In this document: piece after piece, positions 1 to 64,000 of the stretch | Layout: each line of letters opens with the position of its first letter | How positions within the stretch are numbered: position 1 is the stretch's first letter | Origin: Flavipsychrobacter sp. | GTDB lineage: Bacteria; Bacteroidota; Bacteroidia; Chitinophagales; Chitinophagaceae | Assembly: GCA_016786565.1 (NCBI GenBank) | Contig: JAEUVY010000031.1 | Coordinates: 62,001 to 126,000 of the forward strand | Length of the DNA: 64,000 nucleotides | Direction: 5' to 3' | Program-made: the position numbers and the translations under genes | Notes under the pieces: model-generated | What the model was told of the DNA's origin: nothing | Databases searched by the model: none | The model's input: only the letters and a program-made list of their open reading frames with translations

Positions 1-2
1 TT

Positions 3-998
3 GGTGATGGTGTTTTAGGTTTCGCCGGCGATGGCGGTCCTGCCACACTCGCCCGGCTGAATCGACCGCAAGGTTTAGCGGTCGATTCAGTCGGAAATCT
101 TTACATCGGCGATGCCTCTAACGGCCGCCTGCGAAAGGTAAGTTTAGGCAATGGTCAACCTGCATTTTCAGGTGGCAAGAAACAGTACCTCACAGTGTGC
201 GAAAATTCCACCGGCTATTCGTTGGATACCATTCTTTCCGCCTCAGACGTCGACGCTGGTCAAACATTAACCTGGCAATTATCCATTGCTCCTGCACACG
301 GCACGGCAACTGTATCTTATTCCGCTACATCTACCGGCGCAACACTGATGCCCACAGGTCATTTGTACACACCCGCTCCCGGATATTCCGGCACAGATAC
401 TTTTACGGTTCGCATTGACGACGGTATCACCGCAAACAAGACCACCTTATACGTTACGGTTACACCGTTCCATTCGGGTACCATCATCGGTGCCGATTCT
501 GTTTGCGTCACCGATACTGTCTATCTTTCAAACAGCACACCGGGTGGTGTCTGGAGTAGCAGTGCCTCTGGTGTCGCAACTATCAATTCGTCGGGAAGGG
601 TAGTAGGCATAGCCGCGGGTACTTGTCAGCTTTCTTACACCATCTCCAATTCGTGTGGTGCCGTCTCTTCGGTTCATCCATTGGTGGTTCGTCCGTGGTC
701 GTCCTCCTGCCTGCCTGTATCGGTTGTTGCCATCAATACCGGCACTGATGGTATTCGGGTTTTCCCCAATCCAGCTGCGCATCAAATGGTGGTAGAGGTC
801 TCTTCGCCCGTAACCGAAGAAATATTGCTGCATGTATTTGATGGCACAGGCAGGTTGTTGTTGGCAAAAACCGCTTATACCAATGGTAAGATAGACATGG
901 ATGAAAAATGGGTAAGTTCTCTCTCAGTTGGTGTTTATTACATCAGGGCAGTAGCGCCACATCAGGCATGGGGCAGTCGTTTCCTTATTGCACGTTAG
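3..998 (+). CDS. Secreted NHL-repeat / Ig-like protein with T9SS type A tag (5' end outside window)
   Basis: The reading frame is already open at base 3, so the start lies upstream of the window. The first ~50 residues are the end of an NHL propeller (a GFAGDGGPATLARL stretch, then DSVGNLYIGDASNGRLRKV). Next comes a cadherin/Ig-like module of about 90 residues with a GYSGTDTFTVRIDDG motif, then a bacterial Ig-like (Big_2) module (GVWSSSASGVATINSSG, then VVGIAAGTCQL). The last ~75 residues are a T9SS type A sorting domain starting at RVFPNPAAHQMVVEV. In this phylum such proteins are secreted through T9SS and are cleaved or anchored at the surface. Related NHL proteins follow at 3609, 5027 and 10562. 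The ligand or substrate cannot be read from the sequence. Architecture is certain; cellular role is unknown. Confidence 0.85.
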   Translation, partial: GDGVLGFAGDGGPATLARLNRPQGLAVDSVGNLYIGDASNGRLRKVSLGNGQPAFSGGKKQYLTVCENSTGYSLDTILSASDVDAGQTLTWQLSIAPAHGTATVSYSATSTGATLMPTGHLYTPAPGYSGTDTFTVRIDDGITANKTTLYVTVTPFHSGTIIGADSVCVTDTVYLSNSTPGGVWSSSASGVATINSSGRVVGIAAGTCQLSYTISNSCGAVSSVHPLVVRPWSSSCLPVSVVAINTGTDGIRVFPNPAAHQMVVEVSSPVTEEILLHVFDGTGRLLLAKTAYTNGKIDMDEKWVSSLSVGVYYIRAVAPHQAWGSRFLIAR

Positions 999-1143
999 TT
1001 TTGACAACGACTGTTTTTCGTTCCGCTCCTGTTTGTTGCAGGTGAGGTGATCAGTCAGGAAACGTTGACCCAAAATGAACGTTTTCTTTTGTGCCCTTTG
1101 TGTCGCCTCTTGGCGTGCTTAGTGGTTAGATCATTTTTCCCGC

Positions 1144-3342
1144 TTAAACCACCAGCAGCCCCGCTTTATATAGGGTATTCATTGGCTTGTTCTCCCAGAA
1201 GAGTTCAAAGTCTTCCAGTCCCGCGGCTTCGTAGTTGTCTTTTACATCTTGCAGCGTCAGCAGCTTTGTATTGGTAGGTGTCAGCTTGGGTAGCATATCT
1301 GCCAGCCACAGGCCCTGCTCTTTGTTCAGTTTCACTACGGTAGTGTAGCGGCGGCTGTGTAGTGTCAACGAACATACCTCCCACACCTCACCCTTCGCCG
1401 ATCTGGTCGATATTTCTGCAACCGGATCACTTCCCAGCCACACCACACGCGCCGTCATCTTTGGTGCATTGTACTCTTCGTTGTTCAGTATCTTCTTTAT
1501 GTAGTCGGGGGCTATTGTAGTTTTCGGCGTCTTAAACTCAAACCACTTGTGCAACGGAAAGTCAAGACACGCACCATGCATATAGTTATGGAGCGACTTC
1601 TTCAACCCGTCAGAGAATAGTTCATGTTCTGCCCCCGTCGGGTCACTATGCACCACATCATTATTGGCAAAAGTACCGTTCGTGCCGCTTTCAATTTTTA
1701 CTTTGTATTTGTTCGGATTTAGGCCCACCGGGCTGTGCGCGGTCATGGCAAATTGATGCCAGAATGCCGACTGCAGAATACCCATGGCAAACATCTGCCG
1801 CACCATTTCCAGCGAGTCTATAGTTTCCTGTGCTGTTTGGGTCGGGAAGCCATACATAAGGTAGGCATGTACCATTATGCCCGCTTCTGTAAAGTTGCGG
1901 TTCACGGCCGCTACTTGCGCCACAGTGATTCCTTTGTCTATCAGTTGCAGCAATCTGTCAGATGCTACTTCAAGCCCACCCGAGACCGCAATACAGCCCG
2001 ATGCCTTCAGCAAATGGCACAGGTCGCGTGTAAAACTCTTTTCAAACCGTATGTTTGTCCACCAGCTTATGGTCAGTTTCCGCCTTATTATTTCAAGCGC
2101 CACCGATCGCATCAGTGCGGGTGGCGCGGCTTCGTCCACAAAGTGAAATCCTGTTTCGCCCGTCTGTTTTATGATCGCTTCTATACGGTCACATATCACC
2201 GATGCCGTCAGCGGTTCATATCGTTGAATGTAGTCCAGCGATGTATCGCAGAAGGTACACTTGCCCCAGTAGCAGCCGTGCGCCATGGTTAGCTTGTTCC
2301 ACCGCCCGTCGCTCCACAGGCTGTGCATCGGGTTCGTCACCTCTATCGCCGATATGTATTTGCGTATCGGCAGATCGCTGTAGTCCGGTGTGCCCACCTG
2401 CCCCTGTTTATAGTCAGTGCACGCTTTGTTGTCCATAAAGGTCACCACGCCCTCTTCCAGCACAAATGTGCGCTTCAACTCCTGCCGGGTTATTTTTCCT
2501 TCAGAGTAGGCAACTATCTGTTCCACCGGACTTTCGCCATCATCCAGTGTTATCATGTCAAAAAACTCAAATACCCTTGGGTCCGATAACGAGCGCAGTT
2601 CTGTGTTGGCAAATCCGCCACCCATCACCACTTTCACATCCGGCATGTTTGCCTGTATCCACTGTCCGCACCTGAATGCCGCATAAAGGTTGCCCGGAAA
2701 AGGTACCGAAAGTGCCACAATGGTAGGGGAGTGTTGCTCCATGTATCTGGCAAGCTCTGCAATGAGTAGTTGGTCTATGTAGGTAAATGGCTGTTGCAAG
2801 TGTTCATACAGCTCGTCAAATGTGTTGGCACTCCGCCCCAGTCGCTCTGCGTACCTGCTGAAACCGAAATGAGGGTCTACACATTCTTTTATCAGGTCCG
2901 ATATGTCTTCCAGATAAAGGGTGGCAAGGTGTTTTGCCTGGTCCTGGGTTCCCATCGTTCCGAAAGCATGGTGAAGGTCCTCCGCCTGATTGAATCTCAT
3001 TGCTTCCGGCAGGTACCCGCGCTTGGCTATCAATGGTGCCAGCGTAGGGTTATTACCTTGAAGAAAAGAAATTACATGTTCAATTGTTTGTATGTATTGG
3101 TCCTTTAAGCTCGCTATCCTTTTTAAGTTGGCTGACAACTCTGCGTTCGTCTGCTCTACTTTCGAAAACAGGTCCCTGAAACCTTTTTCTGAAAATAGTT
3201 TTAATATGACATCTATCCCCAGGTCGGCCTGAACCGATGCGATACCCTTGGTATTAAGAAAACCCTTCAGGTAGGCAGTTGCCGGATAAGGGGTATTCAG
3301 TTGCGTAAACGGGGGCGTTGCCAGAAATACTTTTGCTGCCAA
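1144..3342 (-). CDS. B12-binding-domain type radical SAM protein with CX4CX2C motif
   Basis: A 732-residue protein. The N-terminal ~330 residues resemble the cobalamin-binding Rossmann part of B12-dependent radical SAM enzymes (ATPPFTQLNTPYPA at the start, VVMGGGFAN near residue 245). A radical SAM core follows (the GFHFVDEAAPP and GLEVASDRLLQLIDKG regions). The iron-sulfur motif reads GCYWGKCTFC, with cysteines at about 357, 362 and 365. That is CX4CX2C, not the canonical CX3CX2C. No DxHxxG cobalamin motif is obvious, so true B12 use is uncertain. Translation appears to begin at a TTG (3340-3342), because the conserved KVFLATPP strand begins four codons later and no ATG precedes it. An exact TAnnTTTG box lies 14 nt upstream. 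Substrate unknown; methylation or ring chemistry on a secondary metabolite or lipid would be usual for the family. Confidence 0.8.
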   Translation of the reverse strand: MAAKVFLATPPFTQLNTPYPATAYLKGFLNTKGIASVQADLGIDVILKLFSEKGFRDLFSKVEQTNAELSANLKRIASLKDQYIQTIEHVISFLQGNNPTLAPLIAKRGYLPEAMRFNQAEDLHHAFGTMGTQDQAKHLATLYLEDISDLIKECVDPHFGFSRYAERLGRSANTFDELYEHLQQPFTYIDQLLIAELARYMEQHSPTIVALSVPFPGNLYAAFRCGQWIQANMPDVKVVMGGGFANTELRSLSDPRVFEFFDMITLDDGESPVEQIVAYSEGKITRQELKRTFVLEEGVVTFMDNKACTDYKQGQVGTPDYSDLPIRKYISAIEVTNPMHSLWSDGRWNKLTMAHGCYWGKCTFCDTSLDYIQRYEPLTASVICDRIEAIIKQTGETGFHFVDEAAPPALMRSVALEIIRRKLTISWWTNIRFEKSFTRDLCHLLKASGCIAVSGGLEVASDRLLQLIDKGITVAQVAAVNRNFTEAGIMVHAYLMYGFPTQTAQETIDSLEMVRQMFAMGILQSAFWHQFAMTAHSPVGLNPNKYKVKIESGTNGTFANNDVVHSDPTGAEHELFSDGLKKSLHNYMHGACLDFPLHKWFEFKTPKTTIAPDYIKKILNNEEYNAPKMTARVVWLGSDPVAEISTRSAKGEVWEVCSLTLHSRRYTTVVKLNKEQGLWLADMLPKLTPTNTKLLTLQDVKDNYEAAGLEDFELFWENKPMNTLYKAGLLVV

Positions 3343-3356
3343 AGGTCAGTTTTACG

Positions 3357-3364
3357 CAAATGTA
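3357..3364 (-). promoter_or_regulatory. Bacteroidota -7 promoter box (TACATTTG) for the radical SAM gene
   Basis: On the minus strand TACATTTG matches the phylum consensus TAnnTTTG exactly and ends 14 nt before the TTG start. I do not see a -33 TTTG at the standard 19-nt spacing. Confidence 0.45.
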
Positions 3365-3608
3365 CCTCAATTCTCAAATGGTAGCAGTAGTCAACGTAGT
3401 TGACATGGTTTCATATGTTCGGTCATTTAAGGCGGTGGAATCATTAATTATATGATAACAAAATAAGTGGGCTATCATGAAATGCCGATACTAAGCGGAT
3501 CGAAGATTAGTTTAGCGGATGCTAACCCGCCTCATCTTGATCTTTGAAATATTTGAAGGGTTTTAAAATCAAAAATTATACGTTATCTTAGTGCCAAATT
3601 TTCCGACT

Positions 3609-4949
3609 ATGAAAAGCAAGAAATACCTTCTATCGGGGGTGTTTTCCCTGGTGGTTTTTGCCGCCGGTGCGCAAAACATTTCTACGAAGGTGGGCACCGG
3701 AGCCGCGGCCTATCTCGGCGATGGTGGTCAGGCAACAGCTGCGTCGATACATGGCCCGGCTGGTCTTTTGACCGATGGGACCAATAATCTTTATATAGCA
3801 GACCAGTATAATAACTGTATCCGCAAGGTCGATCCATTGGGTGTCATATCCACATTTGCAGGCAACGACACTGCAGGATATAGTGGAGACGGAGGTCCGG
3901 CAACTGCCGCCCGTTTCAATCAGCCAACTGCAATTGCACGCGATAAAAATGGTAATTATTATATAGCAGACAAAGACAATAACCGCATCCGTAAGATAAC
4001 CGCCGCCGGCATCGTATCTACCATTGCCGGTAACGGTACCGCAGGTTTCGGCGGCGACAATGATACTGCCATCTATGCCAAACTCAATCACCCCACTGGT
4101 GTGGCTGTAGATAGTGCCGGTAACGTGTTTATTGCCGATCAGATGAACAATCGCATCCGCATGGTTTCCGCTGCGGGTATCATCAGTACTGTCGTTGGCA
4201 ATGGAGTTGCAACTTTCAATTCAGATCTCCAGCCTTTCCCGTCTATGGTGGCCATCAACAAGCCCTATAGCGTGGCTGTTTCTCCTTCCAACGAAGTCTA
4301 TTTCGCCGATACCTACAACAATATCATCCGCAAATACGACAGAGCAAATAACAAGGTAGTTACAGTAAAGGGCAGAAATGCGTTGTTGCTTTCTTTGGGA
4401 GAAGGCACATTGTCACTGAATAAACCAACCTGTATCACTTTCGATAATTTCGGCAATATGTACATTGCCGACGAGGGGAATCTGATAGTTAAGAAGCTGG
4501 ATTCAGCCCGTATCTATAAGATTGTCGCAGGTTCTGGAACTTTCGGCTTCTCCGGCGATGGAGGTGCGGCTTTGTCCGCAAAATTATCAGCCGCACGTGG
4601 CCTTGCTGCCGATGGTGCCGGCAATGTTTTTATTTCCGATTTCCACAACGAGCGCGTGCGTTACTACAATGCACCTGTCGATGTAAAGGCAACTGTTAGC
4701 ACATCAGATGCTTTCTCGGTTTACCCTAATCCGGCAAATAATGGCAGGTTCACAGTAAATGTCAACCTGCAGCAGCCATCGCGTATGGTGTTGAATATCA
4801 CAGATTTATCAGGAAAATTGATTTTCAGCAGGCAAACAGAAACAAATTCACCGGTGGACGTTCAGTTAAAGCAACCATCAGGTATTTATCTGCTGCAGGT
4901 AATAACCGATGATAATTTCTGGACAAGTAAAATTGAAATCAGTAACTAA
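3609..4949 (+). CDS. Secreted NHL-repeat protein with T9SS type A sorting domain
   Basis: The ATG at 3609 is preferred over an in-frame GTG at 3591, because it places a classical signal peptide (MKSKKYLLSGVFSLVVFAAGAQ) at the N-terminus. The mature region consists of about six NHL-type blades of ~55 residues. Each has a GYSGDGGPATAA-like turn, then a DKNGNYYIADKDNNRIRK-like strand and an ISTFAGN-like strand. The last ~75 residues form a T9SS type A domain beginning at FSVYPNPANNGRF. The product should fold as an NHL beta-propeller displayed on the cell surface. It is a tandem paralogue of the gene at 5027 (same length, same layout). NHL propellers usually bind protein or glycan; no enzyme signature is visible. 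A weak box (TATCTTAG, 3584-3591) lies 17 nt before the ATG. Confidence 0.85.
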   Translation: MKSKKYLLSGVFSLVVFAAGAQNISTKVGTGAAAYLGDGGQATAASIHGPAGLLTDGTNNLYIADQYNNCIRKVDPLGVISTFAGNDTAGYSGDGGPATAARFNQPTAIARDKNGNYYIADKDNNRIRKITAAGIVSTIAGNGTAGFGGDNDTAIYAKLNHPTGVAVDSAGNVFIADQMNNRIRMVSAAGIISTVVGNGVATFNSDLQPFPSMVAINKPYSVAVSPSNEVYFADTYNNIIRKYDRANNKVVTVKGRNALLLSLGEGTLSLNKPTCITFDNFGNMYIADEGNLIVKKLDSARIYKIVAGSGTFGFSGDGGAALSAKLSAARGLAADGAGNVFISDFHNERVRYYNAPVDVKATVSTSDAFSVYPNPANNGRFTVNVNLQQPSRMVLNITDLSGKLIFSRQTETNSPVDVQLKQPSGIYLLQVITDDNFWTSKIEISN

Positions 4950-4951
4950 CA

Positions 4952-4959
4952 TAACTTTG
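4952..4959 (+). promoter_or_regulatory. -7 promoter box (TAACTTTG) upstream of the second NHL gene
   Basis: TAACTTTG is an exact TAnnTTTG match in the 77-nt gap between the tandem NHL genes, 67 nt before the ATG at 5027. A TTG occurs upstream at a shorter spacing (16 nt). It suggests that the second gene has its own promoter. Confidence 0.4.
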
Positions 4960-5026
4960 TAGCGTTTCCCTATGGGAATAGTGCGACAGGTAAGATCACC
5001 AAGAGTAGTTTAAAATAATAATATAC

Positions 5027-6385
5027 ATGAGCAATATCAATACTCGCCGTAACAGGTTTTTTAGCGCGGTTCTCGCAGTTGTGGCATTTTCGTCGTTCGG
5101 TGCGAACGCACAGATCATCACCACTATTGCAGGCAACGGAAAGTTGGGCGCAACCGGCGACGACGACTATGCTGCTTATTCAACTGTAAATATCACAGGT
5201 GGACTGAAGCATGATAACAAAGGGAATCTTTTCATTTCAGATCAGTACAACAATAAAGTACGGAAGATCGATTCGCGTGGTGTGATCAGCACCCTGGCCG
5301 GCTTTGGATCTGCCGGTATGTCTGGCGATGGTGGTCCTGCCGTAAAGGCGAAGGTGAGTGCGCCAATGGGCCTCGCCATCGATAAGGTCGGTAACCTTTA
5401 TTTCGCCGATTCCAAAAACAACAGGATCCGTAAAATTGATACTGCCGGTAATATTTCTACCGTTGCAGGTAATGGAATGGCAGGTTTCGCCGGCGATGAT
5501 TCAGCGGCCACTTTGGCTCGTTTGAACCTCCCTAAAGGTTTGGCGTTCGATAGCAAAGGAAACATGTTCATTGCTGATTGCAATAACCATAAGATCCGTA
5601 AAGTGGACACAAAAGGCATCATCACAACTGTTGCCGGTGCCGATACCACTTTCCATTTCTACTATGGCGATGGTATTAAAGCTATTGACGCATACCTGTA
5701 CCAGCCATCAGACGTTATCGTTCTCAGCAACGACGAAGTAGTCTTTACTGATGCTGCCAACAACGTGATCCGTAAGATCGATACTGCCGGTATCATTACT
5801 ACTATCGCAGGCTCTGGCAACAATGCTGGCTATGGTGGCGATAACGGACCTGCAAAAACGTCTCAGTTGAATTACCCGGCATCCCTTGCGCTCGATCGTA
5901 GTGGCAATATCTACTTCGCCGATTATTTCAACAACCGCGTTCGCAAGATCGGTACCGATGGTAAGATCAACACAATTGCCGGTGACGGCACTGCCGATAG
6001 GTCTCACATCGGCGATGGTGGCCTGGCTGTCGATGCTTGTGTTACACGCCCTACTTGTGTTGCTGTTGATTCTTCCGGTAATCTCTTCATCGGTGAAAAA
6101 GCAAACAGGATCCGTTATGTGTATCTCTCTGAACCTTTCGAAACTGATACACTGACAATTTTCCCTAATCCATGCACCAGCAATACCAATGTATTCATGG
6201 CTTCAATTCACGAGGAAATGGCAAACATCTTCGTTTACGACATGACGGGCCGCTTGGTTAAACAGGCTGTTGGTCCAACCAATAAATACATCAACATCTC
6301 CTTCGATATTCCTGGTTTGTACACGATCTATGCAGTATCAAAACGTGCAGTTTGGACAGGCCGTCTGAACCGCCTCCCGCAATAA
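5027..6385 (+). CDS. Secreted NHL-repeat protein with T9SS type A sorting domain (tandem paralogue)
   Basis: A 452-residue protein starting with a signal peptide (MSNINTRRNRFFSAVLAVVAFSSFGANAQ). It carries repeated NHL blades, for example GVISTLAGFGSAGMSGDGGPA followed by GNLYFADSKNNRIRKID. The C-terminus is a type A sorting domain beginning near TLTIFPNPC and ending TIYAVSKRAVWTGRLNRL. It has the same length and organisation as the gene at 3609, so the pair arose by tandem duplication. The repeats are regular enough that unequal recombination within the gene is possible. The expected location is the outer surface after T9SS export. Function beyond a binding propeller cannot be assigned. A strong hairpin terminator follows the stop. 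Confidence 0.85.
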   Translation: MSNINTRRNRFFSAVLAVVAFSSFGANAQIITTIAGNGKLGATGDDDYAAYSTVNITGGLKHDNKGNLFISDQYNNKVRKIDSRGVISTLAGFGSAGMSGDGGPAVKAKVSAPMGLAIDKVGNLYFADSKNNRIRKIDTAGNISTVAGNGMAGFAGDDSAATLARLNLPKGLAFDSKGNMFIADCNNHKIRKVDTKGIITTVAGADTTFHFYYGDGIKAIDAYLYQPSDVIVLSNDEVVFTDAANNVIRKIDTAGIITTIAGSGNNAGYGGDNGPAKTSQLNYPASLALDRSGNIYFADYFNNRVRKIGTDGKINTIAGDGTADRSHIGDGGLAVDACVTRPTCVAVDSSGNLFIGEKANRIRYVYLSEPFETDTLTIFPNPCTSNTNVFMASIHEEMANIFVYDMTGRLVKQAVGPTNKYINISFDIPGLYTIYAVSKRAVWTGRLNRLPQ

Positions 6386-6409
6386 TCGATACAAGAAAGA
6401 TAATAAAGC

Positions 6410-6437
6410 AAAAGGCTTGCCGCGTGGCAAGCCTTTT
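6410..6437. terminator. Bidirectional intrinsic terminator
   Basis: An AAAAGGCTTGCC arm, a GCGT loop and a GGCAAGCCTTTT arm form a perfect 12-bp stem flanked by A and T tracts. It sits between two convergent genes (stops at 6385 and 6439) and can serve both. Confidence 0.85.
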
Positions 6438-6438
6438 G

Positions 6439-6699
6439 TTATTTGTTCTGAAGTGATGCTACAAGGTCAATGTATTGTTGCATGGCGTCTTCCTTCTTTA
6501 TGCCACTCAATCCCGACCATGCGTCATACTTGGCGCGGGCCACAAAATCGAACGGATTGGATGGAACGGGTTCATCATTGTCGCCCTCCGTTGCCTGCTT
6601 GTATAAACTGTATAATTTGAGCAGCGTATCGTTATCAGGGCGGGAAGTGAGCAACTTACTGTTCTTCGTTGCTTCTTCAAATTGTTCTGCGAGGTTCAT
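6439..6699 (-). CDS. Acyl-CoA-binding protein
   Basis: An 86-residue, single-domain acyl-CoA-binding protein of the usual ACBP size. It shows the family signatures LLKLYSLYKQATEGDND (helix 2, with the Tyr and Lys that contact the CoA adenine and phosphate), AKYDAWSGLSG (helix 3) and EDAMQQYIDLV (helix 4). It should bind medium- and long-chain acyl-CoA in the cytosol and buffer or deliver them. It lies 12 nt downstream of the DUF1684 gene and probably shares a transcript with it and lysS. ACBP is common in eukaryotes and sporadic in bacteria, including Bacteroidota. Confidence 0.92.
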   Translation of the reverse strand: MNLAEQFEEATKNSKLLTSRPDNDTLLKLYSLYKQATEGDNDEPVPSNPFDFVARAKYDAWSGLSGIKKEDAMQQYIDLVASLQNK

Positions 6700-6711
6700 G
6701 TTGCATCCGGT

Positions 6712-7308
6712 TTAATGAATGAATGTTTTTTCTCCAGCCGGTATTTCTGTCTGCAGGCTGTTTTCTGATGGTGGTATCGGGCAATTATAGCCATCGGCAT
6801 AGGCGCAGTAAGGATTGTAGCATTTATTGAAATCAAGTACTATCCTGCCGTTGACGATGTCAGTAATAGAAAGGTCAATGTACCTGCCGCCACCATAGGT
6901 GCTTTCATAGTTTGTCTGATCACGGAATGGTATGAACAGATAGTTCTTGTAGGCAGTGTCCTTTATGAGGTCTATGCCCTGATACGCATGTAACGTATAG
7001 GTCTCACCCTTCAGGCTAAAAGTAAGCGTTGCATACTCTCTGAATGGTTTTTGCTTTCCGCTGCGGGTAGGTATCATAAAGGGCTGGCTGCCGGGTGTCT
7101 CTTTCACTTCTGCCCACACCCTGTATGCCGGGTCTGCCGGGAAGAAGTGAATGTTCTTGGCCTGATGTGGCTTTATGGGCGCACGTTTATCTTCCAGCAG
7201 TTCCTTTACATAATGTTCCCGGTGTTTGGCAATACTATCCCTGTAGCTCTGCGCGGTAGCATGGGTCATACAACCAGCCAATAACGCCATGGTCAAGAGT
7301 TTCTTCAT
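6712..7308 (-). CDS. DUF1684 domain secreted protein
   Basis: About 198 residues. The ATG at 7308 (MKKLLTMALLAGCMTHATAQ) gives a proper signal peptide and is preferred over a GTG three codons upstream. The mature part carries the DUF1684 hallmarks: PFREYATLTFSLKGE, a GGGRYIDL strand, and the C-terminal LDFNKCYNPYCAYADGYNCP with PPSENSL and IPAGEK. Proteins of this family are annotated only as a domain of unknown function. The conserved asparagine/tyrosine/cysteine-rich segment suggests a binding or catalytic surface, but no reaction is established. It lies 23 nt after lysS and 12 nt before the acyl-CoA-binding protein, so co-transcription is likely. Export to the periplasm or outer membrane is predicted. 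Confidence 0.85.
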   Translation of the reverse strand: MKKLLTMALLAGCMTHATAQSYRDSIAKHREHYVKELLEDKRAPIKPHQAKNIHFFPADPAYRVWAEVKETPGSQPFMIPTRSGKQKPFREYATLTFSLKGETYTLHAYQGIDLIKDTAYKNYLFIPFRDQTNYESTYGGGRYIDLSITDIVNGRIVLDFNKCYNPYCAYADGYNCPIPPSENSLQTEIPAGEKTFIH

Positions 7309-7331
7309 GTCAAACACTTTCGGTCAGGTAC

Positions 7332-8879
7332 TTATATGGTTATGTCCTCGTCGTGGGCAGTTGCCTGGGTCTTCTCAGGGCGCATCTGCGGGAAGAACAA
7401 TACATCCTGTATGGACACCTGGCCTGTAAGCAACATGGCAAGGCGCTCTATACCGAAGCCGATGCCCGCTGTTGGCGGCATACCATACTCCAGCGCACGC
7501 AGGAAGTCATAGTCAATGAACATAGCCTCGTCGTCGCCACGCTCCATCAGTTTCACCTGATCCTCAAAACGCTCGCGCTGGTCTATCGGGTCGTTCAGCT
7601 CGCTGTAGGCGTTGGCAATTTCCTTGCCGTTCACTATCAGCTCAAAACGCTCCACAAGGCCCGGCTTGCTGCGGTGCTTCTTCGTCAGCGGGCTCATCTC
7701 TATCGGGTAGTCGGTGATGAAGGTGGGCTGTATGTAATGTGCCTCGCACTTACCACCGAATATCTCATCTATCAGTTTACCCTTACCCATGGTTGGGTCC
7801 ACATCTATTTTCAGTTGTTTGCACACCTCGCGCAGGCCGGCTTCATCCATCTCGCTGATGTCTACGCCTGTGTGCTCCTTGATAGCGTCATAGATACTGA
7901 TGCGCTTGTACGGTGCTTTGAAGTCTATGGTCACGCCATCAACATTGGTGGTGCTGGTGCCGTTGGCTGCTATGGCAGTCTGTTCCAGCATCTGCTCCGT
8001 TGTTTCCATCATCCACAGATAGTCCTTGTAGGCTACATAGAATTCAAGGATCGTGAACTCAGGGTTGTGGGTGCGGTCCATACCCTCGTTGCGGAAGTTG
8101 CGGCTGAACTCATATACCCACTCAAAACCACCCACGATCAGGCGTTTCAGGTACAGCTCGTTGGCAATACGCAGGTACAGCGGTATGTCCAGCGCGTTGT
8201 GGTGTGTGATGAACGGCCTTGCTGTGGCTCCACCCGGAATGCTCTGCAGCACAGGGGTGTCTACTTCCAGCGCACCACGCTCGTTGAGGAACGTGCGGAT
8301 GGCGTTCTTCATTTTGGTGATCTTCACAAACGTATCGCGAACGCCCGGGTTCACAATTAGGTCGGCATAGCGCTGACGGTATTTGAACTCCAGATCAGTT
8401 ACAGCGTCAAACTGCTCGCCGTCCTTTTCCTTCACTATCGGCAGCGGGTGCAGGCTCTTGGTGAGCAGTGTGAAGGAAGAAACGTGTATCGAGGTTTCAC
8501 CGGTTTTGGTGGTGAACACATATCCCTTCACACCTATGATGTCACCTATGTCCAGCAGGCGTTTCCACACTGTGTCATACATGGTCTTGTCGTCGCCGGG
8601 GCATATCTCGTCACGCTTCACATATACCTGTATACGGCCTGTAGCGTCCTGCAGTACGGCAAAGTTGGCCTTGCCCATATCGCGCACGCTCATTATGCGG
8701 CCTGCCAGACTTACAGCTTTGAATTGGTCGGCAGTTTGTTCATTGTATTTTTCCTTTATATCGCGGGCTGTATGTGTTATTTCATACAATGGTGCCGGAT
8801 AAGGGTCAATGCCCAATTCTACTAATTCCCGCAGTTTGTCGCGGCGTACCAGTTCCTGTTCGCTGAGTGATGCTTGCAT
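7332..8879 (-). CDS. lysS: Lysine--tRNA ligase, class II
   Basis: A 515-residue class II lysyl-tRNA synthetase of normal length. An N-terminal OB-fold anticodon-binding domain (about residues 55-160, with [22 protein letters not shown]) is followed by the catalytic domain. Motif 2 reads [15 protein letters not shown] and motif 3 reads [13 protein letters not shown]. It charges tRNA-Lys with lysine in the cytosol. The ATG is supported by an exact -7 box (TATTTTTG) whose last base is only 6 nt before it, so the transcript is probably leaderless or nearly so. It is the first gene of a likely lysS, DUF1684, acyl-CoA-binding protein transcription unit. Confidence 0.97.
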
Positions 8880-8884
8880 GGGTG

Positions 8885-8892
8885 CAAAAATA
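8885..8892 (-). promoter_or_regulatory. -7 promoter box (TATTTTTG) of lysS
   Basis: An exact TAnnTTTG match on the minus strand with five bases between it and the ATG. It is one of several genes here with this tight spacing. Confidence 0.5.
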
Positions 8893-8950
8893 GTTGATTG
8901 TGACCGATTTGGGAATTCGGTTTTGTACCCATTTCACATTATTTCATCAC

Positions 8951-9382
8951 TTATAGCGGATTAATCCTGAAACTGCCGTTCACCGCGGTAGAATCGGTGC
9001 AAACGAAGAAGTAAGTGCCCGTCACTACAGGGGTTACCTGCGTGATGTTGAGTGTGCCCCTCACCGCCCGCACCTCTATGCTGGGGGTAGGGGGTAGGTA
9101 GGTTGCAGTGGCGTCGGTGCTGTCCATGTTCAGGACGCCGGGTTTCTCTACATAGCTGCGTATCCATAAACGCAGCGTGGCACCATTACTCATCAATCCT
9201 TCTATACTTACCGGGCCCGATGGTACTGATGCTTCACGCTTGGCTGTCACCATTTTGCCGGATGAATAGAATACAAAATTCCCGATGTGAGCCGATACCT
9301 CCGGATCTATGGGTTTGTCTTTTTTACCGCATGACGCCAAAGAAACAAGGGCTATGGATGTGAGTATGATGTATCTCTTCAT
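8951..9382 (-). CDS. Small putative lipoprotein
   Basis: A 143-residue protein with a lipoprotein signal peptide (MKRYIILTSIALVSLASCGKK; lipobox LASC, lipidated Cys near residue 18). The mature ~120 residues are rich in beta-strand-forming residues and end in VVTGTYFFVCTD, then GSFRINPL. I do not recognise a named domain. The overall pattern resembles the small lipid-anchored beta-sandwich proteins common in Bacteroidota. It stands alone between lysS and the nucleoid-associated protein, about 70 bases from each. Predicted location is the periplasmic leaflet or the outer membrane. Confidence 0.7.
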   Translation of the reverse strand: MKRYIILTSIALVSLASCGKKDKPIDPEVSAHIGNFVFYSSGKMVTAKREASVPSGPVSIEGLMSNGATLRLWIRSYVEKPGVLNMDSTDATATYLPPTPSIEVRAVRGTLNITQVTPVVTGTYFFVCTDSTAVNGSFRINPL

Positions 9383-9455
9383 TGGATATAAGTTTCTGTA
9401 AATTATTGGTGCACGCGCACAGCGAAATTAAACAAACCCTGATACTATCAACGGC

Positions 9456-10508
9456 TTAATTTTCCTCGTCGTAGTAGATCTTGTAGAACTTCTTGCCTGT
9501 TTTCTCGTCATATCCACGCTCTATAAGGCTCTTATCGCCGTGAATGTACACGTGGAAGTTCTTGTCCAGCTTCAGTACACTCTTGAATACCCTGTTCTGT
9601 TTCTTCACTGCCTGAGTAGAGATGTCGAACTGGTCGGGTAGTTCTATCTCGTTCATTTCGGTGAAGTTGTCTTCAAACTCTTTGAACGCCTTTATGATGC
9701 GTTTGTCTTCAAACACCTCTTCGGTGAACTTCTTTTTGTCGAACGCCTCGTTGGCCCTGAAGTACTCCATCGACTTGTTCAGCAGGTCTATCTGGCCTGT
9801 CTTTTCAATGTCGTATTCCTGCGGCAACTGCGCCGTTATGAACTCCTTTGCCATCCCCAGGAACTGGTTGGTATGGTAGTATTCGGTGGCCTGCGGCACT
9901 ACACCCAAGAAACTCTCGCGCCAGAACTGGGCCTCCTCGCCGCGGTTGCCGTTGCTGTCGTATATGAGCACATCAAAGCCGTTCTCGGCATTGGTGGGCA
10001 ACACCAGGGCCGCTTTGTCGAACTTGCCTATGTCGGCGCCGGTGCGCATGGTCAGTTCAGTGTCTTTGGCATCAACCTGCGTGTCCAGGAAGTGGCTCTT
10101 GGTCTCGGTCTTGAACATACCCATCACCTCTACAAACGCGCCGTTCACTATACAGTTACCAAAGTAGGCCACGTACAGCTCTCCCGGTTTCACCTTGGGG
10201 TGCGTGGTGTTCTCGTGTAGGTGCTTCGCTATGTTCACCGAGTTCTTGTGGAAGGCCGCTTCTTCGGCAAGGCTTTCCAGACAATAGTTGTACACCTCGT
10301 TGTAGTTCAGCGATGCCCCATGACTGAAGCTGTATTTCTCGCCGCCGGCATTGAACCGTGCAAAGAACGCATCGCACAGCAGCTTTCCTTCGTCTTCACC
10401 CAACTGAAAGGGCTTTTTGGACGCTATCATGTCCTGCCCGTTGCCCTTGTTGCCTATATAATGTACCGACAGCTTTTTGAGTGTCGCCTCCTGAAAGTTG
10501 AGTTGCAT
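9456..10508 (-). CDS. Nucleoid-associated protein, NdpA/YejK-like (37-kDa NAP family)
   Basis: A 350-residue protein matching the 37-kDa nucleoid-associated family. It has the N-terminal LHKLSVHYIGNKG-like start, the FFARFNAGGEKYSF region, the KPGELYVAYFGNCIVNGAFVE strand and the KAALVLPTNAENGFDVLIYD segment. E. coli YejK binds nucleoid DNA and interacts with topoisomerases; the Bacteroidota members are uncharacterised. The ATG at 10508 (MQLNFQEATLKK) is chosen over a TTG at 10517. The TTG falls inside an exact promoter -7 box (TACTTTTG, 10515-10522), so it could not be part of the transcript. The box-to-ATG distance is six bases. The gene is transcribed divergently from the NHL gene at 10562. 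Confidence 0.85.
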   Translation of the reverse strand: MQLNFQEATLKKLSVHYIGNKGNGQDMIASKKPFQLGEDEGKLLCDAFFARFNAGGEKYSFSHGASLNYNEVYNYCLESLAEEAAFHKNSVNIAKHLHENTTHPKVKPGELYVAYFGNCIVNGAFVEVMGMFKTETKSHFLDTQVDAKDTELTMRTGADIGKFDKAALVLPTNAENGFDVLIYDSNGNRGEEAQFWRESFLGVVPQATEYYHTNQFLGMAKEFITAQLPQEYDIEKTGQIDLLNKSMEYFRANEAFDKKKFTEEVFEDKRIIKAFKEFEDNFTEMNEIELPDQFDISTQAVKKQNRVFKSVLKLDKNFHVYIHGDKSLIERGYDEKTGKKFYKIYYDEEN

Positions 10509-10514
10509 AGGCGC

Positions 10515-10522
10515 CAAAAGTA
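10515..10522 (-). promoter_or_regulatory. -7 promoter box (TACTTTTG) of the nucleoid-associated protein gene
   Basis: An exact TAnnTTTG match on the minus strand, six bases before the ATG at 10508. It overlaps and rules out the upstream in-frame TTG. Confidence 0.55.
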
Positions 10523-10549
10523 CTAAAGGCGGACAATACAGTGAATGGT

Positions 10550-10557
10550 TACATTTG
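10550..10557 (+). promoter_or_regulatory. -7 promoter box (TACATTTG) of the third NHL gene
   Basis: An exact TAnnTTTG match four bases upstream of the ATG at 10562, back to back with the divergent box at 10515. Both divergent transcripts would have almost no leader. Confidence 0.45.
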
Positions 10558-10561
10558 CAAT

Positions 10562-11860
10562 ATGCTCTGCCGGTTCCTATTGCTGTTCTTTGTCGCTACG
10601 TTGTGTGGTATGCCGCTGCATGCACAACAGATAGTGACGGTGCCGGTACGTTTCTGCGACAGCCATATAGACAGTCTGGCTAATGTGCGCAGTTTCAACG
10701 GCATTGCTATTGATGCACAGGGTGTCATATATGCCACCGAGTGGAACAGCAGCTACATTGTGCGCATTGTGCCGGGCGACAGTTGTGCCGGTGTGGTGCG
10801 GCAGCGGACCGCCGGCGGCCGGTACACGGAGGCGCAGGTGGCTTTCTCTCACGGACTGTGTACCGACCGCAGCGGCAACATCTATGCCACCGAATACAAT
10901 GGCGGCATTGTGCGGAAGATAACACCCGATGGCGCCATGAGCATCGTGGCGGGGACTGCCGGGACCGGTGATCGTCGCGAAGGGGTGCCTGCTACAAACG
11001 CGCAACTGTCGGGGTTGAATATGGTGGTGGTGTCGCCGATGGGTGAGTTGTACCTCTCTGATGAACGCAACCACGTGATCCGCAAGGTGACCAACGATGG
11101 GCTCATCCGCACTGTTGCCGGCACCTACGGCAGCAAGGGCTACAGCGGCGATGGCGGCCCGGCCACCGATGCGCAGTTGCACACGCCCTATGGCCTGGCG
11201 TTGGGTGCCGATGGTAGTCTGTTTATCTCGGATATGCGCAACAATGTGGTGCGCAGGGTGAGTGCCAAGGGGCGCATAACTACCATAGCCGGAAATGGCC
11301 GCCGAGGTTACACGGGCGATGGCGGACCGGCAACGGCCGCCACGCTGAACAAACCCACAGGCATAACACTGGACAGGGCCGGTGATCTGTATATTGCTGA
11401 TGAAGACAACCATGTGGTGCGCAAGGTGACACGGGATGGCATCATCACCACCTTTGCCGGTACCGGTGTGGGGGGCAGAAGCGGCACGGGCATACCCGCC
11501 ACGACAAGTAAATTGTCTAATCCGCGAGATGTGGCCACCGATGATGCGGGTAATCTGTATGTAATAGATTTCAACCGCGATAATCTGAGCCGTATCCATA
11601 AAATAGTGAGCAAGTCACCTGCGGCCGAGGCAACGGTGAACGTATCGGTGAATGCGGACAATGAACTGATAGTTGCCGTGACGGGTGCGGTGTACCACCG
11701 TGCTGTGGTGACCGATGCCCACGGACGTGAGGTGTATAACGCGCCTGTAACTACCGGCACCTTCAGGATAGATGTAAGCGCCTTCGCGCCGGGTATGTAT
11801 TCGCTGCGGCTTTCTGAGGGGGCGGCTACCCACACGGTAAGTTTCGTAAAGTCGGAGTGA
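10562..11860 (+). CDS. Secreted NHL-repeat protein with C-terminal sorting domain
   Basis: About 432 residues from the ATG at 10562. That start gives the signal peptide MLCRFLLLFFVATLCGMPLHAQ; a GTG at 10541 lies upstream of the likely transcription start. Six or so NHL blades follow, for example IRTVAGTYGSKGYSGDGGPA and GDLYIADEDNHVVRKVTRDG. The last ~75 residues resemble a T9SS type A domain (YHRAVVTDAHGREVYNAPV, ending in APGMYSLRLSEGAATHTVSF) but lack the usual YPNP entry motif. It should be a surface-displayed propeller. It is GC-richer and more diverged than the tandem pair at 3609/5027. Binding partner unknown. Confidence 0.82.
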   Translation: MLCRFLLLFFVATLCGMPLHAQQIVTVPVRFCDSHIDSLANVRSFNGIAIDAQGVIYATEWNSSYIVRIVPGDSCAGVVRQRTAGGRYTEAQVAFSHGLCTDRSGNIYATEYNGGIVRKITPDGAMSIVAGTAGTGDRREGVPATNAQLSGLNMVVVSPMGELYLSDERNHVIRKVTNDGLIRTVAGTYGSKGYSGDGGPATDAQLHTPYGLALGADGSLFISDMRNNVVRRVSAKGRITTIAGNGRRGYTGDGGPATAATLNKPTGITLDRAGDLYIADEDNHVVRKVTRDGIITTFAGTGVGGRSGTGIPATTSKLSNPRDVATDDAGNLYVIDFNRDNLSRIHKIVSKSPAAEATVNVSVNADNELIVAVTGAVYHRAVVTDAHGREVYNAPVTTGTFRIDVSAFAPGMYSLRLSEGAATHTVSFVKSE

Positions 11861-11981
11861 CGGGGGGCGGGGTGGTTATGCTTTTCCGGACTGTGCGGCT
11901 TCAATAAGCTGACTGCGCATTTTGCGCATTTTTTTTCTTTTTCCCATTCCTTACTTAGTTCGTTGATCATCAATAAAAATG

Positions 11982-12051
11982 TGAGAAGCAGGTGCGCAAT
12001 CTGCTTCCCACTGCTTCTCAAAACCTGCGCACTTCTTCTCAGGGTGAGAAG
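11982..12051. repeat. Cluster of inverted TGAGAAG/CTTCTCA heptamers
   Basis: TGAGAAG occurs at 11982-11988 and 12045-12051, and its complement CTTCTCA at 12014-12020 and 12035-12041. A TGCGCA pair (11993-11998 and 12026-12031) is nested between them. The RNA could fold into alternative hairpins, or the DNA could bind a protein. Confidence 0.5.
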
Positions 12052-12187
12052 TAAGTAAAAATTGTTATTTGTGCTGCTGCCTTCCATTTTACTCAACTTC
12101 TAATCAAGTTACAACCCTGCGGGAATAGGGAAAAGAGGAAAGTTTTATGAAAGTGAGTTTTCTGTAGTATGACAGATATTCTTTGTT

Positions 12188-12535
12188 GTTCTTTTGCCTT
12201 GATGCAAAAGAACCAAAAAATCAAGGCTGTATAAAAATTGGCTAAAAAATGTCTGCACTCCGCTGCAAAATATAGATATCTATCATTGCTGTGTTCGCTA
12301 CTGAACCTTCGCTACTATCAGCGGAGTGCCATCTACCTCCATAGATTTTGCGGCCGCTACGTTACGTCATTTTTCTTAACGCCATTTTTATAAGGCCGGA
12401 ATTTGAGGTGTGTCGTTATTACTACTGTTTATAGAGCAACCTCAAGACTAACACGTTCCAGACATTTAAAGAAGGGAGCACGACAACCACATCTACGGAA
12501 ATATGAATGCGCCATCAAGAGCTGAGCGTAGTTGC
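12188..12535 (+). repeat. Dispersed non-coding element, copy 1
   Basis: It begins with a perfect 10-bp hairpin (GTTCTTTTGC, 6-nt loop, GCAAAAGAAC) followed by CAAAA. It ends with a 51-base block (12485-12535) that recurs at 51664-51714 with about 44 of 51 identical bases by my count. The middle is weakly similar between the copies. It encodes no protein that I can recognise. Confidence 0.65.
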
Positions 12536-12653
12536 TTTATTGAGCACATCCCGGTAAGTGGGACTCTCGATGCTGCTAATCTATGCGCAGGTTTTATGTT
12601 TTTTGGTTCTCCGGCCTTTGCACTTTCCATCAAGAGCCTTTTTGCAAAAAAAT

Positions 12654-12688
12654 AAGCCTTCTGAACGCCGCAGCGATGCAGAAGGCTT
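12654..12688 (-). terminator. Intrinsic terminator of the tyrosine phenol-lyase gene
   Basis: On the minus strand the transcript reads AAGCCTTCTG, a 15-nt loop, CAGAAGGCTT and then a T-rich tract (ATTTTTTT). This is a standard hairpin-plus-U-run terminator. Confidence 0.8.
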
Positions 12689-12690
12689 CG

Positions 12691-12717
12691 ATAACCTGCA
12701 AGTGCGTTGCAGGTTAT
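12691..12717. repeat. Perfect 10-bp inverted repeat just after the lyase stop
   Basis: ATAACCTGCA and TGCAGGTTAT flank a 7-nt loop. It lies between the stop codon and the terminator hairpin, giving two tandem hairpins in the 3' untranslated region. Confidence 0.7.
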
Positions 12718-12725
12718 GTTTGTTT

Positions 12726-14156
<1,431 letters not shown>

Positions 14157-14261
14157 TTATGACGGGAGTCACAGCGCGGGTGAGTGACGTGGGGTAATAA
14201 TGGTTCAAAAGTGTAACCAAATTTCAGGACGAGGGAGGTTTATCATACCTCGTTTTCTGCA

Positions 14262-14290
14262 GTATCACAGATTTTCCTTTTGCCGGGGTA
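14262..14290 (+). repeat. Partial copy of the leader of the dispersed element
   Basis: GTTTTCTGCAGTATCACAGA here matches GTTTTCTGTAGTATGACAGA at 12157, and the similarity continues through TTTTCCTTTTGCC. Only the left flank of the element is present. Confidence 0.5.
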
Positions 14291-14580
14291 AACGGCAGTG
14301 GCTACCTTTTGTGTGGAGCAGCAAGGACCGATCACGCCTGTTGGTATTTGCGGTTTTGTTATGTGGGAGATTTTTGGGAGTTTTTTGACCGGTGGGAGAT
14401 CTGTAATGTGTTGATTGTCACGGTTATTGTGGCAAAAAGTAGCTAAAATGACTTTTTTAAAAACGGGAGATTCCTGCACCCGTTCGGGCTTGTGGCAATG
14501 TGCAGGGGCAAGCGTAGCAGGGAAGAACTGGGCGTAAAAGGGATACAGAAGCAAATCGCCATAATATCGTTACTTTTATG

Positions 14581-14588
14581 TAACTTTG
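14581..14588 (+). promoter_or_regulatory. -7 promoter box (TAACTTTG) of queA
   Basis: An exact TAnnTTTG match 29 bases before the ATG at 14618. It places the transcript start downstream of an in-frame upstream start at 14492 and so fixes the shorter protein. Confidence 0.55.
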
Positions 14589-14617
14589 CACACTTTTCAT
14601 TCAATCCATTCTCATAT

Positions 14618-15667
14618 ATGAAGTTGTCGCAGTTTAAGTTCGACTTACCATTAAATCTCATAGCGCAACATCCTGCAAAAAAACGCGACGAAAGCCGTCT
14701 GATGGTGATCCATCGCGATACAGGCAAAATTGAGCACAAGGTTTTTAAAGACGTTCTCAATTATTTCAACGACAAAGACGTGATGATCGTGAACAACACA
14801 AAGGTGTTCCCGGCGCGTTTATATGGTCGCAAAGAAAAAACAGGCGCCAAGATAGAGGTGTTCCTGCTGCGTGAACTGAACAAACCAAACCATCTGTGGG
14901 ACGTGATCGTTGATCCGGCCCGTAAGATACGCGTTGGTAACAAACTGTACTTTGGCGACAACGATGAGTTGGTAGCAGAAGTAATAGACAACACAACATC
15001 GCGTGGTCGTACCATCCGCTTCCTTTTTGATGGTAACGAACAGGAGTTCCGCGGAATGCTGGACCTGCTGGGCGAAACCCCACTGCCAAAATACATCAAG
15101 CGCAAGCCTGAAGACGAAGATAAAGAACGCTACCAGACAGTATATGCCAAGTATGAAGGCGCTGTTGCGGCTCCAACCGCGGGTATGCACTTCAGCCGCG
15201 AACTGATAAAAAGGCTGGAGATAGTAGGCGTGAAGTTTGCAGAAGTGACCCTGCACACGGGCCTCGGTACCTTCCGCCCGATAGAGGTTGAAGATCTGTC
15301 GAAACACAAGATGGACGCCGAATACTTTAAAGTGGACGACTATGCTGCCAACATGGTGAACCGTGCTAAGATTGAGAAGCGCCACATCTGCTCGGTAGGT
15401 ACTACCACAATGCGTGCGCTGGAAAGCTCGGTGACAGCACAGGGACTGCTGAAGCCGGAGGAAGGATGGACGAATGTGTTCATTCACCCGCCGTATAACT
15501 TCTCTATCGCTGATTCGCTGATCACTAACTTCCACCTGCCAAAGACAAGCCTCATGATCATGGCGTGTGCCTTTGCCGGTTACGACCTGATGATGACCGC
15601 TTACGAAACGGCTATCAAAGAAAAATACCGCTTCTTCAGCTATGGAGATGCAATGCTGGTTCTGTAA
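14618..15667 (+). CDS. queA: S-adenosylmethionine:tRNA ribosyltransferase-isomerase
   Basis: A 349-residue protein of standard QueA length, starting [20 protein letters not shown]. Family motifs are present: [43 protein letters not shown] and the C-terminal [13 protein letters not shown]. The enzyme transfers the ribose part of S-adenosylmethionine to preQ1-modified tRNA, forming epoxyqueuosine at wobble position 34. An upstream in-frame start would add 42 residues unlike any QueA and lies ahead of the promoter box, so the ATG at 14618 is used. No other queuosine genes are nearby. A strong terminator follows and separates it from the convergent lysA. Confidence 0.95.
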
Positions 15668-15692
15668 GACATGATCTTATTTAAAAGAGAAA

Positions 15693-15722
15693 CGCACCGG
15701 GAGGCCGGTGCGCTTTTCTTTT
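15693..15722 (+). terminator. Intrinsic terminator after queA
   Basis: CGCACCGG, a GAGG loop, CCGGTGCG and then CTTTTCTTTT. A perfect 8-bp stem with a T-rich tail, between convergent queA and lysA. Confidence 0.85.
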
Positions 15723-15738
15723 ATGCGTAGGTCTGTGA

Positions 15739-16947
15739 TCAGACGATCTGGTTCTTCAACAGGTCTTCAAACACATCGGCGCGGCGGATGAGTTTTGGCT
15801 GGCCGTTCTGTATCAGTACCTCGGCAGGCTTGAGGCGCGAGTTGAAGTTGCTGCTCATCTCGAAGCCATAGGCACCGGCGTTGTGGAAGGCAAGGAAGTC
15901 GCCCTCGCGCACCTCGCTCAGCACACGGTCCCAGGCAAATGTATCGGTCTCGCAGATGTTGCCCACAACGGTATAGATACGTTTGGCGCCATCGGGGTTG
16001 GAGATGTTGGTGATGCGGTGGTAAGAGTCGTAGAACATAGGGCGGATGAGGTGGTTGAAGCCTGAGTTGACGCCTACGAACACAGTTGCGGTGGTCTGTT
16101 TGATGACGTTGGCCTTTACTACAAACCAGCCGCATTCGCTCACCAGGTATTTGCCCGGTTCGAACCAGATCTCCAGCTTGCGGTTGTACTCGCGTTCGAA
16201 CTCCATGGCCGCCTCTGCTACCTTCTGGCCCAGCAGGTACACATCGGTCTCCTGGTCGTCTTCTTTATATGGCACCTTGAACCCGCTGCCGAGGTCTATG
16301 AAGTCGAGGTCTTTGAAGTGAGTGGCTATGCCGAACATCACATCGAGGCCCTGCAGGAACACGTCGATATCCTTGATCTCGGAGCCGGTGTGCATGTGCA
16401 GGCCCTGAACGTGGAGCCCGGTGGTCTTGACGATGCGCTCAATGTGGCGGAGCTGGTGGATGGAGATACCGAATTTGCTGTCGATATGCCCTGTAGAGAT
16501 CTTGTAATTGCCACCTGCAACAATATGCGGATTGATGCGGATGCAAACAGGGTAAGATCCTCCATATACATTGCCGAAGCGCTCGAGTATGGAGATGTTG
16601 TCTATGTTGATGCGCACACCAAGGTCCACGCAGGCAACTATCTCATCGAAATCGACACAGTTGGGTGTGAAAAGGATCTCCTGAGGAGCGAAACCGGCCA
16701 GCAGGCCCAGCTTCACCTCGTTGATGCTGACACAGTCGAGCAGGCCGCCCAGGCTCTTGACATATTTAAGGATGTTGACGTTGGTGAGTGCCTTGCAGGC
16801 ATAGAAGAACTTTGTAGGGTGGGCCTTGAAGGCATCGGTAAGTTTGTTGTAGCGTTCGGCTATCTGTTCGGCATGGTACACGTAGACGGGTGTACCGAAT
16901 TCATTGGCAACAGCAATAAGCTGTTCATTACTTAACGGTTGAAACAT
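15739..16947 (-). CDS. lysA: Diaminopimelate decarboxylase
   Basis: A 402-residue PLP-dependent, alanine-racemase-fold decarboxylase. The PLP lysine is in FFYACKALTN (K52). The HTGSEI motif, the GSGFKVPY glycine loop, EPGKYLV and the GNICETDT cysteine of the dimer partner site are all present. It converts meso-diaminopimelate to lysine, the last step of lysine synthesis. The length is typical of the Bacteroidota form, with no fused aspartokinase. An exact -7 box (TACTTTTG) lies four bases before the ATG, suggesting a leaderless message. The nearest lysine-related gene is lysS, about 7 kb away. Confidence 0.95.
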   Translation of the reverse strand: MFQPLSNEQLIAVANEFGTPVYVYHAEQIAERYNKLTDAFKAHPTKFFYACKALTNVNILKYVKSLGGLLDCVSINEVKLGLLAGFAPQEILFTPNCVDFDEIVACVDLGVRINIDNISILERFGNVYGGSYPVCIRINPHIVAGGNYKISTGHIDSKFGISIHQLRHIERIVKTTGLHVQGLHMHTGSEIKDIDVFLQGLDVMFGIATHFKDLDFIDLGSGFKVPYKEDDQETDVYLLGQKVAEAAMEFEREYNRKLEIWFEPGKYLVSECGWFVVKANVIKQTTATVFVGVNSGFNHLIRPMFYDSYHRITNISNPDGAKRIYTVVGNICETDTFAWDRVLSEVREGDFLAFHNAGAYGFEMSSNFNSRLKPAEVLIQNGQPKLIRRADVFEDLLKNQIV

Positions 16948-16951
16948 GGCG

Positions 16952-16959
16952 CAAAAGTA
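16952..16959 (-). promoter_or_regulatory. -7 promoter box (TACTTTTG) of lysA
   Basis: An exact TAnnTTTG match on the minus strand with only four bases (GCGC-type spacer) before the ATG. Confidence 0.5.
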
Positions 16960-17093
16960 AGCTGTAAAGTCGTAAGATGCTTAACGTATATGTAACGAAT
17001 GTTGCAGGTGTGCTATGGCGAAGCTGGCAGGTGAATGGTGCTAACTGATGCTTCTCCCCGTGTCGCGTATCCCGTTTGTCGTTGGGGGATAGT

Positions 17094-17124
17094 TTTGCAA
17101 AAATGAAAGATTGGTATATCTTTA
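17094..17124 (+). promoter_or_regulatory. Promoter with -33 TTTG and -7 TATCTTTA
   Basis: TTTG (17094-17097) and TATCTTTA (17117-17124) are separated by 19 bases, the standard spacing for the phylum. The last base of the -7 box deviates (A for G). The ATG at 17173 follows 48 bases later. Confidence 0.6.
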
Positions 17125-17172
17125 GCCCTTATAACTAATTCAACGAATTTCAACTAACTAAATATCTTGCAC

Positions 17173-17739
17173 ATGCAGAGAAAGATGTACATATTTTGCC
17201 TTGCCCTTGCAATGATCGCCTCGGCAACACAGGCGGTGGCACAGAAGGGTAAAAGTGAATTTGCCTTGGGTTATGGTCGTTTCAGTATCTATCAGTTCGC
17301 TAACCGTCCGCCCTACAATACGTCTTCAGGTACATTCAGTCTTACTTACAGGTACTATCTGTCGCCAACAGTGACACTGGGTCTGGGTTTTGGTCAGGAG
17401 CGTATCAGCAACTGGGCAAGCTTCGCATCATTCATTCCGGAAGTGACTTTCAAATATCTGGATACTAAGGATAGCCACGTGCGTGTGCGCCTTTATGGTT
17501 CGGTAGGATATGGTTTCTCAGTACTTACAGACCTTCACCCAACCGGCCCGGGCCAGGTGGATGAGTCGGGCGCAAAGCCATGGGGTTTTCAGGCTACACC
17601 GATCGGTATCCGTATAGGCAGGCAGTTTGCGGGTTTTGCTGAGCTGGGCCTTGGTTATAAGGGGTTGCTGCACGGCGGTATCGCATGGCGTTTTCCTAAG
17701 CACTGGCGCAACAAGGAAGTTGAAACTGATCAGAAATAA
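17173..17739 (+). CDS. Small outer-membrane beta-barrel-like protein
   Basis: 188 residues from the ATG at 17173; a TTG two codons upstream is less likely. A signal peptide (MQRKMYIFCLALAMIASATQAVAQ) is followed by alternating polar/hydrophobic strands ending in aromatic residues: EFALGYGRFSIYQF, GTFSLTYRYYLSP, VTLGLGFGQERI, RVRLYGSVGYGFSVL and PIGIRIGRQFAGFAELGLGYKG. This is typical of an eight-stranded outer-membrane barrel. The C-terminal tail is charged. No specific family is recognised. It has its own promoter and a strong terminator, so it is monocistronic. Role unknown. Confidence 0.75.
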   Translation: MQRKMYIFCLALAMIASATQAVAQKGKSEFALGYGRFSIYQFANRPPYNTSSGTFSLTYRYYLSPTVTLGLGFGQERISNWASFASFIPEVTFKYLDTKDSHVRVRLYGSVGYGFSVLTDLHPTGPGQVDESGAKPWGFQATPIGIRIGRQFAGFAELGLGYKGLLHGGIAWRFPKHWRNKEVETDQK

Positions 17740-17762
17740 TTTTAAGGAACATAGTTCAGGAG

Positions 17763-17792
17763 AAATGTGCGGTGATGCCGCACATTTTTTTT
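17763..17792 (+). terminator. Intrinsic terminator
   Basis: ATGTGCGG, a TGATG loop, CCGCACAT and then a run of T. A perfect 8-bp stem just after the barrel gene. Confidence 0.85.
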
Positions 17793-17874
17793 GAAAACGA
17801 TTTTAAGAAGAACGCAACAAAAGAAAGAGGCAATAGTGGGCAAAAAGCCTCAATTTTGCAGCCGTCTGCCGTAC

Positions 17875-18951
17875 ATGAAAAAACTCGACTGGTACATAGT
17901 CCGCAAGTTTCTGAGCACCTTTTTCTTCGCCATTATGATATTGGCGGTGATATCGTGTGTGATAGACTATTCGGAGAAGGTGGACAATATAGTGTCGAAG
18001 AAGGCGCCCTTTCTGGTGGTGGTGAACTACTATAAGAACTTCGTTCCGCACATTACTGCGTTGCTGTTCCCGTTGTTCATTTTCATTGCCACTATCTTCT
18101 TTACCTCTAAGCTTGCCTATAAGTCGGAGATCATAGCGATACTGTCGTCGGGGGTGTCGTTCAGCCGTTTTCTGCGACCCTATGTGATAGGCGGCGGGTT
18201 TCTGTGTCTGGTGTCGCTACTGTCGAACCACTGGGTGATACCGAATGCCAACAAGCAGCGGATACACTTTGAGGATACCTACATCAATGACGGCAACTAC
18301 CGGTATGCATCGGACAATCTGCATCTGGGCATAGCCAAGGGCACTTATATATATATGCAGAACTTCAACTTCGATAACATGACGGGTAACCGTTTTTGTG
18401 TAGAGAAGATGGAGGGTACACTGCTGAAGGAAAAGGTGATGGCAGATTATGTTGTGTATGATACTGCCAAGAAGATATGGCAGATGCACAATGTGGTGGT
18501 ACGCACGAATGACGGTCTGAAAGAGAAACTGGTGAAGGTGCCGGAGATGAATGTGGCTTACCCCTTCACGCCGCGTGACCTGAACAGGGGCGATGCCATA
18601 AGGGAGGCGCTGACCACACCGCAGCTGAATGCCTACATCAAGCAGGAACAGATGAGGGGTACAGAGAATCTGAGCAGTTTCTTCATAGAGAAAGAACGCA
18701 GGACCGCGCAGCCGTTTGCCGGATTTATCCTCACGATTATAGGTGCGTGTATCGCCAGCCGAAAGATAAGGGGCGGATCGGGGTTGCACCTGGCGCTGGG
18801 TATTGCCATCAGTGCCATTTACATCATGTTCATGCAGATCTCATCGACGTTTGCCACCAAGGCCAATCTGGACCCGATGATAGCCATGTGGATCCCCAAC
18901 ATGATCTTCGGGGTAGTGGCGCTAGTGATGTATCGCCGTCAGTTGCGGTAG
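17875..18951 (+). CDS. LptF/LptG family lipopolysaccharide-export permease
   Basis: 358 residues starting MKKLDWYIVRKFLSTFFF. The first transmembrane helix and the following IDYSEKVDNIV motif are typical of the YjgP/YjgQ (LptF/LptG) family. Three more helices follow: one at about residues 55-80 (LLFPLFIFIATIFFTSKL), with the ILSSGVSFSRFLRPY coupling-helix region after it, then a ~150-residue periplasmic beta-jellyroll, then two terminal helices (FILTIIGACIAS and PNMIFGVVALVMY). It forms the membrane part of the LptBFG ABC exporter that pulls LPS out of the inner membrane. The ATG at 17875 is preferred over an upstream TTG near 17791 that overlaps the preceding terminator. F and G cannot be told apart from the sequence alone. 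Confidence 0.9.
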   Translation: MKKLDWYIVRKFLSTFFFAIMILAVISCVIDYSEKVDNIVSKKAPFLVVVNYYKNFVPHITALLFPLFIFIATIFFTSKLAYKSEIIAILSSGVSFSRFLRPYVIGGGFLCLVSLLSNHWVIPNANKQRIHFEDTYINDGNYRYASDNLHLGIAKGTYIYMQNFNFDNMTGNRFCVEKMEGTLLKEKVMADYVVYDTAKKIWQMHNVVVRTNDGLKEKLVKVPEMNVAYPFTPRDLNRGDAIREALTTPQLNAYIKQEQMRGTENLSSFFIEKERRTAQPFAGFILTIIGACIASRKIRGGSGLHLALGIAISAIYIMFMQISSTFATKANLDPMIAMWIPNMIFGVVALVMYRRQLR

Positions 18952-19758
18952 TTACTTGCGCGACGCGTCCCAGCCTTTGTAATATGCTTTTAGTGGTTTT
19001 GCAGCTGTGCGCAGTTCGCTCTCCTGTGCCATAAGGCTATCCATGACCAATGGTGCAAAACGACTCACGACCAGTTCGTAAGGGAAGGCAACGGTGGGCG
19101 CATCATAGATCTTATCTATCTTGTAGCGCAGCTGCTGTGCCGCAGTGACGAATGTTTTGCGGCTGCTATCGGCGGTGAAATAGATGGTGTGTTTCACTGA
19201 GCGGGGTACATTGGGTTCGTCGCCCTGTTGTAATAGTTGCAGCACGGCCTTGTTGGTATTCATCCATGCCATGGCCATGCTATCGGGGTAGAGGAAGGTG
19301 CGGTAGGTTTGCCAGGCCGGTTCTTGTTTGATCTTGAGGGTGTATTTCCAGGTGGGGAAGTGCGTGTTGTACATGCGGTGGAGCGCGTTGCGAATGGCAA
19401 TGGTGTCTTTTACGTAGTAGTAGTTGACCCGTTCGCCGTTGTACATGAGCGTGCCTGCCAGTTTTTTTGCGGTGACACCCGAAAGGAATGCGCTTGTTAG
19501 GTCGAGAATGTTCTCCATCTGAGCGATCTCAGCAGTGTCGGGGAAGCCGGTCATTTTGTTGGGGCGGTTGGCCTGCGGCCCGGTGACGAGTAGGTAGGGT
19601 AGTAGCTTGTCGGGCGCTGAGGACATAAGCCCCATGTCGACGAGGACGGAGGCCGGTTTGCCACCCATGCGCACCATGTAGGTGTCCCAGTTCTCGGTCT
19701 GTGCAGTGACAACCGAAGCCAGGAGGACCGATGAAGCAAAAGCCAACAGGGATTTCAT
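18952..19758 (-). CDS. Secreted DUF695-like protein
   Basis: 268 residues with a signal peptide (MKSLLAFASSVLLASVVTAQ). The first ~130 mature residues (ENWDTYMVRMGGKPASVLVD, PYLLVTGP, and later RVNYYYVKDT) resemble DUF695, a small alpha/beta domain of unknown function. A second half (WKYTLKIKQEPAWQTYRTFLYPDS, then KHTIYFTADSSRKTFVTAAQ) resembles the regulator-of-RNase-E-like domain often fused to DUF695. The stop codon abuts the stop of the convergent LptF/LptG gene with no base between them. Upstream, a -7-like TTATTTTG box lies four bases from the ATG. Function unknown; export to the periplasm or beyond is predicted. Confidence 0.6.
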   Translation of the reverse strand: MKSLLAFASSVLLASVVTAQTENWDTYMVRMGGKPASVLVDMGLMSSAPDKLLPYLLVTGPQANRPNKMTGFPDTAEIAQMENILDLTSAFLSGVTAKKLAGTLMYNGERVNYYYVKDTIAIRNALHRMYNTHFPTWKYTLKIKQEPAWQTYRTFLYPDSMAMAWMNTNKAVLQLLQQGDEPNVPRSVKHTIYFTADSSRKTFVTAAQQLRYKIDKIYDAPTVAFPYELVVSRFAPLVMDSLMAQESELRTAAKPLKAYYKGWDASRK

Positions 19759-19870
19759 GGCTCAAAATAACGGCAAAAATGCAAGGTGATTTGCCAAATA
19801 TTTGAGAAAAAGCTTGGGGTACGTCGGGTGAGGGGTAGGCGTGGGAGCGTGGCTTTACGGTGTGGGCTCG

Positions 19871-19878
19871 TATATTTG
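19871..19878 (+). promoter_or_regulatory. -7 promoter box (TATATTTG) of the giant surface protein gene
   Basis: An exact TAnnTTTG match five bases before the ATG at 19884. Confidence 0.45.
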
Positions 19879-19883
19879 CATCA

Positions 19884-22800
19884 ATGAAAACCCTAAGGTG
19901 TTTTGTTTTGCTGCTATTGGCTGTGTTGCCGGTGCTGGTGTATGCCGGCGACGGCAATGGCGCGGCGCCCAATGGCATGGTGGCAAAAGAAAGAAATTAC
20001 AGAACGTTTCAGGAGGATGTGCGGCACTTGTCTGAAGAAGCGAAAAAGGCGAATGCGCGTACCCCGAACCATCCGGAGGTGGGTAGGCTGTTTGCTGACG
20101 CACCCTGTGCCGATTGTTATGAGGTGATAGCTGAACGCACTGAGAAGAGCAAGAAGTTTGTGTTGGAAGGGACAGGCGGACGTGAGGTGGCTTTGCAGAC
20201 ATCTACAGACGCTATGCACTACAGGGATGCCGAGGGCAACTGGCGTACTATTGATACCAGGCTCAGTGCACACGACCACAATATTTATGGGGCGTTCAAT
20301 CAGCCGGAGCCGGTCTCGATCAATACAAGGAGGAAGGGAGTGGAGATCGCGCATCCGAAGGGGTGGTTGCGATTCAATTACCGATTGGAGCTTGTGTACA
20401 GGGATGGAGCAGGGAATGAACATTCTTTAGGCCAGGCAAACTGGACGCAGGCAACACTCGGTGCCGACGGCATGTATGTGACGGATATGTGGCCGGGTAT
20501 AGATATGGAAGTGTATGTGGGCAGGGGATCGGCGAAGACCAACTTTTTTGTGAAACACGCCATGCCGGCCTATGCGGGTGGCCAATTGCTGATAAGGGAC
20601 CATGTGGAAATGGCCGATGGGCTGCGGATGCGTGCGGGTGATACTACAGATGTGCATGATAATCTGCAGGTGACTGACGCGAAGGGGGATGCGCTTTACA
20701 ACATTGGTGCAGCCACCGTGTATGAAGAGCAGATGCCTGAGCAGACGCTGCAGTTCATAGGGTATGATGTACATGCAACAACATTGGATATTGTGGTGCC
20801 GGGTAGTGTGTTTGACAAGCCGGCGACTTCGTATCCGGTGGTGATAGATCCGCTGGTGTCAACTACTACAGCTTCTACGGTTGGCGGGTCGTCTTACAGT
20901 CCTACAAAGACCATAAGCTGCAATTACCTGAATGCGGCTACAGTGCCTGCGGCTGTGACCGTAACGGATATAAGGTGGTCGTTCAACTATACTGCAAGTG
21001 GCGGGGCACTGTTGCTGCATGGCGCAGTTGATTTTACATTGGGAAGCTGCAGGAGCCCCGGTGCCGGAGGGTTTTTCTGGTACTGTAATCTGGCAAGCGG
21101 TGGCACGTGTACGGGTACTAACGTGAGCATCATGTCGGATATTGGTCCGTGTGTGCTGGCGCCACAGTGTCTGCCGTATAACATGAACCTGAACATGAGG
21201 TTCTATCAAAACTTTGCCGCCACCACGCCGTGTGCCACAACGTATGTAGCAGCTGCCACACCATTGACGGTGACGGTGTTTGGACGTACGGTGGAGACAT
21301 CGGCGGTCTCATCGGCCGGAGGGGTGACGGCGGTGTGCGTGGGGCAGTCGGTGTCGTTGAGTACTACTCCTTCGTTCGGGGTGCCGCCGTATACGTATCT
21401 GTGGGACCCGGGCAGTGTGCCGGGATCGCCGCTGGTTGTAACGCCTGCATCGACGACCGTGTACACGGTGACAGTATCGGACGCATGTGCCAATACCGCG
21501 CAGGCCACACAAATGATAACAGTGACGCCCATAACATCTAACACCGGTAACGCGGTAGTATGTGTGGGTGGTACAACTACATTGTCCAATCCATCGGGCA
21601 CAGGCACATGGAGTAGTAGCACAGGCACGGTGGCCGTGGTGGGGCCGGCAACGGGTATAGTGACAGGTATATCGCCGGGAACAGCGGTAATCACGTTCAC
21701 TAATTCTTTGGGCTGTTATGCGACCACTGTTGTGACGGTGGTGCCTATGCCGGGATCGATAAGCGGTACGGCAACGGTGTGCGTGGGTAGCAATACAACA
21801 CTCAGCAATCCGCTGGCGGCGGGTACATGGACCAGCGGGTCACCTGCGATAGCCACAGTGGGGGCAGGTACGGGTGTGGTGACTGGTATAGCTGCAGGTA
21901 CAGCAACTATCACGTATACTACTACGGGTGGATGCACTGCCACTAAGGTGGTAACTGTTTATCCGAATCCGGTAATATCGTCGGTGACATTTACCAACCC
22001 CACCACGTGCGGCGCCGCAGACGGAACGATAACTATAGGCGGTTTGGGCGCTGGCGTGATCTACACAGTGGATTATCTGCATAGCAGTGTGCCGGTGACG
22101 CTAACGGATACTGCCAACAGCGGCGGCACTATTGTATTAACAGGATTGACTGCGGGTGTTTATACAAGTATTCAAGTGAAATCGCCTGAAGGATGCACGG
22201 GTGTGTGGGCAGGAACGGTGACGCTGACCGATATGGGTACGCCGCCTGTGCCGGTGGCAGGAAGTAATTCGCCGGTATGTGAGGGTTGGATATTGAAGCT
22301 GACCGCGACAAGCGCGCCGGGTGTGACCTATAACTGGACCGGGCCTGGCGGATTTACATCAACATTGCAAAACCCGCAGATAGACCCGGCAACACTTGCC
22401 AATGCAGGTGTGTACTCGGTGACAGCATCGTTGCTGAGCTGCACTACGCTACCGGCAACAGTAACGGTGACGGTGAATGCGTTGCCGCACATCAGCAATG
22501 TGAATAGCAGTAACCCTATAACGTGCGGTGGCAGTGAGGGTACTATCATTCTGGAAGGACTTTCGCCCGGAGTGGGATATACCATAGGGCTTACCTACAA
22601 TGGGGTGCCTGCAACGTTTACGGCTACCGCTGATGCGGTGGGTAATGTGACGGTTTACGGCAGACCTGCCGGTGCTTATACAGGCATTTTTGTGCAGACA
22701 TCGTTGTGCGTGTCTAATGTGGTGGGGCCTGTGGTGCTGACGGACCCTGCCGCGCCGCCACCACCAGTGATCACCAGCAATGCACCTATATGTGTGGGCG

Positions 22801-23516
22801 GAACGCTACTGTTGTTCGGGGCGAATGATAAGCCGGATGGTACCTATAAATGGGAGGGGCCGAACGGTTTTTACAGCACTGACCAGAACCCCACGATAGC
22901 AGGCGTAACGGCAGCGGCGCAGGGAATATATACGCTCACCTACACACGATGGAATTGCAGTACCGGCACTACAGTAGAGATAAAACTGCAGCCGGTGATA
23001 GAACTGTCGGACATAAAGGCGAATAAGTATATACTGAACTATGGCGACAGTGTGCAACTGCATGTGGAAGGTGCGGCTTACTATAACTGGACGCCCCGCA
23101 ACGGCACCATAAGCAACTACTACATACCCGACCCCTTTGTGAAGCCGAGGGATTCTGTGAACGAATACACCGTGCGAGGAATGAATGAATGGGGATGCTA
23201 CGACTCGACCAGTGTGGTGATAAGGGTGATATTTGACGAGGAGGAATACCTGCCCAATGCCTTTACGCCGAACGGAGACGGCAAGAATGATGTGTTCAGG
23301 ATAGGGAAGATGAAGTATAAAAAGGTAGTGCAGTTTACCATTTATAACCGGTGGGGACAGGAGGTTTACAACAATCCGTGGGACCCTAATGGCGGATGGG
23401 ACGGAACCTACAACGGCAAGGAGCAGGACATGGGTGTGTATTTTTACAGCATCATCATAGAATCGGCCAGCGGGAAGCTGAGGTATTACAAGGGGGATGT
23501 GACACTGATACGCTAA
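19884..23516 (+). CDS. Giant Ig-like surface protein with gliding-motility-type C-terminal domain
   Basis: About 1210 residues. A signal peptide (MKTLRCFVLLLLAVLPVLVYAG) is followed by an N-terminal ~330-residue domain of the DUF7948 kind (MWPGIDMEVYVGRGSAKTNFFV and later SYPVVIDPLV). Then come several Ig-like/PKD modules: PPYTYLWDPGSVPGSP, two Big_2-like repeats (GTWSSSTGTVAVVGPATGIV and GTWTSGSPAIATVGAGTGVV), and modules with YNWTGPGGFTSTLQNPQ. The C-terminal ~95 residues are the CHU_C/T9SS type B domain, with YLPNAFTPNGDGKNDVF, YNRWGQEVY and KGDVTLIR. It should be exported by T9SS and held on the cell surface, as with gliding-associated adhesins. The start is set by the signal peptide and the -7 box. 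It ends about 110 bases before the tRNA-Arg that bounds the island. Confidence 0.85.
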   Translation: MKTLRCFVLLLLAVLPVLVYAGDGNGAAPNGMVAKERNYRTFQEDVRHLSEEAKKANARTPNHPEVGRLFADAPCADCYEVIAERTEKSKKFVLEGTGGREVALQTSTDAMHYRDAEGNWRTIDTRLSAHDHNIYGAFNQPEPVSINTRRKGVEIAHPKGWLRFNYRLELVYRDGAGNEHSLGQANWTQATLGADGMYVTDMWPGIDMEVYVGRGSAKTNFFVKHAMPAYAGGQLLIRDHVEMADGLRMRAGDTTDVHDNLQVTDAKGDALYNIGAATVYEEQMPEQTLQFIGYDVHATTLDIVVPGSVFDKPATSYPVVIDPLVSTTTASTVGGSSYSPTKTISCNYLNAATVPAAVTVTDIRWSFNYTASGGALLLHGAVDFTLGSCRSPGAGGFFWYCNLASGGTCTGTNVSIMSDIGPCVLAPQCLPYNMNLNMRFYQNFAATTPCATTYVAAATPLTVTVFGRTVETSAVSSAGGVTAVCVGQSVSLSTTPSFGVPPYTYLWDPGSVPGSPLVVTPASTTVYTVTVSDACANTAQATQMITVTPITSNTGNAVVCVGGTTTLSNPSGTGTWSSSTGTVAVVGPATGIVTGISPGTAVITFTNSLGCYATTVVTVVPMPGSISGTATVCVGSNTTLSNPLAAGTWTSGSPAIATVGAGTGVVTGIAAGTATITYTTTGGCTATKVVTVYPNPVISSVTFTNPTTCGAADGTITIGGLGAGVIYTVDYLHSSVPVTLTDTANSGGTIVLTGLTAGVYTSIQVKSPEGCTGVWAGTVTLTDMGTPPVPVAGSNSPVCEGWILKLTATSAPGVTYNWTGPGGFTSTLQNPQIDPATLANAGVYSVTASLLSCTTLPATVTVTVNALPHISNVNSSNPITCGGSEGTIILEGLSPGVGYTIGLTYNGVPATFTATADAVGNVTVYGRPAGAYTGIFVQTSLCVSNVVGPVVLTDPAAPPPPVITSNAPICVGGTLLLFGANDKPDGTYKWEGPNGFYSTDQNPTIAGVTAAAQGIYTLTYTRWNCSTGTTVEIKLQPVIELSDIKANKYILNYGDSVQLHVEGAAYYNWTPRNGTISNYYIPDPFVKPRDSVNEYTVRGMNEWGCYDSTSVVIRVIFDEEEYLPNAFTPNGDGKNDVFRIGKMKYKKVVQFTIYNRWGQEVYNNPWDPNGGWDGTYNGKEQDMGVYFYSIIIESASGKLRYYKGDVTLIR

Positions 23517-23562
23517 CGTTTTTAGCCTAGATGTTATGGAAAAACATCAACTGAAAAATGAG

Positions 23563-23593
23563 TTTGCAAACATGTTCAGAAATCTTACTTTTG
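23563..23593 (+). promoter_or_regulatory. Promoter of tRNA-Arg (TTTG, 19-nt spacer, TACTTTTG)
   Basis: TTTG at 23563-23566 and TACTTTTG at 23586-23593 match both consensus boxes exactly, with a 19-base spacer. It is the best promoter in the window, about 35 bases before the tRNA. Confidence 0.75.
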
Positions 23594-23627
23594 CACCTCA
23601 TTTGATAGAAAGCTATCTAATGAAAAG

Positions 23628-23702
23628 GGTCTCATAGTTCAATGGATAGAATAGAAGTTTCCTAAACTTTTGATACAGGTTCGATTCCTGTTGAGACTAC
23701 CA
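23628..23702 (+). tRNA. tRNA-Arg (CCU anticodon)
   Basis: A 75-base cloverleaf with encoded CCA. The acceptor arm GGTCTCA pairs with TGAGACT (one G-U pair), followed by A and CCA. The anticodon loop reads TTCCTAA between AAGT-type stems, giving anticodon CCU. The T arm is CAGG, TTCGATT, CCTG. It marks the left edge of the island. The recombinase gene on the opposite strand ends inside it. Confidence 0.93.
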
Positions 23703-25266
23703 AAGAGGGGAACTGCAAATTTTCATTGCAGTTCCCCTTATTATTTTCCCCCAAAAACCTTGATACACGTACAAAGTAACGGAATGCTTCATTTACTTTT
23801 GGGGTTCGACACTCGTCTTTTTTGCGATTGTAGTACACACCCTCTGGAAATAGCAAATATTGAAGTTCCTGTTTATCGTTGTAATCGGCGGAATCCCATT
23901 CTGGCGCGAGTTTCGAGGATGCTCGGAAGGCTGTATCTACGTAAATATCAAGGTTCGACACCTTATTTCCGTATTTTGCCCTTTCCTTCTCAATTTGCTT
24001 CCTCTCATCAAGGAATTTGGCTCTGAATTTGTCGAACATATCCTTGGTTATTTCCTCCAGCACATACCGTTCTTCCAGTCGTTCCAGCTTCTTATCTATT
24101 TCAGATAACTGTCCTTCAATGTTATCAATACTTTCCTCATTGCGCTCATTCAGCGTGTTGTAATCAGCTATCATTTGCTCTCGGATAAGGTACTGCATTG
24201 CTTCATCAAATTCAAGCGTGTATTCCACCAGTTTTTCAGCAAAGCGGTCATTTAATGTCTCCGCCCTCATATTGCATCTACAGCCTCTGGTGTTGCACTT
24301 GTAATAATACTTCTGGTTTTTATAAGCCTTGTAAGCTCTTAAAAACTCTCCACAATCATCGCATTTATAAAAACGCTTTAAGGGAATATCTTCATTTTCT
24401 GGATTGATACGATACCCTTGTTTGTTCTCAGAAAGTACGTCATTGGCTGCGAGGAACATTTCCTTTGATACCATTTTCTCATGGTTGCCCTCTATCACCT
24501 GCCCTTCTAAAGCTGTATGAACCATTAGCCCACAATAGAATGGATTACGGAAGAATGCCGACATTCTTTGATTGCTGATCTTTAGTCCTTGCGCCGCCAG
24601 CCTTTGAATTATCTCCTCACTGGAAACCTTTTCATTCACTTTCCAATGAAACGCTTTCCTGAGCAGTTTGCCGTCCCTATTAAGCATAATAGACCGTTTA
24701 CCATTGGTCTTGATGATGTCATAACCAATAGGTGGTGCGGTAGGCCATTCACCGCGAAGCAGCATCTCTTTAACACCTGCCATGCATTTCTCCCTGCGTT
24801 GCTGGTTCTCATACTCGCTAAAGATGAACTGTATGTTCTGTTGCAAGCTGCCACTTGCAGTTGATGCATCTGTAGGCTGTGTTACGGAACAAACCACTAT
24901 ACCCTGCTTCTTTAGCTGCTCGGCTATATAGATTGCGTTTGCACCGGAACGGCTGAACCTATCCACACTGTACACGATAATATACGAAATTTTCTCCCTG
25001 CTTTTCTTCAGAAAAGAGAGCATGTTATTAAACTGTTTTCTCTCATCTGTCTTAGCACTTTCAAATGTGCCGCCATAGTAACCCATGATTTGCAGGTTGC
25101 CTTTTTTAGCAAATATTTCACAAGCCTTCTTCTGTGTATCAAGGCTTAGGTTATTGTCTGCTTGCTCTTTGGTAGAAACGCGGGTGTAAATAACGCAGTT
25201 ACTGCCTTTAGCTTTTGTTTTATGTGAGCCTTTGGCAAAGGTTTTAAAGAGTGTGATGTCGCTCAT
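23662..25266 (-). CDS. Large serine recombinase (site-specific integrase)
   Basis: 534 residues. The N-terminal resolvase catalytic domain has its nucleophile Ser31 in VIYTRVSTKEQ and further active-site residues in YSVDRFSRSG. A Recombinase domain follows (PPIGYDI and ISNQRMSAFFRNPFYCGLMVH), then a zinc ribbon with FYKCDDCGEF and YYYKCNTRGCRCN. After that comes a coiled coil (about residues 375-440, LSEIDKKLERLEERY). This is the standard large-serine-integrase layout. The last ~13 codons (SLVVSTGIEPVSKV) are read antisense from the tRNA-Arg gene, and the stop lies 34 bases inside it. The C-terminus therefore depends on the integrated state. The start overlaps the stop of the small upstream gene (ATGA), so translation is coupled. 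It should integrate and excise this island. Confidence 0.93.
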   Translation of the reverse strand: MSDITLFKTFAKGSHKTKAKGSNCVIYTRVSTKEQADNNLSLDTQKKACEIFAKKGNLQIMGYYGGTFESAKTDERKQFNNMLSFLKKSREKISYIIVYSVDRFSRSGANAIYIAEQLKKQGIVVCSVTQPTDASTASGSLQQNIQFIFSEYENQQRREKCMAGVKEMLLRGEWPTAPPIGYDIIKTNGKRSIMLNRDGKLLRKAFHWKVNEKVSSEEIIQRLAAQGLKISNQRMSAFFRNPFYCGLMVHTALEGQVIEGNHEKMVSKEMFLAANDVLSENKQGYRINPENEDIPLKRFYKCDDCGEFLRAYKAYKNQKYYYKCNTRGCRCNMRAETLNDRFAEKLVEYTLEFDEAMQYLIREQMIADYNTLNERNEESIDNIEGQLSEIDKKLERLEERYVLEEITKDMFDKFRAKFLDERKQIEKERAKYGNKVSNLDIYVDTAFRASSKLAPEWDSADYNDKQELQYLLFPEGVYYNRKKDECRTPKVNEAFRYFVRVSRFLGENNKGNCNENLQFPSLVVSTGIEPVSKV

Positions 25267-25490
25267 GCTGCTTTAGTTAGTTGATTATCAATATGTAATG
25301 CAATTTTCTTGCCAGATTTTTGGCGTTTTGAAACTACATTATAAATAAACCGGGTATATCTCTTGATTGTGTCTATTAAATTAGCTACCTGTTCATCTGT
25401 ATAGTGTTTAAATCTTTCAAATTTTCTTACTTCCTCTGGGGTAATGTCATGTCTCCTGTCATACGAATTTAAGCTATTCTGTTTTTTCAT
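25263..25490 (-). CDS. Small helical protein coupled to the recombinase
   Basis: 75 residues from the ATG at 25490 (MKKQNSLNSYDRRHDITPEE); upstream in-frame residues are rich in Thr/Ser/Lys and overlap a hairpin, so they are not used. The body (EEVRKFERFKHYTDEQVANLIDTIKRYTRFIYNVV) is predicted to be two amphipathic helices. Its stop overlaps the recombinase start by four bases, implying translational coupling. Similar small proteins often precede serine recombinases in Bacteroidota islands. A role as an accessory or directionality factor is only a guess. Confidence 0.65.
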   Translation of the reverse strand: MKKQNSLNSYDRRHDITPEEVRKFERFKHYTDEQVANLIDTIKRYTRFIYNVVSKRQKSGKKIALHIDNQLTKAA

Positions 25491-25530
25491 TGTCCGTGTT
25501 TTTTTCTTAGTTAAACCACTGTTCGTTAGA

Positions 25531-25569
25531 CTTGACAAGCACATGGTTTTCGGCCATGTGCTTGTCAAG
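25531..25569. repeat. Perfect 16-bp hairpin upstream of the recombinase unit
   Basis: CTTGACAAGCACATGG, a 7-nt loop (TTTTCGG) and CCATGTGCTTGTCAAG. The stem is perfect, and there is no T run on either side. It sits in the leader between the 76-residue gene and the recombinase pair. Confidence 0.75.
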
Positions 25570-25589
25570 CAATTCCCTAAATACCCCTG

Positions 25590-25820
25590 TTAGTTGATAA
25601 ATTCGTAGTGCAGGACTTCTTCTGCATTTTGAAGGTCAGAAATATGCTGTACCTGGGCTAAGTCTCTCGGATCATAATCCACCTCAATGACGACTGCATC
25701 ATCATCCGTTCCCACAATGCAGTTAGCGAACTCTGATTTTTCCATTATCTCCGCTACTTGCATAATGCCTACAGGGTCAATCCAAAATTGAATACTCTTT
25801 GTAAATGTACTTTCACTCAT
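25590..25820 (-). CDS. Small acidic protein of unknown function
   Basis: 76 residues, MSESTFTKSIQFWIDPVGIM onward, rich in Asp and Glu (GTDDDAVVIEVDYDPRD), with predicted alpha/beta content. It is not recognised as any family. The ATG is plausible and the frame stays open between two non-coding stretches. It reads in the same direction as the recombinase pair and could be co-transcribed with it across the 16-bp hairpin. It may be an accessory gene of the element; no function can be assigned. Confidence 0.5.
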   Translation of the reverse strand: MSESTFTKSIQFWIDPVGIMQVAEIMEKSEFANCIVGTDDDAVVIEVDYDPRDLAQVQHISDLQNAEEVLHYEFIN

Positions 25821-25947
25821 GCGTTTTGTTTTTTTGTTCTCTAATCGTTTTCTGTTCCCTTTTTCTTCATTACTGGTTAAGATGTATCATTCATAGTCCT
25901 TAGTTTAAAACGTGTACTTGATTTCTGTTAAGCTACGACCATCGCAT

Positions 25948-25983
25948 ACTGCCCATGTCCTTATTTGGGACAAACAGGGCAGT
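25948..25983. repeat. Nested inverted repeat
   Basis: ACTGCCC and GGGCAGT form a 7-bp outer stem, with GTCC/GGAC inside. It is followed directly by the ACAATCCCTGTTT repeats. Confidence 0.55.
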
Positions 25984-25992
25984 TTATTCACC

Positions 25993-26025
25993 ACAATCCC
26001 TGTTTATCTATTACAATCCCTGTTT
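25993..26025 (+). repeat. Two direct copies of ACAATCCCTGTTT, 20-bp period
   Basis: Exact 13-base repeats at 25993-26005 and 26013-26025. Confidence 0.6.
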
Positions 26026-26103
26026 GGCACACTTAGTCGTTCCTTCAGCAAGCGATTATACCCGCAGCTATGCAAAGTTCCGCCAGAGCAAAAGGCTGCC
26101 TTT

Positions 26104-26159
26104 ACGATTTTGAACGTTTCTATACGATTATGTAAAAGATTAAACGTTTGTACACGATT
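26104..26159 (+). repeat. Iteron-like direct repeats AACGTTTnTAnACGATT
   Basis: Units at 26113-26129 and 26143-26159, start-to-start 30 bases, plus an extra ACGATT at 26104. Fifteen of 17 positions are identical between the units. Confidence 0.6.
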
Positions 26160-26587
26160 TCCGGCCATTTTGAGCCAAAGCTACAATACCCGAAAACCTT
26201 ACTTTCCGTATCCGGGCGTAAATCCGGCGTTCCTTTGCGATATTTATCGATACTGTTCGATATTTTACAAAACCCATCATTCTCCTGCGAAAACTTTCAA
26301 ATTCTTTCAAAAACAGACGTTCATCCCAATAGTTGCTCATCTTTACTATTGGTCGGCTGATAACAGAAACTTGTTGAAAAGTCAGTGGTATATATACTAC
26401 AAATAGCGCACCGGAAAAATGAGGCTGGCAGACCATTTCAGACCTTTCAAATGAAATCTAAGGATGTTCTAATTTGCTTCTAAACCGAGGCAAAAAGCAG
26501 TCAAATGGTAGAAATAAATATTTTTTTCTGTATTGACAAATAGTCCTGACAAAAATCAGGTTATGCCCTGAAATGATGGCAGAAAAA

Positions 26588-29011
26588 TCACTCATTGGAG
26601 AATTTATTCTCAAGTAACTCTTCTTTAAATTTGGTCTTAAAGGAGTAGGCAAACGTAATAAGTACAGCCCGTGTATCTACCTTAAATTCACGCTTATAAG
26701 AAAAATCAGGGACGGATGCAGTTAAACCACTACGTTGAGTGTTAAGTACATCGGTTACGACCAAACCGACTGCCCCCTTGCCCTTAAATACCCTTTGCTG
26801 CAGCCCGGCATCAACATAGTAAACAGCTATCCTTGTCCCTTGAGGCGTAGCAATGGGTGAATTGTAATTTGCAAGAAGTTGCAGCTTACACCCTTTCCAC
26901 AGGGTAAAATTATTAACGACCTTCCCATACCAGCTCAGTACATTGTTAGATAAATCGGGTGTTACATTACTACCATTGATTACCTGCTGGTACAGCGAAA
27001 AACTAATATTCACATTCCAAAATTTTGCCGGAAATGCGGAAGCCATGCCTTCAAAGCCATAGGTAGTGGCATCACCAAAATTCATTGGCTGTACAAGGGC
27101 TACACCGCTTGGTTCTAATGTGATATACGACCGGATTATATTGGTAGCATAGCGATAGAACAATGTAGCGGACAGCGACATTTTGCTCATTTCTTTGTTA
27201 TACCCCATCTCTGCTGAATTAACCAACTCCGGCTTTAAATAAGGGTTCCCGCCATGTGGATTAAGTGAATCTGTGATGTCAACAAATGGATTTAACTGGC
27301 CGAGATTGGGGCGGTTTATTCTGCGGCTGAAGCTCAACCTGACAAAATCCCCTGAGTTAATATAGTAGGCAAGGTTGGCGGTAGGGAACAGGTTTAAATA
27401 GTCCCGTTTAACCGCAATATTGTTGTTTACAGCATTGGCTTGATTATATACCTGTTCCGCTCTTACCCCAATATCATACTTCCAGGTAGCGGAATCAGGC
27501 TTGCCAGCATACCCACGATATTGGACATAGGCTGCATGTATCTGTTCTCTGAAATGAAAAATATTGCTGGCAGATGGATTGGGGATATAGCTATTATTGA
27601 TAAAATACTGGCTTTGAAAGTCCGCATCTGTAAAGCGGGTTATCAGTTTATATCCCGTTTCTAATGTTCCCTTTTCACCCAAAGGATGTGCATAATCTAT
27701 CCGGCAGTTAGTTACGTTGGAGTTCTGGTAATCATAGGTGCGCTGCAAAAAAGGACTGCCTAAGTTGCTATCGTTTACACTGAGGGATTGTGTGGTAATG
27801 TCCGTGTTTTCCTTGTCAAAGTTAAATGATGAACTTAGGCTCATAGACAGTTTCCTCCGCTCATCCGTAAATTTATGGTCATAGTTTAATGCATATTCCA
27901 TAGCCTTTTCCCTCACATGCTCAGAAGAAAATCTGGAGTTCTTGCTTTGAAAAAATTCATTTTGGTTCTCAATTTGAGATACCAATGTTTCATAATTATC
28001 TTCCCTGTCATAGTTGCCAATTGCCTCAAAGCCGAGTGTGTTTTTATTATTAATAGCGTAGTCGGCATTAAACTTGATATTCTGCGTTTGCTCTTCCCTG
28101 TTGTCGTGCCTGTGTTCCAAAAGATAATATTCATCAGGTAGGCCGAAATTTGTACGGCTTGCTTCGGCTTTTCTTGCCCTACCTGCAAAACGGTTATCGT
28201 ATGACAGGCCAAGATTCCATTTACCTGATTGGTGGTTGATAATAAATGCGCTGTTAGCCCTGCCTTTTGCCCCATACCCTGCGCCTAACGCAATAGATCC
28301 GTTGGTTCCATCCCCGGTATTTTTCTTCAGTTTAATACTGATTATACCTCCGTCAGCATCAGCATCGTATTGTGCAGATGGGTTGTTGATGATCTCAATG
28401 CTTTCCACGCTGCTTGCGGGGATGCGGTTTGTTGCATTAAGCACGGAGTTTCTACCATTAACCAATATAAGCGGCGTTTTACCCCTGATAGTTATGTTTC
28501 CTTCATCGTCCACTACAACCGTAGGGGTGTTTTTTAGCAAGTCTGTTGCAGTACCCGATGCCTGTGTAAGATTGTCTTTAGCGTTTATAACAAATCCACT
28601 TGTCGTCTTTTTGATGATGTTTCGCTGCGAAGTAATTTCAATGCCTTGTAACGATTTGCTATCAGGTTGCATTTGTATTGGAGAAAGTGTTTGTTGATTA
28701 TTCTGCTTCTCAACCGTAACCTTTACCGATGTGTTTCGATAACCCAAAGATTGAATTTTCACAACATAGTAGCCATTGGCCACATCCACAAAATAGAATT
28801 TCCCTATGCTATCAGTAATAGTGGTCTTTAGTATCTTACTGGTATCCGATTGGCTGTAAAGAAGGACATTTGCAAATTCAATAGGGGTTTCTTTTTCAAA
28901 AACGCTTCCGCTGACCGTTCCCACATTTTGTCCGTAATTTTTTAAAGGGGCCAGACAAACAAAAAGGAGCAGCAAAAGCAGATAGACGATCCTTGTGAAA
29001 TTTACGGTCAT
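26588..29011 (-). CDS. Outer-membrane beta-barrel protein, TonB-receptor-like (OMP_b-brl_3 type)
   Basis: 807 residues. A signal peptide (to about LKNYGQ) is followed by a carboxypeptidase-regulatory-like domain (GTVSGSVFEKETPIEFANVL) and a plug-like domain (ATDLLKNTPTVVVDDEGNITI, LVNGRNSVL, and SVESIEIINNPSAQYDADADGG). A ~550-residue barrel comes next, with the RRINRPNLGQLNPF and GNPYLKPE motifs typical of this family. It belongs to the OMP_b-brl_3 group of TonB-dependent-receptor relatives; no TonB box is obvious. It is the last gene of the leftward operon, 16 nt after the SOD gene. In that setting it may move a metal, siderophore or small ligand. The substrate is not identifiable. Confidence 0.85.
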   Translation of the reverse strand: MTVNFTRIVYLLLLLLFVCLAPLKNYGQNVGTVSGSVFEKETPIEFANVLLYSQSDTSKILKTTITDSIGKFYFVDVANGYYVVKIQSLGYRNTSVKVTVEKQNNQQTLSPIQMQPDSKSLQGIEITSQRNIIKKTTSGFVINAKDNLTQASGTATDLLKNTPTVVVDDEGNITIRGKTPLILVNGRNSVLNATNRIPASSVESIEIINNPSAQYDADADGGIISIKLKKNTGDGTNGSIALGAGYGAKGRANSAFIINHQSGKWNLGLSYDNRFAGRARKAEASRTNFGLPDEYYLLEHRHDNREEQTQNIKFNADYAINNKNTLGFEAIGNYDREDNYETLVSQIENQNEFFQSKNSRFSSEHVREKAMEYALNYDHKFTDERRKLSMSLSSSFNFDKENTDITTQSLSVNDSNLGSPFLQRTYDYQNSNVTNCRIDYAHPLGEKGTLETGYKLITRFTDADFQSQYFINNSYIPNPSASNIFHFREQIHAAYVQYRGYAGKPDSATWKYDIGVRAEQVYNQANAVNNNIAVKRDYLNLFPTANLAYYINSGDFVRLSFSRRINRPNLGQLNPFVDITDSLNPHGGNPYLKPELVNSAEMGYNKEMSKMSLSATLFYRYATNIIRSYITLEPSGVALVQPMNFGDATTYGFEGMASAFPAKFWNVNISFSLYQQVINGSNVTPDLSNNVLSWYGKVVNNFTLWKGCKLQLLANYNSPIATPQGTRIAVYYVDAGLQQRVFKGKGAVGLVVTDVLNTQRSGLTASVPDFSYKREFKVDTRAVLITFAYSFKTKFKEELLENKFSNE

Positions 29012-29027
29012 TGAAATACAATTAGCG

Positions 29028-29756
29028 TTACCCTTTCAGTTTATTAGCCTGATCCAAGCGGTCGGCCACATTATCCCAATTAATGATATTGAAGACGGCA
29101 TCTACAAAATCGGCACGTTTATTTTTGTACTTCAGGTAGTACGCATGTTCCCAAACATCAATCACCAATAGCGGTATAACGCCCCATTGAGTTAGTTTTT
29201 CGTGGTTTTCACATTGCAACACTGTGAGACTGTCTGAGTAAGGCTGATAACCGAGAATCCCCCATCCATTGCCGTCCAAGTTTTTTGAGGTAGATGCGAT
29301 CAGCCCTTTGAACTTATCATAGGAACCAAAGTCTTTTTCAATTCGCTTCAATAACTGCCCTTTCGGATCGGTCTTTTTGTTCGATAGATTTGTCCAAAAA
29401 ATACTGTGTAGTATATGGCTGCTGAAGTGGTAGGCTAATTTTTTTGTCCAGAAATCAACCGTTTCAAAATTATTTTCATCCATAGCTTTCCTTATCATCT
29501 GCAAATCCTTATTCGCACCCTTCACTGCTCCGCCATGATGAAAGGTATAATGCAGATGCAGCGTTTCCGCATCCATAAATGGCTCAAGGGTATTTTCACT
29601 GTAGGGCAGTGGCAATTGGATAAACGATCCTTTATCATCAACCAAATTATCCATCTTGCTATGCTCAATACCCTGAGCAAATACTCCATTTACACCTGTA
29701 AGCAGCAAGGTACTTCCCGTTAAGGCTGCTCCTTTAATGAAATCTTTTCTGTCCAT
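29028..29756 (-). CDS. Exported Fe/Mn-type superoxide dismutase (ChrC-like context)
   Basis: 242 residues. An N-terminal ~28-residue export signal (MDRKDFIKGAALTGSTLLLTG) resembles a Tat-like start without the twin Arg. The SOD fold follows. Metal ligands are H69 (LHLHY), H117 (SSHILHSIF) and D200/H204 (DVWEHAYY). Two second-shell positions depart from E. coli SodA. The gateway Tyr34 is Ala77 here (HHGGAV), and the Gln146 site is His185 (CENHEK). The His variant occurs in some SOD subfamilies. The protein should convert superoxide to peroxide in the periplasm or on the surface. It sits between the RND adaptor and the barrel gene of an operon headed by a ChrB-domain regulator. In Ochrobactrum the chromate gene chrC is also a SOD. 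Confidence 0.85.
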   Translation of the reverse strand: MDRKDFIKGAALTGSTLLLTGVNGVFAQGIEHSKMDNLVDDKGSFIQLPLPYSENTLEPFMDAETLHLHYTFHHGGAVKGANKDLQMIRKAMDENNFETVDFWTKKLAYHFSSHILHSIFWTNLSNKKTDPKGQLLKRIEKDFGSYDKFKGLIASTSKNLDGNGWGILGYQPYSDSLTVLQCENHEKLTQWGVIPLLVIDVWEHAYYLKYKNKRADFVDAVFNIINWDNVADRLDQANKLKG

Positions 29757-29796
29757 GATGCTCCATTTATTTGTAGTTAATAGTTCGATTTAGATA

Positions 29797-30876
29797 TTAT
29801 TCAAATTTCGGAACAATTTGAATGTCCGGCTTCAATTCTTCATTCGCTTTAAGAACCAATGTATCATTTTCATTTAGCTTACCAAAAATCTCAATCTTGT
29901 CAGCAAGGTTAAGTCCTTGTGATACGTCAATCCATTGTGTTGTTCCATTGCTAACCTTTATTACAAATTTGCGTTCAAGAGTAGTTACAACTACGGAAGA
30001 TGGTACTGTAAAAGAGTTTTGCGGTCGTGTAACATTCAGCTTTACATCGGCGAATGCCCCGGCTTTAAGTGCTTTATCTTTATTGTTCACCTCAAATTCC
30101 CACACTTCCGTTCGTGTATTGGTATTAATACTGCCAGCTTTCCTGATAAGCTGCGCCTCATAAAGCTGGTTAGGATTTGATTTGACGCTGAATTTAATCT
30201 TGTCGGTTTTTAGTTGCGTACCTGTCAATGCCTCAGGGACCGCAACCCTCAATCTTAACTTTGTTTGATCCTCTATAACAACAATGGGCTTGTCATTCTG
30301 CCCCCCTACAAAAGCCCCATTGTTGACATTGCGCTCTGTAATAACCCCGCTGTAGGGGGCTTTTATCACTAAATAGTCGCCTGTTTCTTTTAAGGACGCT
30401 TCAGACGATACCGCCGCATTATAATCCGCCAAATCAGCTTCCATCTGGCTTTTAGCCTTTTGTAGTTCGTTTGCAGAAATAACGCCTTCTGTTTTTGAGG
30501 CTGATAAGATACGGTCATAAGTGTCCTTGCTTGCTATGTATTTTGCGTGGGCGGCTTGCCCTTTCCCTTTCGCTTCCCTAACGCGGGATTGTATCTCAGG
30601 CGCATCTATTACAGCAATGATTTGTCCCTGCTTTACTACAGAGCCAATATCAACGTTTAACTGCCGAATATAGCCCGCTACCTTAGCGTGAATTTCCACA
30701 CGCTCAAACGGCAATAATTCACCCGGCAAAGTCGTCTGCTTTTCCACAGGACTGCTTTTCAGGACAATAGCTTTAACCGTGTCAACTTGCTTTTCTGTTT
30801 TAGTTGCTACAGGCTTTTGCTCATTGTTGCACCCGGTAAAGAGTAAAACTGAAAGCAATAAAAGTATTATTCTCAT
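29797..30876 (-). CDS. RND efflux periplasmic adaptor (HlyD/AcrA family lipoprotein)
   Basis: 359 residues. A lipoprotein signal with lipobox LFTGC (Cys16) is followed by the barrel-sandwich lipoyl half-motifs (EIHAKVAGYIRQLNVDIGSVV and, later, APYSGVITERNVNNGAFV). These flank an alpha-helical hairpin (about residues 95-150) and are followed by beta-barrel and membrane-proximal domains. It bridges the inner-membrane pump and the TolC-type channel. It lies 12 nt after the RND pump gene and 40 nt before the SOD gene, in one operon with both. Substrate is not predictable from the adaptor; the operon context suggests metal, oxyanion or redox-toxicant efflux. Confidence 0.92.
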   Translation of the reverse strand: MRIILLLLSVLLFTGCNNEQKPVATKTEKQVDTVKAIVLKSSPVEKQTTLPGELLPFERVEIHAKVAGYIRQLNVDIGSVVKQGQIIAVIDAPEIQSRVREAKGKGQAAHAKYIASKDTYDRILSASKTEGVISANELQKAKSQMEADLADYNAAVSSEASLKETGDYLVIKAPYSGVITERNVNNGAFVGGQNDKPIVVIEDQTKLRLRVAVPEALTGTQLKTDKIKFSVKSNPNQLYEAQLIRKAGSINTNTRTEVWEFEVNNKDKALKAGAFADVKLNVTRPQNSFTVPSSVVVTTLERKFVIKVSNGTTQWIDVSQGLNLADKIEIFGKLNENDTLVLKANEELKPDIQIVPKFE

Positions 30877-30888
30877 GCTATATACAAT

Positions 30889-33800
30889 TTATTTGTGGTC
30901 ATAGTATTTGCTTGCATTATCGTCCGGGTCAAGTGATACACTGCTATATTTCCGTTTACCAATAAACCTGCTATAAACTACGGGTAAAAAGAGAAGTGTA
31001 GTTATCGTTGAAAAAAACAATCCCCCTATCACCGCAATTGCCAAGGGTGCTGTTTGCCGCCCTCCTTCGCCAATACCTATTGCCATAGGTATCATTCCTG
31101 CGATCATTGCTATGCTGGTCATTAAAATGGGTCGCAGCCTGTTTTGGGCTGCCTGCAACCCTATATTTAAGCCTGAGTTGTCTTGCTTCCGCAGCGTCTC
31201 AGCGTTAGTAACTAACAATATGGCGTTGGCAATAGCCACTCCTATAGCCATAATACAGCCCATAAATGACTGAATATTTATTGTTTTTCCGGTCATCAAT
31301 AAAAACAGGAATGAGCCACAAATAACGGCTGGAATGACGGCAATGATAGAAAATGAGATTTTAAACGACTGGAAGTTTGCAGCAAGTAGCAGAAAGATAA
31401 CTATAACAGCAAGCAATAAGCCAGTGGACAGTTCATTTAGTGTTTGCTCCAGTAGTGTTGTTTGCCCACGCTGGTAAATCTTTATTTCTTTTGGTATTTC
31501 ACCGATATTTTGGATAGCCTTATTAACGTCTTTTACGGCTGCTCCCAAGTCTTTTTCATACAAATTGGCAGTTACGGGAATGTACCGCTGCTGATTGATG
31601 CGGTCATATTCCCCTACTGTGTTTGTCCGTTTCCAGTCGGCTATATCTCGCAGATATATGTTCTTACCATTCCCTGATACCGGAATCTGTTCAATCTGTT
31701 CGGGGCTGTTCATCCTGAATTGCGGATATTCTACCTGTACCTGATAAGAAGTACCGGAAGACTTGTCCAGCCAATATACAGGCGTAGTTAAACGGCTTGA
31801 TGAAGTGGATGCAACAACCGATTTAGTAGCCTGCTCTACCGTCAAACCCATTTGCCCGGTACGCACACGGTCATAGCCGATTTGTATTGACGGATAGTCC
31901 AGAGCAAGCCCAAATTGTACATCCCGCAGGTAAGGGATTTTCAGCAACTCTGCTTTTACCTTTTCAGCATATTCCCTGCTTTGATTCAGATTTTTCCCCT
32001 GTACTACCACTTCAACCGGGGTATTTGCGCCCATGCTCATCACCTGGTCAACGAGGTCGGCGGGTTCAAAGGATATTTGACTTGCTGGCATCTGTTTTTT
32101 CACTGCTTCCCGAAGCTGCTCTTTCAGGCGTTCAATAGATATTCCAGAGCCTTTTGACAGGTTTATTTTCAGCAATGCCTCATGAGGCCCTCCTGACCAT
32201 AAGTAAATAGAGTTAATGGCGTAGGTTGGTGGCTGCTGTCCCACAAATGCGGACGTAATAGCTACCTTACCATTTCCTGCAAGGCTGTCAACAATAGCCA
32301 ATATTTTCTTTGTCGCATCTTCTGTGCGTTCAATACGTGTTCCGGGAGGCATACGAAGCCTGAACTGTATCTGCCCCGCATCCACTTTGGGAAATATCTC
32401 CGTACCTAATCGTGTGTAAAAAAGGGCTGCTAAAACAAGAATACAGGCGAAATAAACAAACGTAATCGCTTTCCTATCGTATATCCTGCCTGACAGGACA
32501 GAGAACCTCTGTTTTACATTTTCAAACCAGTGTGTTTTATGCTCTTTGTTCTCTTTAAACAACCAATTGCACAATACGGGTACAAATGTCTGCGACAAAA
32601 GAAACGATGAGATCATAGCAAACCCCACCGCTAAAGATAAAGGCAGGAACATAGCGCGAGGCACGCCAGTCATAAACAATGAAGGCACAAATACGGCAAG
32701 AATACTGATTAATATGAGCAGCTTTGGGAATGCGATCTCCTTACTGGCATCCGATATTGCCCTTGCTTTGGATTTGCCCTGTTCCAAATGATGGTGGATA
32801 TTCTCTACCGTTACGGTCGCCTCGTCAACCAATATGCCGACCGCCAGAGCCAAGCCCCCCAACGTCATGATATTTATGGTCTGTCCAAACAGGTATAGAA
32901 AAACCATTGCGCTCAATAAAGCGACAGGAATTGTAAGCACTACAATTATTGCAGCCCTCCGGTCGGCTAAGAATAGCAGCACTATCAATCCTGTAAGCAA
33001 TGCCCCTAACCCTCCTTCAAATAGCAGGCTTCGCAATGAGTTAATTACATAACCCGATTGGTCAAACTCATAAGAAACTTTTATGTCATCAGGAATAGCT
33101 GCCTGCATATCCGGCAACGCCTTTTTAATACTCTGCACCACATTCCAGGTGGAAGCATCGGCACGCTTTGTAACCGGGATATAAATAGAACGCTTACCAT
33201 TTATCAGGGCATAGCCCACCATCACATCTGCTCCGTTCTGCACACTGGCAACATCCCTTACATAGATAGATGTTCCGCTGCCCAATTTAAGCGGGACATT
33301 TTCCAGTTCTTTAAAATTATCTACAACACTATTAGAGGGAGTGATTAGTTCTTTATCCCCAACGCCAATATTGCCGGATGGTGAAATGACGTTATTCTTT
33401 GCGATAGCAACAACCAGTTCATCGGGAGTAAGACCATAGCTTCTCATTCTTTCAGGATCGGCTTTAATGAGAATGGTTCGCTGGTTACCGCCAAATGGCG
33501 GTGGCGCAGACACACCGGGCAAGGCGGCAAACATAGGACGCACTTTAAACAGGGCAAGGTCTTGTATCTCGCTCAGTGATTTGCTCTCGCTTGTGAACAC
33601 CAATTGCCCAACGGGTACGGAGCCAGCATCATACCGCATAACGAATGGTGGAAGCGTACCCGCAGGCATAAACGACCGGGCACGGTTCACATAGGATATG
33701 GTTTCAGCCATAGCATTTGCCATATCCGTTCCTTCGTGAAATTCGAGTTTTATTACGGTAACACCTTGTACGGACTTACTCTCTACATTTTTTATGCCAG

Positions 33801-34026
33801 TGATGTACAGAAAGTGGTATTCGTAATAGGAGGCTAAATATCCTTCCATTTGTTGCGGGGACAGCCCACCGTATGTTTGGGCAACGTATATGGTAGGTGT
33901 ACCCAGCTTAGGAAAAATATCTATGGATGATTTGCGGACAGCAAGAATGGAAAAGAATACCATGCCCAATAAAATCACCATTACCGTTACCGGCTTCCGA
34001 AGTGCAGATGTGATTAATTGTAGCAT
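30889..34026 (-). CDS. RND family efflux pump, inner-membrane permease
   Basis: 1045 residues from the ATG at 34026 (MLQLITSALRKPVTVMVILL). Its ATG shares one base with the stop of the upstream TolC-type gene (TAATG), which fixes the start and implies coupled translation. Twelve transmembrane helices and two large periplasmic loops are evident. The TM4 proton-relay segment reads GGLALAVGILVDEATVTVENI, with a single Asp followed by Glu. This differs from the Asp-Asp pair of AcrB and from the DFGxxVDGAV signature of metal pumps such as the CzcA at 41263. The substrate class is therefore open. It forms a tripartite pump with the adaptor at 29797 and the channel at 34026-35387. Confidence 0.93.
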   Translation of the reverse strand: MLQLITSALRKPVTVMVILLGMVFFSILAVRKSSIDIFPKLGTPTIYVAQTYGGLSPQQMEGYLASYYEYHFLYITGIKNVESKSVQGVTVIKLEFHEGTDMANAMAETISYVNRARSFMPAGTLPPFVMRYDAGSVPVGQLVFTSESKSLSEIQDLALFKVRPMFAALPGVSAPPPFGGNQRTILIKADPERMRSYGLTPDELVVAIAKNNVISPSGNIGVGDKELITPSNSVVDNFKELENVPLKLGSGTSIYVRDVASVQNGADVMVGYALINGKRSIYIPVTKRADASTWNVVQSIKKALPDMQAAIPDDIKVSYEFDQSGYVINSLRSLLFEGGLGALLTGLIVLLFLADRRAAIIVVLTIPVALLSAMVFLYLFGQTINIMTLGGLALAVGILVDEATVTVENIHHHLEQGKSKARAISDASKEIAFPKLLILISILAVFVPSLFMTGVPRAMFLPLSLAVGFAMISSFLLSQTFVPVLCNWLFKENKEHKTHWFENVKQRFSVLSGRIYDRKAITFVYFACILVLAALFYTRLGTEIFPKVDAGQIQFRLRMPPGTRIERTEDATKKILAIVDSLAGNGKVAITSAFVGQQPPTYAINSIYLWSGGPHEALLKINLSKGSGISIERLKEQLREAVKKQMPASQISFEPADLVDQVMSMGANTPVEVVVQGKNLNQSREYAEKVKAELLKIPYLRDVQFGLALDYPSIQIGYDRVRTGQMGLTVEQATKSVVASTSSSRLTTPVYWLDKSSGTSYQVQVEYPQFRMNSPEQIEQIPVSGNGKNIYLRDIADWKRTNTVGEYDRINQQRYIPVTANLYEKDLGAAVKDVNKAIQNIGEIPKEIKIYQRGQTTLLEQTLNELSTGLLLAVIVIFLLLAANFQSFKISFSIIAVIPAVICGSFLFLLMTGKTINIQSFMGCIMAIGVAIANAILLVTNAETLRKQDNSGLNIGLQAAQNRLRPILMTSIAMIAGMIPMAIGIGEGGRQTAPLAIAVIGGLFFSTITTLLFLPVVYSRFIGKRKYSSVSLDPDDNASKYYDHK

Positions 34027-35387
34027 TATTGTGTTAGTTCGTTTAAGAAAATGTTTAAATCGCCTGTTACTGCCGTCTTGTACAGCAATGCTTTCCACAC
34101 ATCCATGTATGATTTCTTCAGATCAATTTCAGCTTTTATCAGGTTATACTGCGCTTGCATGAGATCAGCAAAGTTCATAAGACCTGTATTATACCTTACC
34201 TCCAGTGCTTTGAACGCATACCGGGCAGCCATTAGCTGCGTTGGTGTTTCTTTTGCTATGCTTAATGCACTTTGCAGTGTTGCATCTGCTGTTTCCTGCT
34301 GTTTTGATAGTTGCAGCTTTACCTGCTGCGCCCTTTCAATGTCCGATTTAACGATCAGGTTTTGCTGCGCCTGTTGAATTCGTGTTTCGCTGAATTTAAG
34401 GAGAGGGAAAGCTACCTGCAAGCCTACACCATAGTTGTACCTGCTGAAACTCAATCCATCTGTTGAATTGATAGAACCGTCCTGATGTATCCCGGAGCCT
34501 CTGGCAAAGGTTGTTCCCCATAGGGTAAGTTTGGGATACCATGTTTTTTTCAGAACATCTTCCTTTGCATAGCCATAGTCAATTCGCGCCTGCGAGAGTG
34601 ATATTAATGAGTGTACTACGGGTGTAGTTTTATACTTTTCTGATGGCAGCCTTGCAATGAAAAAAGTATCAGTGGCGATAAATGCGGTATCACTAACTAA
34701 TAGTTCCGACAGGGTAATTTTTTGAGATAAAAGGTTTTTCCGGGCATTTAATAAGTCAATGGTTGCTTTAGCGTATTCCGAAAGGAATAGAGCTGTATCT
34801 ACTCCCGGCCTCAGCCCTGAAATGGTAAGAACACGGGATTGTCTAAGGTTAGAACCAACCCTGCTCATATTTTCATGATACACTGATAAGACAGCATCCG
34901 CAAATACTAAATCAAGGTATGCGTTTATAACAGCTATTTTCTGCTTAAAAACTTCATTCTGATATTCTGCCACCTTAATATTTGCCCCTGTTCTTGATGA
35001 GCTTACCTGTGCATTTCGCTGTCCGAATGTATAAGGCTGCCATGCTAACGATAAACTTCCAGCAGACCCGTAAACTGGCTGATATGAATTTGTTGCAGAT
35101 GCGGGACCAGTAATAGGGAATACAGAACCGGGGTAGGTCATTCCGGTGATATTGTTGTAAGTGGCAAGATCAGCCTGATAAATGGCATCAACATTTGGTA
35201 AAAGGGTATTCTTGCTTATTGCAATGTCTTTTTTTGCCGCATCAGCTTCTAACGATTTTGATTTAAGTGCCGGATAGTTGCTTTCTGATTGCTGTAATGC
35301 ATTCAGCAAGGACACAGAGACGTTACTTTGGCTATATAAGCTAACAGGAAGGAGAATGAGTAAAGACAATAAAGCGGCAACTCTCAT
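34026..35387 (-). CDS. TolC-family outer-membrane efflux channel
   Basis: 453 residues with a signal peptide (MRVAALLSLLILLPVSLYSQ) and two outer-membrane-efflux-protein repeats of long coiled-coil helices (SVSLLNALQQSESNYPALKS, and later ARYAFKALEVRYNTGLMNFADLMQAQ). Short strands (SLSLAWQPYTFGQ and YNYGVGLQVAFPLL) should contribute to the membrane barrel. It is the exit duct of the RND system encoded just downstream, overlapping the pump gene by one base. It lies 65 nt after the ChrB-AraC gene, which probably heads the operon. Confidence 0.92.
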   Translation of the reverse strand: MRVAALLSLLILLPVSLYSQSNVSVSLLNALQQSESNYPALKSKSLEADAAKKDIAISKNTLLPNVDAIYQADLATYNNITGMTYPGSVFPITGPASATNSYQPVYGSAGSLSLAWQPYTFGQRNAQVSSSRTGANIKVAEYQNEVFKQKIAVINAYLDLVFADAVLSVYHENMSRVGSNLRQSRVLTISGLRPGVDTALFLSEYAKATIDLLNARKNLLSQKITLSELLVSDTAFIATDTFFIARLPSEKYKTTPVVHSLISLSQARIDYGYAKEDVLKKTWYPKLTLWGTTFARGSGIHQDGSINSTDGLSFSRYNYGVGLQVAFPLLKFSETRIQQAQQNLIVKSDIERAQQVKLQLSKQQETADATLQSALSIAKETPTQLMAARYAFKALEVRYNTGLMNFADLMQAQYNLIKAEIDLKKSYMDVWKALLYKTAVTGDLNIFLNELTQ

Positions 35388-35452
35388 AAGCGAAAAGTAG
35401 TCAATTTGCCTCGCAAAGTTGATGCACTATCCATTCTTAGAATAGAACCGAA

Positions 35453-36310
35453 TTAACTTTTGGTATTTAATTTACTTTTCAGCAGATTCTTCCTGAAAAT
35501 GGACGGACTTTTCCCGGTGTGGGTTTTGAAGATGCGGGAAAAATGACTTTGATCTGAGAACCCTGTGAGGTACGCAATTTCAGTCAGCGCATATTCGGTC
35601 GAGTGCATAAGTTGTATCGCTCGTTCGATACGCATTTTTCGGATATGCTCCCCAAACGATAGATCATCGAAATACTTTGAGAATTCCCTTGATAAATAGG
35701 ATGGGTGTACATCTAAATTTTTAGATATATCCTTCAGGCTTAGGGTAAGGTTTGCGTCTAACTGATCTTGGATGATCTCTTTTATCTGTTTGACCCATGC
35801 GGGCTTGCCCTTTGTACCCTTTTCCTTTAAAAACTGCTGGTAAATGTCCATTAGCAGGTTCTCAAAAGGACTTTGGGTATGCCTCTGATGTTGCAGGTGC
35901 TTTGCCCAGCTATACAGGGCATCATATATCACCATGCCTGCCTCAAGCAGTTGATGGTCGTCCTTAATATTATGGGCAAGCCCGGCAGAAATAGCCCAAA
36001 GTCCGCTCGACTGGCTGGCAATATCAAGCCTGTCGGTATCGGCACCCCTGACGATCACAGCAATTGTTAGTATTGCCGGGTCAGTAATATTATATTTTTC
36101 TACAAAATAGTCGAATGTGCAGCGGTCTTCATAGTGGGTGAACTCAACATCAGGAATATCGAAGGGAGTAGCATTCAGTTCCGCAGCCTTAGTTTTCACT
36201 TCATGGAAAGGCACATAAATGATTTCAGCCTCTTTATCAATAAATCGCCTGATAAGCCAGGGGCAGGCTATTCTGTCAATTTTGGGATGCTCACGGGTTA
36301 TCCACTTCAT
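35453..36310 (-). CDS. ChrB-domain / AraC-type HTH fusion regulator
   Basis: 285 residues. The N-terminal ~140 residues are a ChrB C-terminal-type domain (PKIDRIACPWLIRRFIDKEA, FTHYEDRCTFDYFVEKY, then RGADTDRLDIASQSSGLWAI). That domain is known from the chromate-responsive regulator ChrB and related chromate-resistance proteins. Residues ~175-280 are an AraC-family double helix-turn-helix (LSLKDISKNLDVHPSYLSREF, then LTEIAYLTGFSDQSHFSRIF). The usual ChrB DNA-binding N-terminus is absent, so AraC helices seem to have replaced it. It should sense chromate or a related oxyanion or redox state and control the operon that follows (RND pump, SOD, barrel). A -7 box lies 28 nt before the ATG. The sensing ligand is inferred from the domain name only. 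Confidence 0.85.
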   Translation of the reverse strand: MKWITREHPKIDRIACPWLIRRFIDKEAEIIYVPFHEVKTKAAELNATPFDIPDVEFTHYEDRCTFDYFVEKYNITDPAILTIAVIVRGADTDRLDIASQSSGLWAISAGLAHNIKDDHQLLEAGMVIYDALYSWAKHLQHQRHTQSPFENLLMDIYQQFLKEKGTKGKPAWVKQIKEIIQDQLDANLTLSLKDISKNLDVHPSYLSREFSKYFDDLSFGEHIRKMRIERAIQLMHSTEYALTEIAYLTGFSDQSHFSRIFKTHTGKSPSIFRKNLLKSKLNTKS

Positions 36311-36338
36311 TTCCGGTTTGAAATCTTGTTATACACTT

Positions 36339-36346
36339 CAAAAGTA
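36339..36346 (-). promoter_or_regulatory. -7 promoter box (TACTTTTG) of the ChrB-AraC operon
   Basis: An exact TAnnTTTG match on the minus strand, 28 bases before the ATG at 36310. It is the likely promoter of the six-gene leftward operon. Confidence 0.5.
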
Positions 36347-36380
36347 GATTAAAGTTGGTATGCCTGCGCATTAGGGTTCA

Positions 36381-36610
36381 CTTAGAATTTATCGGCTGCA
36401 TTATGGCTACTTCATAGATTTCTCATAGATTTGGTATGATGGCATATTGGAAACGATATGGCAGATCATTGCTAACCGCTGAGAAATATGGCAAAAACAC
36501 AGGAAAACACAGAAAATAACGCTGAAAATCCGGTTGAAAAACTCGAAAGAGAGAACTTTCAGCTTAGAGAATTGTATAAGGAAGCCCTTTTAGAGATAAA
36601 AAATCTCACG
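36381..36610 (+). repeat. Duplicated segment, copy 1 (promoter region plus gene start)
   Basis: From CTTAGAATTTATCGGCTGCA through the first ~40 codons of the 36488 gene, this matches 39994-40240 with only scattered changes. The two copies lie in direct orientation and flank the MFS and EreA-like genes. Confidence 0.75.
36426..36433 (+). promoter_or_regulatory. -7 promoter box (TAGATTTG) within the duplicated leader
   Basis: An exact TAnnTTTG match, preceded by a tandem TCATAGATTT repeat and conserved in the copy at 40 kb. The ATG follows 54 bases later. Confidence 0.4.
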
Positions 36611-36937
36611 GAACGGCTAAATCAATTCGAAAAACCGGATGATGGTTATAATAAACACTGGAGCGTGGTTACAAAAATCGTGTTTTTGATAACGAAAGCT
36701 GATAAACCCTTACGCTCTGTAGAAATAATTCCATTGCTTCAGGCAAGAGAACCTTCCATTGTAAATAAACAGGCCAGCTTGGAGAAATATGTTTCCGCAT
36801 TTTTAAATACTGCGGTAAAACATGAGCGGTTGATCCCTTATAAATTGAAAGGAGTGAGGGGAAATTTTTATTGCTTGCCGGAATGGGTGGATGAGGAAGG
36901 GGAGCTAATCCCGGAAATGCGGCGCAAAATCTATTAG
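36488..36937 (+). CDS. Small coiled-coil / winged-helix-like protein, unknown function
   Basis: 149 residues. An N-terminal coiled coil (about residues 15-47, EKLERENFQLRELYKEALLE) is followed by a ~90-residue C-terminal part. That part (SVVTKIVFLITKADKPLRSVEI, then LEKYVSAFLNTAVKHERLIPY and GNFYCLPEWVDEEG) looks like a winged helix. I do not recognise a named family; the layout suits a small DNA-binding or scaffold protein. It is transcribed divergently from the ChrB-AraC operon. A decayed copy with the middle deleted lies at 40101-40288. The two copies bracket the MFS and EreA-like genes, so it may have been involved in or duplicated by a rearrangement. Confidence 0.7.
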   Translation: MAKTQENTENNAENPVEKLERENFQLRELYKEALLEIKNLTERLNQFEKPDDGYNKHWSVVTKIVFLITKADKPLRSVEIIPLLQAREPSIVNKQASLEKYVSAFLNTAVKHERLIPYKLKGVRGNFYCLPEWVDEEGELIPEMRRKIY

Positions 36938-37162
36938 CGGAAAATAAAGTCTCAATTTTGCAACCAAAGGTCGAGTACTGGTACGTTTAATCAGTTAGCT
37001 GTAAATGTCTATATTAATTTAATTCCCACACAAGACTGAATCTTTCTAATCTTTGAAGGGGTGATTAAAATGCTTTTTGAGAGTTTTAAAAACAATTAAT
37101 GTCACGTTCGGTTTGTTGAATGTAATTGATGCATATCTTTTATCGATTTAACCAGATGAGCT

Positions 37163-38476
37163 ATGAAACAAGTGAAATTGGGATTGAAAGAAAATTGGAG
37201 GCAATTCACCCTGCTTGTTATCATTAACGCCTTTGTTGGTGGTATGATAGGACTGGAAAGGAGCATTTTGCCGCGAATAGCGGCGGTTGAATTTCATATT
37301 GCTGCAAAAACGGCTATTCTTTCTTTCATCATTGTATTTGGGATTGCAAAGGCATTCACTAATTACTTTACCGGAGCCTGGGCGAATAAAGTTGGCAGAA
37401 AAAATTTGTTGACTATTGGCTGGTTAGTCGGCATACCCGTTCCTTTCGTTTTGATTTATGCCGATAGCTGGAATTGGATTGTCGCTGCCAATGTATTATT
37501 GGGCATTAATCAGGGCTTAACATGGAGCAGTACCGTAATGATGAAGATTGACTTGGTAGGAGAACGACAAAGGGGTTTTGCAATGGGCTTGAATGAGTTT
37601 GCAGGCTATTTGGCAGTTGCGGCAGTTGCTTTTCTTACCGGATGGATTGCATCACACTATGGACTGCGCCCATATCCTTTTTATATCGGCATTGCATTGG
37701 CATTCTTAGGCTTCTTCTGTAGCTGGCTCTTTGTAAAAGACACCAAGCATCACGTTGAGCAGGAAATTACGACCAGCAAAGTCGTCAAATTAAAAAGTGT
37801 TTTTTGGGAAACAACATGGAGGAATAAAAACCTCGGATCAGTAACGCAAGCAGGGTTGGTCAATAACCTGAACGACGGAATGACTTGGGGGATTCTGCCT
37901 ATACTGCTTGCTTCAAAGGGTTTTAGTATAGCTGAAATAGGAATAGTAACAGCCATTTATCCTGCCGTATGGGGCATTGGGCAACTTTTTACCGGGCGCA
38001 TGGCCGATTACTTTTGTAAAAAAGACTTGCTTTTTCTTGGAATGCTATTACAGGGAATTGCATTGATAGCTCTACTATTTGCGCAAACAATAACCCATTT
38101 CGTTTTTATTTCGACTATCCTTGGTATTGGAACAGCAATGGTTTACCCTACTTTTCTTGCTACAGTAGCAGAAAATACAAATCCTGCAGACCGGGCAAAC
38201 AGTTTAGGCATTTTCAGGTTCTGGCGTGATTTGGGATATGCTATAGGTGCTATTATTACAGGTATCGTTGCCGATGCCTTTGGCTTAAATGCCTCCATAT
38301 TACTAATCGGCCTGCTAACTGTTGGCTCCGCTATAGTTATTGTCTATAGAATGAAATGCATTGATAACCATTCAGTGAAAATATGGCATTGGATAACGCA
38401 AAGGGAACACAAAGTCAAACCATCCTGTAAATCCAAAGCTAATTTCGCCAATCAACTGCCGTATCAGCCTTGTTAA
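37163..38476 (+). CDS. MFS transporter
   Basis: 437 residues with about 12 transmembrane helices in two halves. The MFS loop 2-3 signature appears as GAWANKVGRKNLLTIG, and the second-half equivalent as GRMADYFCKKDLLFLG. The C-terminal tail is hydrophilic. Proteins of this subgroup are often annotated simply as MFS transporters, and some are neighbours of ChrB-domain proteins. Together with the ChrB-AraC regulator 0.85 kb away, this makes a role in chromate or related toxicant export possible but unproven. It converges with the EreA-like gene (stops six bases apart). It lies inside the cassette flanked by the duplicated segment. Confidence 0.88.
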   Translation: MKQVKLGLKENWRQFTLLVIINAFVGGMIGLERSILPRIAAVEFHIAAKTAILSFIIVFGIAKAFTNYFTGAWANKVGRKNLLTIGWLVGIPVPFVLIYADSWNWIVAANVLLGINQGLTWSSTVMMKIDLVGERQRGFAMGLNEFAGYLAVAAVAFLTGWIASHYGLRPYPFYIGIALAFLGFFCSWLFVKDTKHHVEQEITTSKVVKLKSVFWETTWRNKNLGSVTQAGLVNNLNDGMTWGILPILLASKGFSIAEIGIVTAIYPAVWGIGQLFTGRMADYFCKKDLLFLGMLLQGIALIALLFAQTITHFVFISTILGIGTAMVYPTFLATVAENTNPADRANSLGIFRFWRDLGYAIGAIITGIVADAFGLNASILLIGLLTVGSAIVIVYRMKCIDNHSVKIWHWITQREHKVKPSCKSKANFANQLPYQPC

Positions 38477-38482
38477 ACGGAA

Positions 38483-39811
38483 TTACTCGGCGGGTGCTTT
38501 ATAATCAATCCCAAAATGTTTTGCGTATTCTTCTAATGGTTCAAGCCCTACTTTTTGCCGCCGAACATTAACATGCTTTTCATCGTCTATGGGATAAAAC
38601 ACAGGCGCACCTTGCTTATTAAAAACAACCTGACTGCCATAAATCTGATTTTTCCCTTCCCTCATTAGAATTCTGTCTTCCAGCATTGCCAAATCGTATG
38701 GCTCAGATTCTCCTTCCTCAACCGATTGCCGTAATAGTGGAAGATATTTTTTCTGAGCAGGTAATTCGGCGTGTTGAATTACGGCAAACATAACCACATT
38801 ATAGCCACCTCCCAATAGAGATTTACCAATCCAACCATACTTAGCGATCATTGGTTCAATCTGTACCAAATTGCAACTGTCAATATAACTCATGAAGGCG
38901 GCGGAATCACCTTTTCTTGTCTTTTGATCACGTTCGTAAATCGCTTTCAGTTCCTTTTTTAGGGCTATGCGGTCAAAATTGTCTTTTACCATTTCTGAAG
39001 GAGATAAGTTTTTTGTGTAGTACATGGCGGTGTACGGGTATGTTGTTTTGGGTGACATAAGGAGGAAGTACCGTTCAAAATCGAACGTGGTATCGAAGTC
39101 GTTTATCGGCCTCCCCAATTTTCGTAGCTCAATACCATGTCCAAAATTCGCATTACAAACCCCTTGCTGATAGTAGTTTCCTATAGTGCATAACCTGCCT
39201 GATAGGTTTAGTTCTTTGTCCTGTTTTAAATAAGATGCAGTTTTCCTTTCTTCGGGAGCTGCAATTGTATGGGCATTACCACTGAGGGTAATTACTCGCC
39301 AGCTTGGATGTAATTGAGCTTGTTTCCTAATGTTCACATACATCAGACTATCCCGGTCTGATATTTTAACGTTCTCATTTATGTCGAAAAAAAAGAGCTG
39401 CACTCTCGGATTATTTTTCAAATGAGAAATGGCACCTGCCCAGGCAAATGATTGCCTGCCGTCTAAGACAGAGAAATTCTTGAAAAACTCACTTTCGCAT
39501 AGGCTGCTATCAGTGTGTGCAGCAAGAAATGCGGCCATTTTTGATTCTGGTATTTCTAAGCCGACTGAAACACTATCTCCTTTATCTGCAAATAATTTTG
39601 CCAAACCAACAACAAATTGGGCAGGCTCTTTTGTGCCATGCATTTCACCCACCATAATGGCCTGAAACGGAGACAATAGATTGTATATTGAATCATTTAA
39701 TTGGTAAGGGTCACCTACTCGAATAGCATTGGCTTTTAGGTAAGCGGCATTGTTCTGCGCTGACACAGAAGATGCTAAGGCCAATAATAAGAGTTGGATT
39801 AAATATTTCAT
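38483..39811 (-). CDS. EreA/ChaN-like domain fused to DUF6624, exported
   Basis: 442 residues from the ATG at 39811, which gives a clean signal peptide (MKYLIQLLLLALASSVSAQ); an upstream ATG would bury it. The N-terminal ~240 residues resemble the erythromycin-esterase/ChaN/TIKI fold. They carry a catalytic-looking VGEMHGTKEPAQF, a paired GLEIPESKM, and a second His in SGNAHTIAAPEE. The C-terminal ~120 residues match DUF6624 (KYGWIGKSLLGGGYNVVMFAV, IQHAELPAQKKYLPLL, then LMREGKNQIYGSQVVF). The two-glutamate/two-histidine pattern suggests a hydrolase or metal-binding site facing the periplasm. The substrate is unknown, and macrolide esterase activity should not be assumed. It is convergent with the MFS gene. 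Confidence 0.7.
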   Translation of the reverse strand: MKYLIQLLLLALASSVSAQNNAAYLKANAIRVGDPYQLNDSIYNLLSPFQAIMVGEMHGTKEPAQFVVGLAKLFADKGDSVSVGLEIPESKMAAFLAAHTDSSLCESEFFKNFSVLDGRQSFAWAGAISHLKNNPRVQLFFFDINENVKISDRDSLMYVNIRKQAQLHPSWRVITLSGNAHTIAAPEERKTASYLKQDKELNLSGRLCTIGNYYQQGVCNANFGHGIELRKLGRPINDFDTTFDFERYFLLMSPKTTYPYTAMYYTKNLSPSEMVKDNFDRIALKKELKAIYERDQKTRKGDSAAFMSYIDSCNLVQIEPMIAKYGWIGKSLLGGGYNVVMFAVIQHAELPAQKKYLPLLRQSVEEGESEPYDLAMLEDRILMREGKNQIYGSQVVFNKQGAPVFYPIDDEKHVNVRRQKVGLEPLEEYAKHFGIDYKAPAE

Positions 39812-39993
39812 GCAGCATTTAGGTTCAATCCTCGTTATCTGCACCTAAATGTACGCAACTTCTAATTTGACAATGCTTACTTTGTACGTTGCAATTGGTT
39901 ATGCCGGGATCGACAACGGTTTAATAAGGTTCATCAACCTAGCGACACCATACAAAGTGTATTCAAAACCCATTGCTTATCTCTTAGACCTCC

Positions 39994-40240
39994 CTTAGAA
40001 TTTGTCGGCTGCAATATGGTTACCTCATAGATTTCTCATAGATTTGGTATGACGGTATATTGGAAACGATATGCTGTACCATTGATAAACATTGATGAAC
40101 ATGGCAAAAACACAGGGAAACACCGGGAATACCTCTGAAAAACCCATTGAAAAACTACAAAAAGAGAACTTTCCTCTTCGGGAATTGTATAAAGAAGCAC
40201 TATTGGAGATAGAAAACCTCAACGAACGCCTCAATAAGTA
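39994..40240 (+). repeat. Duplicated segment, copy 2
   Basis: The counterpart of 36381-36610. The leader (CTTAGAATTTGTCGGCTGCA, TAGATTTG box, ATTGGAAACGATATG) and the first ~45 codons are retained, with scattered substitutions. Confidence 0.75.
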
Positions 40241-40288
40241 GATGAAGAAGGTGAACTGATACCGGAAATGAGAGGTAAAATTTATTAA
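40101..40288 (+). pseudogene. Decayed copy of the 36488 gene with an internal deletion
   Basis: The first 46 codons (MAKTQGNTGNTSEKPIEK, then ENFPLRELYKEALLE and ERLNK) match the start of the 36488 product. A stop follows at once. The last 15 codons of the same gene (DEEGELIPEMRGKIY) then resume in another frame and end at 40288. About 240 bases of the middle, including the winged-helix-like part, have been lost. Only a 46-residue coiled-coil peptide could be made. The leader and promoter box are still intact, so it may be transcribed. Confidence 0.85.
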
Positions 40289-40332
40289 ATCGTCTCTGAT
40301 TAAAACAATTGAATAGCTTTTAACTGGTTTAT

Positions 40333-40620
40333 TTATTTTGTAGTGGCATTAACATATAAATTTTGCAACTCCTTCGAATAATCGCCCTGATTTTCTATAA
40401 TGTCAATTAAATGCCTTAAATCAACGGGCACAATAAGCAAATCCTCTTTGGAATTTCTCAAATCCTCCAAACCAAAAGTCTTTGCAAAGCCTTTTCCTGA
40501 AATAAAGAAGCCAAGTTTAGCCCTCCCTCGCCTATTTTCAAGTTTCTCACGAAAAGCTACATCTTCATTTTTACCAGCAGGTTTTTTACTCCAGTTTTTG
40601 CATGTAAGGTATAGTATTAA
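40333..40620 (-). pseudogene. C-terminal remnant of an Mrr-like restriction endonuclease
   Basis: An open frame without a start codon reads, from 40620 leftward, LILYLTCKNWSKKPAGKNED, then FREKLENRRGRAKLGFFISG, ending with SKEDLLIVPVDLRHLIDII. This resembles the catalytic C-terminal part (CKNW and the following helix) of Mrr-type PD-(D/E)XK restriction endonucleases. The 5' part is missing; the frame breaks at the inverted repeat at 40619-40666. The full enzyme would need ~150 more residues. It should be inactive. Confidence 0.65.
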
Positions 40621-40666
40621 GTAAAGGGAACAGCTACCCCTGTATCGGGTGGCTGTTCTTTACTTT
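40619..40666. repeat. Long imperfect inverted repeat before the metal-efflux operon
   Basis: AAGTAAAGGGAACAGCTACCC pairs with GGGTGGCTGTTCTTTACTT across a 7-nt loop (one bulge and one mismatch). There is no clear T tract. It truncates the endonuclease remnant and lies about 50 bases before the DUF6660 promoter. Confidence 0.65.
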
Positions 40667-40712
40667 AAGGAATACGCTTTTAGAAAATATACTACGATTA
40701 GTTATTACTTCA

Positions 40713-40720
40713 TACTTTTG
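40713..40720 (+). promoter_or_regulatory. -7 promoter box (TACTTTTG) of the CzcA operon
   Basis: An exact TAnnTTTG match, six bases before the ATG at 40727. The probable promoter for the 40727-49512 operon. Confidence 0.5.
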
Positions 40721-40726
40721 TAACAG

Positions 40727-41053
40727 ATGCGCTTTTTTGCCTTTATGTTGGGGATTATTGTACTTGTTCTAAGCTGTATGCCATGTGCTGATGCGGCTGG
40801 GGAGTGCTTTGGTTCACCTCAAACAACAAGTGTCACTCAGTCGCATACTCATAACAACGGCATTGATCCATGCAATGACAACTGTTCTCCATTTTGTTCT
40901 TGCAGTTGTTGTTCAGGATTTACGATCTCTAATCACGAAGTATTTATACCGGAGCAATTTATCTGTTCTCTAAAAGCTGTTTATAATACTTACCTTTTTG
41001 CCGAAATTTTTGATATTTCTTTCCCCGTTTGGCAACCTCCACAGATAGCGTAG
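40727..41053 (+). CDS. DUF6660 family Cys-rich exported protein
   Basis: 108 residues. An N-terminal hydrophobic signal (MRFFAFMLGIIVLVLSCMPC) is followed by a His/Cys-rich middle (SHTHNNGIDPCNDNCSPFCS, then CSCCSGF) and a short aromatic C-terminus. Small proteins of this kind (DUF6660) precede CzcA/CusA pump genes in Bacteroidota. The clustered cysteines and the HTH motif suggest a periplasmic metal binder that hands metal to the pump or senses it. That is inference. It heads the rightward operon; the next gene begins about 60 bases later. Confidence 0.75.
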   Translation: MRFFAFMLGIIVLVLSCMPCADAAGECFGSPQTTSVTQSHTHNNGIDPCNDNCSPFCSCSCCSGFTISNHEVFIPEQFICSLKAVYNTYLFAEIFDISFPVWQPPQIA

Positions 41054-41116
41054 TGATTGACTAATTTTTTAGCTGTTGCAAAATTGCAACAGCTACTCTT
41101 TGTTATCAATACCGTT

Positions 41117-41263
41117 ATGCCCGCTAAAAAAACGAAACCAAGACGTCCATTGGCATTTACAATTATCAGATATTTCATGCTGGTAATTTGTATATCCGTT
41201 GTCCTTTTAGCAATAGTCGGGTTACTAATGAAATATTATAAACTATCTAAACACATTTTTTAA
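41117..41263 (+). CDS. 48-residue single-pass membrane peptide coupled to czcA
   Basis: From the ATG at 41117: MPAKKTKPRRPLAFTIIRYF, then a hydrophobic helix (MLVICISVVLLAIVGLLM) and a basic tail (KYYKLSKHIF). It has a positive N-terminus and one transmembrane helix of about 20 residues. Its stop shares a base with the czcA start (TAATG), so it is translated together with the pump. Small membrane peptides are known to join RND pumps elsewhere (for example AcrZ with AcrB), so a pump-accessory role is a reasonable but unproven idea. An upstream TTG start would add 20 less plausible residues. Confidence 0.6.
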   Translation: MPAKKTKPRRPLAFTIIRYFMLVICISVVLLAIVGLLMKYYKLSKHIF

Positions 41264-44200
41264 TGTTAGACAATATTATCCGCTTTTCCATCAGGAATAA
41301 GCTGATCATTGGCATTCTCACGCTAATGTTGATTGTATGGGGTATTTACTCCCTTGCTCAACTTCCGGTTGATGCCTTACCGGACATAACAAATAATCAG
41401 GTTCAGATTATTACAAAAGCACCTACCCTTGCGGCTCAGGAAGTTGAACAGTTCATTACCTACCCTGTTGAGCGTGCAATGTCTAATCTGCCCGAGATAA
41501 CTGAAATGCGCTCCATGTCAAGGTTTGGACTAAGTGTTATTACGGTTGTTTTTAAAGAATCAACCAATATTTACTTTGCAAGGCAGCTAATATCCGAAAA
41601 GCTGAAAGAGGCAGAGGAGAACATACCCAAAGGAGTTGGGAAACCGGAACTTGCGCCTGTCACAACCGGATTGGGTGAAATATACCAGTATATAATTCAC
41701 CCAAAAAAAGGAAGTGAATCAAAGTATTCTGCAATGGACTTACGGACAATGCAGGACTGGATAGTTTCCCGCCAGTTATATGGCATTGCTGGAGTGGCTG
41801 AAGTAACCGCATTTGGGGGTATAACAAAGCAATACGAAGTGACATTATCTCCTGAAAGGCTAAAAGCGATGAATGTCACTATACCCGAAGTATTCAACGC
41901 CCTTGAAAAAAATAACGAAAACACGGGAGGCGCATATATCGAAAAGAAACCCAATGCCTACTTTATACGTGGTGTCGGCTTAATGGGAAACATAACTGAT
42001 ATTGAGAATACGCTTGTTAAGCAACAAGGGAATGGCATTCCCTTATTCATTAAGGACATTGCAACCGTTAAGTTAGGTTCACCTCCTCGTTACGGTGCTA
42101 TGACCTACAACGGAGAAAAGGAAGTCGTTGGAGGTATCGTATTGATGTTGAAAGGGGCTAACAGCGCAGAAGTTGTCGAAAGGGTAAAAGAAAGGATGCT
42201 TATCATCCAAAAATCATTACCTAACGATGTAACAATTGAAGCTTTTTTAGACCGGACAAACCTTATTGACAGGGCTATCGGAACTGTAAAAAAGAACTTA
42301 ATAGAGGGTGCGCTTATAGTCATATTTGTGTTGGTTGTATTTCTCGGCAATTTAAGGGCAGGTTTAATTGTTGCTTCTGCCATCCCGTTATCATTGCTTT
42401 TTGCACTTGGAATGATGAATCTGTTTGGCGTAAGTGCAAACCTTATGTCATTGGGGGCTATTGATTTCGGGTTAATAGTAGATGGTGCAGTAATAATTGT
42501 CGAAGCGGTAATGCACCATTTAGCAATGCGAAAGACAACGGAGAGGTTATCACAATCACAAATGGATGACGAGGTTTTTCATTCAGCATCACAAATAAGA
42601 AGCAGTGCCGCATTCGGGGAAATAATTATCCTGATAGTCTATATCCCAATTCTTTCACTTGTCGGTATAGAGGGAAAAATGTTCCACCCTATGGCAGAAA
42701 CAGTCTCGTTTGCGATATTAGGCGCACTGATCTTGTCTCTTACTTATATCCCTATGGTTTCAGCACTATTCTTATCGAAAAATCCAAAGACTAAACCTAC
42801 ACTTTCGGACAGAATGATGACATTCTTGCAGAAGAAATATGTGCCAATCCTTAAAGCGGCAATAAAATTAAAAGCAGTTATCATAATATCAGCTTTCGCC
42901 TTGGTGATAATTGCCGTTTTGATTTTCAACCGATTAGGTGGGGAGTTTATCCCTCAACTGGAGGAAGGAGATTATGCCGTTGAATTTGTACTACCTCAAG
43001 GCGCATCCCTGTCTCAGACTATTGAGACAGTAATGCTGGCAGAACGGATGATTAAGATGTACCCGGAGGTAAAGATGGTAGTCGGGAAAACGGGTAGTGC
43101 AGACGTGGCGACGGATCCGATGCCTCCACAGGCTTCAGATCTTATGGTCATCCTGAAAGACAAGAGTGAATGGAGAAAAGGAAAAACCTTTTATGGTTTG
43201 TCGGATGAGATTAGAAAGACGTTGGAGGACATTCCCGGCGTGATCGCAGAACCGAGCCAGCCCATCCAGATGAGATTTAATGAACTAATGACAGGTATTA
43301 AACAGGACGTTGCAGTTAAGATATTTGGCGAAAGTATGGATAGCCTGAATTCCATTGCACAAGAAGTGTCAAATGCGATTAAATCCATACCCGGAATTAC
43401 ACAACCGCAGGTTGAAAAAGTAAGCGGCTTGCCACAGATAACTATAAAATATGACAGGGCAAGAATGGCTAATTATGGATTGACAATAGCAGATGTCAAT
43501 CAGATCATTAGTGCTGCTTTCGCCGGATACAAATCGGGTGTTATTTATGAGAATGAACGAAAGTTTGATTTAGTTGTGAGACTTGACAGCGTAAACCGAA
43601 ATTCAATAGATAATGTAAGTGATCTCTTTATACCTATAAAAGGTGGCAACCAAATACCGCTTTCGCAGGTTGCAAGTGTGGGGTATGAAACAGGGCCAAC
43701 ACAAATAAGCAGGGAAGATGGCAGGAGGCGAATTGTAGTCAGCTTCAACGTAAGCGGAAGAGATGTACGCAGTGTTGTAGAGGATGTACAAAAAGCACTA
43801 ACTAACAAAGTGAAATTACCAATCGGCTACTACTTTACTTATGGAGGTACATTCGAGAACCTGCAAAAGGCTTCTGCCCGTTTAATGATAGCGGTTCCGA
43901 TTGCTTTGCTTTTGATTTTCGCATTGCTCTATTTTACACTTAACTCATTAAAGCAAGCGACTTTAATATTTACTGCCATTCCAATGTCAGCTATAGGAGG
44001 CGTTTTTGCCCTGCTAATGCGTGGAATGCCGTTTTCCATATCAGCAGGTGTTGGTTTTATTGCGCTCTTTGGTGTAGCCGTGCTTAATGGTATTGTATTG
44101 ATCGGAACATTCAACCAATTAGCCAAAGAAGGTTATGACGATATTGTGGCACGAGTAATAGAGGGAGCAAAAATAAGGCTTCGGCCAGTGCTTATGACAG

Positions 44201-45594
44201 CCACTGTAGCCTCATTGGGCTTTTTACCAATGGCACTATCAACAGGAGCAGGGGCCGAAGTTCAAAAGCCATTGGCTACTGTAGTAATAGGTGGTTTATT
44301 GACAGCAACTGTTTTAACCCTTATTGTGTTACCCTTACTGTATATCCTGTTCAACCAGCGCAGAAAGAAAAGCACCATTGCTATTTCCGCTGTAATGTTG
44401 TTCATTCTGTTTTCAAGTCAGGCAAATGCACAAACTACAACAGTACAAACAGAAAAAGTCCGCATATCGTTTGATGAAGCCTATGAGATAGCACTCAGGA
44501 ATAATTTACAACTGCGGAGCAGTGATATTGCAGTGAGCCGTTCCCAAATATTAACAGGCACATCGTTTGACATTCCCAAAACTGGCTTCTTTATAGAAAA
44601 TGAAGACATCAGGCCAACGGACAAACAGGGAATATTAAAAGCAGGTGTTTCTCAAAGTATTAGCTGGCCTGGGATATATGCAGCGCAAAAGAAACTATTG
44701 CAGCAACAGGTAAAATCACTGGAATATACAAAGCAGGTCAGGGTCTTAGAAATTAAACGCAACGTACAAACCGCCTATTACACCCTTTGGTATTATTACA
44801 ACAAACAAGCGTTATGGCAGGAATTAGATAGTATCTACCTTGAATCAGCTACTATGGCCAGACTACGGGTAAGAACAGGAGAAAGTGCAGGTTTAGACAG
44901 TATTGCCGCTAATGCAAAGAGCGGAGAAATTAATAATCAGTTCAAAGCAATTCAGAATGATATTGAAATGCAGCAGGCGGCATTAAATGTCTTGCTAAAC
45001 ACAGACACTCTTTATCTGCCGGAAAATTCCAAACTTGGAAAAATAAAAACGGATATTAACATAGCACCTGCTAATACGCATCCTTTATTACTTGTACAGC
45101 AACAGGCAGTAAATGTTGCCCAGGCTGATGTCAGAGTTGCAAGGTTAGGTTCTTTGCCGGATTTTTCAGGAAGATTTTTCTCTCAGAGTTTATATGGTTT
45201 AGATAATCCATATTCCGGTTTTTCTTTTACAGTAGGCGTACCATTGTTTGGGTCAAGTAATTATAAAAACAAGATCAGGGCAGCAAGGCTGGAGCAGGAC
45301 TACCGGCAAACAATGTTTGATTATGAAGAGCAATCCTTAAATAGTCAGGTACAGCAAGCAATTCAAACATTGGATAAGAGTAGGCAAATGTTGCAGTATT
45401 ATGAAACAACAGGTCTAAAACAAGCCGGAGACATTATAAAGGCTGCAAGCCTTTCCTACAAAGGCGGTGAGATCAGCTTTGCAGAACTTTCTCAGTATCT
45501 AAATCAGGCACTTGATATTCGCAAAAACTATTTGGATATTTTAAATCAATACAATCAGAACGTCATTCAACTTAATTATTTTTTAAATCGCTAA
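41263..45594 (+). CDS. czcA: CzcA/CusA heavy-metal RND pump fused to a CzcC/TolC-type domain
   Basis: 1443 residues. Residues 1 to about 1035 form a heavy-metal-efflux RND permease with the diagnostic TM4 segment AIDFGLIVDGAVIIVEA (D401 and D407), the N-terminal LPVDALPDITNNQVQI and 12 transmembrane helices. A second signal-peptide-like stretch follows at about 1034-1056 (KSTIAISAVMLFILFSSQANAQ). Then comes a ~390-residue outer-membrane efflux protein domain (ISFDEAYEIALRNNLQLRSSD, and later LSYKGGEISFAELSQYLNQA). One polypeptide thus carries an inner-membrane pump and an outer-membrane channel, which would have to be separated by signal peptidase at NAQ. Likely substrates are divalent metals (Zn, Cd, Co or Cu). 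The start overlaps the small membrane peptide, and the adaptor gene begins two bases after the stop. Confidence 0.93.
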   Translation: MLDNIIRFSIRNKLIIGILTLMLIVWGIYSLAQLPVDALPDITNNQVQIITKAPTLAAQEVEQFITYPVERAMSNLPEITEMRSMSRFGLSVITVVFKESTNIYFARQLISEKLKEAEENIPKGVGKPELAPVTTGLGEIYQYIIHPKKGSESKYSAMDLRTMQDWIVSRQLYGIAGVAEVTAFGGITKQYEVTLSPERLKAMNVTIPEVFNALEKNNENTGGAYIEKKPNAYFIRGVGLMGNITDIENTLVKQQGNGIPLFIKDIATVKLGSPPRYGAMTYNGEKEVVGGIVLMLKGANSAEVVERVKERMLIIQKSLPNDVTIEAFLDRTNLIDRAIGTVKKNLIEGALIVIFVLVVFLGNLRAGLIVASAIPLSLLFALGMMNLFGVSANLMSLGAIDFGLIVDGAVIIVEAVMHHLAMRKTTERLSQSQMDDEVFHSASQIRSSAAFGEIIILIVYIPILSLVGIEGKMFHPMAETVSFAILGALILSLTYIPMVSALFLSKNPKTKPTLSDRMMTFLQKKYVPILKAAIKLKAVIIISAFALVIIAVLIFNRLGGEFIPQLEEGDYAVEFVLPQGASLSQTIETVMLAERMIKMYPEVKMVVGKTGSADVATDPMPPQASDLMVILKDKSEWRKGKTFYGLSDEIRKTLEDIPGVIAEPSQPIQMRFNELMTGIKQDVAVKIFGESMDSLNSIAQEVSNAIKSIPGITQPQVEKVSGLPQITIKYDRARMANYGLTIADVNQIISAAFAGYKSGVIYENERKFDLVVRLDSVNRNSIDNVSDLFIPIKGGNQIPLSQVASVGYETGPTQISREDGRRRIVVSFNVSGRDVRSVVEDVQKALTNKVKLPIGYYFTYGGTFENLQKASARLMIAVPIALLLIFALLYFTLNSLKQATLIFTAIPMSAIGGVFALLMRGMPFSISAGVGFIALFGVAVLNGIVLIGTFNQLAKEGYDDIVARVIEGAKIRLRPVLMTATVASLGFLPMALSTGAGAEVQKPLATVVIGGLLTATVLTLIVLPLLYILFNQRRKKSTIAISAVMLFILFSSQANAQTTTVQTEKVRISFDEAYEIALRNNLQLRSSDIAVSRSQILTGTSFDIPKTGFFIENEDIRPTDKQGILKAGVSQSISWPGIYAAQKKLLQQQVKSLEYTKQVRVLEIKRNVQTAYYTLWYYYNKQALWQELDSIYLESATMARLRVRTGESAGLDSIAANAKSGEINNQFKAIQNDIEMQQAALNVLLNTDTLYLPENSKLGKIKTDINIAPANTHPLLLVQQQAVNVAQADVRVARLGSLPDFSGRFFSQSLYGLDNPYSGFSFTVGVPLFGSSNYKNKIRAARLEQDYRQTMFDYEEQSLNSQVQQAIQTLDKSRQMLQYYETTGLKQAGDIIKAASLSYKGGEISFAELSQYLNQALDIRKNYLDILNQYNQNVIQLNYFLNR

Positions 45595-45596
45595 AG

Positions 45597-46757
45597 ATGA
45601 AACTATATAAAGCTATTTGCTTAGGGTTGTACATTTTGCTTTTAACGGCATGTGGAACTAAAACAGAAACAAAAACAGAGGGTGCTACTACGGAACAACA
45701 TCAACAAGAAACTACAGTAGTTTCACTTTCTGATGAACAAATGAAAGTAGCTGGCGTTGTATTGGGAGATATTGAAATGAAAAATCTAACCACTTCCATT
45801 AGCGTAAATGGCACACTTGCCGTACCAAACCAAAACAAGGCTTTGGTAACATCGCTGATAGGTGGTGTGCTGCGGTCATTGAATGTACAGCCGGGAAATT
45901 TAGTTCAAAAGGGGCAATCGGTAGGTACTATTGCCAATACTGAACTATCAGGCATCCAACAGCAAATCATCTCCATAAATGGACAACTTAAATATGCCGA
46001 ACAGGAACAGAAAAGGCAAAAAGAACTTGTGGAGGGTAATGCTGCACCACTGAAAAATCTGCAAAAGGTCGAATCTGAAATAGTCAGCTTGAAAGCACAG
46101 CAAGCTGCATTACAAAATCACCTTACAACTTTAGGCGTATCTCCATCTCAGAATATCTCTTCAATACTTACCATTACCGCACCTATTAGTGGCACTATAT
46201 CGGAAGTGTTTGCACAGATCGGCTCTAATGTTGATGCAAGTAAACCTATTGCACAAATAATAAACAACTCGGAATTACATTTGGATCTTTTCGTGTACGA
46301 AAAAGACTTACCAAAAGTCGCTTCCGGTCAAACGATCCATTTTACTTTAACCAATAATCCAGGCAAGGAATATGATGCAATAATCTATTCTATTGGTACG
46401 GCTTTTGCAAATGAAAGCAAATCAATACCTGTACATGCCCGTGTAATTAATAATAAAGCTGGTCTGATCGAGGGCATGAGCGTGACGGCTCGGATTAGTT
46501 TGGGAGAGAAGGTATATCCGGCAATACCTAATGATGCTATTATAAGCAATGGGGGTAAGGACTACATATTTATTCTTTATAAATCACAGGATAGCACTGG
46601 TTCGGGAACAATTTTCAAAAGAGTGCAAGTGATAAAAGGTGCAACCGATGTTGGGTACTCAGAAATAAAGCTACTGGAGGAATTGCCAAAAGGAACTAAA
46701 GTTGCCATAAAAGGTGCTTTCTTTTTGATGGCTAAAATGACTAATGTAGAAGAATAG
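45597..46757 (+). CDS. czcB: CzcB/CusB-type RND periplasmic adaptor lipoprotein
   Basis: 386 residues with a lipobox (LLLTACG, Cys19), barrel-sandwich motifs (LIGGVLRSLNVQPGNLVQKG and, later, ITAPISGTISEVFAQIGSNV), an alpha-hairpin (about residues 115-175) and C-terminal barrel domains. It links the CzcA pump to the CzcC-type channel. No His-rich metal-binding extension is present. It sits between czcA (two-base gap) and the P-type ATPase (three-base gap), so the operon is tight. The ATPase would move metal from cytosol to periplasm and the RND complex from periplasm to outside. Confidence 0.93.
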   Translation: MKLYKAICLGLYILLLTACGTKTETKTEGATTEQHQQETTVVSLSDEQMKVAGVVLGDIEMKNLTTSISVNGTLAVPNQNKALVTSLIGGVLRSLNVQPGNLVQKGQSVGTIANTELSGIQQQIISINGQLKYAEQEQKRQKELVEGNAAPLKNLQKVESEIVSLKAQQAALQNHLTTLGVSPSQNISSILTITAPISGTISEVFAQIGSNVDASKPIAQIINNSELHLDLFVYEKDLPKVASGQTIHFTLTNNPGKEYDAIIYSIGTAFANESKSIPVHARVINNKAGLIEGMSVTARISLGEKVYPAIPNDAIISNGGKDYIFILYKSQDSTGSGTIFKRVQVIKGATDVGYSEIKLLEELPKGTKVAIKGAFFLMAKMTNVEE

Positions 46758-46760
46758 CAA

Positions 46761-49205
46761 ATGAGAAATGTTTTTATTGTTGACCATACTGAAAGAAACA
46801 CTATGCAAAAGACAAAAATCAACTTAAATATATTATTGCCTGAAGTACCTGATGAAAGAGACGCTTGTGTTGACCGGATTATTGCTGTAATGCAGAAGCA
46901 TAAAGGCGTGGAAGAAGTGCATATAGTAGGCAAAGGGAATGAAGCGCAGCTTTGCTTTCATTACAATCCCGATGTTATTTCCATAGATCAGATTCAGGAA
47001 AAAGCGAGAGAAGAGGGCGCAGTTATTACACAACAAATCGGGCATTTGTTGGTAGAGGTCAAAGCATTTCGGGAACTGAATGAGGCTGAAGGTGTTGAAC
47101 ATGATTTGCGAAAGCTAAAAGGTATGCTAAGTGTTTCTGTATCAGCCGCCGGAGTTATCCGCACTGAATACAACCAATTGCAAACAAACAAACAGGACAT
47201 ATTGAATGTACTGGCAAAAAGCAATTTGGAGGTTGTCTCTACCAATAACCTCCATTTACATCAGGATGGCGAAGTTGAAACAGATGAACATATGCATGAT
47301 GAGGATGAAGAGCATGAACACAGCCATAGTAGCGATGCAGGTAACAGTAAATGGAAGGTTTATGCGCCAGTGCTCATCAGCCTTTCAATGCTGTTGGCAG
47401 GGATAGCCTGCGACCAACTAATAAAGCCCGCCTTTTTTAGTGGGTGGGTAAGGCTTGCATGGTATTTAGTGGCCTATGTTCCTGTCGGTTACCCTGTAGC
47501 AATGCAAGGCTTCCGATTAATAATAAAAGGAGATGTTTTTACGGAATTTGTATTGATGACTATCGCAACGATAGGTGCATTCTTTGTGGGTGAGTACCCC
47601 GAAGGTGTAACAGTGATGGTATTTTATACGGTTGGGGAGTTTTTTCAGGATGCGGCTGTAAACCGGGCTAAAAGAAGCATTAAGGCATTGCTTGATATTC
47701 GTCCATCATCTGCATTTGTAAAACGCAATGGCAATTTTAGCGAAGTACCTCCTAAAGAAGTAAAAATAGATGATATTATACAGATAAAAGCCGGAGAAAA
47801 AGTGCCGCTTGATGGTGAAATGCTTAGTGATGGTAGTTCATTTAATACTGCTGCGCTCACAGGAGAAAGCAAGCCTTCTGAAATTGGTAAAGGAGAACCT
47901 GTACTTGCAGGAATGATTAACCAGGATAAGGTAGTTGAATTGAAAGTGACTAAGCTGTACAATGACAGTTCATTAGCCCGTATTCTTTCCCTTGTTCAGG
48001 AGGCTACAACACGGAAAGCAAAAACCGAACAATTCATTCGTAAGTTTTCGAGAATATATACGCCAATCGTTGTTTTTGTAGCCATTGGTATTGCTACACT
48101 CCCATATTTTTTCGTGCATGATTATGTATTTAATCAGTGGCTTTACCGGGCATTGATTTTTCTTGTTGTGTCCTGTCCTTGTGCATTGGTAATCTCTGTT
48201 CCGCTTGGATATTTTGGCGGTATTGGTGCAGCATCCCGTAATGGCATTCTCTTTAAGGGTTCAAACTTCTTAGACCTTATGACAAAAGTGAATACCGTAG
48301 TGATGGATAAAACAGGAACACTTACCAAAGGTGTTTTCAAAGTGCAACAAGTAAAAAGCTATGATATGGATGAGGCGATATGGCTGCCAATGGCTGCGGC
48401 CTTAGAAGCAGCATCAACACATCCCGTAGCGCAGGCAGTTGTTCAGTACGCCGGAGATAAAGCGAAAGATATTAAAGTAGAAGGTTTAGAAGAAATTAGT
48501 GGGCATGGATTAAAGGGGGTTATTGATGGAAAAGAGGTTCATGCAGGCAACATGAAACTTATGGATAAAGTGGGTGTACAGGTAAATGGCGAATTGAAAA
48601 ACATTGCTGACACAATAGTTGTGGTTGCCATTGATAAAAAGCTGGTTGGTTACATTACAATTGCTGATGAAATAAAAGAAGATAGTAAAGATGCTATAAA
48701 AGCACTTCATGATAGGAAAATAGAAACGATCATGCTTTCGGGCGATAAACAATCAGTTGTTGACCGAGTAGCAAAAGAGTTAGGTATTAATCAGGCATTT
48801 GGAGATTTACTACCGGAGGGCAAAGTGAAAAAAGTGGAAGAAATAAAGAACGACAAATCTAAAGTGGTTGTCTTTGTTGGCGATGGAATAAATGATGCCC
48901 CTGTTCTTGCCCTAAGTGATGTTGGTATGGCAATGGGTGGTTTGGGCAGTGATGCAGCAATTGAGACGGCGGACGTAATTATACAAACCGATCAACCTTC
49001 ACGAATTGCCAAAGCGATACAAATTGGGAAAGCTACAAACCATATAGTTTGGCAAAACATCATGTTCGCTTTTGTTGTCAAGGGTATTGTTATGGTTCTT
49101 GGTGCAAGTGGAAAGGCCACTATGTGGGAAGCTGTTTTTGCCGATGTAGGTGTTGCATTATTAGCGGTATTAAATGCGATGAGAATACAAAAAATGAAAT
49201 TTTAA
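46761..49205 (+). CDS. Heavy-metal translocating P-type ATPase (Zn/Cd/Pb type)
   Basis: 814 residues. P1B-type ATPase landmarks are the CPC ion site (C472-P-C474 in SCPCALVISVP), the phosphorylation motif DKTGTLT (D516), the STHPVAQAV His-Pro motif and the hinge GDGINDAPVL. The last helix region carries DVGVALLAVLNAMR, typical of Zn/Cd/Pb pumps (a conserved Asp in TM8). The N-terminal ~150 residues look like two ferredoxin-like metal-binding domains that lack CXXC. Only a lone Cys remains in PDERDACVDRI. A His/Asp/Glu-rich linker (DEHMHDEDEEHEHSHSS) follows and may replace them. It exports divalent metal from the cytosol. A second possible start is the Met at residue 15. Confidence 0.93.
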   Translation: MRNVFIVDHTERNTMQKTKINLNILLPEVPDERDACVDRIIAVMQKHKGVEEVHIVGKGNEAQLCFHYNPDVISIDQIQEKAREEGAVITQQIGHLLVEVKAFRELNEAEGVEHDLRKLKGMLSVSVSAAGVIRTEYNQLQTNKQDILNVLAKSNLEVVSTNNLHLHQDGEVETDEHMHDEDEEHEHSHSSDAGNSKWKVYAPVLISLSMLLAGIACDQLIKPAFFSGWVRLAWYLVAYVPVGYPVAMQGFRLIIKGDVFTEFVLMTIATIGAFFVGEYPEGVTVMVFYTVGEFFQDAAVNRAKRSIKALLDIRPSSAFVKRNGNFSEVPPKEVKIDDIIQIKAGEKVPLDGEMLSDGSSFNTAALTGESKPSEIGKGEPVLAGMINQDKVVELKVTKLYNDSSLARILSLVQEATTRKAKTEQFIRKFSRIYTPIVVFVAIGIATLPYFFVHDYVFNQWLYRALIFLVVSCPCALVISVPLGYFGGIGAASRNGILFKGSNFLDLMTKVNTVVMDKTGTLTKGVFKVQQVKSYDMDEAIWLPMAAALEAASTHPVAQAVVQYAGDKAKDIKVEGLEEISGHGLKGVIDGKEVHAGNMKLMDKVGVQVNGELKNIADTIVVVAIDKKLVGYITIADEIKEDSKDAIKALHDRKIETIMLSGDKQSVVDRVAKELGINQAFGDLLPEGKVKKVEEIKNDKSKVVVFVGDGINDAPVLALSDVGMAMGGLGSDAAIETADVIIQTDQPSRIAKAIQIGKATNHIVWQNIMFAFVVKGIVMVLGASGKATMWEAVFADVGVALLAVLNAMRIQKMKF

Positions 49206-49209
49206 TGTT

Positions 49210-49512
49210 ATGGGTATTGAATTAGAATTAATAGTTTTACTGGCCTTACAGTTGATAGGCTCATCCCTTTTTGCAAAATTTGAAATAGAAACGCCCGCAC
49301 TGAGAAAAATCGTTAAGTGGCTCATTTTGGATGGAGTTACCGTTGGATTATACTATCTCATCGGTCATTTTGCTATATTATTCCCTTTTCTCATTTTGGT
49401 CATTGGTACAATCTTCCATTTCAGATTTTGCAAAAAAAATGGGATTGACCCGCTAAAGGCCACTCCCAAGAAAAAATACTATCAATTACGTCACTGGAAA
49501 TGGGAGGATTAA
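49210..49512 (+). CDS. Small membrane protein at the end of the metal operon
   Basis: 100 residues, with hydrophobic segments at about 5-22 (ELIVLLALQLIGSSLFA), 32-52 and 53-70 and a basic C-terminus (KKKYYQLRHWKWED). It begins four bases after the ATPase stop, so it is part of the operon. It is not recognised as any characterised family. Its place suggests an accessory of metal efflux. It is the last gene of the island. Confidence 0.65.
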   Translation: MGIELELIVLLALQLIGSSLFAKFEIETPALRKIVKWLILDGVTVGLYYLIGHFAILFPFLILVIGTIFHFRFCKKNGIDPLKATPKKKYYQLRHWKWED

Positions 49513-49579
49513 ACTCCCAAAATTTACAAGCCTAACTTCTTAGCGGCATTGAAAATTTTTATCAAGTCTTCAAAGATTT

Positions 49580-49614
49580 GGTTCGACATTTCCCCTGTCC
49601 ACTCTACAAAGAAA
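49580..49614 (+). repeat. Candidate right attachment site (degenerate tRNA-end-like)
   Basis: GGTTCGA, CCTGT, CTAC and AAAGA occur here in the same order as in the tRNA-Arg 3' end plus its flank (23678-23707), but with small insertions. It lies just after the last island gene, where base composition returns to the backbone level. Serine integrases leave only short identity, so this is possible but weak. Confidence 0.3.
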
Positions 49615-49621
49615 GAGCGAG

Positions 49622-49649
49622 AGCGGGGCGCGGAAAGCGCTCCGCTTTT
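49622..49649. terminator. Repeated GC-rich hairpin, copy 1
   Basis: AGCGG(G)GCGC, a GGAAA loop, GCGC(T)CCGCT and then TTT. A near-identical hairpin lies at 50192-50223, on the other side of the DnaJ-KTSC gene. Confidence 0.55.
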
Positions 49650-49709
49650 GTTTTGCAGGCGGGTGATGCAGGTAGCTATTAAAACACTGCCACCACAAAC
49701 ACATTGATA

Positions 49710-50147
49710 ATGAAAAAGATAATTGGTTACAGAAAATTGCTGGGCGTGAACGAGCAGGCCACACTGCAGACGTTGAAGACAGTGTACAGGAACCTGATGA
49801 AGGAATGGCATCCTGATAAGTTTACAAATCAGGACGAGAAGGACCTGTGTGAAGCAAAAAGCAGGCACATTATTGAGGCGTATCACTTTTTGGTGAGCAT
49901 TGCCCCTGAGACAAGGGCGCAGACGCTGGATGCGTTTAATGTGACGATAGCTTCTGCAGGTATTACGGATTTTGAGTATAAAGACGAAACGTTGTTGATC
50001 AACTTTGTTGACCAAAGCAGTTATGAGTGGTTTGGCATACCCAAGGCGCTGTATGTGAAAATGGTGAATGCTCCTGCGCTTGGTCGCTTTGCCCGCAGGC
50101 ATATCTATCATTCTTTCCCTTATCGGGTGGCTGGTAAGGCGGAGTAG
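49710..50147 (+). CDS. DnaJ-domain / KTSC-domain fusion protein
   Basis: 145 residues from the ATG at 49710; a TTG two codons upstream is ignored. Residues 1-65 form a J domain with the essential His-Pro-Asp at 34-36 (MKEWHPDKF). Residues ~85-140 match the KTSC domain (LLINFVDQSSYEWFGIPKAL, then VNAPALGRFARRHIYHSFPY), a small domain named for a lysine-tRNA-synthetase-associated context. The J domain should stimulate an Hsp70 ATPase; KTSC may bind nucleic acid or protein. It is flanked on both sides by the same GC-rich hairpin. It is the first gene outside the island on the right. Confidence 0.8.
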   Translation: MKKIIGYRKLLGVNEQATLQTLKTVYRNLMKEWHPDKFTNQDEKDLCEAKSRHIIEAYHFLVSIAPETRAQTLDAFNVTIASAGITDFEYKDETLLINFVDQSSYEWFGIPKALYVKMVNAPALGRFARRHIYHSFPYRVAGKAE

Positions 50148-50191
50148 TTGCCCGCAGGGAGCTATTCCTAATGCGAATACTAAGAAATGCG

Positions 50192-50223
50192 AAAGCGGGG
50201 TGCGGAGTGCGCTCCGCTTTTTT
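50192..50223. terminator. Repeated GC-rich hairpin, copy 2
   Basis: AAAGCGG and CCGCTTT arms enclose the same (G)GTGCGGAGTGCGCT core as copy 1, followed by a T run. Confidence 0.55.
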
Positions 50224-50234
50224 GTGTTATTTGG

Positions 50235-50296
50235 GATGGCGTTTCATGCGTTACAAACGCAAAACCGCGGAATCGGCATTGCAATTGCGGACCAGT
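50235..50296 (+). repeat. REP-like palindromic element, copy A
   Basis: ATGGCGTTTCATGCG, TTACAAACGC, ACCGCGG, then GCATTGCAATTGCGG and ACCAGT. It matches copy C at 52474-52540 over its whole length with few changes. It ends about 45 bases before the DUF433 start. Confidence 0.6.
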
Positions 50297-50339
50297 ATTA
50301 TTATTCGTATTTTTACATTTAGTAAGAAGAGTAATCAAT

Positions 50340-50549
50340 ATGGACTACCGGGAATATTTGGAGTCGAGGCCGGATGTGATGCTGGGGAAACCTGTTATAA
50401 AGGGTACTCGTGTGACTGCAGAACTAATTTTACAGATGCTGTCAGAAGGCGCAACGGTAGAAAATGTCCTATCCGCATATCCTCATTTGTTGCCTGTGCA
50501 CATAAGTGCAGTGCTGGCTTATGAAAGCGATGGAGTAGAGGAAGTATAA
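50340..50549 (+). CDS. DUF433 family protein (putative antitoxin), orphan
   Basis: 69 residues: MDYREYLESRPDVMLGKPVI, then KGTRVTAELILQMLSEGATV and VENVLSAYPHLLPVHISAVL. It is a full-length DUF433 protein, a winged-helix domain usually acting as the antitoxin/DNA-binding partner of a DUF5615 PIN-like toxin encoded just downstream. No such toxin gene follows; the next 175 bases are non-coding. It is therefore either an orphan or has lost its partner. The ATG is chosen because the upstream frame runs through the REP-like element. Confidence 0.85.
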   Translation: MDYREYLESRPDVMLGKPVIKGTRVTAELILQMLSEGATVENVLSAYPHLLPVHISAVLAYESDGVEEV

Positions 50550-50724
50550 TTTAAATGCCAAGTTAGTGGCAAGCTTTTTTGCAATCACGCATGCTTTCTC
50601 TGAGTATGAGCTGTTATGCGTTGCAGAAAGCGTAGCAGTGAGGGCTAGAAAATGCAGTTAATGCTCGTAAGTGTTGTTGCGGGCGTTTTTTCGTTCTTTC
50701 CCATCCATTGTATATCTTCATTGT

Positions 50725-51303
50725 ATGGGTGAAAAAATTGTTGCGAACAATCTGTATGAGTTCTTGGAATACATTAGAACAAAGCCCGGATTATTTCTCG
50801 GAAGGAAGTCTATTACAGCACTACACGATTTTATACACGGATATCAAACCGTCTGTTGGTTAAAAGACGTTCCCGAAAAATTAATACCTGATTTTGGAGA
50901 ATTTCATGATTTTGTAAACAATTACTATTTGCACGGATCATCAACAGCGGGTTGGAAAAATGTAATACTATCCGTGCATTATGGGCGGGAGGAAGATGCG
51001 TTTGATGATTTTTTTAGGCTACTTGTCCTTTTTAGAGAGGGTTATCCAAAAGTGAATGCTAAGAAAATAGTGTTACAAGTAATCCAAAAGATGGTCAATA
51101 ATCCGGAATGTTTATCAGAAATTGATGATGCGAATATTGTTGGCTATCTAAAATGCATTCCATCGAGACTTGAAGAGGGGCAGTCGCTATATGACTACGA
51201 ATCCATTCTTTATGACTTTAAAGAGATGGCTGTATATAGTGAAGCGCTATCGAAATTAGTTACCGAGGTGGCTGGCTCGCAGGACTGGCTGGATGCACAA
51301 TAA
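50725..51303 (+). CDS. Hypothetical protein (GLFLG / FIHGYQ family)
   Basis: 192 residues from the ATG at 50725 (MGEKIVANNLYEFLEYIRTK). The start of the protein (RTKPGLFLGRKSITALHDFI, then HGYQTVCW) resembles small soluble proteins annotated as hypothetical or toxin-immunity-like in many bacteria. They share a PxxFLG...L..F..GY pattern. The rest is mainly helical and acidic with no recognisable catalytic motif. No toxin gene is adjacent. The region is rich in small repeats, suggesting a mobile-gene neighbourhood. Function unknown; the immunity idea is weak. Confidence 0.6.
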   Translation: MGEKIVANNLYEFLEYIRTKPGLFLGRKSITALHDFIHGYQTVCWLKDVPEKLIPDFGEFHDFVNNYYLHGSSTAGWKNVILSVHYGREEDAFDDFFRLLVLFREGYPKVNAKKIVLQVIQKMVNNPECLSEIDDANIVGYLKCIPSRLEEGQSLYDYESILYDFKEMAVYSEALSKLVTEVAGSQDWLDAQ

Positions 51304-51370
51304 GTCAATTTAAAGAATTTCATAACGATGTTCGAGATTTTCGGAGTATCTGCCGTTCGATGTGTTCTCA

Positions 51371-51448
51371 ATCGTTACAAATACAATGCTATCTGCGGTG
51401 CATAAGCAGACCAGTAGAATCCGCATTGCAAATGCGGAGCAGTGGAGT
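51371..51448 (+). repeat. REP-like palindromic element, copy B (two units)
   Basis: Two hairpin units in tandem: TCTGC...GCAGACCAGTAGA, then ATCCGCATTGCAAATGCGGA followed by GCAGTGGAGT. The second unit is nearly identical to copy C. Confidence 0.55.
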
Positions 51449-51460
51449 GCCCATCCGCTC

Positions 51461-51714
51461 GTACTTTTCTTTTCTGCAGCGAAAAGAAAAGTACCAAAAG
51501 AAAGCGCCGCCTTTTGCCCTACCGCTCCGCGGGGCAAAAGGTCAGCTCTACGCTGTTTCGCAGTTCGCTATGCAACTTCATGGCGCTGGCATCTTTCCTA
51601 CCATCTACCAGATGATGGGGCTACGCACTTGTTGAACTTTCGTAGTACTATTGAAGGTACGGTAACCACATCTACGGAAATATGAAGGCGCCATCAGAGG
51701 CTGAGCTGGGTTGC
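51461..51714 (+). repeat. Dispersed non-coding element, copy 2
   Basis: It begins with a perfect 14-bp hairpin (GTACTTTTCTTTTC, 6-nt loop TGCAGC, GAAAAGAAAAGTAC) followed by CAAAA. It ends with the 51-base block (51664-51714) shared with 12485-12535. Same order and orientation of parts as copy 1, about 95 bases shorter. Confidence 0.65.
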
Positions 51715-51814
51715 AATATCGGGCATAATTTGGGATTTGTCTGGTGAAATGATGTGGAGGGGGACTACCAGGAGATAAGCTCGGGCGTAGCAAACGCAGA
51801 CCGGTAGGAAAGCA

Positions 51815-51840
51815 AAAGTTACCAAAATTTGGTAACTTTG
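51815..51840 (+). promoter_or_regulatory. parDE promoter with perfect operator palindrome
   Basis: AAAGTTACCAAA, one central base and TTTGGTAACTTT form a perfect 12-bp palindrome. Its right arm contains the -7 box TAACTTTG (51833-51840). This is the arrangement expected for an autoregulated toxin-antitoxin operon. Confidence 0.75.
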
Positions 51841-51856
51841 TATGAAAATCTGTAAC

Positions 51857-52108
51857 ATGGGACGAAATACGTCAGTATCCCTGGGGCCTCACTTCGAAAC
51901 CTTTATTGAAGAAAAGGTGAGCGATGGCAGGTATCAAAATGCAAGTGAGGTAATAAGGGCGGGACTGAGATTGCTTGAGGAAGAAGAAAATCGCATTTTA
52001 TTGCTGAGGAGTGCCATAGAGGAGGGAGTGAAGAGCGGTATTGCATCTGATTTTACCCCTGAAACGCTTTTGGATAGATTGAAAGCACAGAAGCGGTCAA
52101 ATGGCTAA
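51857..52108 (+). CDS. parD: ParD-family antitoxin
   Basis: 83 residues from the ATG at 51857 (MGRNTSVSLGPHFETFIEEK). An N-terminal ribbon-helix-helix DNA-binding domain (TSVSLGPHFETFIEEKV, then GRYQNASEVIRAGLRLLEEE) is followed by a C-terminal extension that should wrap the toxin. This is the ParD/CopG type. It neutralises ParE and represses the operon. The palindrome at 51815 is the likely operator. It overlaps the parE start by eight bases. A Met five codons upstream is less likely, since it would lie closer to the promoter box. Confidence 0.92.
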   Translation: MGRNTSVSLGPHFETFIEEKVSDGRYQNASEVIRAGLRLLEEEENRILLLRSAIEEGVKSGIASDFTPETLLDRLKAQKRSNG

Positions 52109-52397
52109 ATACTTCCTGTCCAATAAGGCCGTTAGTGACCTGTCTGATATTTGGGGCTACACCTATGAAACATGGTCTGAGCGGCAAGCTGATAAGTATT
52201 ATTCACTGCTGCTGAACACTTGTAAAGAGTTGGCCAAACACCCGGACATGGGTAAAAGATATGAAAGTGTGTTTCCCGACCTGCGTGGGTGTAGAATAAA
52301 TCAGCACATTGTTTTTTACTTAGTACGAGAAGACGGAATATTTGTTGTGAGAATTCTGCACGGCGGAATGGATCTGAAAAGCCGGCTGAATGAATAG
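52101..52397 (+). CDS. parE: ParE-family toxin
   Basis: 98 residues of the RelE/ParE fold: MAKYFLSNKAVSDLSDIWGY, ETWSERQADKYYSLLLNTCK, HPDMGKRYESVFPDLRG, then VFYLVREDGIFVVRILHGGM. ParE toxins typically poison DNA gyrase, though some relatives act otherwise. Translation is coupled to parD through an eight-base overlap. The protein is full length with no visible inactivating change. Confidence 0.92.
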   Translation: MAKYFLSNKAVSDLSDIWGYTYETWSERQADKYYSLLLNTCKELAKHPDMGKRYESVFPDLRGCRINQHIVFYLVREDGIFVVRILHGGMDLKSRLNE

Positions 52398-52473
52398 CGT
52401 ATGTGTCGTGTTTCTAACTAAAATTTTGTGGACACCAATGTGATGAGTGCGCACGTTCATTTGTTTTGATGCT

Positions 52474-52540
52474 ATGGTGTTTTCATGCCTAACAAACGCT
52501 GCACCGCGGGATCCGCATTGCAAATGCGGACCAGTGGAAT
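52474..52540 (+). repeat. REP-like palindromic element, copy C
   Basis: ATGGTGTTTTCATGCC, TAACAAACGC, ACCGCGG, then CCGCATT GCA AATGCGG (a perfect 7-bp hairpin with a 3-nt loop) and ACCAGTGGAAT. It ends about 18 bases before the next start codon. Confidence 0.6.
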
Positions 52541-52557
52541 TTTAGTAATTTCATTAC

Positions 52558-53526
52558 ATGAAGATTTGGCTGAGGGTACTGGGAATGTTGACCGTTGCAT
52601 TATTGATAGTGCCAGCATTGTTTGTTGTTTATCGAGTGCTGTTTCCTATATTCTACTTCATGGTTTTGGTAATATTCTTCAAAAGCGATGACGATGCTTT
52701 TTTTTATGGATATTGGGTAATAGCTTTTTTGTTGACAATTTTTTTGTCGAGATTCTTAATAAAAGTGTTTGAGCGATGGAAGACTTCAATGGTGTTTCTT
52801 CCAAGCGTTGCTGCAGTAATTTTCACCATTTTCGCCATAAACGTATTTCCATACTATGGCAGATTTCCGGATGTTACTGTTGCCAACCTGATTAACAGAG
52901 ACAAAAGAGAAGTAGCATCAGCGATTGCGCACGCCAACAATGGTCACCCTGCGCCGCCTTTTTATGCCGTTGATAAAAGACGGGTAGAACAGGCCTTCAG
53001 GAAATATAATGAGCCATTTGCTGCCTTGATCAAATTAAAATTGGCACTGAGCAAGTCGCCCTTCCGTTCGAAAAGTGAGCAACCTGTAGTAAATGATACA
53101 CTTGACTTCGATCTGTATAGACTTTTAATTGGTTTGCCGGATGAAGTGGTGACTAACATTATTGTTGATACGATAGTCTATGATAAAAGTTTTCGAATGT
53201 TGTTTGTTATGACGATATCCACGAACGATTTGAACAGATATGCCGGTAAAATTTTTATTGGGAATAGACAATTGGGCGATAGTGCTTTGATAAAATTGTT
53301 TCCATACGAACCGGCTCTGTTCCCCGTTCAAGATTCTAAAGAGGTACTTATCTTATCTATGCGAAAAACGCATTTTACTGACGCTTATGGATTCAAAAGC
53401 CCCCTTGACAGCGTTTTTTGGAAGGCACCCCTATTTACCGAAAATGCAGAAGTTGACACTTCATATTTAATGAACCGAGTTTGGGCCGGTCATAGGTCTT
53501 CCTGTCCGTTTATACTTGTTCCTTAA
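52558..53526 (+). CDS. Hypothetical membrane protein
   Basis: 322 residues. Three or four transmembrane helices occupy the first ~110 residues (LRVLGMLTVALLIVPALFVV, FYFMVLVIFF, YWVIAFLLTIFLSRFLI, then VFLPSVAAVIFTIFAINVFP). A ~210-residue soluble domain follows (RDKREVASAIAHANNGHPAP, then LIGLPDEVVTNIIVDTIV). I do not recognise a family. The soluble part, between strands and helices, probably faces the periplasm. It stands alone, and its promoter region overlaps the REP-like element. Confidence 0.65.
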   Translation: MKIWLRVLGMLTVALLIVPALFVVYRVLFPIFYFMVLVIFFKSDDDAFFYGYWVIAFLLTIFLSRFLIKVFERWKTSMVFLPSVAAVIFTIFAINVFPYYGRFPDVTVANLINRDKREVASAIAHANNGHPAPPFYAVDKRRVEQAFRKYNEPFAALIKLKLALSKSPFRSKSEQPVVNDTLDFDLYRLLIGLPDEVVTNIIVDTIVYDKSFRMLFVMTISTNDLNRYAGKIFIGNRQLGDSALIKLFPYEPALFPVQDSKEVLILSMRKTHFTDAYGFKSPLDSVFWKAPLFTENAEVDTSYLMNRVWAGHRSSCPFILVP

Positions 53527-53631
53527 AGCCAGTGCCAGAAGGAGAGCCCCGCTTTTTTTAATAGTTGAAGCTGGATCAAAAAGTCGTTTTTTTTGCCAGC
53601 GCAGCAGTAAATGTGTTAACATTGCCGTGTC

Positions 53632-53958
53632 ATGAGTTGGTTGTATTTGATCATTGGCGGGTTTTGTGAGGTTGCGTTTGCGTTCTGTCTGGGAAAGGCA
53701 AAGGAGGCGACCGGAACAGAGATGTGCCTGTGGTATGCGGGTTTCCTGATGATGCTGAGCCTGAGTATGGGGCTGCTGATAAAGGCTACGCAAACGCTGC
53801 CTATCGGCACTGCCTATGCTGTATGGACGGGCATAGGTGCTGTGGGTACTGTGCTGGTGGGGATACTGGTGTTTAAGGAGCCGGCTACCTTTCTGCGGCT
53901 ACTTTTTATGACCACGCTTATAGGGTCTATAATAGGTCTGAAGGTGGTGTCGCATTAG
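53632..53958 (+). CDS. SMR-family exporter (SugE/Gdx-like)
   Basis: 108 residues with four transmembrane helices. The start MSWLYLIIGGFCEVAFAF contains the essential membrane Glu13. The GTAYAVWTGIGAVGTVLVG segment of helix 3 and the IIGLKVVSH end are typical of SMR proteins. MSW at the start and TAYAVWTGIGAVG favour the SugE/Gdx branch, whose characterised members export guanidinium, over multidrug EmrE. No guanidine riboswitch is apparent upstream. The protein works as an antiparallel dimer in the inner membrane, exchanging substrate for protons. Confidence 0.88.
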   Translation: MSWLYLIIGGFCEVAFAFCLGKAKEATGTEMCLWYAGFLMMLSLSMGLLIKATQTLPIGTAYAVWTGIGAVGTVLVGILVFKEPATFLRLLFMTTLIGSIIGLKVVSH

Positions 53959-54067
53959 CCAATAGTGGCGTGGTACCTATGTTTGTCGGCATCGCAGCCG
54001 ATTCGTTTCATTTTTCTAAATTTATGCACAGCCGCCGGCAATAATACAAACAGCGGACCGAAAACAA

Positions 54068-54418
54068 ATGAAGAAGGAGCGAATCTACAAGTTGGTTTTT
54101 GCGAGTGTTTATCCGCTGTATATCAAAAAGGCGGAGGCGAAGGGCCGTGCCAAGGAGGAGGTGGACACCATCATTTATTGGTTGACCGGATATGATGAAG
54201 CCACGCTGAAAGACCAGATAGAGCGGAAGACGGACTTTGAGACCTTCTTTGCTGAGGCGCCGATGCTGAGCCCGAATGTGGATAAGATAACCGGCGTGAT
54301 ATGCGGCTACCGGGTGGAGGAGATAGAGGATGAGCTGATACGCAAAATGCGCTATCTGGACAAGCTGATAGATGAACTGGCCAAGGGAAAAGCGATGGAA
54401 AAGATATTGAGAAAGTAA
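54068..54418 (+). CDS. DUF2200 family protein
   Basis: 116 residues matching the DUF2200 family end to end: [20 protein letters not shown], then [20 protein letters not shown] and [20 protein letters not shown], ending with a basic amphipathic helix ([19 protein letters not shown]). It is a small soluble cytosolic protein of unknown biochemical function found widely in bacteria. It lies 26 bases before the Crp/Fnr-type regulator and may be co-transcribed with it. Confidence 0.9.
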
Positions 54419-54443
54419 GGGTAGGGTTTAAGAATTGTCAGTG

Positions 54444-55037
54444 ATGGAGCTAAAACAATTATTCGTCGGGTTTATGAACAGACTGTTGCCGCAGATGGTG
54501 GTGACAGATGATCGTATCATGTGTATGCTTGAGGCAATGGATGAGGTGCATCTGACCAAGGGGGAGCTTGTGCTGAAACAAGGACGGGTGAGCAACTACT
54601 ACCTGCTGCTGGATGGCTATATGCGCGGTTATACACACGATGAAAACGGCGCGGAGGTGACCACCAATTTCTTTGCTGGGCCGAGGGCAGTGCTGGACGC
54701 TACATCGTTTTTTGGCAGGCAGCCATCGCGCGAGAATATTGTGACGCTTACGGATTGCCGCGGATACCTACTGACCCTTGATGTGTTGAACAAACTATTT
54801 CATGAAATGCCCGAGTTCAGAGAGTTTGGCCGGGCAATACTGGTACGTGAGCTGGTGATAGCACAAGAGCAGAAGCTGGCGCACATTAATCTGTCGGCCG
54901 AGGACAGATACCGGCAGCTGGTGGAGCGTGATGCAGGATTGATGCAGCATGCGCAGTTGCGGCACATAGCCTCTTTTATGGGTGTTACAGATACATCGCT
55001 GAGCAGGATAAGGAGAGAGCTGGCGAACAAGAAGTAG
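54444..55037 (+). CDS. Crp/Fnr-family transcriptional regulator
   Basis: 197 residues from the ATG at 54444 (MELKQLFVGFMNRLLPQMVV). A cyclic-nucleotide-binding-like domain (KGELVLKQGRVSNYYLLLDG, then VTTNFFAGPRAVLDATSFFG) is joined by a long helix to a C-terminal winged helix (LRHIASFMGVTDTSLSRIRREL). No Fe-S cysteine cluster is seen, and the cAMP-contact residues are not conserved, so the ligand is unknown. Two TGTCA-NN-TGGCA sites follow the gene and precede the membrane protein at 55181, which is its likely target. Confidence 0.9.
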   Translation: MELKQLFVGFMNRLLPQMVVTDDRIMCMLEAMDEVHLTKGELVLKQGRVSNYYLLLDGYMRGYTHDENGAEVTTNFFAGPRAVLDATSFFGRQPSRENIVTLTDCRGYLLTLDVLNKLFHEMPEFREFGRAILVRELVIAQEQKLAHINLSAEDRYRQLVERDAGLMQHAQLRHIASFMGVTDTSLSRIRRELANKK

Positions 55038-55048
55038 ATCCCGGTTAG

Positions 55049-55082
55049 TGTCAAATGGCAGGTGGGTTCTTGTCATTTGGCA
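55049..55082. promoter_or_regulatory. Twin operator-like palindromes TGTCA-NN-TGGCA
   Basis: TGTCAAATGGCA (55049-55060) and TGTCATTTGGCA (55071-55082) are identical apart from the middle. Their starts are 22 bases apart, about two helical turns. They lie between the Crp/Fnr gene and the 55181 gene. A CCTTTG/CAAAGG inverted pair and a -7-like TTCCTTTG follow at 55106-55125. Confidence 0.5.
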
Positions 55083-55180
55083 AGTGTCGCGTCGTTTTCA
55101 GTTCGTTCCTTTGCATTGACAAAGGCGGGTATAGTACATTGTTATTACCTGCCGAAGCGATCATCTGAAAATCTCCTTTT

Positions 55181-55882
55181 ATGGTTTCTCTTCCTTTTTA
55201 TGTTTATGTGGTCTTTGCCACCGCTGTGATGTTTGCTGCTTTTATGCTGCTTTACTCTGTACGGTTCGATAGGCAATGGATACTTGCCATTGCCGGGTGG
55301 CTTTTGTTGCAAACAGGCGTGGGGCTTTCGGGTTTTTATGCTGACTTCAGTGGTCTGCCGCCACGATTTTTGCTGATGGTAGCACCGCCGGTGCTGATGA
55401 TAGTACTTGGTATCGCTACGGCAAAAGAACGTGCAGTGTTTGAAGGGATGAACGCAAGGGCTTTATTGTTACTGCATACAGTGCGGGTGCCGATAGAGTT
55501 GTGCCTGTATTGGTTGTGGCAGGCGGGTATGGTGCCGGAAGCGATGACCTTTGAAGGGCACAATCCGGATATTTTATGCGGACTGACAGCCCCGGTGGTC
55601 TATTATTTTGTGTTTGTACGCAAGGTCGCCGGTGCAAAGGCTATGCTGTTGTGGAATGCGGGCTGCTTAGTGCTTCTGGCAAATATTGTGGTACATGCAG
55701 TTCTGGCCGCACCTACGGCATTTCAACGTATTGCGTTTGATATGCCAAACGTAGCCATCGGTTATTTTCCATTCAATTTGTTGCCTGCTTTTCTGGTTCC
55801 CGTGGTATTGCTGTCGCACGTAGTAAGTATTCGATATCTTGTGAAAAGCGGGTGGCGAAATGGTATGGTGACTGCGTCTTAA
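55181..55882 (+). CDS. Polytopic membrane protein, likely target of the Crp/Fnr regulator
   Basis: 233 residues with about seven hydrophobic helices (FYVYVVFATAVMFAAFMLLY, WILAIAGWLLLQTGVGLSGF, FLLMVAPPVLMIVLGIATA and others). It contains RVPIELCLYWLW near residue 107 and GHNPDILCGLTAPVVYYFVF near residue 127. Similar proteins adjacent to Crp/Fnr regulators occur in Bacteroidota and are annotated as hypothetical. I cannot assign a transported or bound molecule. A terminator follows. Confidence 0.7.
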   Translation: MVSLPFYVYVVFATAVMFAAFMLLYSVRFDRQWILAIAGWLLLQTGVGLSGFYADFSGLPPRFLLMVAPPVLMIVLGIATAKERAVFEGMNARALLLLHTVRVPIELCLYWLWQAGMVPEAMTFEGHNPDILCGLTAPVVYYFVFVRKVAGAKAMLLWNAGCLVLLANIVVHAVLAAPTAFQRIAFDMPNVAIGYFPFNLLPAFLVPVVLLSHVVSIRYLVKSGWRNGMVTAS

Positions 55883-55890
55883 AAATATAA

Positions 55891-55920
55891 GCGAGGCTGC
55901 CTGATGCCAGACAGCCTCGC
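55891..55920. terminator. Bidirectional terminator between convergent genes
   Basis: GCGAGGCTG, a 12-nt loop and CAGCCTCGC, preceded by an A-rich stretch. It lies between stops at 55882 and 55951. Confidence 0.75.
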
Positions 55921-55950
55921 CTATCAAGTTGTAATCACTTATAAATTCAG

Positions 55951-57648
55951 TTATTGTTTCAGGATGCTGTAGACTGAAGCATTGCCATCCTGATCTACTG
56001 CCTGCAGGATGTATACTCCTTTGGCGAGTGGCGTAGTGTCGAATGAGCCACGAGCAACGTCGGACATTTCTGCAACTACTGCGCCTGTTACCGAGAGCAG
56101 TGTCACCTTCTTCATTATTTCACCGCCTTTATTGCTGAAGTTCAGCATGCCGGTTGTAGGGTTAGGGAAGATGTCCAGGTTCCTGTTGGTAGCAATACCT
56201 GTTACAGATGCTGTGCTTGTAGGTAATGGTATCATGGCGCCACCTGATGCCAGTGCTACCCACAGACCAAATGCAGGGCCGTTGCTGTTGGTGGCAGGCG
56301 ACAGGAATCCTGAAGCCACTACTGTGATAGCGTCGCCATCCAGACCAAGTGTGGTGAGCGGCGCGCTGTACCTTTTGAGGATTGTAGTTGCAGCAGCGTT
56401 GAGCAGGTCGAGCGTGTAGTTGCTTGTTTTTACTTTCACATATCCACCGCTTGCAAAGTCGCCGAACGCAATGTCGTTCACAAGTGTTGCAGATCCCGCA
56501 TTTACGTCAACCGCAGGCGCGTCTGTGCTGCCGTGGATAACCAGCAGATCAGTGCTGTCTGATGCTGATGTTGAGATCTCGCGGCCCTGGTCGTATATGC
56601 TGAGACGGAAAGGAGCCGCTGCCGCAGATGGCGTATAGCCGGTAGGGCTGACAAGGCCGTTTGCCACTATGATGTAGCGCTTGTCGGATGTGAGTGTGGT
56701 GGTGAGGCTGTAGATAGTGTCGGCCACACTTGTACTGTTCTTAGGAGCTACACCCAGCGTTACCGGTACACCTACCGGTGCGTTTACGAATTGAGATGCC
56801 GTGCGGAAAGCGAAGTTGTCGAGCAGCAGTGTGCTGTTCAGGTACACGTCTACGCTGTCGGCAATGGCATCGGCACAGTTGTGGATGACCTGTACCCTTG
56901 CAGTTTCATCGAGCGGAATGAGCGCACCACCCGCAGCCGGAGCGGCCCACAAGCCGAAAGCAGGTCCGCCGCTGTTTACGGCAGGGTTCAGGAAGCCGGA
57001 TGCGACTATAGTAGCGGATGCTCCTGTGAGGCTGAGTGTAGAAAGAGGCGCTGAATATCTTTTTACTACTGTGCCGGTAGCGGTTGTTACGTCTATGATA
57101 TAATTTGCTGTAGGGAGAGACAGATAGCCGGTGCTGTTGAAGTCGCCGAACGGAATGTCATTTACGAGTACAGAGTTGCCGGCGCGTACATCTACCACAG
57201 GTGCGTCGGTGGAGCCATGCACCACGAGCAGGTCTGTGTTGGTTGATACAGATGCTGTTTCGCGGGCAGCGTCATAAACCGACAGGCGGAAAGGGACTGA
57301 GGACGATGCAGGGCTGTATCCCATAGCGCTTTCAATACCGTTTGCTACGAGAATGTATTTTTTTGCGGGGTCGAGTGTCACAGATATGCTGTAGAATGTA
57401 TCTGCCACACTTGTGCTGTTTTTGGGTGCTACAGACAATCTTATGGGCGTTCCGGCGGCAGGTGCGTCAATGAAGCCTGTTGCGGTGCGGAAGGCGAAGT
57501 TGTCGAGCAGGATCCCGTTGTCAAGATACACATCCACTGAGTCGGCAGCGAGGTCGGCGCAGTTATGGATAACCTGTACACGTGCTGTTTGTGCGTTTGC
57601 AGCGATAGAAGCTACGAGAGCTGATGCTAATAGAAGTTGTTTTTTCAT
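55951..57648 (-). CDS. Surface protein with two DUF4397 domains and a T9SS type A tag
   Basis: 565 residues from the ATG at 57648, which begins a proper signal peptide (MKKQLLLASALVASIAANAQ); an upstream start would add 30 non-signal residues and precede the -7 box. Two tandem ~235-residue repeats each start ARVQVIHNCAD, continue through SVDVYLDN and LVVHGSTDAPVVDVRAG, and end GPAFGLWAAPA. Each is a DUF4397 module (a beta-sandwich of unknown function). The last ~80 residues are a type A sorting domain (LDIFPNPTTGMLNFSNKG, ending in YILQAVDQDG). The two repeats are very similar, so the gene grew by internal duplication. The product should be a cell-surface or secreted protein. Confidence 0.87.
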   Translation of the reverse strand: MKKQLLLASALVASIAANAQTARVQVIHNCADLAADSVDVYLDNGILLDNFAFRTATGFIDAPAAGTPIRLSVAPKNSTSVADTFYSISVTLDPAKKYILVANGIESAMGYSPASSSVPFRLSVYDAARETASVSTNTDLLVVHGSTDAPVVDVRAGNSVLVNDIPFGDFNSTGYLSLPTANYIIDVTTATGTVVKRYSAPLSTLSLTGASATIVASGFLNPAVNSGGPAFGLWAAPAAGGALIPLDETARVQVIHNCADAIADSVDVYLNSTLLLDNFAFRTASQFVNAPVGVPVTLGVAPKNSTSVADTIYSLTTTLTSDKRYIIVANGLVSPTGYTPSAAAAPFRLSIYDQGREISTSASDSTDLLVIHGSTDAPAVDVNAGSATLVNDIAFGDFASGGYVKVKTSNYTLDLLNAAATTILKRYSAPLTTLGLDGDAITVVASGFLSPATNSNGPAFGLWVALASGGAMIPLPTSTASVTGIATNRNLDIFPNPTTGMLNFSNKGGEIMKKVTLLSVTGAVVAEMSDVARGSFDTTPLAKGVYILQAVDQDGNASVYSILKQ

Positions 57649-57976
57649 TTTGTTTAGGTTTTCGTCAAAAGTATTAAACAAAATGTCGTCACATTGTTTG
57701 TTTGGTTTGTTTAACAAATGTTTGTGAATGTTAAACAAAAAATATTAATCGGAGATTAATCAAAGTGCTGTTTTGGACACGAAAAGTGTCTTCGAGATGG
57801 TGTGAATCGGGGCTAATCTAAAAATATAAACCATAAATAAAACAGTATTTCTGCTGTTTTTTGGCAAATAGTGGCAGGGTACATTTGTTCAGCAGGTTGT
57901 GATAAATGTGCCCATGACCGGCTGTAGTTTATCTGAAACAATATTTCATCACCAATAAAAACAAGTTTCCGGAAAC
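57649..57976. promoter_or_regulatory. Divergent intergenic region with operator-like palindrome
   Basis: It holds the -7 box TACTTTTG (57666-57673, minus strand, 17 nt before the DUF4397 ATG). It also holds a 10-bp inverted repeat, TTTGTTTAAC (57706-57715) and GTTAAACAAA (57730-57739), with a related ATTAAACAAA at 57674. The side facing the catalase-like gene shows no clear box. Confidence 0.5.
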
Positions 57977-59005
57977 ATGAAAAGTAAAAATGAAAAGGCC
58001 GCTGCGTCAGGGCCTGATTGCAGCACTGATCCGATAGGGTCGCTGAAGCAGATGTTCATCAACACTACGATGGGCACAAGGGTGAAAGCGGGTCAATGCC
58101 CCGTAAGGAGGGCTGTGTTCCTGAAGCCACATGGAGTGGTTAAGGCTGAGTTTATTGTATTGCCCGGTCTACCGGCGAAGTATCGCGTGGGTATTTTCGC
58201 TCACGAGAAGTTTGAGGCGTGGATGCGCTTCTCAAGCGATACAGTGCCGGGCAATCCCGACATGAAGACGACAGTTGGTGTAGGCATCAAATTGTTTGGT
58301 GTGCCCGGCAAGAAGCTGCTGTCGCAGGATGAGGATGCAACAACAGCAGATTTTTTGTTGCAGAACATGAATGTATTTTTTGTAGACACGGCAAAAGACA
58401 TGTGCGAGTTTACAAAGGCAGGTGTAGTGGATCATGATTATGACAAATACCTGAAAGCCCACCCTGTAACAAAGAAAATTCTTGACGAAATGCAGAAGGT
58501 GGTGCCGAGTTGCCTCACTACACCGTATTGGAGCGGTTTGCCCTATTCATTTGGGAAGGAGTATGTAAAATATAAGCTTGTTCCTGTGGCGCCTCCGTTT
58601 GGTGCACCCGCTCAGCAAAATGGCCCCGACTATCTGGCGGCAGATATGCAGGCTAGGTTGAGCATGGGTGAGGCACAGTTTCAGTTTATGGTGCAGTTCA
58701 GGACGCATCCGGACAAGATGCCGCTTGACAAGGCCACTGTAGCCTGGGACGAACAGTTGTCGCCTCCGGTGCCTTTGGCTACCATAGTCATCAGGCAGCA
58801 GGATATAAACGCGCAGGGACAGGCGTCTTATGGTGAGAACCTTTCTTTCAATCCGTGGCGGACTTTGCAGGAGCATATGCCGCAAGGCAGCATCAGTGAG
58901 GCGCGCAAGGTAGTGTACCAGGCCGGTGCCGATTACAGGCGTTATCTGAACGGTGAGCCTGCGGTGGAACCCGATGCTCCCCGACAATTAAATCAACAAC
59001 CCTGA
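57977..59005 (+). CDS. Catalase-family heme protein (small, SrpA-like)
   Basis: 342 residues, shorter than true catalases (~480). Catalase-fold features are the distal His52 region (VFLKPHGVVKAEFIV), RFSSDTVPGNPDMKTTVGVG, DFLLQNMNVFFVDTAKDM and the proximal end NPWRTLQEHMPQGSISEARK. Such short catalase-like proteins include peroxidases and allene-oxide-synthase-like enzymes, and some lack high catalase activity. It starts an apparent operon with LodA-like and LodB-like genes, 21 nt before the former. The LodA-like enzyme should produce hydrogen peroxide, so this protein may remove it or use it as oxidant. No signal peptide is seen. Confidence 0.85.
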   Translation: MKSKNEKAAASGPDCSTDPIGSLKQMFINTTMGTRVKAGQCPVRRAVFLKPHGVVKAEFIVLPGLPAKYRVGIFAHEKFEAWMRFSSDTVPGNPDMKTTVGVGIKLFGVPGKKLLSQDEDATTADFLLQNMNVFFVDTAKDMCEFTKAGVVDHDYDKYLKAHPVTKKILDEMQKVVPSCLTTPYWSGLPYSFGKEYVKYKLVPVAPPFGAPAQQNGPDYLAADMQARLSMGEAQFQFMVQFRTHPDKMPLDKATVAWDEQLSPPVPLATIVIRQQDINAQGQASYGENLSFNPWRTLQEHMPQGSISEARKVVYQAGADYRRYLNGEPAVEPDAPRQLNQQP

Positions 59006-59026
59006 TAACTATAAAAATGTAAAACC

Positions 59027-60952
59027 ATGGACGTAAAAAAAATAAAGAAGGTGGCTATATATCCGGCAATTGGTATTGCCCGAATAGGCAACTCTCCGGA
59101 GTATTTTATGGCATCAGAGATACCGGGCAAAGCACCGGATCCTGTGGGTGGCTATAAAGACGGAAATAATCTGTTCAAAAAGCAGGTACCGTTATTCAGG
59201 ATATACGCGTTGGATAAGGATAACAATCCGATAGGAGAGATAAAACAAGGCATAAAGGGCCTGAAAGTGAAAATAGATTGGAGGGTACATATAGCGAACA
59301 GGAAGGCCGCATGGTACCAGTTCAATAATGCGCTGGACCTGGGTAAGAACGCCATAAGCAGCACGCACAGGAATGGAGGAGTAAGTGGAGACGCCCGCAA
59401 GGATCTGGTCATAGATCCGGGAGTGCGAACAATAAGCGGTACAAACAAGCAGGGGGCTGAGTATCAGTTTGATTCGGGGGCTTTCTTTGGTAAGAAAGTA
59501 TCTCTGGGAGAGGTGCGCACAGACAGTCATGGCCGACTGATGGTGTTTGGTGGTGACGGCAAGAGCGCTTCGCGAACAGGTGTGCCAGCCATCACGTTTG
59601 CTAATAATGACGGGTGGCATGATGATATATCTGACGGAACAGTACGTGCGACAGTGACCATAGATGGGGTGCAGCTTGAGGCTACGCCGGCAATGGTAGT
59701 TTGTACGCCTCCGAATTTTGGTCCTGGTCTGTTTTCGGTTGTTACGATGTATGATGTGGTATATGACCTTTACGTCAGGGAGCGTGTACTGGAAGCACCG
59801 AAGGAGATCACCTTCTGGAAGCACATATACCCAATTCTTCAGCGAATGACCACTGCGCAATGGGTGAACGAAGGGTTCTTTATGATCTTCGGGACAAATT
59901 CGCCAAGCGACTTCACCAATCCTGAGTACATAGCGAAGCTGAATAATCCGGCAAAGGAATTCAAGCATTATCGCGAGAGTGTGTTCAAGTGGTTCCGAAA
60001 CACTGCTTCTGCAGCTTACGAGCCAACACTGATACCTCCCTACTATGGCGATCTTTTCGGGGACTATGAAAATCAGCCGCATGTGGACCTTTCTGTTACA
60101 GCTACTCAATACGCAATGCTGCAACGGTGGGCTAAGGGCGATTTCACAACGGGTGAACCCGGGCAGGATATTCCGTTTGAACAGTTGGACCCGAAGGCGC
60201 AGACAGAATCACTATTGAAAGTGGGACTGGAGGAGTGTCTTGGAGGTCCATTCCATCCGGGCATTGAAATAACCTGGCCGTTCAGGCATATGAGTATGTG
60301 GCAGGAGCCCTTCAGGCTGAAGGTGCTGCCGGAAGGGCAAGCGGTAGCTGATGATTACGGGCCGATCCTGACGCCTGAGATAGCACTGGGCAAGGGCGGA
60401 CCATTGGATGGAAGCGGACCGGGGTCCATTACCCGCTGGTTGGGGGTACCCTGGCAAACCGATGAAGCAAGTTGCTTATCAGGTTATGATCCGAAATTAT
60501 ATCTGCCGTTACCATCCTTCTGGGCGGCACGGGTGCCCAACTATGTGTTGAGTATGGACAGTTACAAACGTGCAAGTGTGGACCAATTGAACACGGGGCA
60601 ACGCTTGAAACATTTTAGCTACAGGGTGAATTGGCTTCGCGACTTCAGTACGTCTTATGTAGGTCGTATCAATGACATGATAGCCAAATGGCATGAGCTG
60701 GGTGTAATATGCAGGCATACCACACCCGCCGGGGAGGCGAACGGATTTTTGCCAACCGAGTGGTGGGTGGAGACGCACAGAGTGGGGCCCGAGGGTGGAG
60801 ATCCTTCCTTCAGGCAGGTGCTGCGTGCAGAGAAACATGAAGTGCATCCTGTGCCTGCCGGAAGGTCGTTGCTTGGTGCAACTCCGGAAGAATTGGAACA
60901 AGAAGAAAAAGGCGAATGGAAGAGTCAACCGGTACGCAGGCACGAAATGTAG
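59027..60952 (+). CDS. LodA/GoxA-family CTQ-dependent amino-acid oxidase
   Basis: 641 residues. It starts with the family hallmark (VAIYPAIGIARIGNSPEYFM) and continues with PGVRTISGTNKQGAEY, FGGDGKSASRTGVPAITFAN and NNDGWHDDISDGTVRATVTI. The cofactor residues are likely Cys404 (LEECLGGPFHPGIEITWPFR) and Trp476 (VPWQTDEASC), which should form cysteine tryptophylquinone after modification by the flavoprotein encoded next. Known members oxidise L-lysine at the epsilon-amine (LodA) or glycine (GoxA), releasing peroxide and ammonia. Sequence does not fix the substrate here. It overlaps the next gene by 37 bases. Confidence 0.85.
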   Translation: MDVKKIKKVAIYPAIGIARIGNSPEYFMASEIPGKAPDPVGGYKDGNNLFKKQVPLFRIYALDKDNNPIGEIKQGIKGLKVKIDWRVHIANRKAAWYQFNNALDLGKNAISSTHRNGGVSGDARKDLVIDPGVRTISGTNKQGAEYQFDSGAFFGKKVSLGEVRTDSHGRLMVFGGDGKSASRTGVPAITFANNDGWHDDISDGTVRATVTIDGVQLEATPAMVVCTPPNFGPGLFSVVTMYDVVYDLYVRERVLEAPKEITFWKHIYPILQRMTTAQWVNEGFFMIFGTNSPSDFTNPEYIAKLNNPAKEFKHYRESVFKWFRNTASAAYEPTLIPPYYGDLFGDYENQPHVDLSVTATQYAMLQRWAKGDFTTGEPGQDIPFEQLDPKAQTESLLKVGLEECLGGPFHPGIEITWPFRHMSMWQEPFRLKVLPEGQAVADDYGPILTPEIALGKGGPLDGSGPGSITRWLGVPWQTDEASCLSGYDPKLYLPLPSFWAARVPNYVLSMDSYKRASVDQLNTGQRLKHFSYRVNWLRDFSTSYVGRINDMIAKWHELGVICRHTTPAGEANGFLPTEWWVETHRVGPEGGDPSFRQVLRAEKHEVHPVPAGRSLLGATPEELEQEEKGEWKSQPVRRHEM

Positions 60953-62052
60953 TAAAAGGTGCAGAACTACCTGTGGTGATAGCGGGTGGCGGTCCGGCAG
61001 GGGCCGCCACTGCTATTGCATTGTCGGGTATGGGATACAAGTCTGTGATAGTTGATCCCGGAACGCCTGTCGCTGTCAAGGCTGGAGAGTCGCTCCCGCC
61101 CAATATCCTGCATTTGTTGCAACAACTGGATATACAACATCTTTTGCAGGATGCCGCACATCAGATCAATTTGGGGAACACTGTTGTGTGGGGAAGCGAT
61201 GAGGTGCTGGATAGGGTTTTTCTGGCCGAGCCATGGGGCAACGGATGGCATCTGAACAGACTGGTGTTCGAGCAACAGCTGAAATCTGAAGCTGAGCGCC
61301 GGGGGGCTGTATGGATGGACGGAGGCATTGTGACAGGCGTTGAGGGAAAGCAGGGCGCAATGCGTGTGTCGGTGCGTAGTGATAGTGGGCGGGCTGACCA
61401 GAAGCTGGACGCATGTTTTGTAGTTGATGCCTCAGGCAGGCACAGTAGCGTGTTGCGGTCGTTGGGTGTAAGCCGGCACAGGCTTGACGATATAACGGCT
61501 GTTTGCGCGTTCGTGACCGCACCCGGGCATCGGCTGCAGTCTACAACGTTTGTAGAGGCGGTGCAGGATGGTTGGTGGTATGCGGCTCCGTTAGGTGGAG
61601 ACAGAGTAGTCTTGAATCTGATGACTGATATAGGGTTGAGGCCCAAGACGGGAGAGGGGAAGTCTGATATGCTGTTGAGGCGGCTGAAGCAAACCATGTA
61701 TCTGCATGAGCGCCTTGGTAACTTTGCCGGGATGGGGTTTGAGGAGGTTTTTGCGAAACCCGCTGGCACCAGTTGTGCGGACAGAATATCCGGCGATGGT
61801 TGGCTGGCAGTAGGCGATGCCGCCTGTACTTATGATCCGCTTAGTTCCTACGGTATCACATCAGCTATTGGCGGCGGCATATATGCTGCCTATGCCATTT
61901 CTGATGCGCTGTCGGGAAACAGCCATGCGCTGGATGCGTATAACCATGTGCAGCAGCAAACGTTCAATAACTGCGTTGCTATGTTAGCGCACCAGTACCG
62001 GCAGGAGTCCCGTTTCAGCGAAAAGGTTTTCTGGCAGCGGCGTTATTTATAG
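60916..62052 (+). CDS. LodB-like FAD-dependent maturase of the CTQ oxidase
   Basis: 378 residues. The N-terminal FAD Rossmann motif is PVVIAGGGPAGAATAIAL, then VIVDPGTPVAVKAGESLPPN. A second FAD motif reads GDGWLAVGDAACTYDPLSSY, then GITSAIGGG, typical of the tryptophan-halogenase/LodB group. In known systems LodB makes the cysteine tryptophylquinone cofactor of LodA. The gene overlaps the LodA-like gene by 37 bases, implying coupled synthesis. No halogenase WxWxIP motif is seen, which fits a LodB role over halogenation. Confidence 0.85.
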   Translation: MEESTGTQARNVVKGAELPVVIAGGGPAGAATAIALSGMGYKSVIVDPGTPVAVKAGESLPPNILHLLQQLDIQHLLQDAAHQINLGNTVVWGSDEVLDRVFLAEPWGNGWHLNRLVFEQQLKSEAERRGAVWMDGGIVTGVEGKQGAMRVSVRSDSGRADQKLDACFVVDASGRHSSVLRSLGVSRHRLDDITAVCAFVTAPGHRLQSTTFVEAVQDGWWYAAPLGGDRVVLNLMTDIGLRPKTGEGKSDMLLRRLKQTMYLHERLGNFAGMGFEEVFAKPAGTSCADRISGDGWLAVGDAACTYDPLSSYGITSAIGGGIYAAYAISDALSGNSHALDAYNHVQQQTFNNCVAMLAHQYRQESRFSEKVFWQRRYL

Positions 62053-62121
62053 TATACGGGTTCTCCGTGGTAGCGGTTCTGCATACATCTGCCGGATAGT
62101 GCGGCACAATAATTGTTTCTT

Positions 62122-62129
62122 TATCTTTG
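62122..62129 (+). promoter_or_regulatory. -7 promoter box (TATCTTTG) for the fluoride riboswitch transcript
   Basis: An exact TAnnTTTG match six bases before the aptamer start, so transcription would begin at or just before the riboswitch. Confidence 0.6.
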
Positions 62130-62134
62130 TTGCG

Positions 62135-62191
62135 AAGGTGATGGTGTTCCACCTAATTGAACCGCCGGTGAGCCCGGCTGATGACGCCTGC
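62135..62191 (+). promoter_or_regulatory. Fluoride riboswitch (crcB motif)
   Basis: The conserved crcB/fluoride aptamer pieces appear in order: AGGTGATGGTGTTCCACCT (pseudoknot and first stem), then GAACCGCC, a stem GCCGG/CCGGC, and CTGATGACGCCTGC. These match the established aptamer consensus. It sits about 50 bases before a CLC-F-type exporter gene, which is a classic fluoride-riboswitch target. Fluoride binding should switch the gene on. Confidence 0.92.
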
Positions 62192-62240
62192 AAATAATCT
62201 GGTCGGCCTTATGGGATGACCATAAAACAAGTTTGTAGGT

Positions 62241-63527
62241 ATGTCAGGTATAGCAGCAAAAATGAAGGTTCAGGATCTTTTCAGAGTTTTTCTTCGGTGG
62301 TGTCTTATTATTTTGTTGCTGGCCGTGGTCGGTGGCACTGCGGTCGCCGTTTTCCTGCACTTGTTGGATGCGGTTACCATGGCAAGGTGGCAAAATGAGT
62401 GGTTGCTTTATTTGTTGCCTCTTGCCGGAGTTGTGATTTATTGGCTGTACCACAAAGCCGGATCAGCCGCAGCCGGAGGTAATGATACGATCCTGAGGGA
62501 AGTAATGAAGCCCACCGGGGGAGTGCCTGCAGTAATGGCACCGCTGGTGTTGTTTGCCACGCTCATCACTCATTTGTTCGGTGGGTCGGCCGGGCGCGAA
62601 GGCACTGCTGTACAAATGGGAGGGAGTATTGCAGGTATGGTGGGTAGGTGGTTGCATGTGACCGGGGCTGAGCGGCGGTTGGTTTTGCTGTCGGGCATTG
62701 CAGCCGGATTCGGAGCAGTGTTCGGTACGCCTATAGCCGGAGCAATCTTTGCACTGGAGGTAATGGCAATTGGTCGCCTGAGGTATGCAGCCATTATCCC
62801 TTGTTTTGCGTCAGCGTTTGCGGCTCATTTCGTTTGTATGGCGTGGGGTGTAACACATACTCAGTATCGTCCGCTATTGTCCGGCACTTATTTTGCTTTT
62901 TCTCCGGATCGTGATCAGTTTATCCTGGCCCTTAAGGTGGTGGTGGCCGGAGTTGCATTTGGTCTGGTGGCCCGGTTGTTTGCTTACTCCTCCCACAAGT
63001 TGAAGGATGCTGCGGGGAAGTGGTATGCGAGCCGGGGCTGGCTTTCTCCGGTTGTGGGTGGTCTGGTGGTGATCGCGGCCACTGTTGCGGTTGGTAGTAC
63101 GGATTATCTGGGTCTTGGTGTGACTACGTTTTCGGGTAAGGGTGCGTCTATTGTGAATGCGTTCCATTCCGGTGGGGTAGGGCAGTGGAGTTGGTTATTG
63201 AAGCTGATGTTCACGGTGGTGACGTTGAGTATGGGATTTAAAGGGGGCGAAGTGACGCCATTGTTCTTCATAGGTGCTACACTTGGAAGTGCATTGTCGG
63301 TATGGTTGAATGTGCCTGTGGAACTGATGGCAGGTATTGGTTTTTTAGCCGTATTTGCGGGTGCTACAAACACGCCTGTTGCCAGTGCGCTTATGGGGGC
63401 TGAGCTGTTTGGGTGGGGTAACACGGTGTGGTTTGTATTGGCATGTTTTGTAGCCCGCTATGCAAGCGGTTCTACAAGTATCTATAAAGCACAGGAAGAA
63501 AAGTGGTCTGCAATGGAGGATCTATGA
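62241..63527 (+). CDS. CLC-F type fluoride/proton antiporter
   Basis: 428 residues with about ten to twelve membrane helices of the CLC family. The GREGTAVQMGGS motif takes the place of the GREGP motif of chloride CLCs. AAGGNDTIL occupies the first selectivity segment (chloride CLCs have GSGIP), as in the fluoride-specific branch. MGFKGGEVTPLFFIGATLG is the third segment. Together with the upstream fluoride riboswitch, these changes indicate a fluoride exporter. It removes fluoride from the cytosol in exchange for protons. The ATG is the first in frame after the aptamer. Confidence 0.92.
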   Translation: MSGIAAKMKVQDLFRVFLRWCLIILLLAVVGGTAVAVFLHLLDAVTMARWQNEWLLYLLPLAGVVIYWLYHKAGSAAAGGNDTILREVMKPTGGVPAVMAPLVLFATLITHLFGGSAGREGTAVQMGGSIAGMVGRWLHVTGAERRLVLLSGIAAGFGAVFGTPIAGAIFALEVMAIGRLRYAAIIPCFASAFAAHFVCMAWGVTHTQYRPLLSGTYFAFSPDRDQFILALKVVVAGVAFGLVARLFAYSSHKLKDAAGKWYASRGWLSPVVGGLVVIAATVAVGSTDYLGLGVTTFSGKGASIVNAFHSGGVGQWSWLLKLMFTVVTLSMGFKGGEVTPLFFIGATLGSALSVWLNVPVELMAGIGFLAVFAGATNTPVASALMGAELFGWGNTVWFVLACFVARYASGSTSIYKAQEEKWSAMEDL

Positions 63528-63630
63528 TGATAGTCAAGATATACTTTATTCGGTTGTGATCTATTTATGCATTTCCCTAACCTTATGCCAAAAACAGGCG
63601 TCTATTAGAGATACCCAAAAAAATACCTTT

Positions 63631-64000
63631 ATGAAAAAGAACCTGAAATTGGTCGCAGCAGCGGCCACAGCCCTAGGGCTATTATTTGGCATGTCGTGCC
63701 GGAAGACTCCTGCCGAGTCATTATCTACACCAACACAGTACCAGACATCCTGGACAAAAAGTGCATTGTTTGCCGGGCTAAGACCAACGCCGTTCAAATT
63801 CACGGTGGATGCCGGTGTGCAGTCTGTGGGCTACGGGCCGGAGGGAACGAAGTTGGTTTTCTATCCCAATTCGTTCAAAGATGCATCCGGGAACACTATA
63901 AGTTCCGGCAAAATTGACATAGAGCTTACCGAGATGTATACGCCCGGATCTATGATCGGTAATAATGCTGTGACCACCTGCAATGGCCAGTTGCTGCGGA
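63631..64000 (+). CDS. Lipoprotein, 3' end outside window
   Basis: At least 123 residues. The lipoprotein signal MKKNLKLVAAAATALGLLFG ends in lipobox GMSC. The mature part (FKFTVDAGVQSVGYGPEG, TKLVFYPNSFKDASGNTISS, then GKIDIELTEMYTPGSMI) resembles large Bacteroidota surface lipoproteins that begin with a beta-sandwich of the 'PxNSFxDxxGN' type. The end is not visible, so the domain content remains unknown. It follows the fluoride exporter by about 100 bases and has no obvious link to it. Confidence 0.75.
   Translation, partial: MKKNLKLVAAAATALGLLFGMSCRKTPAESLSTPTQYQTSWTKSALFAGLRPTPFKFTVDAGVQSVGYGPEGTKLVFYPNSFKDASGNTISSGKIDIELTEMYTPGSMIGNNAVTTCNGQLLR

Follow-up and report, generated by a model that had tools for sequence, protein, structure and literature searches.

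The window, the 64,000-nucleotide stretch analyzed here (positions 62001-126000 of contig C34 of genome G000, an assembly of 3.8 Mb in 133 contigs), holds members of two repeat families, A and B, which are best read as non-autonomous dispersed DNA repeats with a 5′ end module followed by a larger, gene-less structured body. Two features beyond the earlier sequence-only reading of this DNA are central: a pseudoknot joins the loop of the end hairpin to the tail behind it, and in B a third strand is the mirror image of a hairpin arm, an arrangement that occurs in Pseudomonadota as well. On the sequence patterns described below, the pseudoknot and the mirror pattern are very probably real, and a triplex is probably what is selected. 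We tentatively propose that a pseudoknot-locked triple helix may be the selected folded end of an undescribed class of mobile or regulatory DNA element common to Bacteroidota and Pseudomonadota. If this is true, a bacterial intrastrand triplex would be supported by the co-evolution of all three of its strands.

Two repeat families at 12.2 kb and 51.5 kb

The sequence-only reading had described one two-part element present at both sites. The features on which it was built were recovered, namely the perfect hairpins, 10 bp long at 12188-12213 and 14 bp at 51461-51494, with CAAAA behind each, and a common block in the same order and orientation (12485-12546 and 51664-51725; 62 bases, 82% identical, E 2.5e-14). 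A whole-genome search with each site, the check proposed with that reading, found further copies of both, so the idea of a repeated element does not fail for want of copies. The copy inventory rejected the single element all the same: the sites belong to two different repeat families. None of the three element A copies on contigs C56, C132, and C52 is followed by the 51-base block, which is the 3′ end of element B, whose own 5′ half sits at 51.5 kb and on C61, C125, C9, and C131; the weak similarity thought to connect hairpin and block across the two sites was nowhere significant. The 12.2-kb site consists of element A and then a detached 3′ fragment of element B (12485-12546, plus strand; 82% identical to 51664-51725), with weaker similarity to other B copies spanning 12478-12604, and the 51.5-kb site is a full element B. 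C125 carries another detached 3′ end of B, so the 12.2-kb site is not the only place with such a fragment. The suggestion of a MITE-like element or structured RNA of no known family was right in direction (strong structure, intergenic dispersal, no ORF, and no Rfam match) and wrong in taking two families for one; B moreover has no terminal inverted repeats such as a classical MITE carries. No family among the Rfam covariance models was matched by element A or B, and a search limited to the texts of open-access papers found none of the characteristic strings.

Element A (12188-12397, plus strand) joins the end module to a long imperfect stem-loop body. Four copies occur in this genome, 90-91% identical (on C56, C132, and C52 besides the window), with relatives in G022 and G030 and partial ones in G035 and G010; its DNA fold z is −5.25. 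Hairpin P1 (12188-12213) pairs GTTCTTTTGC with GCAAAAGAAC over 10 bp around the loop CTTGAT, and the pseudoknot strand ATCAAGGC (12220-12227, plus strand) complements the P1 loop region GCCTTGAT (12196-12203). Loop and tract read CTTGAT/ATCAAG in most G000 and G022 copies and CTTGAC/GTCAAG in G030, and are mismatched at loci L002, L004, and L089. The body (12225-12397, plus strand), closed by GGCTGTATAAAAATTGGC (12225-12242) with CGCCATTTTTATAAGGCC (12380-12397), is a long stem-loop whose stem is preserved with different sequence in G035 (L082, L086).

Other repeats adjoin element A. Its left flank (12157-12184, plus strand) does recur, as the sequence-only reading had noted, standing alone at 14252-14279 on the same strand (86% over 28 bases); it is not part of one element with A but a third repeat, D, with at least 40 copies of its type in G000. 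Repeat D is of the TATGATAGTGCG..TGGGGTATGATAGAAA type, a separate high-copy dispersed repeat that often adjoins elements A and B. Another dispersed sequence, made of degenerate tandem units like CTTCTCAAAACCTGCGCAC, occupies ∼11940-12080 of the window and flanks several B copies (L029, L030, L032). An NHL-repeat gene (10541-11860) shortly precedes element A in the window. At two G030 loci (L104 and L105, contigs C34 and C41), tandemly amplified NHL-repeat genes with secretion tails alternate with copies of A, and the ordered arrangement of these copies was attributed to tandem amplification with the NHL-repeat gene, not to cassettes.

Element B, in its form with a type I body, spans 51450-51725 (plus strand, as are its parts below). 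This genome has five fairly complete copies plus fragments, 75-88% identical; besides the window copy they include those on C61, C125, C9, and C131 and a fragment on C87, and relatives occur across the genus. Hairpin P1 (51461-51494), in which GTACTTTTCTTTTC pairs with GAAAAGAAAAGTAC over 14 bp around the loop TGCAGC, covaries in relatives. It is followed by the tract CAAAAGAAAG (51495-51504), the putative third strand, which mirrors the P1 3′ arm by a rule taken from asymmetric relatives; the arms of the window copy are nearly symmetric (4,4 vs 4,3). The pseudoknot strand CGCCG (51505-51509) lies opposite CAGCG of the P1 loop, with one A.C position on this strand that is G.T/G.U on the other. 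Hairpin P2 (51510-51541) pairs CCTTTTGCCC with GGGCAAAAGG and has a conserved GCTCCGC in its loop; among 30 distinct variants, its pairs comprise 266 Watson–Crick, 0 G-T, and 3 C-A. Covariance analysis, also proposed with the sequence-only reading, bore out both the P1 hairpin and a helix that reaches into the block: the 5′ strand of the long-range helix P4 (ATGGCGC, 51580-51586) covaries with its 3′ strand (GCGCCAT, 51688-51694) within the 51-base block, the pairs being GCGC/GCGC, GCAC/GTGC, and GTGC/GCAC. A second body (type II) follows the same B 5′ part at other loci. No terminal inverted repeat was found in B. A protein-coding body was rejected on finding no consistent reading frame by eye in the element bodies and no interior-specific ORF in the listed Pseudomonadota pairs.

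Element copies contain inserted short perfect palindromes (CCTGCCTGCCGGCAGGCAGG, TCCCGAATGCTTTCGGGA, and variants), often in hairpin loops or linkers, at L030, L031, and L032 (G000 contigs C125, C9, and C131) and also at L117, L168, and L178; these palindromes, very small and dispersed, appear to be a class of their own. A ParD/ParE toxin–antitoxin pair lies directly 3′ of element B in the window (51842-52397).

Pseudoknot and mirror tract in the end module

The 5′ module shared by A and B consists of the perfect hairpin P1, a short A-rich tract, and a tract complementary to the P1 loop. In B-type modules, loop and tract change in step (TCGCC/GGCGA, TTTC/GAAA, GTCC/GGAC, GCCC/GGGC, GCG/CGC, GCA/TGC, and GGA/TCC). 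Over 33 distinct combinations, the complementary run between loop and tract averaged 4.00, compared with 2.71 for shuffled tracts (maximum 3.30 in 5000). In a gapless alignment of ten modules, 98.9% of the pairs in the hairpin, pseudoknot, and P2 are standard; 37 cells are changed on both sides vs 9.5 in shuffles (0 of 500 as high), and none on one side only. G-T and A-C pairs are nearly absent from the helices. The base of P1 varies among TTAC, GTAC, CTAC, GTTC, TTTC, CTTC, and TCTC.

The A-rich tract of B-type modules repeats the A-run lengths of the P1 3′ arm in reverse, so that arms of (5,3), (3,5), (6,3), (4,5), and (2,4) are followed by tails of (3,5), (5,3), (3,6), (5,4), and (4,2), respectively; TTACTTTTTCTTTGCTTCGCCAAAGAAAAAGTAACAAAAAGAAAGGCGA is an example of such an asymmetric module. 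Among 49 asymmetric modules, 40 have an exact mirror tail, 4 are nearer to the mirror, 5 are ties, and none is direct. Shuffled tails gave at most 19 exact mirrors for the 49 modules in 20,000 trials, a guide and not a probability since the modules are related by descent (13 arm/tail length combinations, 27 arm/tail/loop classes). An independent test in 398 Pseudomonadota genomes found the (4,3) hairpin with a (3,4) tail 14 times, in seven genomes, and with a (4,3) tail 0 times; viral contigs gave 3 mirror and 0 direct cases. Pairing of the tail with the 5′ arm was ruled out because the tails of asymmetric arms are mirrored, not repeated.

DNA copying yields direct or inverted repeats and never the mirror of an asymmetric tract, so the pattern needs another explanation. 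Mirror tracts are the hallmark of intramolecular triplexes, and a third-strand register is the explanation that fits. The strand shown would supply a purine third strand that runs antiparallel to the purine arm, and the complementary strand a pyrimidine third strand parallel to that arm.

Occurrence, inverted pairs, and dispersal

Element B matches turned up in 16 of the 60 genomes sampled (one of them that of the window), all of the same genus as the window. The conserved-core pattern of B identified 99 stretches in 84,980 species genomes, mostly in Chitinophagaceae-related records; core matches in Bacillus, cyanobacteria, and others were unrelated on inspection, and loose-pattern sampling across broad Bacteroidota returned mostly chance matches, with about two likely modules. 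A phage or plasmid element was rejected, the main pattern having 0 matches in viral contigs and the element B of the window 0 in plasmids; at viral contig L213, similarity matches belonged to a neighboring IS3 gene, not to the module. B-like clusters at L106 (G010:C9) and L107 (G002:C5) lie near terminase-like (phage-type) genes and are possibly in prophages.

Most loops of the Pseudomonadota modules read TCGCC and go with GGCGA, which means that these modules too have the pseudoknot. Two inward-facing modules, 394 to 614 bp apart, are carried by 14 of the 20 stretches taken from the seven Pseudomonadota genomes, and each module of these inverted pairs is preceded by an outer GC-rich hairpin. 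Modules stand back to back in two G425 stretches, and the remaining four have one recognized module each (one beside an N run, one near a contig start). The two pairs examined for a gene-like ORF confined to the pair interior had none. Paired ends often differ in arm arrangement, and each end keeps its own mirror tail, as at L231, where a (4,3)/(3,4) end is paired with a (3,4)/(4,3) end; this indicates that structure is maintained rather than end sequence. Named carriers are Variovorax paradoxus VAI-C and Burkholderia cepacia plasmids (a single similar module). Between its A-rich modules, the L231 body (G084) contains G/C-rich CCCTCTCCC..GGGAGAGGG motifs that resemble the published PIT/TM-ECO triplex motif.

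Dispersal among unrelated flanks is clear: the copies are intergenic, with sharp boundaries and flanks that are unrelated within one genome. In the CANFHA genome, copies start ∼12 bp before P1 and stop near CTATCATC, and their flanks are sharply different. Evidence of recent movement is suggestive only. In G000 a ∼170-bp stretch occurs once and carries no B, and in G022 it flanks a B on either side. This is no clean insertion: at the G022 site the left flank continues into another region at a rearranged junction, and because the contigs are moreover from MAGs, the difference between the two genomes is likewise only suggestive. No short target-site duplication was obvious by eye at copy edges. 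Beside the copies we found no recurrent or dominant neighbor gene family, and a linked gene family or integron-like cassettes were rejected for this lack of a recurrent neighbor. Nor was a transposase found linked to the elements. Y1 transposase genes occur in 33 of 35 genomes of the genus and are absent from the B carriers G010 and G018; dependence on Y1/RAYT was thus not supported, Y1 presence not tracking B presence.

Candidate mechanism, alternatives, and known systems

A possible account, which we put forward with reserve, is that the elements are REPIN-like non-autonomous DNA repeats whose single-strand end would fold into a triplex-pseudoknot, with a DNA-mobility mechanism. The element would become single stranded, for example on the lagging-strand template; the exposed end would fold into a hairpin-triplex and be locked by the pseudoknot; and a trans-acting enzyme would recognize the folded end in order to copy the element or move it. 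Recognition of this kind is proposed for REPs/REPINs and established for the ends of IS200/IS605. One strand would form a purine-type triplex (A.A-T, G.G-C) and the other a pyrimidine-type triplex (T.A-T, C+.G-C). A-rich purine triplexes are expected to be weak. Points for a DNA repeat are the mirror counts, helices nearly free of wobble pairs as in DNA inverted repeats, the inverted pairs, and the unrelated flanks; the near absence of G-T and A-C pairs and the inverted pairs argue for DNA.

A structured noncoding RNA transcribed from the bottom strand seems unlikely, even though its topology and register would fit exactly (stem, pyrimidine-rich loop 1, long pyrimidine:purine stem). The module would then be an H-type pseudoknot with which the RNA ends on its 3′ side, its U/C-rich loop 1 occupying the major groove of the long stem (U.A-U, C+.G-C) as in telomerase RNA or SAM-II pseudoknots; it might protect RNA or bind protein, and the copies would perhaps be a multigene RNA family or mRNA 3′ ends. 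RNA can form pyrimidine triplexes and does not form purine ones (Holder et al., PMC4666352), and in two pseudoknot classes a plus-strand A.C corresponds to a bottom-strand G.U, as do three irregular P2 pairs. Against such an RNA stand helices almost devoid of wobble pairs, copies that are dispersed and partly in inverted pairs, the presentation of both polarities by the Pseudomonadota pairs, and the absence of a U-tract terminator after the 3′ end. Gene orientation bias is not significant (27 vs 18, p 0.23), and the bottom-strand RNA fold z is only −1.45 in a model without the pseudoknot.

An element in which the hairpins end or protect the transcripts of neighboring genes, with incidental dispersal, is improbable. 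The outer GC hairpin in Pseudomonadota is followed by the T-rich P1 arm, and L231 and L253 lie between convergent genes, but Chitinophagales elements have no outer hairpin, their orientation to genes is mixed, and a terminator requires neither a mirror tract nor a large covarying body. Slightly less probable still is the absence of any function, in which neutral remnants would keep perfect palindromes through template-switch correction in replication and triplex potential would be a by-product. All P1 changes in the ten-module alignment are two sided with no intermediates, as hairpin-templated correction would give; strand copying, however, cannot yield a mirror repeat, and the mirror is exact in 40 of 49 modules and present in two phyla, which strongly disfavors this view, and the separate P2, P4, and pseudoknot helices covary too. 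Very unlikely, finally, are classical MITEs, that is, elements with terminal inverted repeats and target-site duplications that derive by deletion from a DDE-transposase insertion sequence. The body of A is a long imperfect inverted repeat, size and dispersal fit, and Pseudomonadota elements have inverted end modules; yet B has no terminal inverted repeat and A only an inverted-repeat body, the ends of Pseudomonadota pairs often differ in sequence with each keeping its own fold, and no ORF-bearing or IS relative was found among the loci read.

That bacterial genomes contain triplex-capable sequences is long established. What sets the present elements apart from intrastrand triplex motifs and from REPIN-like repeats is the co-evolving third strand, the pseudoknot lock, and the end position on larger elements. 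The PIT, BoxC, and TM-ECO motifs (ITxF database; Holder et al. 2015, PMC4666352) likewise have a pyrimidine arm, a purine arm, and a purine third tract in one strand, with loops of a few bases; they are dispersed, often intergenic, and occur in inverted configurations too. They are G/C-rich, whereas the modules here are A-rich, with a third tract that follows the arm across diverged genomes, a loop-tail pseudoknot that is unmentioned in PMC4666352, and a place at the end of a 200- to 600-bp structured element. B and the Pseudomonadota modules, with their mirror third tract and loops of 5 to 6 and ∼4 to 5 nt, fall within a sequence definition of the ITxF type (three tracts in triplex register, stems of 6-15, short loops). 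Element A lies outside it, having a pseudoknot yet no mirror tract, which also counts against our preferred reading of a folded, mobile DNA end. In vivo footprinting did not support a triplex at the best-studied bacterial motif (PMC4666352).

REPs/REPINs (PMC3116915; PMC3733652) are also short, structured, dispersed non-coding repeats, found as singlets and inverted doublets with lineage-specific amplification; the inverted-doublet arrangement is seen in the 14 inward-facing Pseudomonadota pairs, and Chitinophagales copies are mostly single. In contrast to REPs/REPINs, the elements here are much larger, with a third strand and a pseudoknot, and have no conserved GTAG/CGTC tag at the P1 base and no RAYT/Y1 gene association that we could find. 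The ends of IS200/IS605 (PMC6006769) have subterminal hairpins that are read as ssDNA, which would explain strand-specific folding without terminal inverted repeats, but our elements have neither a transposase gene nor evidence of cleavage-site pairing. Across diverged genomes, the third strand changes with the other two, the type of evidence that established the helices of tRNA and rRNA; if confirmed, this would give a triplex that occurs in nature and can be tested, and dispersed bacterial DNA would gain an end structure of a new kind.

Elsewhere in the window, a 1443-aa ORF (41263-45594) fuses an AcrB-type efflux pump with a domain of the outer-membrane efflux (OEP) type; an HlyD-type gene and a P-type ATPase come next. 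A fluoride riboswitch (Rfam RF01734, 55.5 bits) lies at 62128-62197.

Follow-up and report, generated by a model that had tools for sequence, protein, structure and literature searches.

A putative catalase-fold heme protein encoded directly upstream of a LodA/GoxA-type quinoprotein oxidase and its flavoprotein maturase in Flavipsychrobacter sp.

The question raised by this locus is why a gene for a small catalase-like protein should stand directly before the genes of a LodA-type quinoprotein oxidase, which would release hydrogen peroxide, and its flavoprotein maturase. The features concerned, together with other observations in the window (the whole stretch of 64 000 nucleotides that was analysed), are listed in Table 1. 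The ORF coordinates confirm the row of three genes, with a short gap and then an overlap, that had been described in the earlier note.

Table 1. Features of the locus and of its surroundings, in positions of the window
Feature	Position	Strand	Length	Remarks
-7-like box TACATTTG	57880..57887	+		weak match to TAnnTTTG
catL, catalase-fold heme protein (putative)	57977..59005	+	342 aa	
Intergenic gap	59006..59026	+	21 nt	from the sequence
lodA/goxA-like CTQ quinoprotein oxidase gene	59027..60952	+	641 aa	
lodB/goxB-like flavoprotein maturase gene	60916..62052	+	378 aa	37-nt overlap with lodA
DUF4397 protein gene, divergent neighbour of catL	55951-57738	-		two similar halves, type IX secretion tail
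Low-GC stretch	23628-54000			GC about 0.40 vs 0.49
tRNA-Arg(CCT)	23628-23702			start of the low-GC stretch
Serine recombinase gene	23662-25266	-		overlaps the tRNA
ChrB_C domain joined to AraC-type DNA-binding domain	35453-36310			
AcrB-type RND pump with outer-membrane efflux domain	41263-45594		1443 aa	single ORF

After the TGA of catL the gap reads TAA CTA TAA AAA TGT AAA ACC, and catL and lodA lie in the same frame; with the TGA counted, three in-frame stops are present at the junction. A fusion broken by a single nonsense mutation was considered and rejected because of these three stops and because the length of the catL-lodA gap is divisible by three at no more than four of the eight separate-gene loci (start codons called mechanically). 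On the basis of their spacing, the three genes would be co-transcribed. The -7 promoter box of Bacteroidota has the consensus TAnnTTTG, and no properly spaced -33 box was found for TACATTTG upstream of catL. The earlier observation that none of the three proteins carries an evident export signal held on inspection of the sequences, since LodA enters its conserved start motif at residue 11 and LodB has its FAD motif near residue 20. The conserved unit consists of just catL, lodA and lodB, the flanks varying among loci.

The source genome (Chitinophagaceae; 3.82 Mb, 133 contigs) contains one LodA_N match. The low-GC stretch of the window is probably an integrated island. It carries two sets of RND efflux genes together with a P-type ATPase, ParDE and an SMR gene; a second tRNA-Arg(CCT) end was looked for in the window and not found.

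Assignment of the oxidase to the LodA type was borne out by matches of the 641-aa protein to both LodA_N (238.2 bits) and LodA_C (120.9 bits), each above the Pfam cut-off. The scores with the models of the named enzymes were below their cut-offs (GoxA, NF038173: 470.8 bits, cut-off 750; lysine 6-oxidase LodA, NF038172: 189.6 bits, cut-off 600). As judged from these scores, the protein belongs to the LodA/GoxA family and is neither of the two named enzymes. The CTQ cofactor had previously been placed at Cys404/Trp476; these residues are conserved, yet they are not the cofactor pair, because alignment to the solved GoxA and LodA gives Cys483/Trp499, which is the predicted CTQ site. Cys483 corresponds to GoxA C682 and LodA C516, Trp499 to GoxA W697 and LodA W581, and the conserved aspartate Asp479 to GoxA D678 and LodA D512, the LodA numbering having been reached via a group I-like relative. 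C516 and W581 are named as the cofactor residues of LodA in the main text of a 2015 survey (PMC4417212), and the aspartate close to the cofactor of GoxA is given as Asp678 (PMC7876137). Cys483 and Asp479 were present in all 101 aligned LodA rows. Trp499 was found in 95 of them; five of the remaining rows have a gap there and one has Tyr, all six being distant rows in which the loop alignment is unsure. His410 aligns with GoxA H583 and LodA C448, which points to a GoxA-like site rather than a lysine-oxidase site.

That a flavin maturase is encoded beside the oxidase was also upheld. The 378-aa protein matches FAD_binding_3 (62.7 bits), in agreement with an FAD-dependent fold, and its gene lies directly 3' of lodA. 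Its scores with the LodB/GoxB models NF038171 and NF038174 (232.6 and 232.8 bits) do not reach the curated cut-off of 400; GoxB/LodB are the nearest named families, followed by QhpG.

The 342-aa CatL gave no match to Pfam and NCBIfam models at E 1e-3, so that membership in the monofunctional catalases (PF00199) was not found at that threshold. Its catalase-like nature, proposed in the earlier note, was nevertheless supported by a phmmer match to the catalase-related protein of PDB 3e4w (E 5e-6) and by structural matches of a predicted model (8 alignment rows, pLDDT 74, pTM 0.76) to 3e4y (Z 21.4 over 265 residues), the coral AOS-LOX fusion (3dy5, Z 19.6) and catalases (Z about 19). These structural matches, which extend across the core, point to a catalase fold. 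The elements of a catalase-type heme site are present (H52, N130 and Arg-x-x-x-Tyr at R310/Y314); by comparison with catalases, His52, Ser86 and Asn130 are presumably distal and Arg310 and Tyr314 proximal. All five residues are invariant in the 22 LodA-linked rows of the alignment, and the distal His is found in 19 of 24 solo catalase-type rows. Ser87, Gln129 and Phe145 are invariant in the 22 linked rows and variable in the solo rows. CatL is taken to bind heme. Its heme-site residues are no proof of catalase activity, since the heme residues of catalases are also retained in coral cAOS, which cannot scavenge H2O2 (PMC5617202).

Linkage of a catalase-type gene to lodAB was found to recur and takes one of three forms: the gene stands next to lodA on its upstream side (8 loci, this one among them), is fused to it (13 rows) or lies downstream of lodB (1). 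The separate-gene loci are those of the window, genome G372, Paraflavitalea pollutisoli, Pedobacter sp. L105, Chitinophaga sp. sic0106, C. silvatica, C. skermanii and Flavobacterium supellecticarium; because the heme gene precedes lodA with a gap of 9-27 nt in all eight, the adjacency goes beyond chance. Within the family of the source organism, LodA matches were obtained in 14 of 394 genomes (15 loci), four of these loci having a separate catalase-type gene, seven a fusion and four neither (one at a contig edge). Among the best 80 of 505 confirmed LodA relatives in named genomes, six had a separate gene, one a fusion and 73 no partner; in 45 genomes, drawn from 46 of those best 80 loci, any match to the domain was seen in 11, and in seven of these it was the linked gene itself.

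The domain was matched in 15 of 296 Bacteroidota genomes, the six strong matches (580+ bits) all being LodA-linked (five fusions and the window), and in 48 of 398 Pseudomonadota genomes, the two matches above 370 bits both being LodA-linked. When the flanks were inspected in 20 of these 48 genomes, one fusion, one lodA-lodB-catalase gene order and 18 loci without LodA were found; the order lodA-lodB-heme gene thus occurs in one proteobacterium. At locus L198 (5001-6908), a catalase-type protein encoded 3' of lodB has an extra C-terminal part of ~290 residues. Nor was LodA found in the flanks of nine other weak catalase-type loci (Bacteroidota set and LodA-locus genomes), so that in all 27 solo loci had none within the stretch inspected. 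Catalase-related domains also occur inside non-LodA proteins of 965 aa (L189, 4109-7006) and 900 aa (L208, 10688-13390). A heme partner dedicated to the LodA-type oxidase, as had been suggested, is supported in that members of the same subfamily are adjacent, fused or downstream, and the solo relatives examined are unlinked.

Trees were calculated after exclusion of four duplicate loci (L026-L029) and, for the catalase domain, of solo rows below 110 bits. In the catalase-domain tree, all 22 LodA-linked rows are united in a single clade, apart from 24 solo rows (100/100). In the LodA tree (100 rows, calculated without L043, which was included in a later 38-row LodA tree), the fused rows form one clade (99) and the separate-gene rows belong to another, together with many partnerless rows. 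AU tests were performed with subsets of the rows (28 of 100 for LodA, 26 of 46 for the catalase domain): a single LodA clade of the nine separate-gene and relic rows was rejected (p-AU 0.0019), and a single catalase-domain clade of the fused rows was not (p-AU 0.195). Tandem pairs of lodAB operons with two distant LodA types were observed in Tateyamaria and a relative (L098, L101, L102, L104).

The window LodA falls in a clade with LodA #1 of Kordia algicida, apart from the fused (group III) clade. The second LodA proteins of K. algicida and of genome G088 share 62% identity. The other LodA of G088 is, like one in Tenacibaculum ovolyticum, a fusion, with 1061 aa; from this length G088 is taken to be that species. 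In the main text of the survey, LodA proteins of K. algicida are listed in groups II and IVB, those of T. ovolyticum in groups II and IIIA, and all catalase-LodA fusions in group III (PMC4417212). Since the second proteins pair with each other and the remaining one of G088 is the fusion, we infer from this sequence comparison that Kordia LodA #1, and hence the clade of the window LodA, would be group IVB. With the fusions of the survey all in group III and the window LodA in group IV by this reasoning, the partnership would span two LodA groups.

Loss of the partner is documented in C. niastensis, in which 56 residues of the heme gene, with 54-55% identity to the heme genes of two Chitinophaga relatives, survive as a relic just upstream of an intact lodAB with the LodA cofactor residues retained; it was the only relic among 78 partnerless loci screened (two duplicates included). 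A relic beside an intact lodAB implies that the heme partner is useful and dispensable for the persistence of lodAB. No match to this LodA was obtained in the eight other genomes shown as the same genus, and close relatives occur in Pedobacter and Flavobacterium, a distribution that suggests lateral gain.

The explanation preferred, with moderate confidence, is an intracellular GoxA-type oxidase with its own dedicated peroxide-consuming heme partner, encoded in a three-gene operon. LodB would, in the way known for LodB/GoxB, introduce oxygen into pre-hydroxylated Trp499 and finish the link to Cys483, giving the CTQ of LodA. With its GoxA-type active site, LodA would oxidise its substrate, a primary amine or an amino acid, and convert O2 into H2O2. 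The heme protein would act on the released peroxide where it is produced, as the fused versions would in one chain; complex formation between CatL and LodA, like catalysis, is presumed. As LodA has no export signal, the peroxide would arise inside the cell, and a catalase-fold partner would most simply remove it there. Dismutation, which we consider more likely than peroxidation, would guard LodA, LodB and the cytoplasm and would give back part of the O2. For general peroxide the genome encodes a KatG-type peroxidase (772-aa frame), and no match to PF00199 was found in it.

In a model of the fused Frankia protein (pTM 0.59), residues 368-390 between the domains have pLDDT < 50; with this low-confidence linker the domain arrangement is not fixed, and no channel was deduced from it. 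LodA columns that split partnered from partnerless rows gave no signal (seven, against four, six and five in relabelled controls). Absence of the partner from 73 of the 80 named loci (best 80 of 505) and its loss in C. niastensis count against the preferred reading and make the partner non-essential; the KatG available for general peroxide counts against it as well.

The peroxide might instead be used: as a peroxidase or peroxygenase, the heme protein would let the H2O2 from LodA oxidise a second substrate, perhaps the product of LodA itself. This is possible but doubtful. CatL has the size of the small catalase cores 3e4y and cAOS, its clade has conserved residues of its own (the Ser87, Gln129 and Phe145 given above), and in the coral protein a catalase-fold domain N-terminal to a peroxide-forming domain acts on the hydroperoxide of the latter (PMC5617202); however, no gene related to a second substrate is conserved beside the three genes, and the CatL residues outside the heme site gave no link to a substrate. 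In its boldest form, which appears unlikely, this would be a two-protein peroxygenase cascade in trans, in which H2O2 (and perhaps the oxidised product) from LodA passes into a second oxidation by the catalase-fold enzyme, recruited into two LodA groups in fused and separate form. Such chemistry may be undescribed for either family in the literature covered.

Secretion of an antimicrobial oxidase like that of Marinomonas, with the heme protein shielding the producer, would follow the known peroxide-producing antimicrobial enzymes of the LodA family (PMC4417212, PMC3948610). It is improbable here, as none of the three proteins has a signal peptide and the oxidase resembles GoxA more than LodA in its His410 site and in its family scores; the antimicrobial role mentioned in the earlier note is thus left without support. 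The heme domain is physically fused to LodA in other genomes, and di-heme MauG is a precedent in tryptophylquinone biogenesis (PMC7876137), so that assistance in oxidising the Trp/Cys pair of LodA was considered as well. The modifying enzymes of the characterised systems are LodB and GoxB (PMC4417212, PMC7876137), most LodA loci manage without the domain (73 of the best 80 named loci of 505), and C. niastensis retains the cofactor residues with a mere relic of the heme gene; a part in cofactor formation is for these reasons even less probable. Chance adjacency without any functional link would agree with the lack of a partner at most LodA loci, but recurrence in three arrangements and a LodA-specific clade already made it very unlikely, and its probability is negligible.

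The statement that the pairing lies outside the best known lodAB operon proved true of the operon; the domain pairing itself was published in 2015 in the form of an N-terminal pfam00199/cd08152 (y4iL-like) domain on group III LodA-like proteins (PMC4417212, Table 3). These fusions have the same domain order as the catL-lodA pair, which is collinear throughout with the fused relatives found here, and the catalase-type domains of these relatives belong to the same clade as CatL. They differ from the pair, with its two ORFs and in-frame stops between them, in being single chains and in the position of their LodA in the fused clade. With GoxA/GoxB of Marinomonas and Pseudoalteromonas luteoviolacea this locus shares the CTQ residues, the His at GoxA H583 and a GoxB-like maturase, but its oxidase scores below the GoxA cut-off, is shorter, lacks a visible export signal and has a catalase-type partner. 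The family domains and cofactor residues are common to lysine 6-oxidase LodA/LodB, from which the locus differs in the score of its oxidase with that model and in having His410 in place of Cys448.

The best structural match of CatL, the 33-kDa protein of M. avium paratuberculosis (3e4w, 3e4y), is likewise a minimal catalase core, but is only 20-22% identical and has no oxidase partner that was noticed. In the coral AOS-LOX fusion (3dy5) a catalase-fold domain is also N-terminal to a peroxide-forming oxidase domain; there the partner is a lipoxygenase and the substrate a fatty-acid hydroperoxide. No adjacent unfused catalase gene at lodAB was found in the literature searched, including the passages on catalase in PMC4417212. 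In principle the pairing is already known from the catalase-type fusion to LodA-like proteins of group III; novelty seems to lie in its form (a separate heme gene 9-27 nt upstream) and its place (a lodA assigned by inference to group IV).

The separate-gene form permits the oxidase to be made with or without its heme partner, which the fusions do not. Separate genes could therefore reveal if the catalase-fold partner of a quinoprotein oxidase gives protection against peroxide or uses it chemically, and could help to assign a substrate to the LodA group in which the window protein is placed, for which no characterised member is given in the main text of the 2015 survey (PMC4417212).
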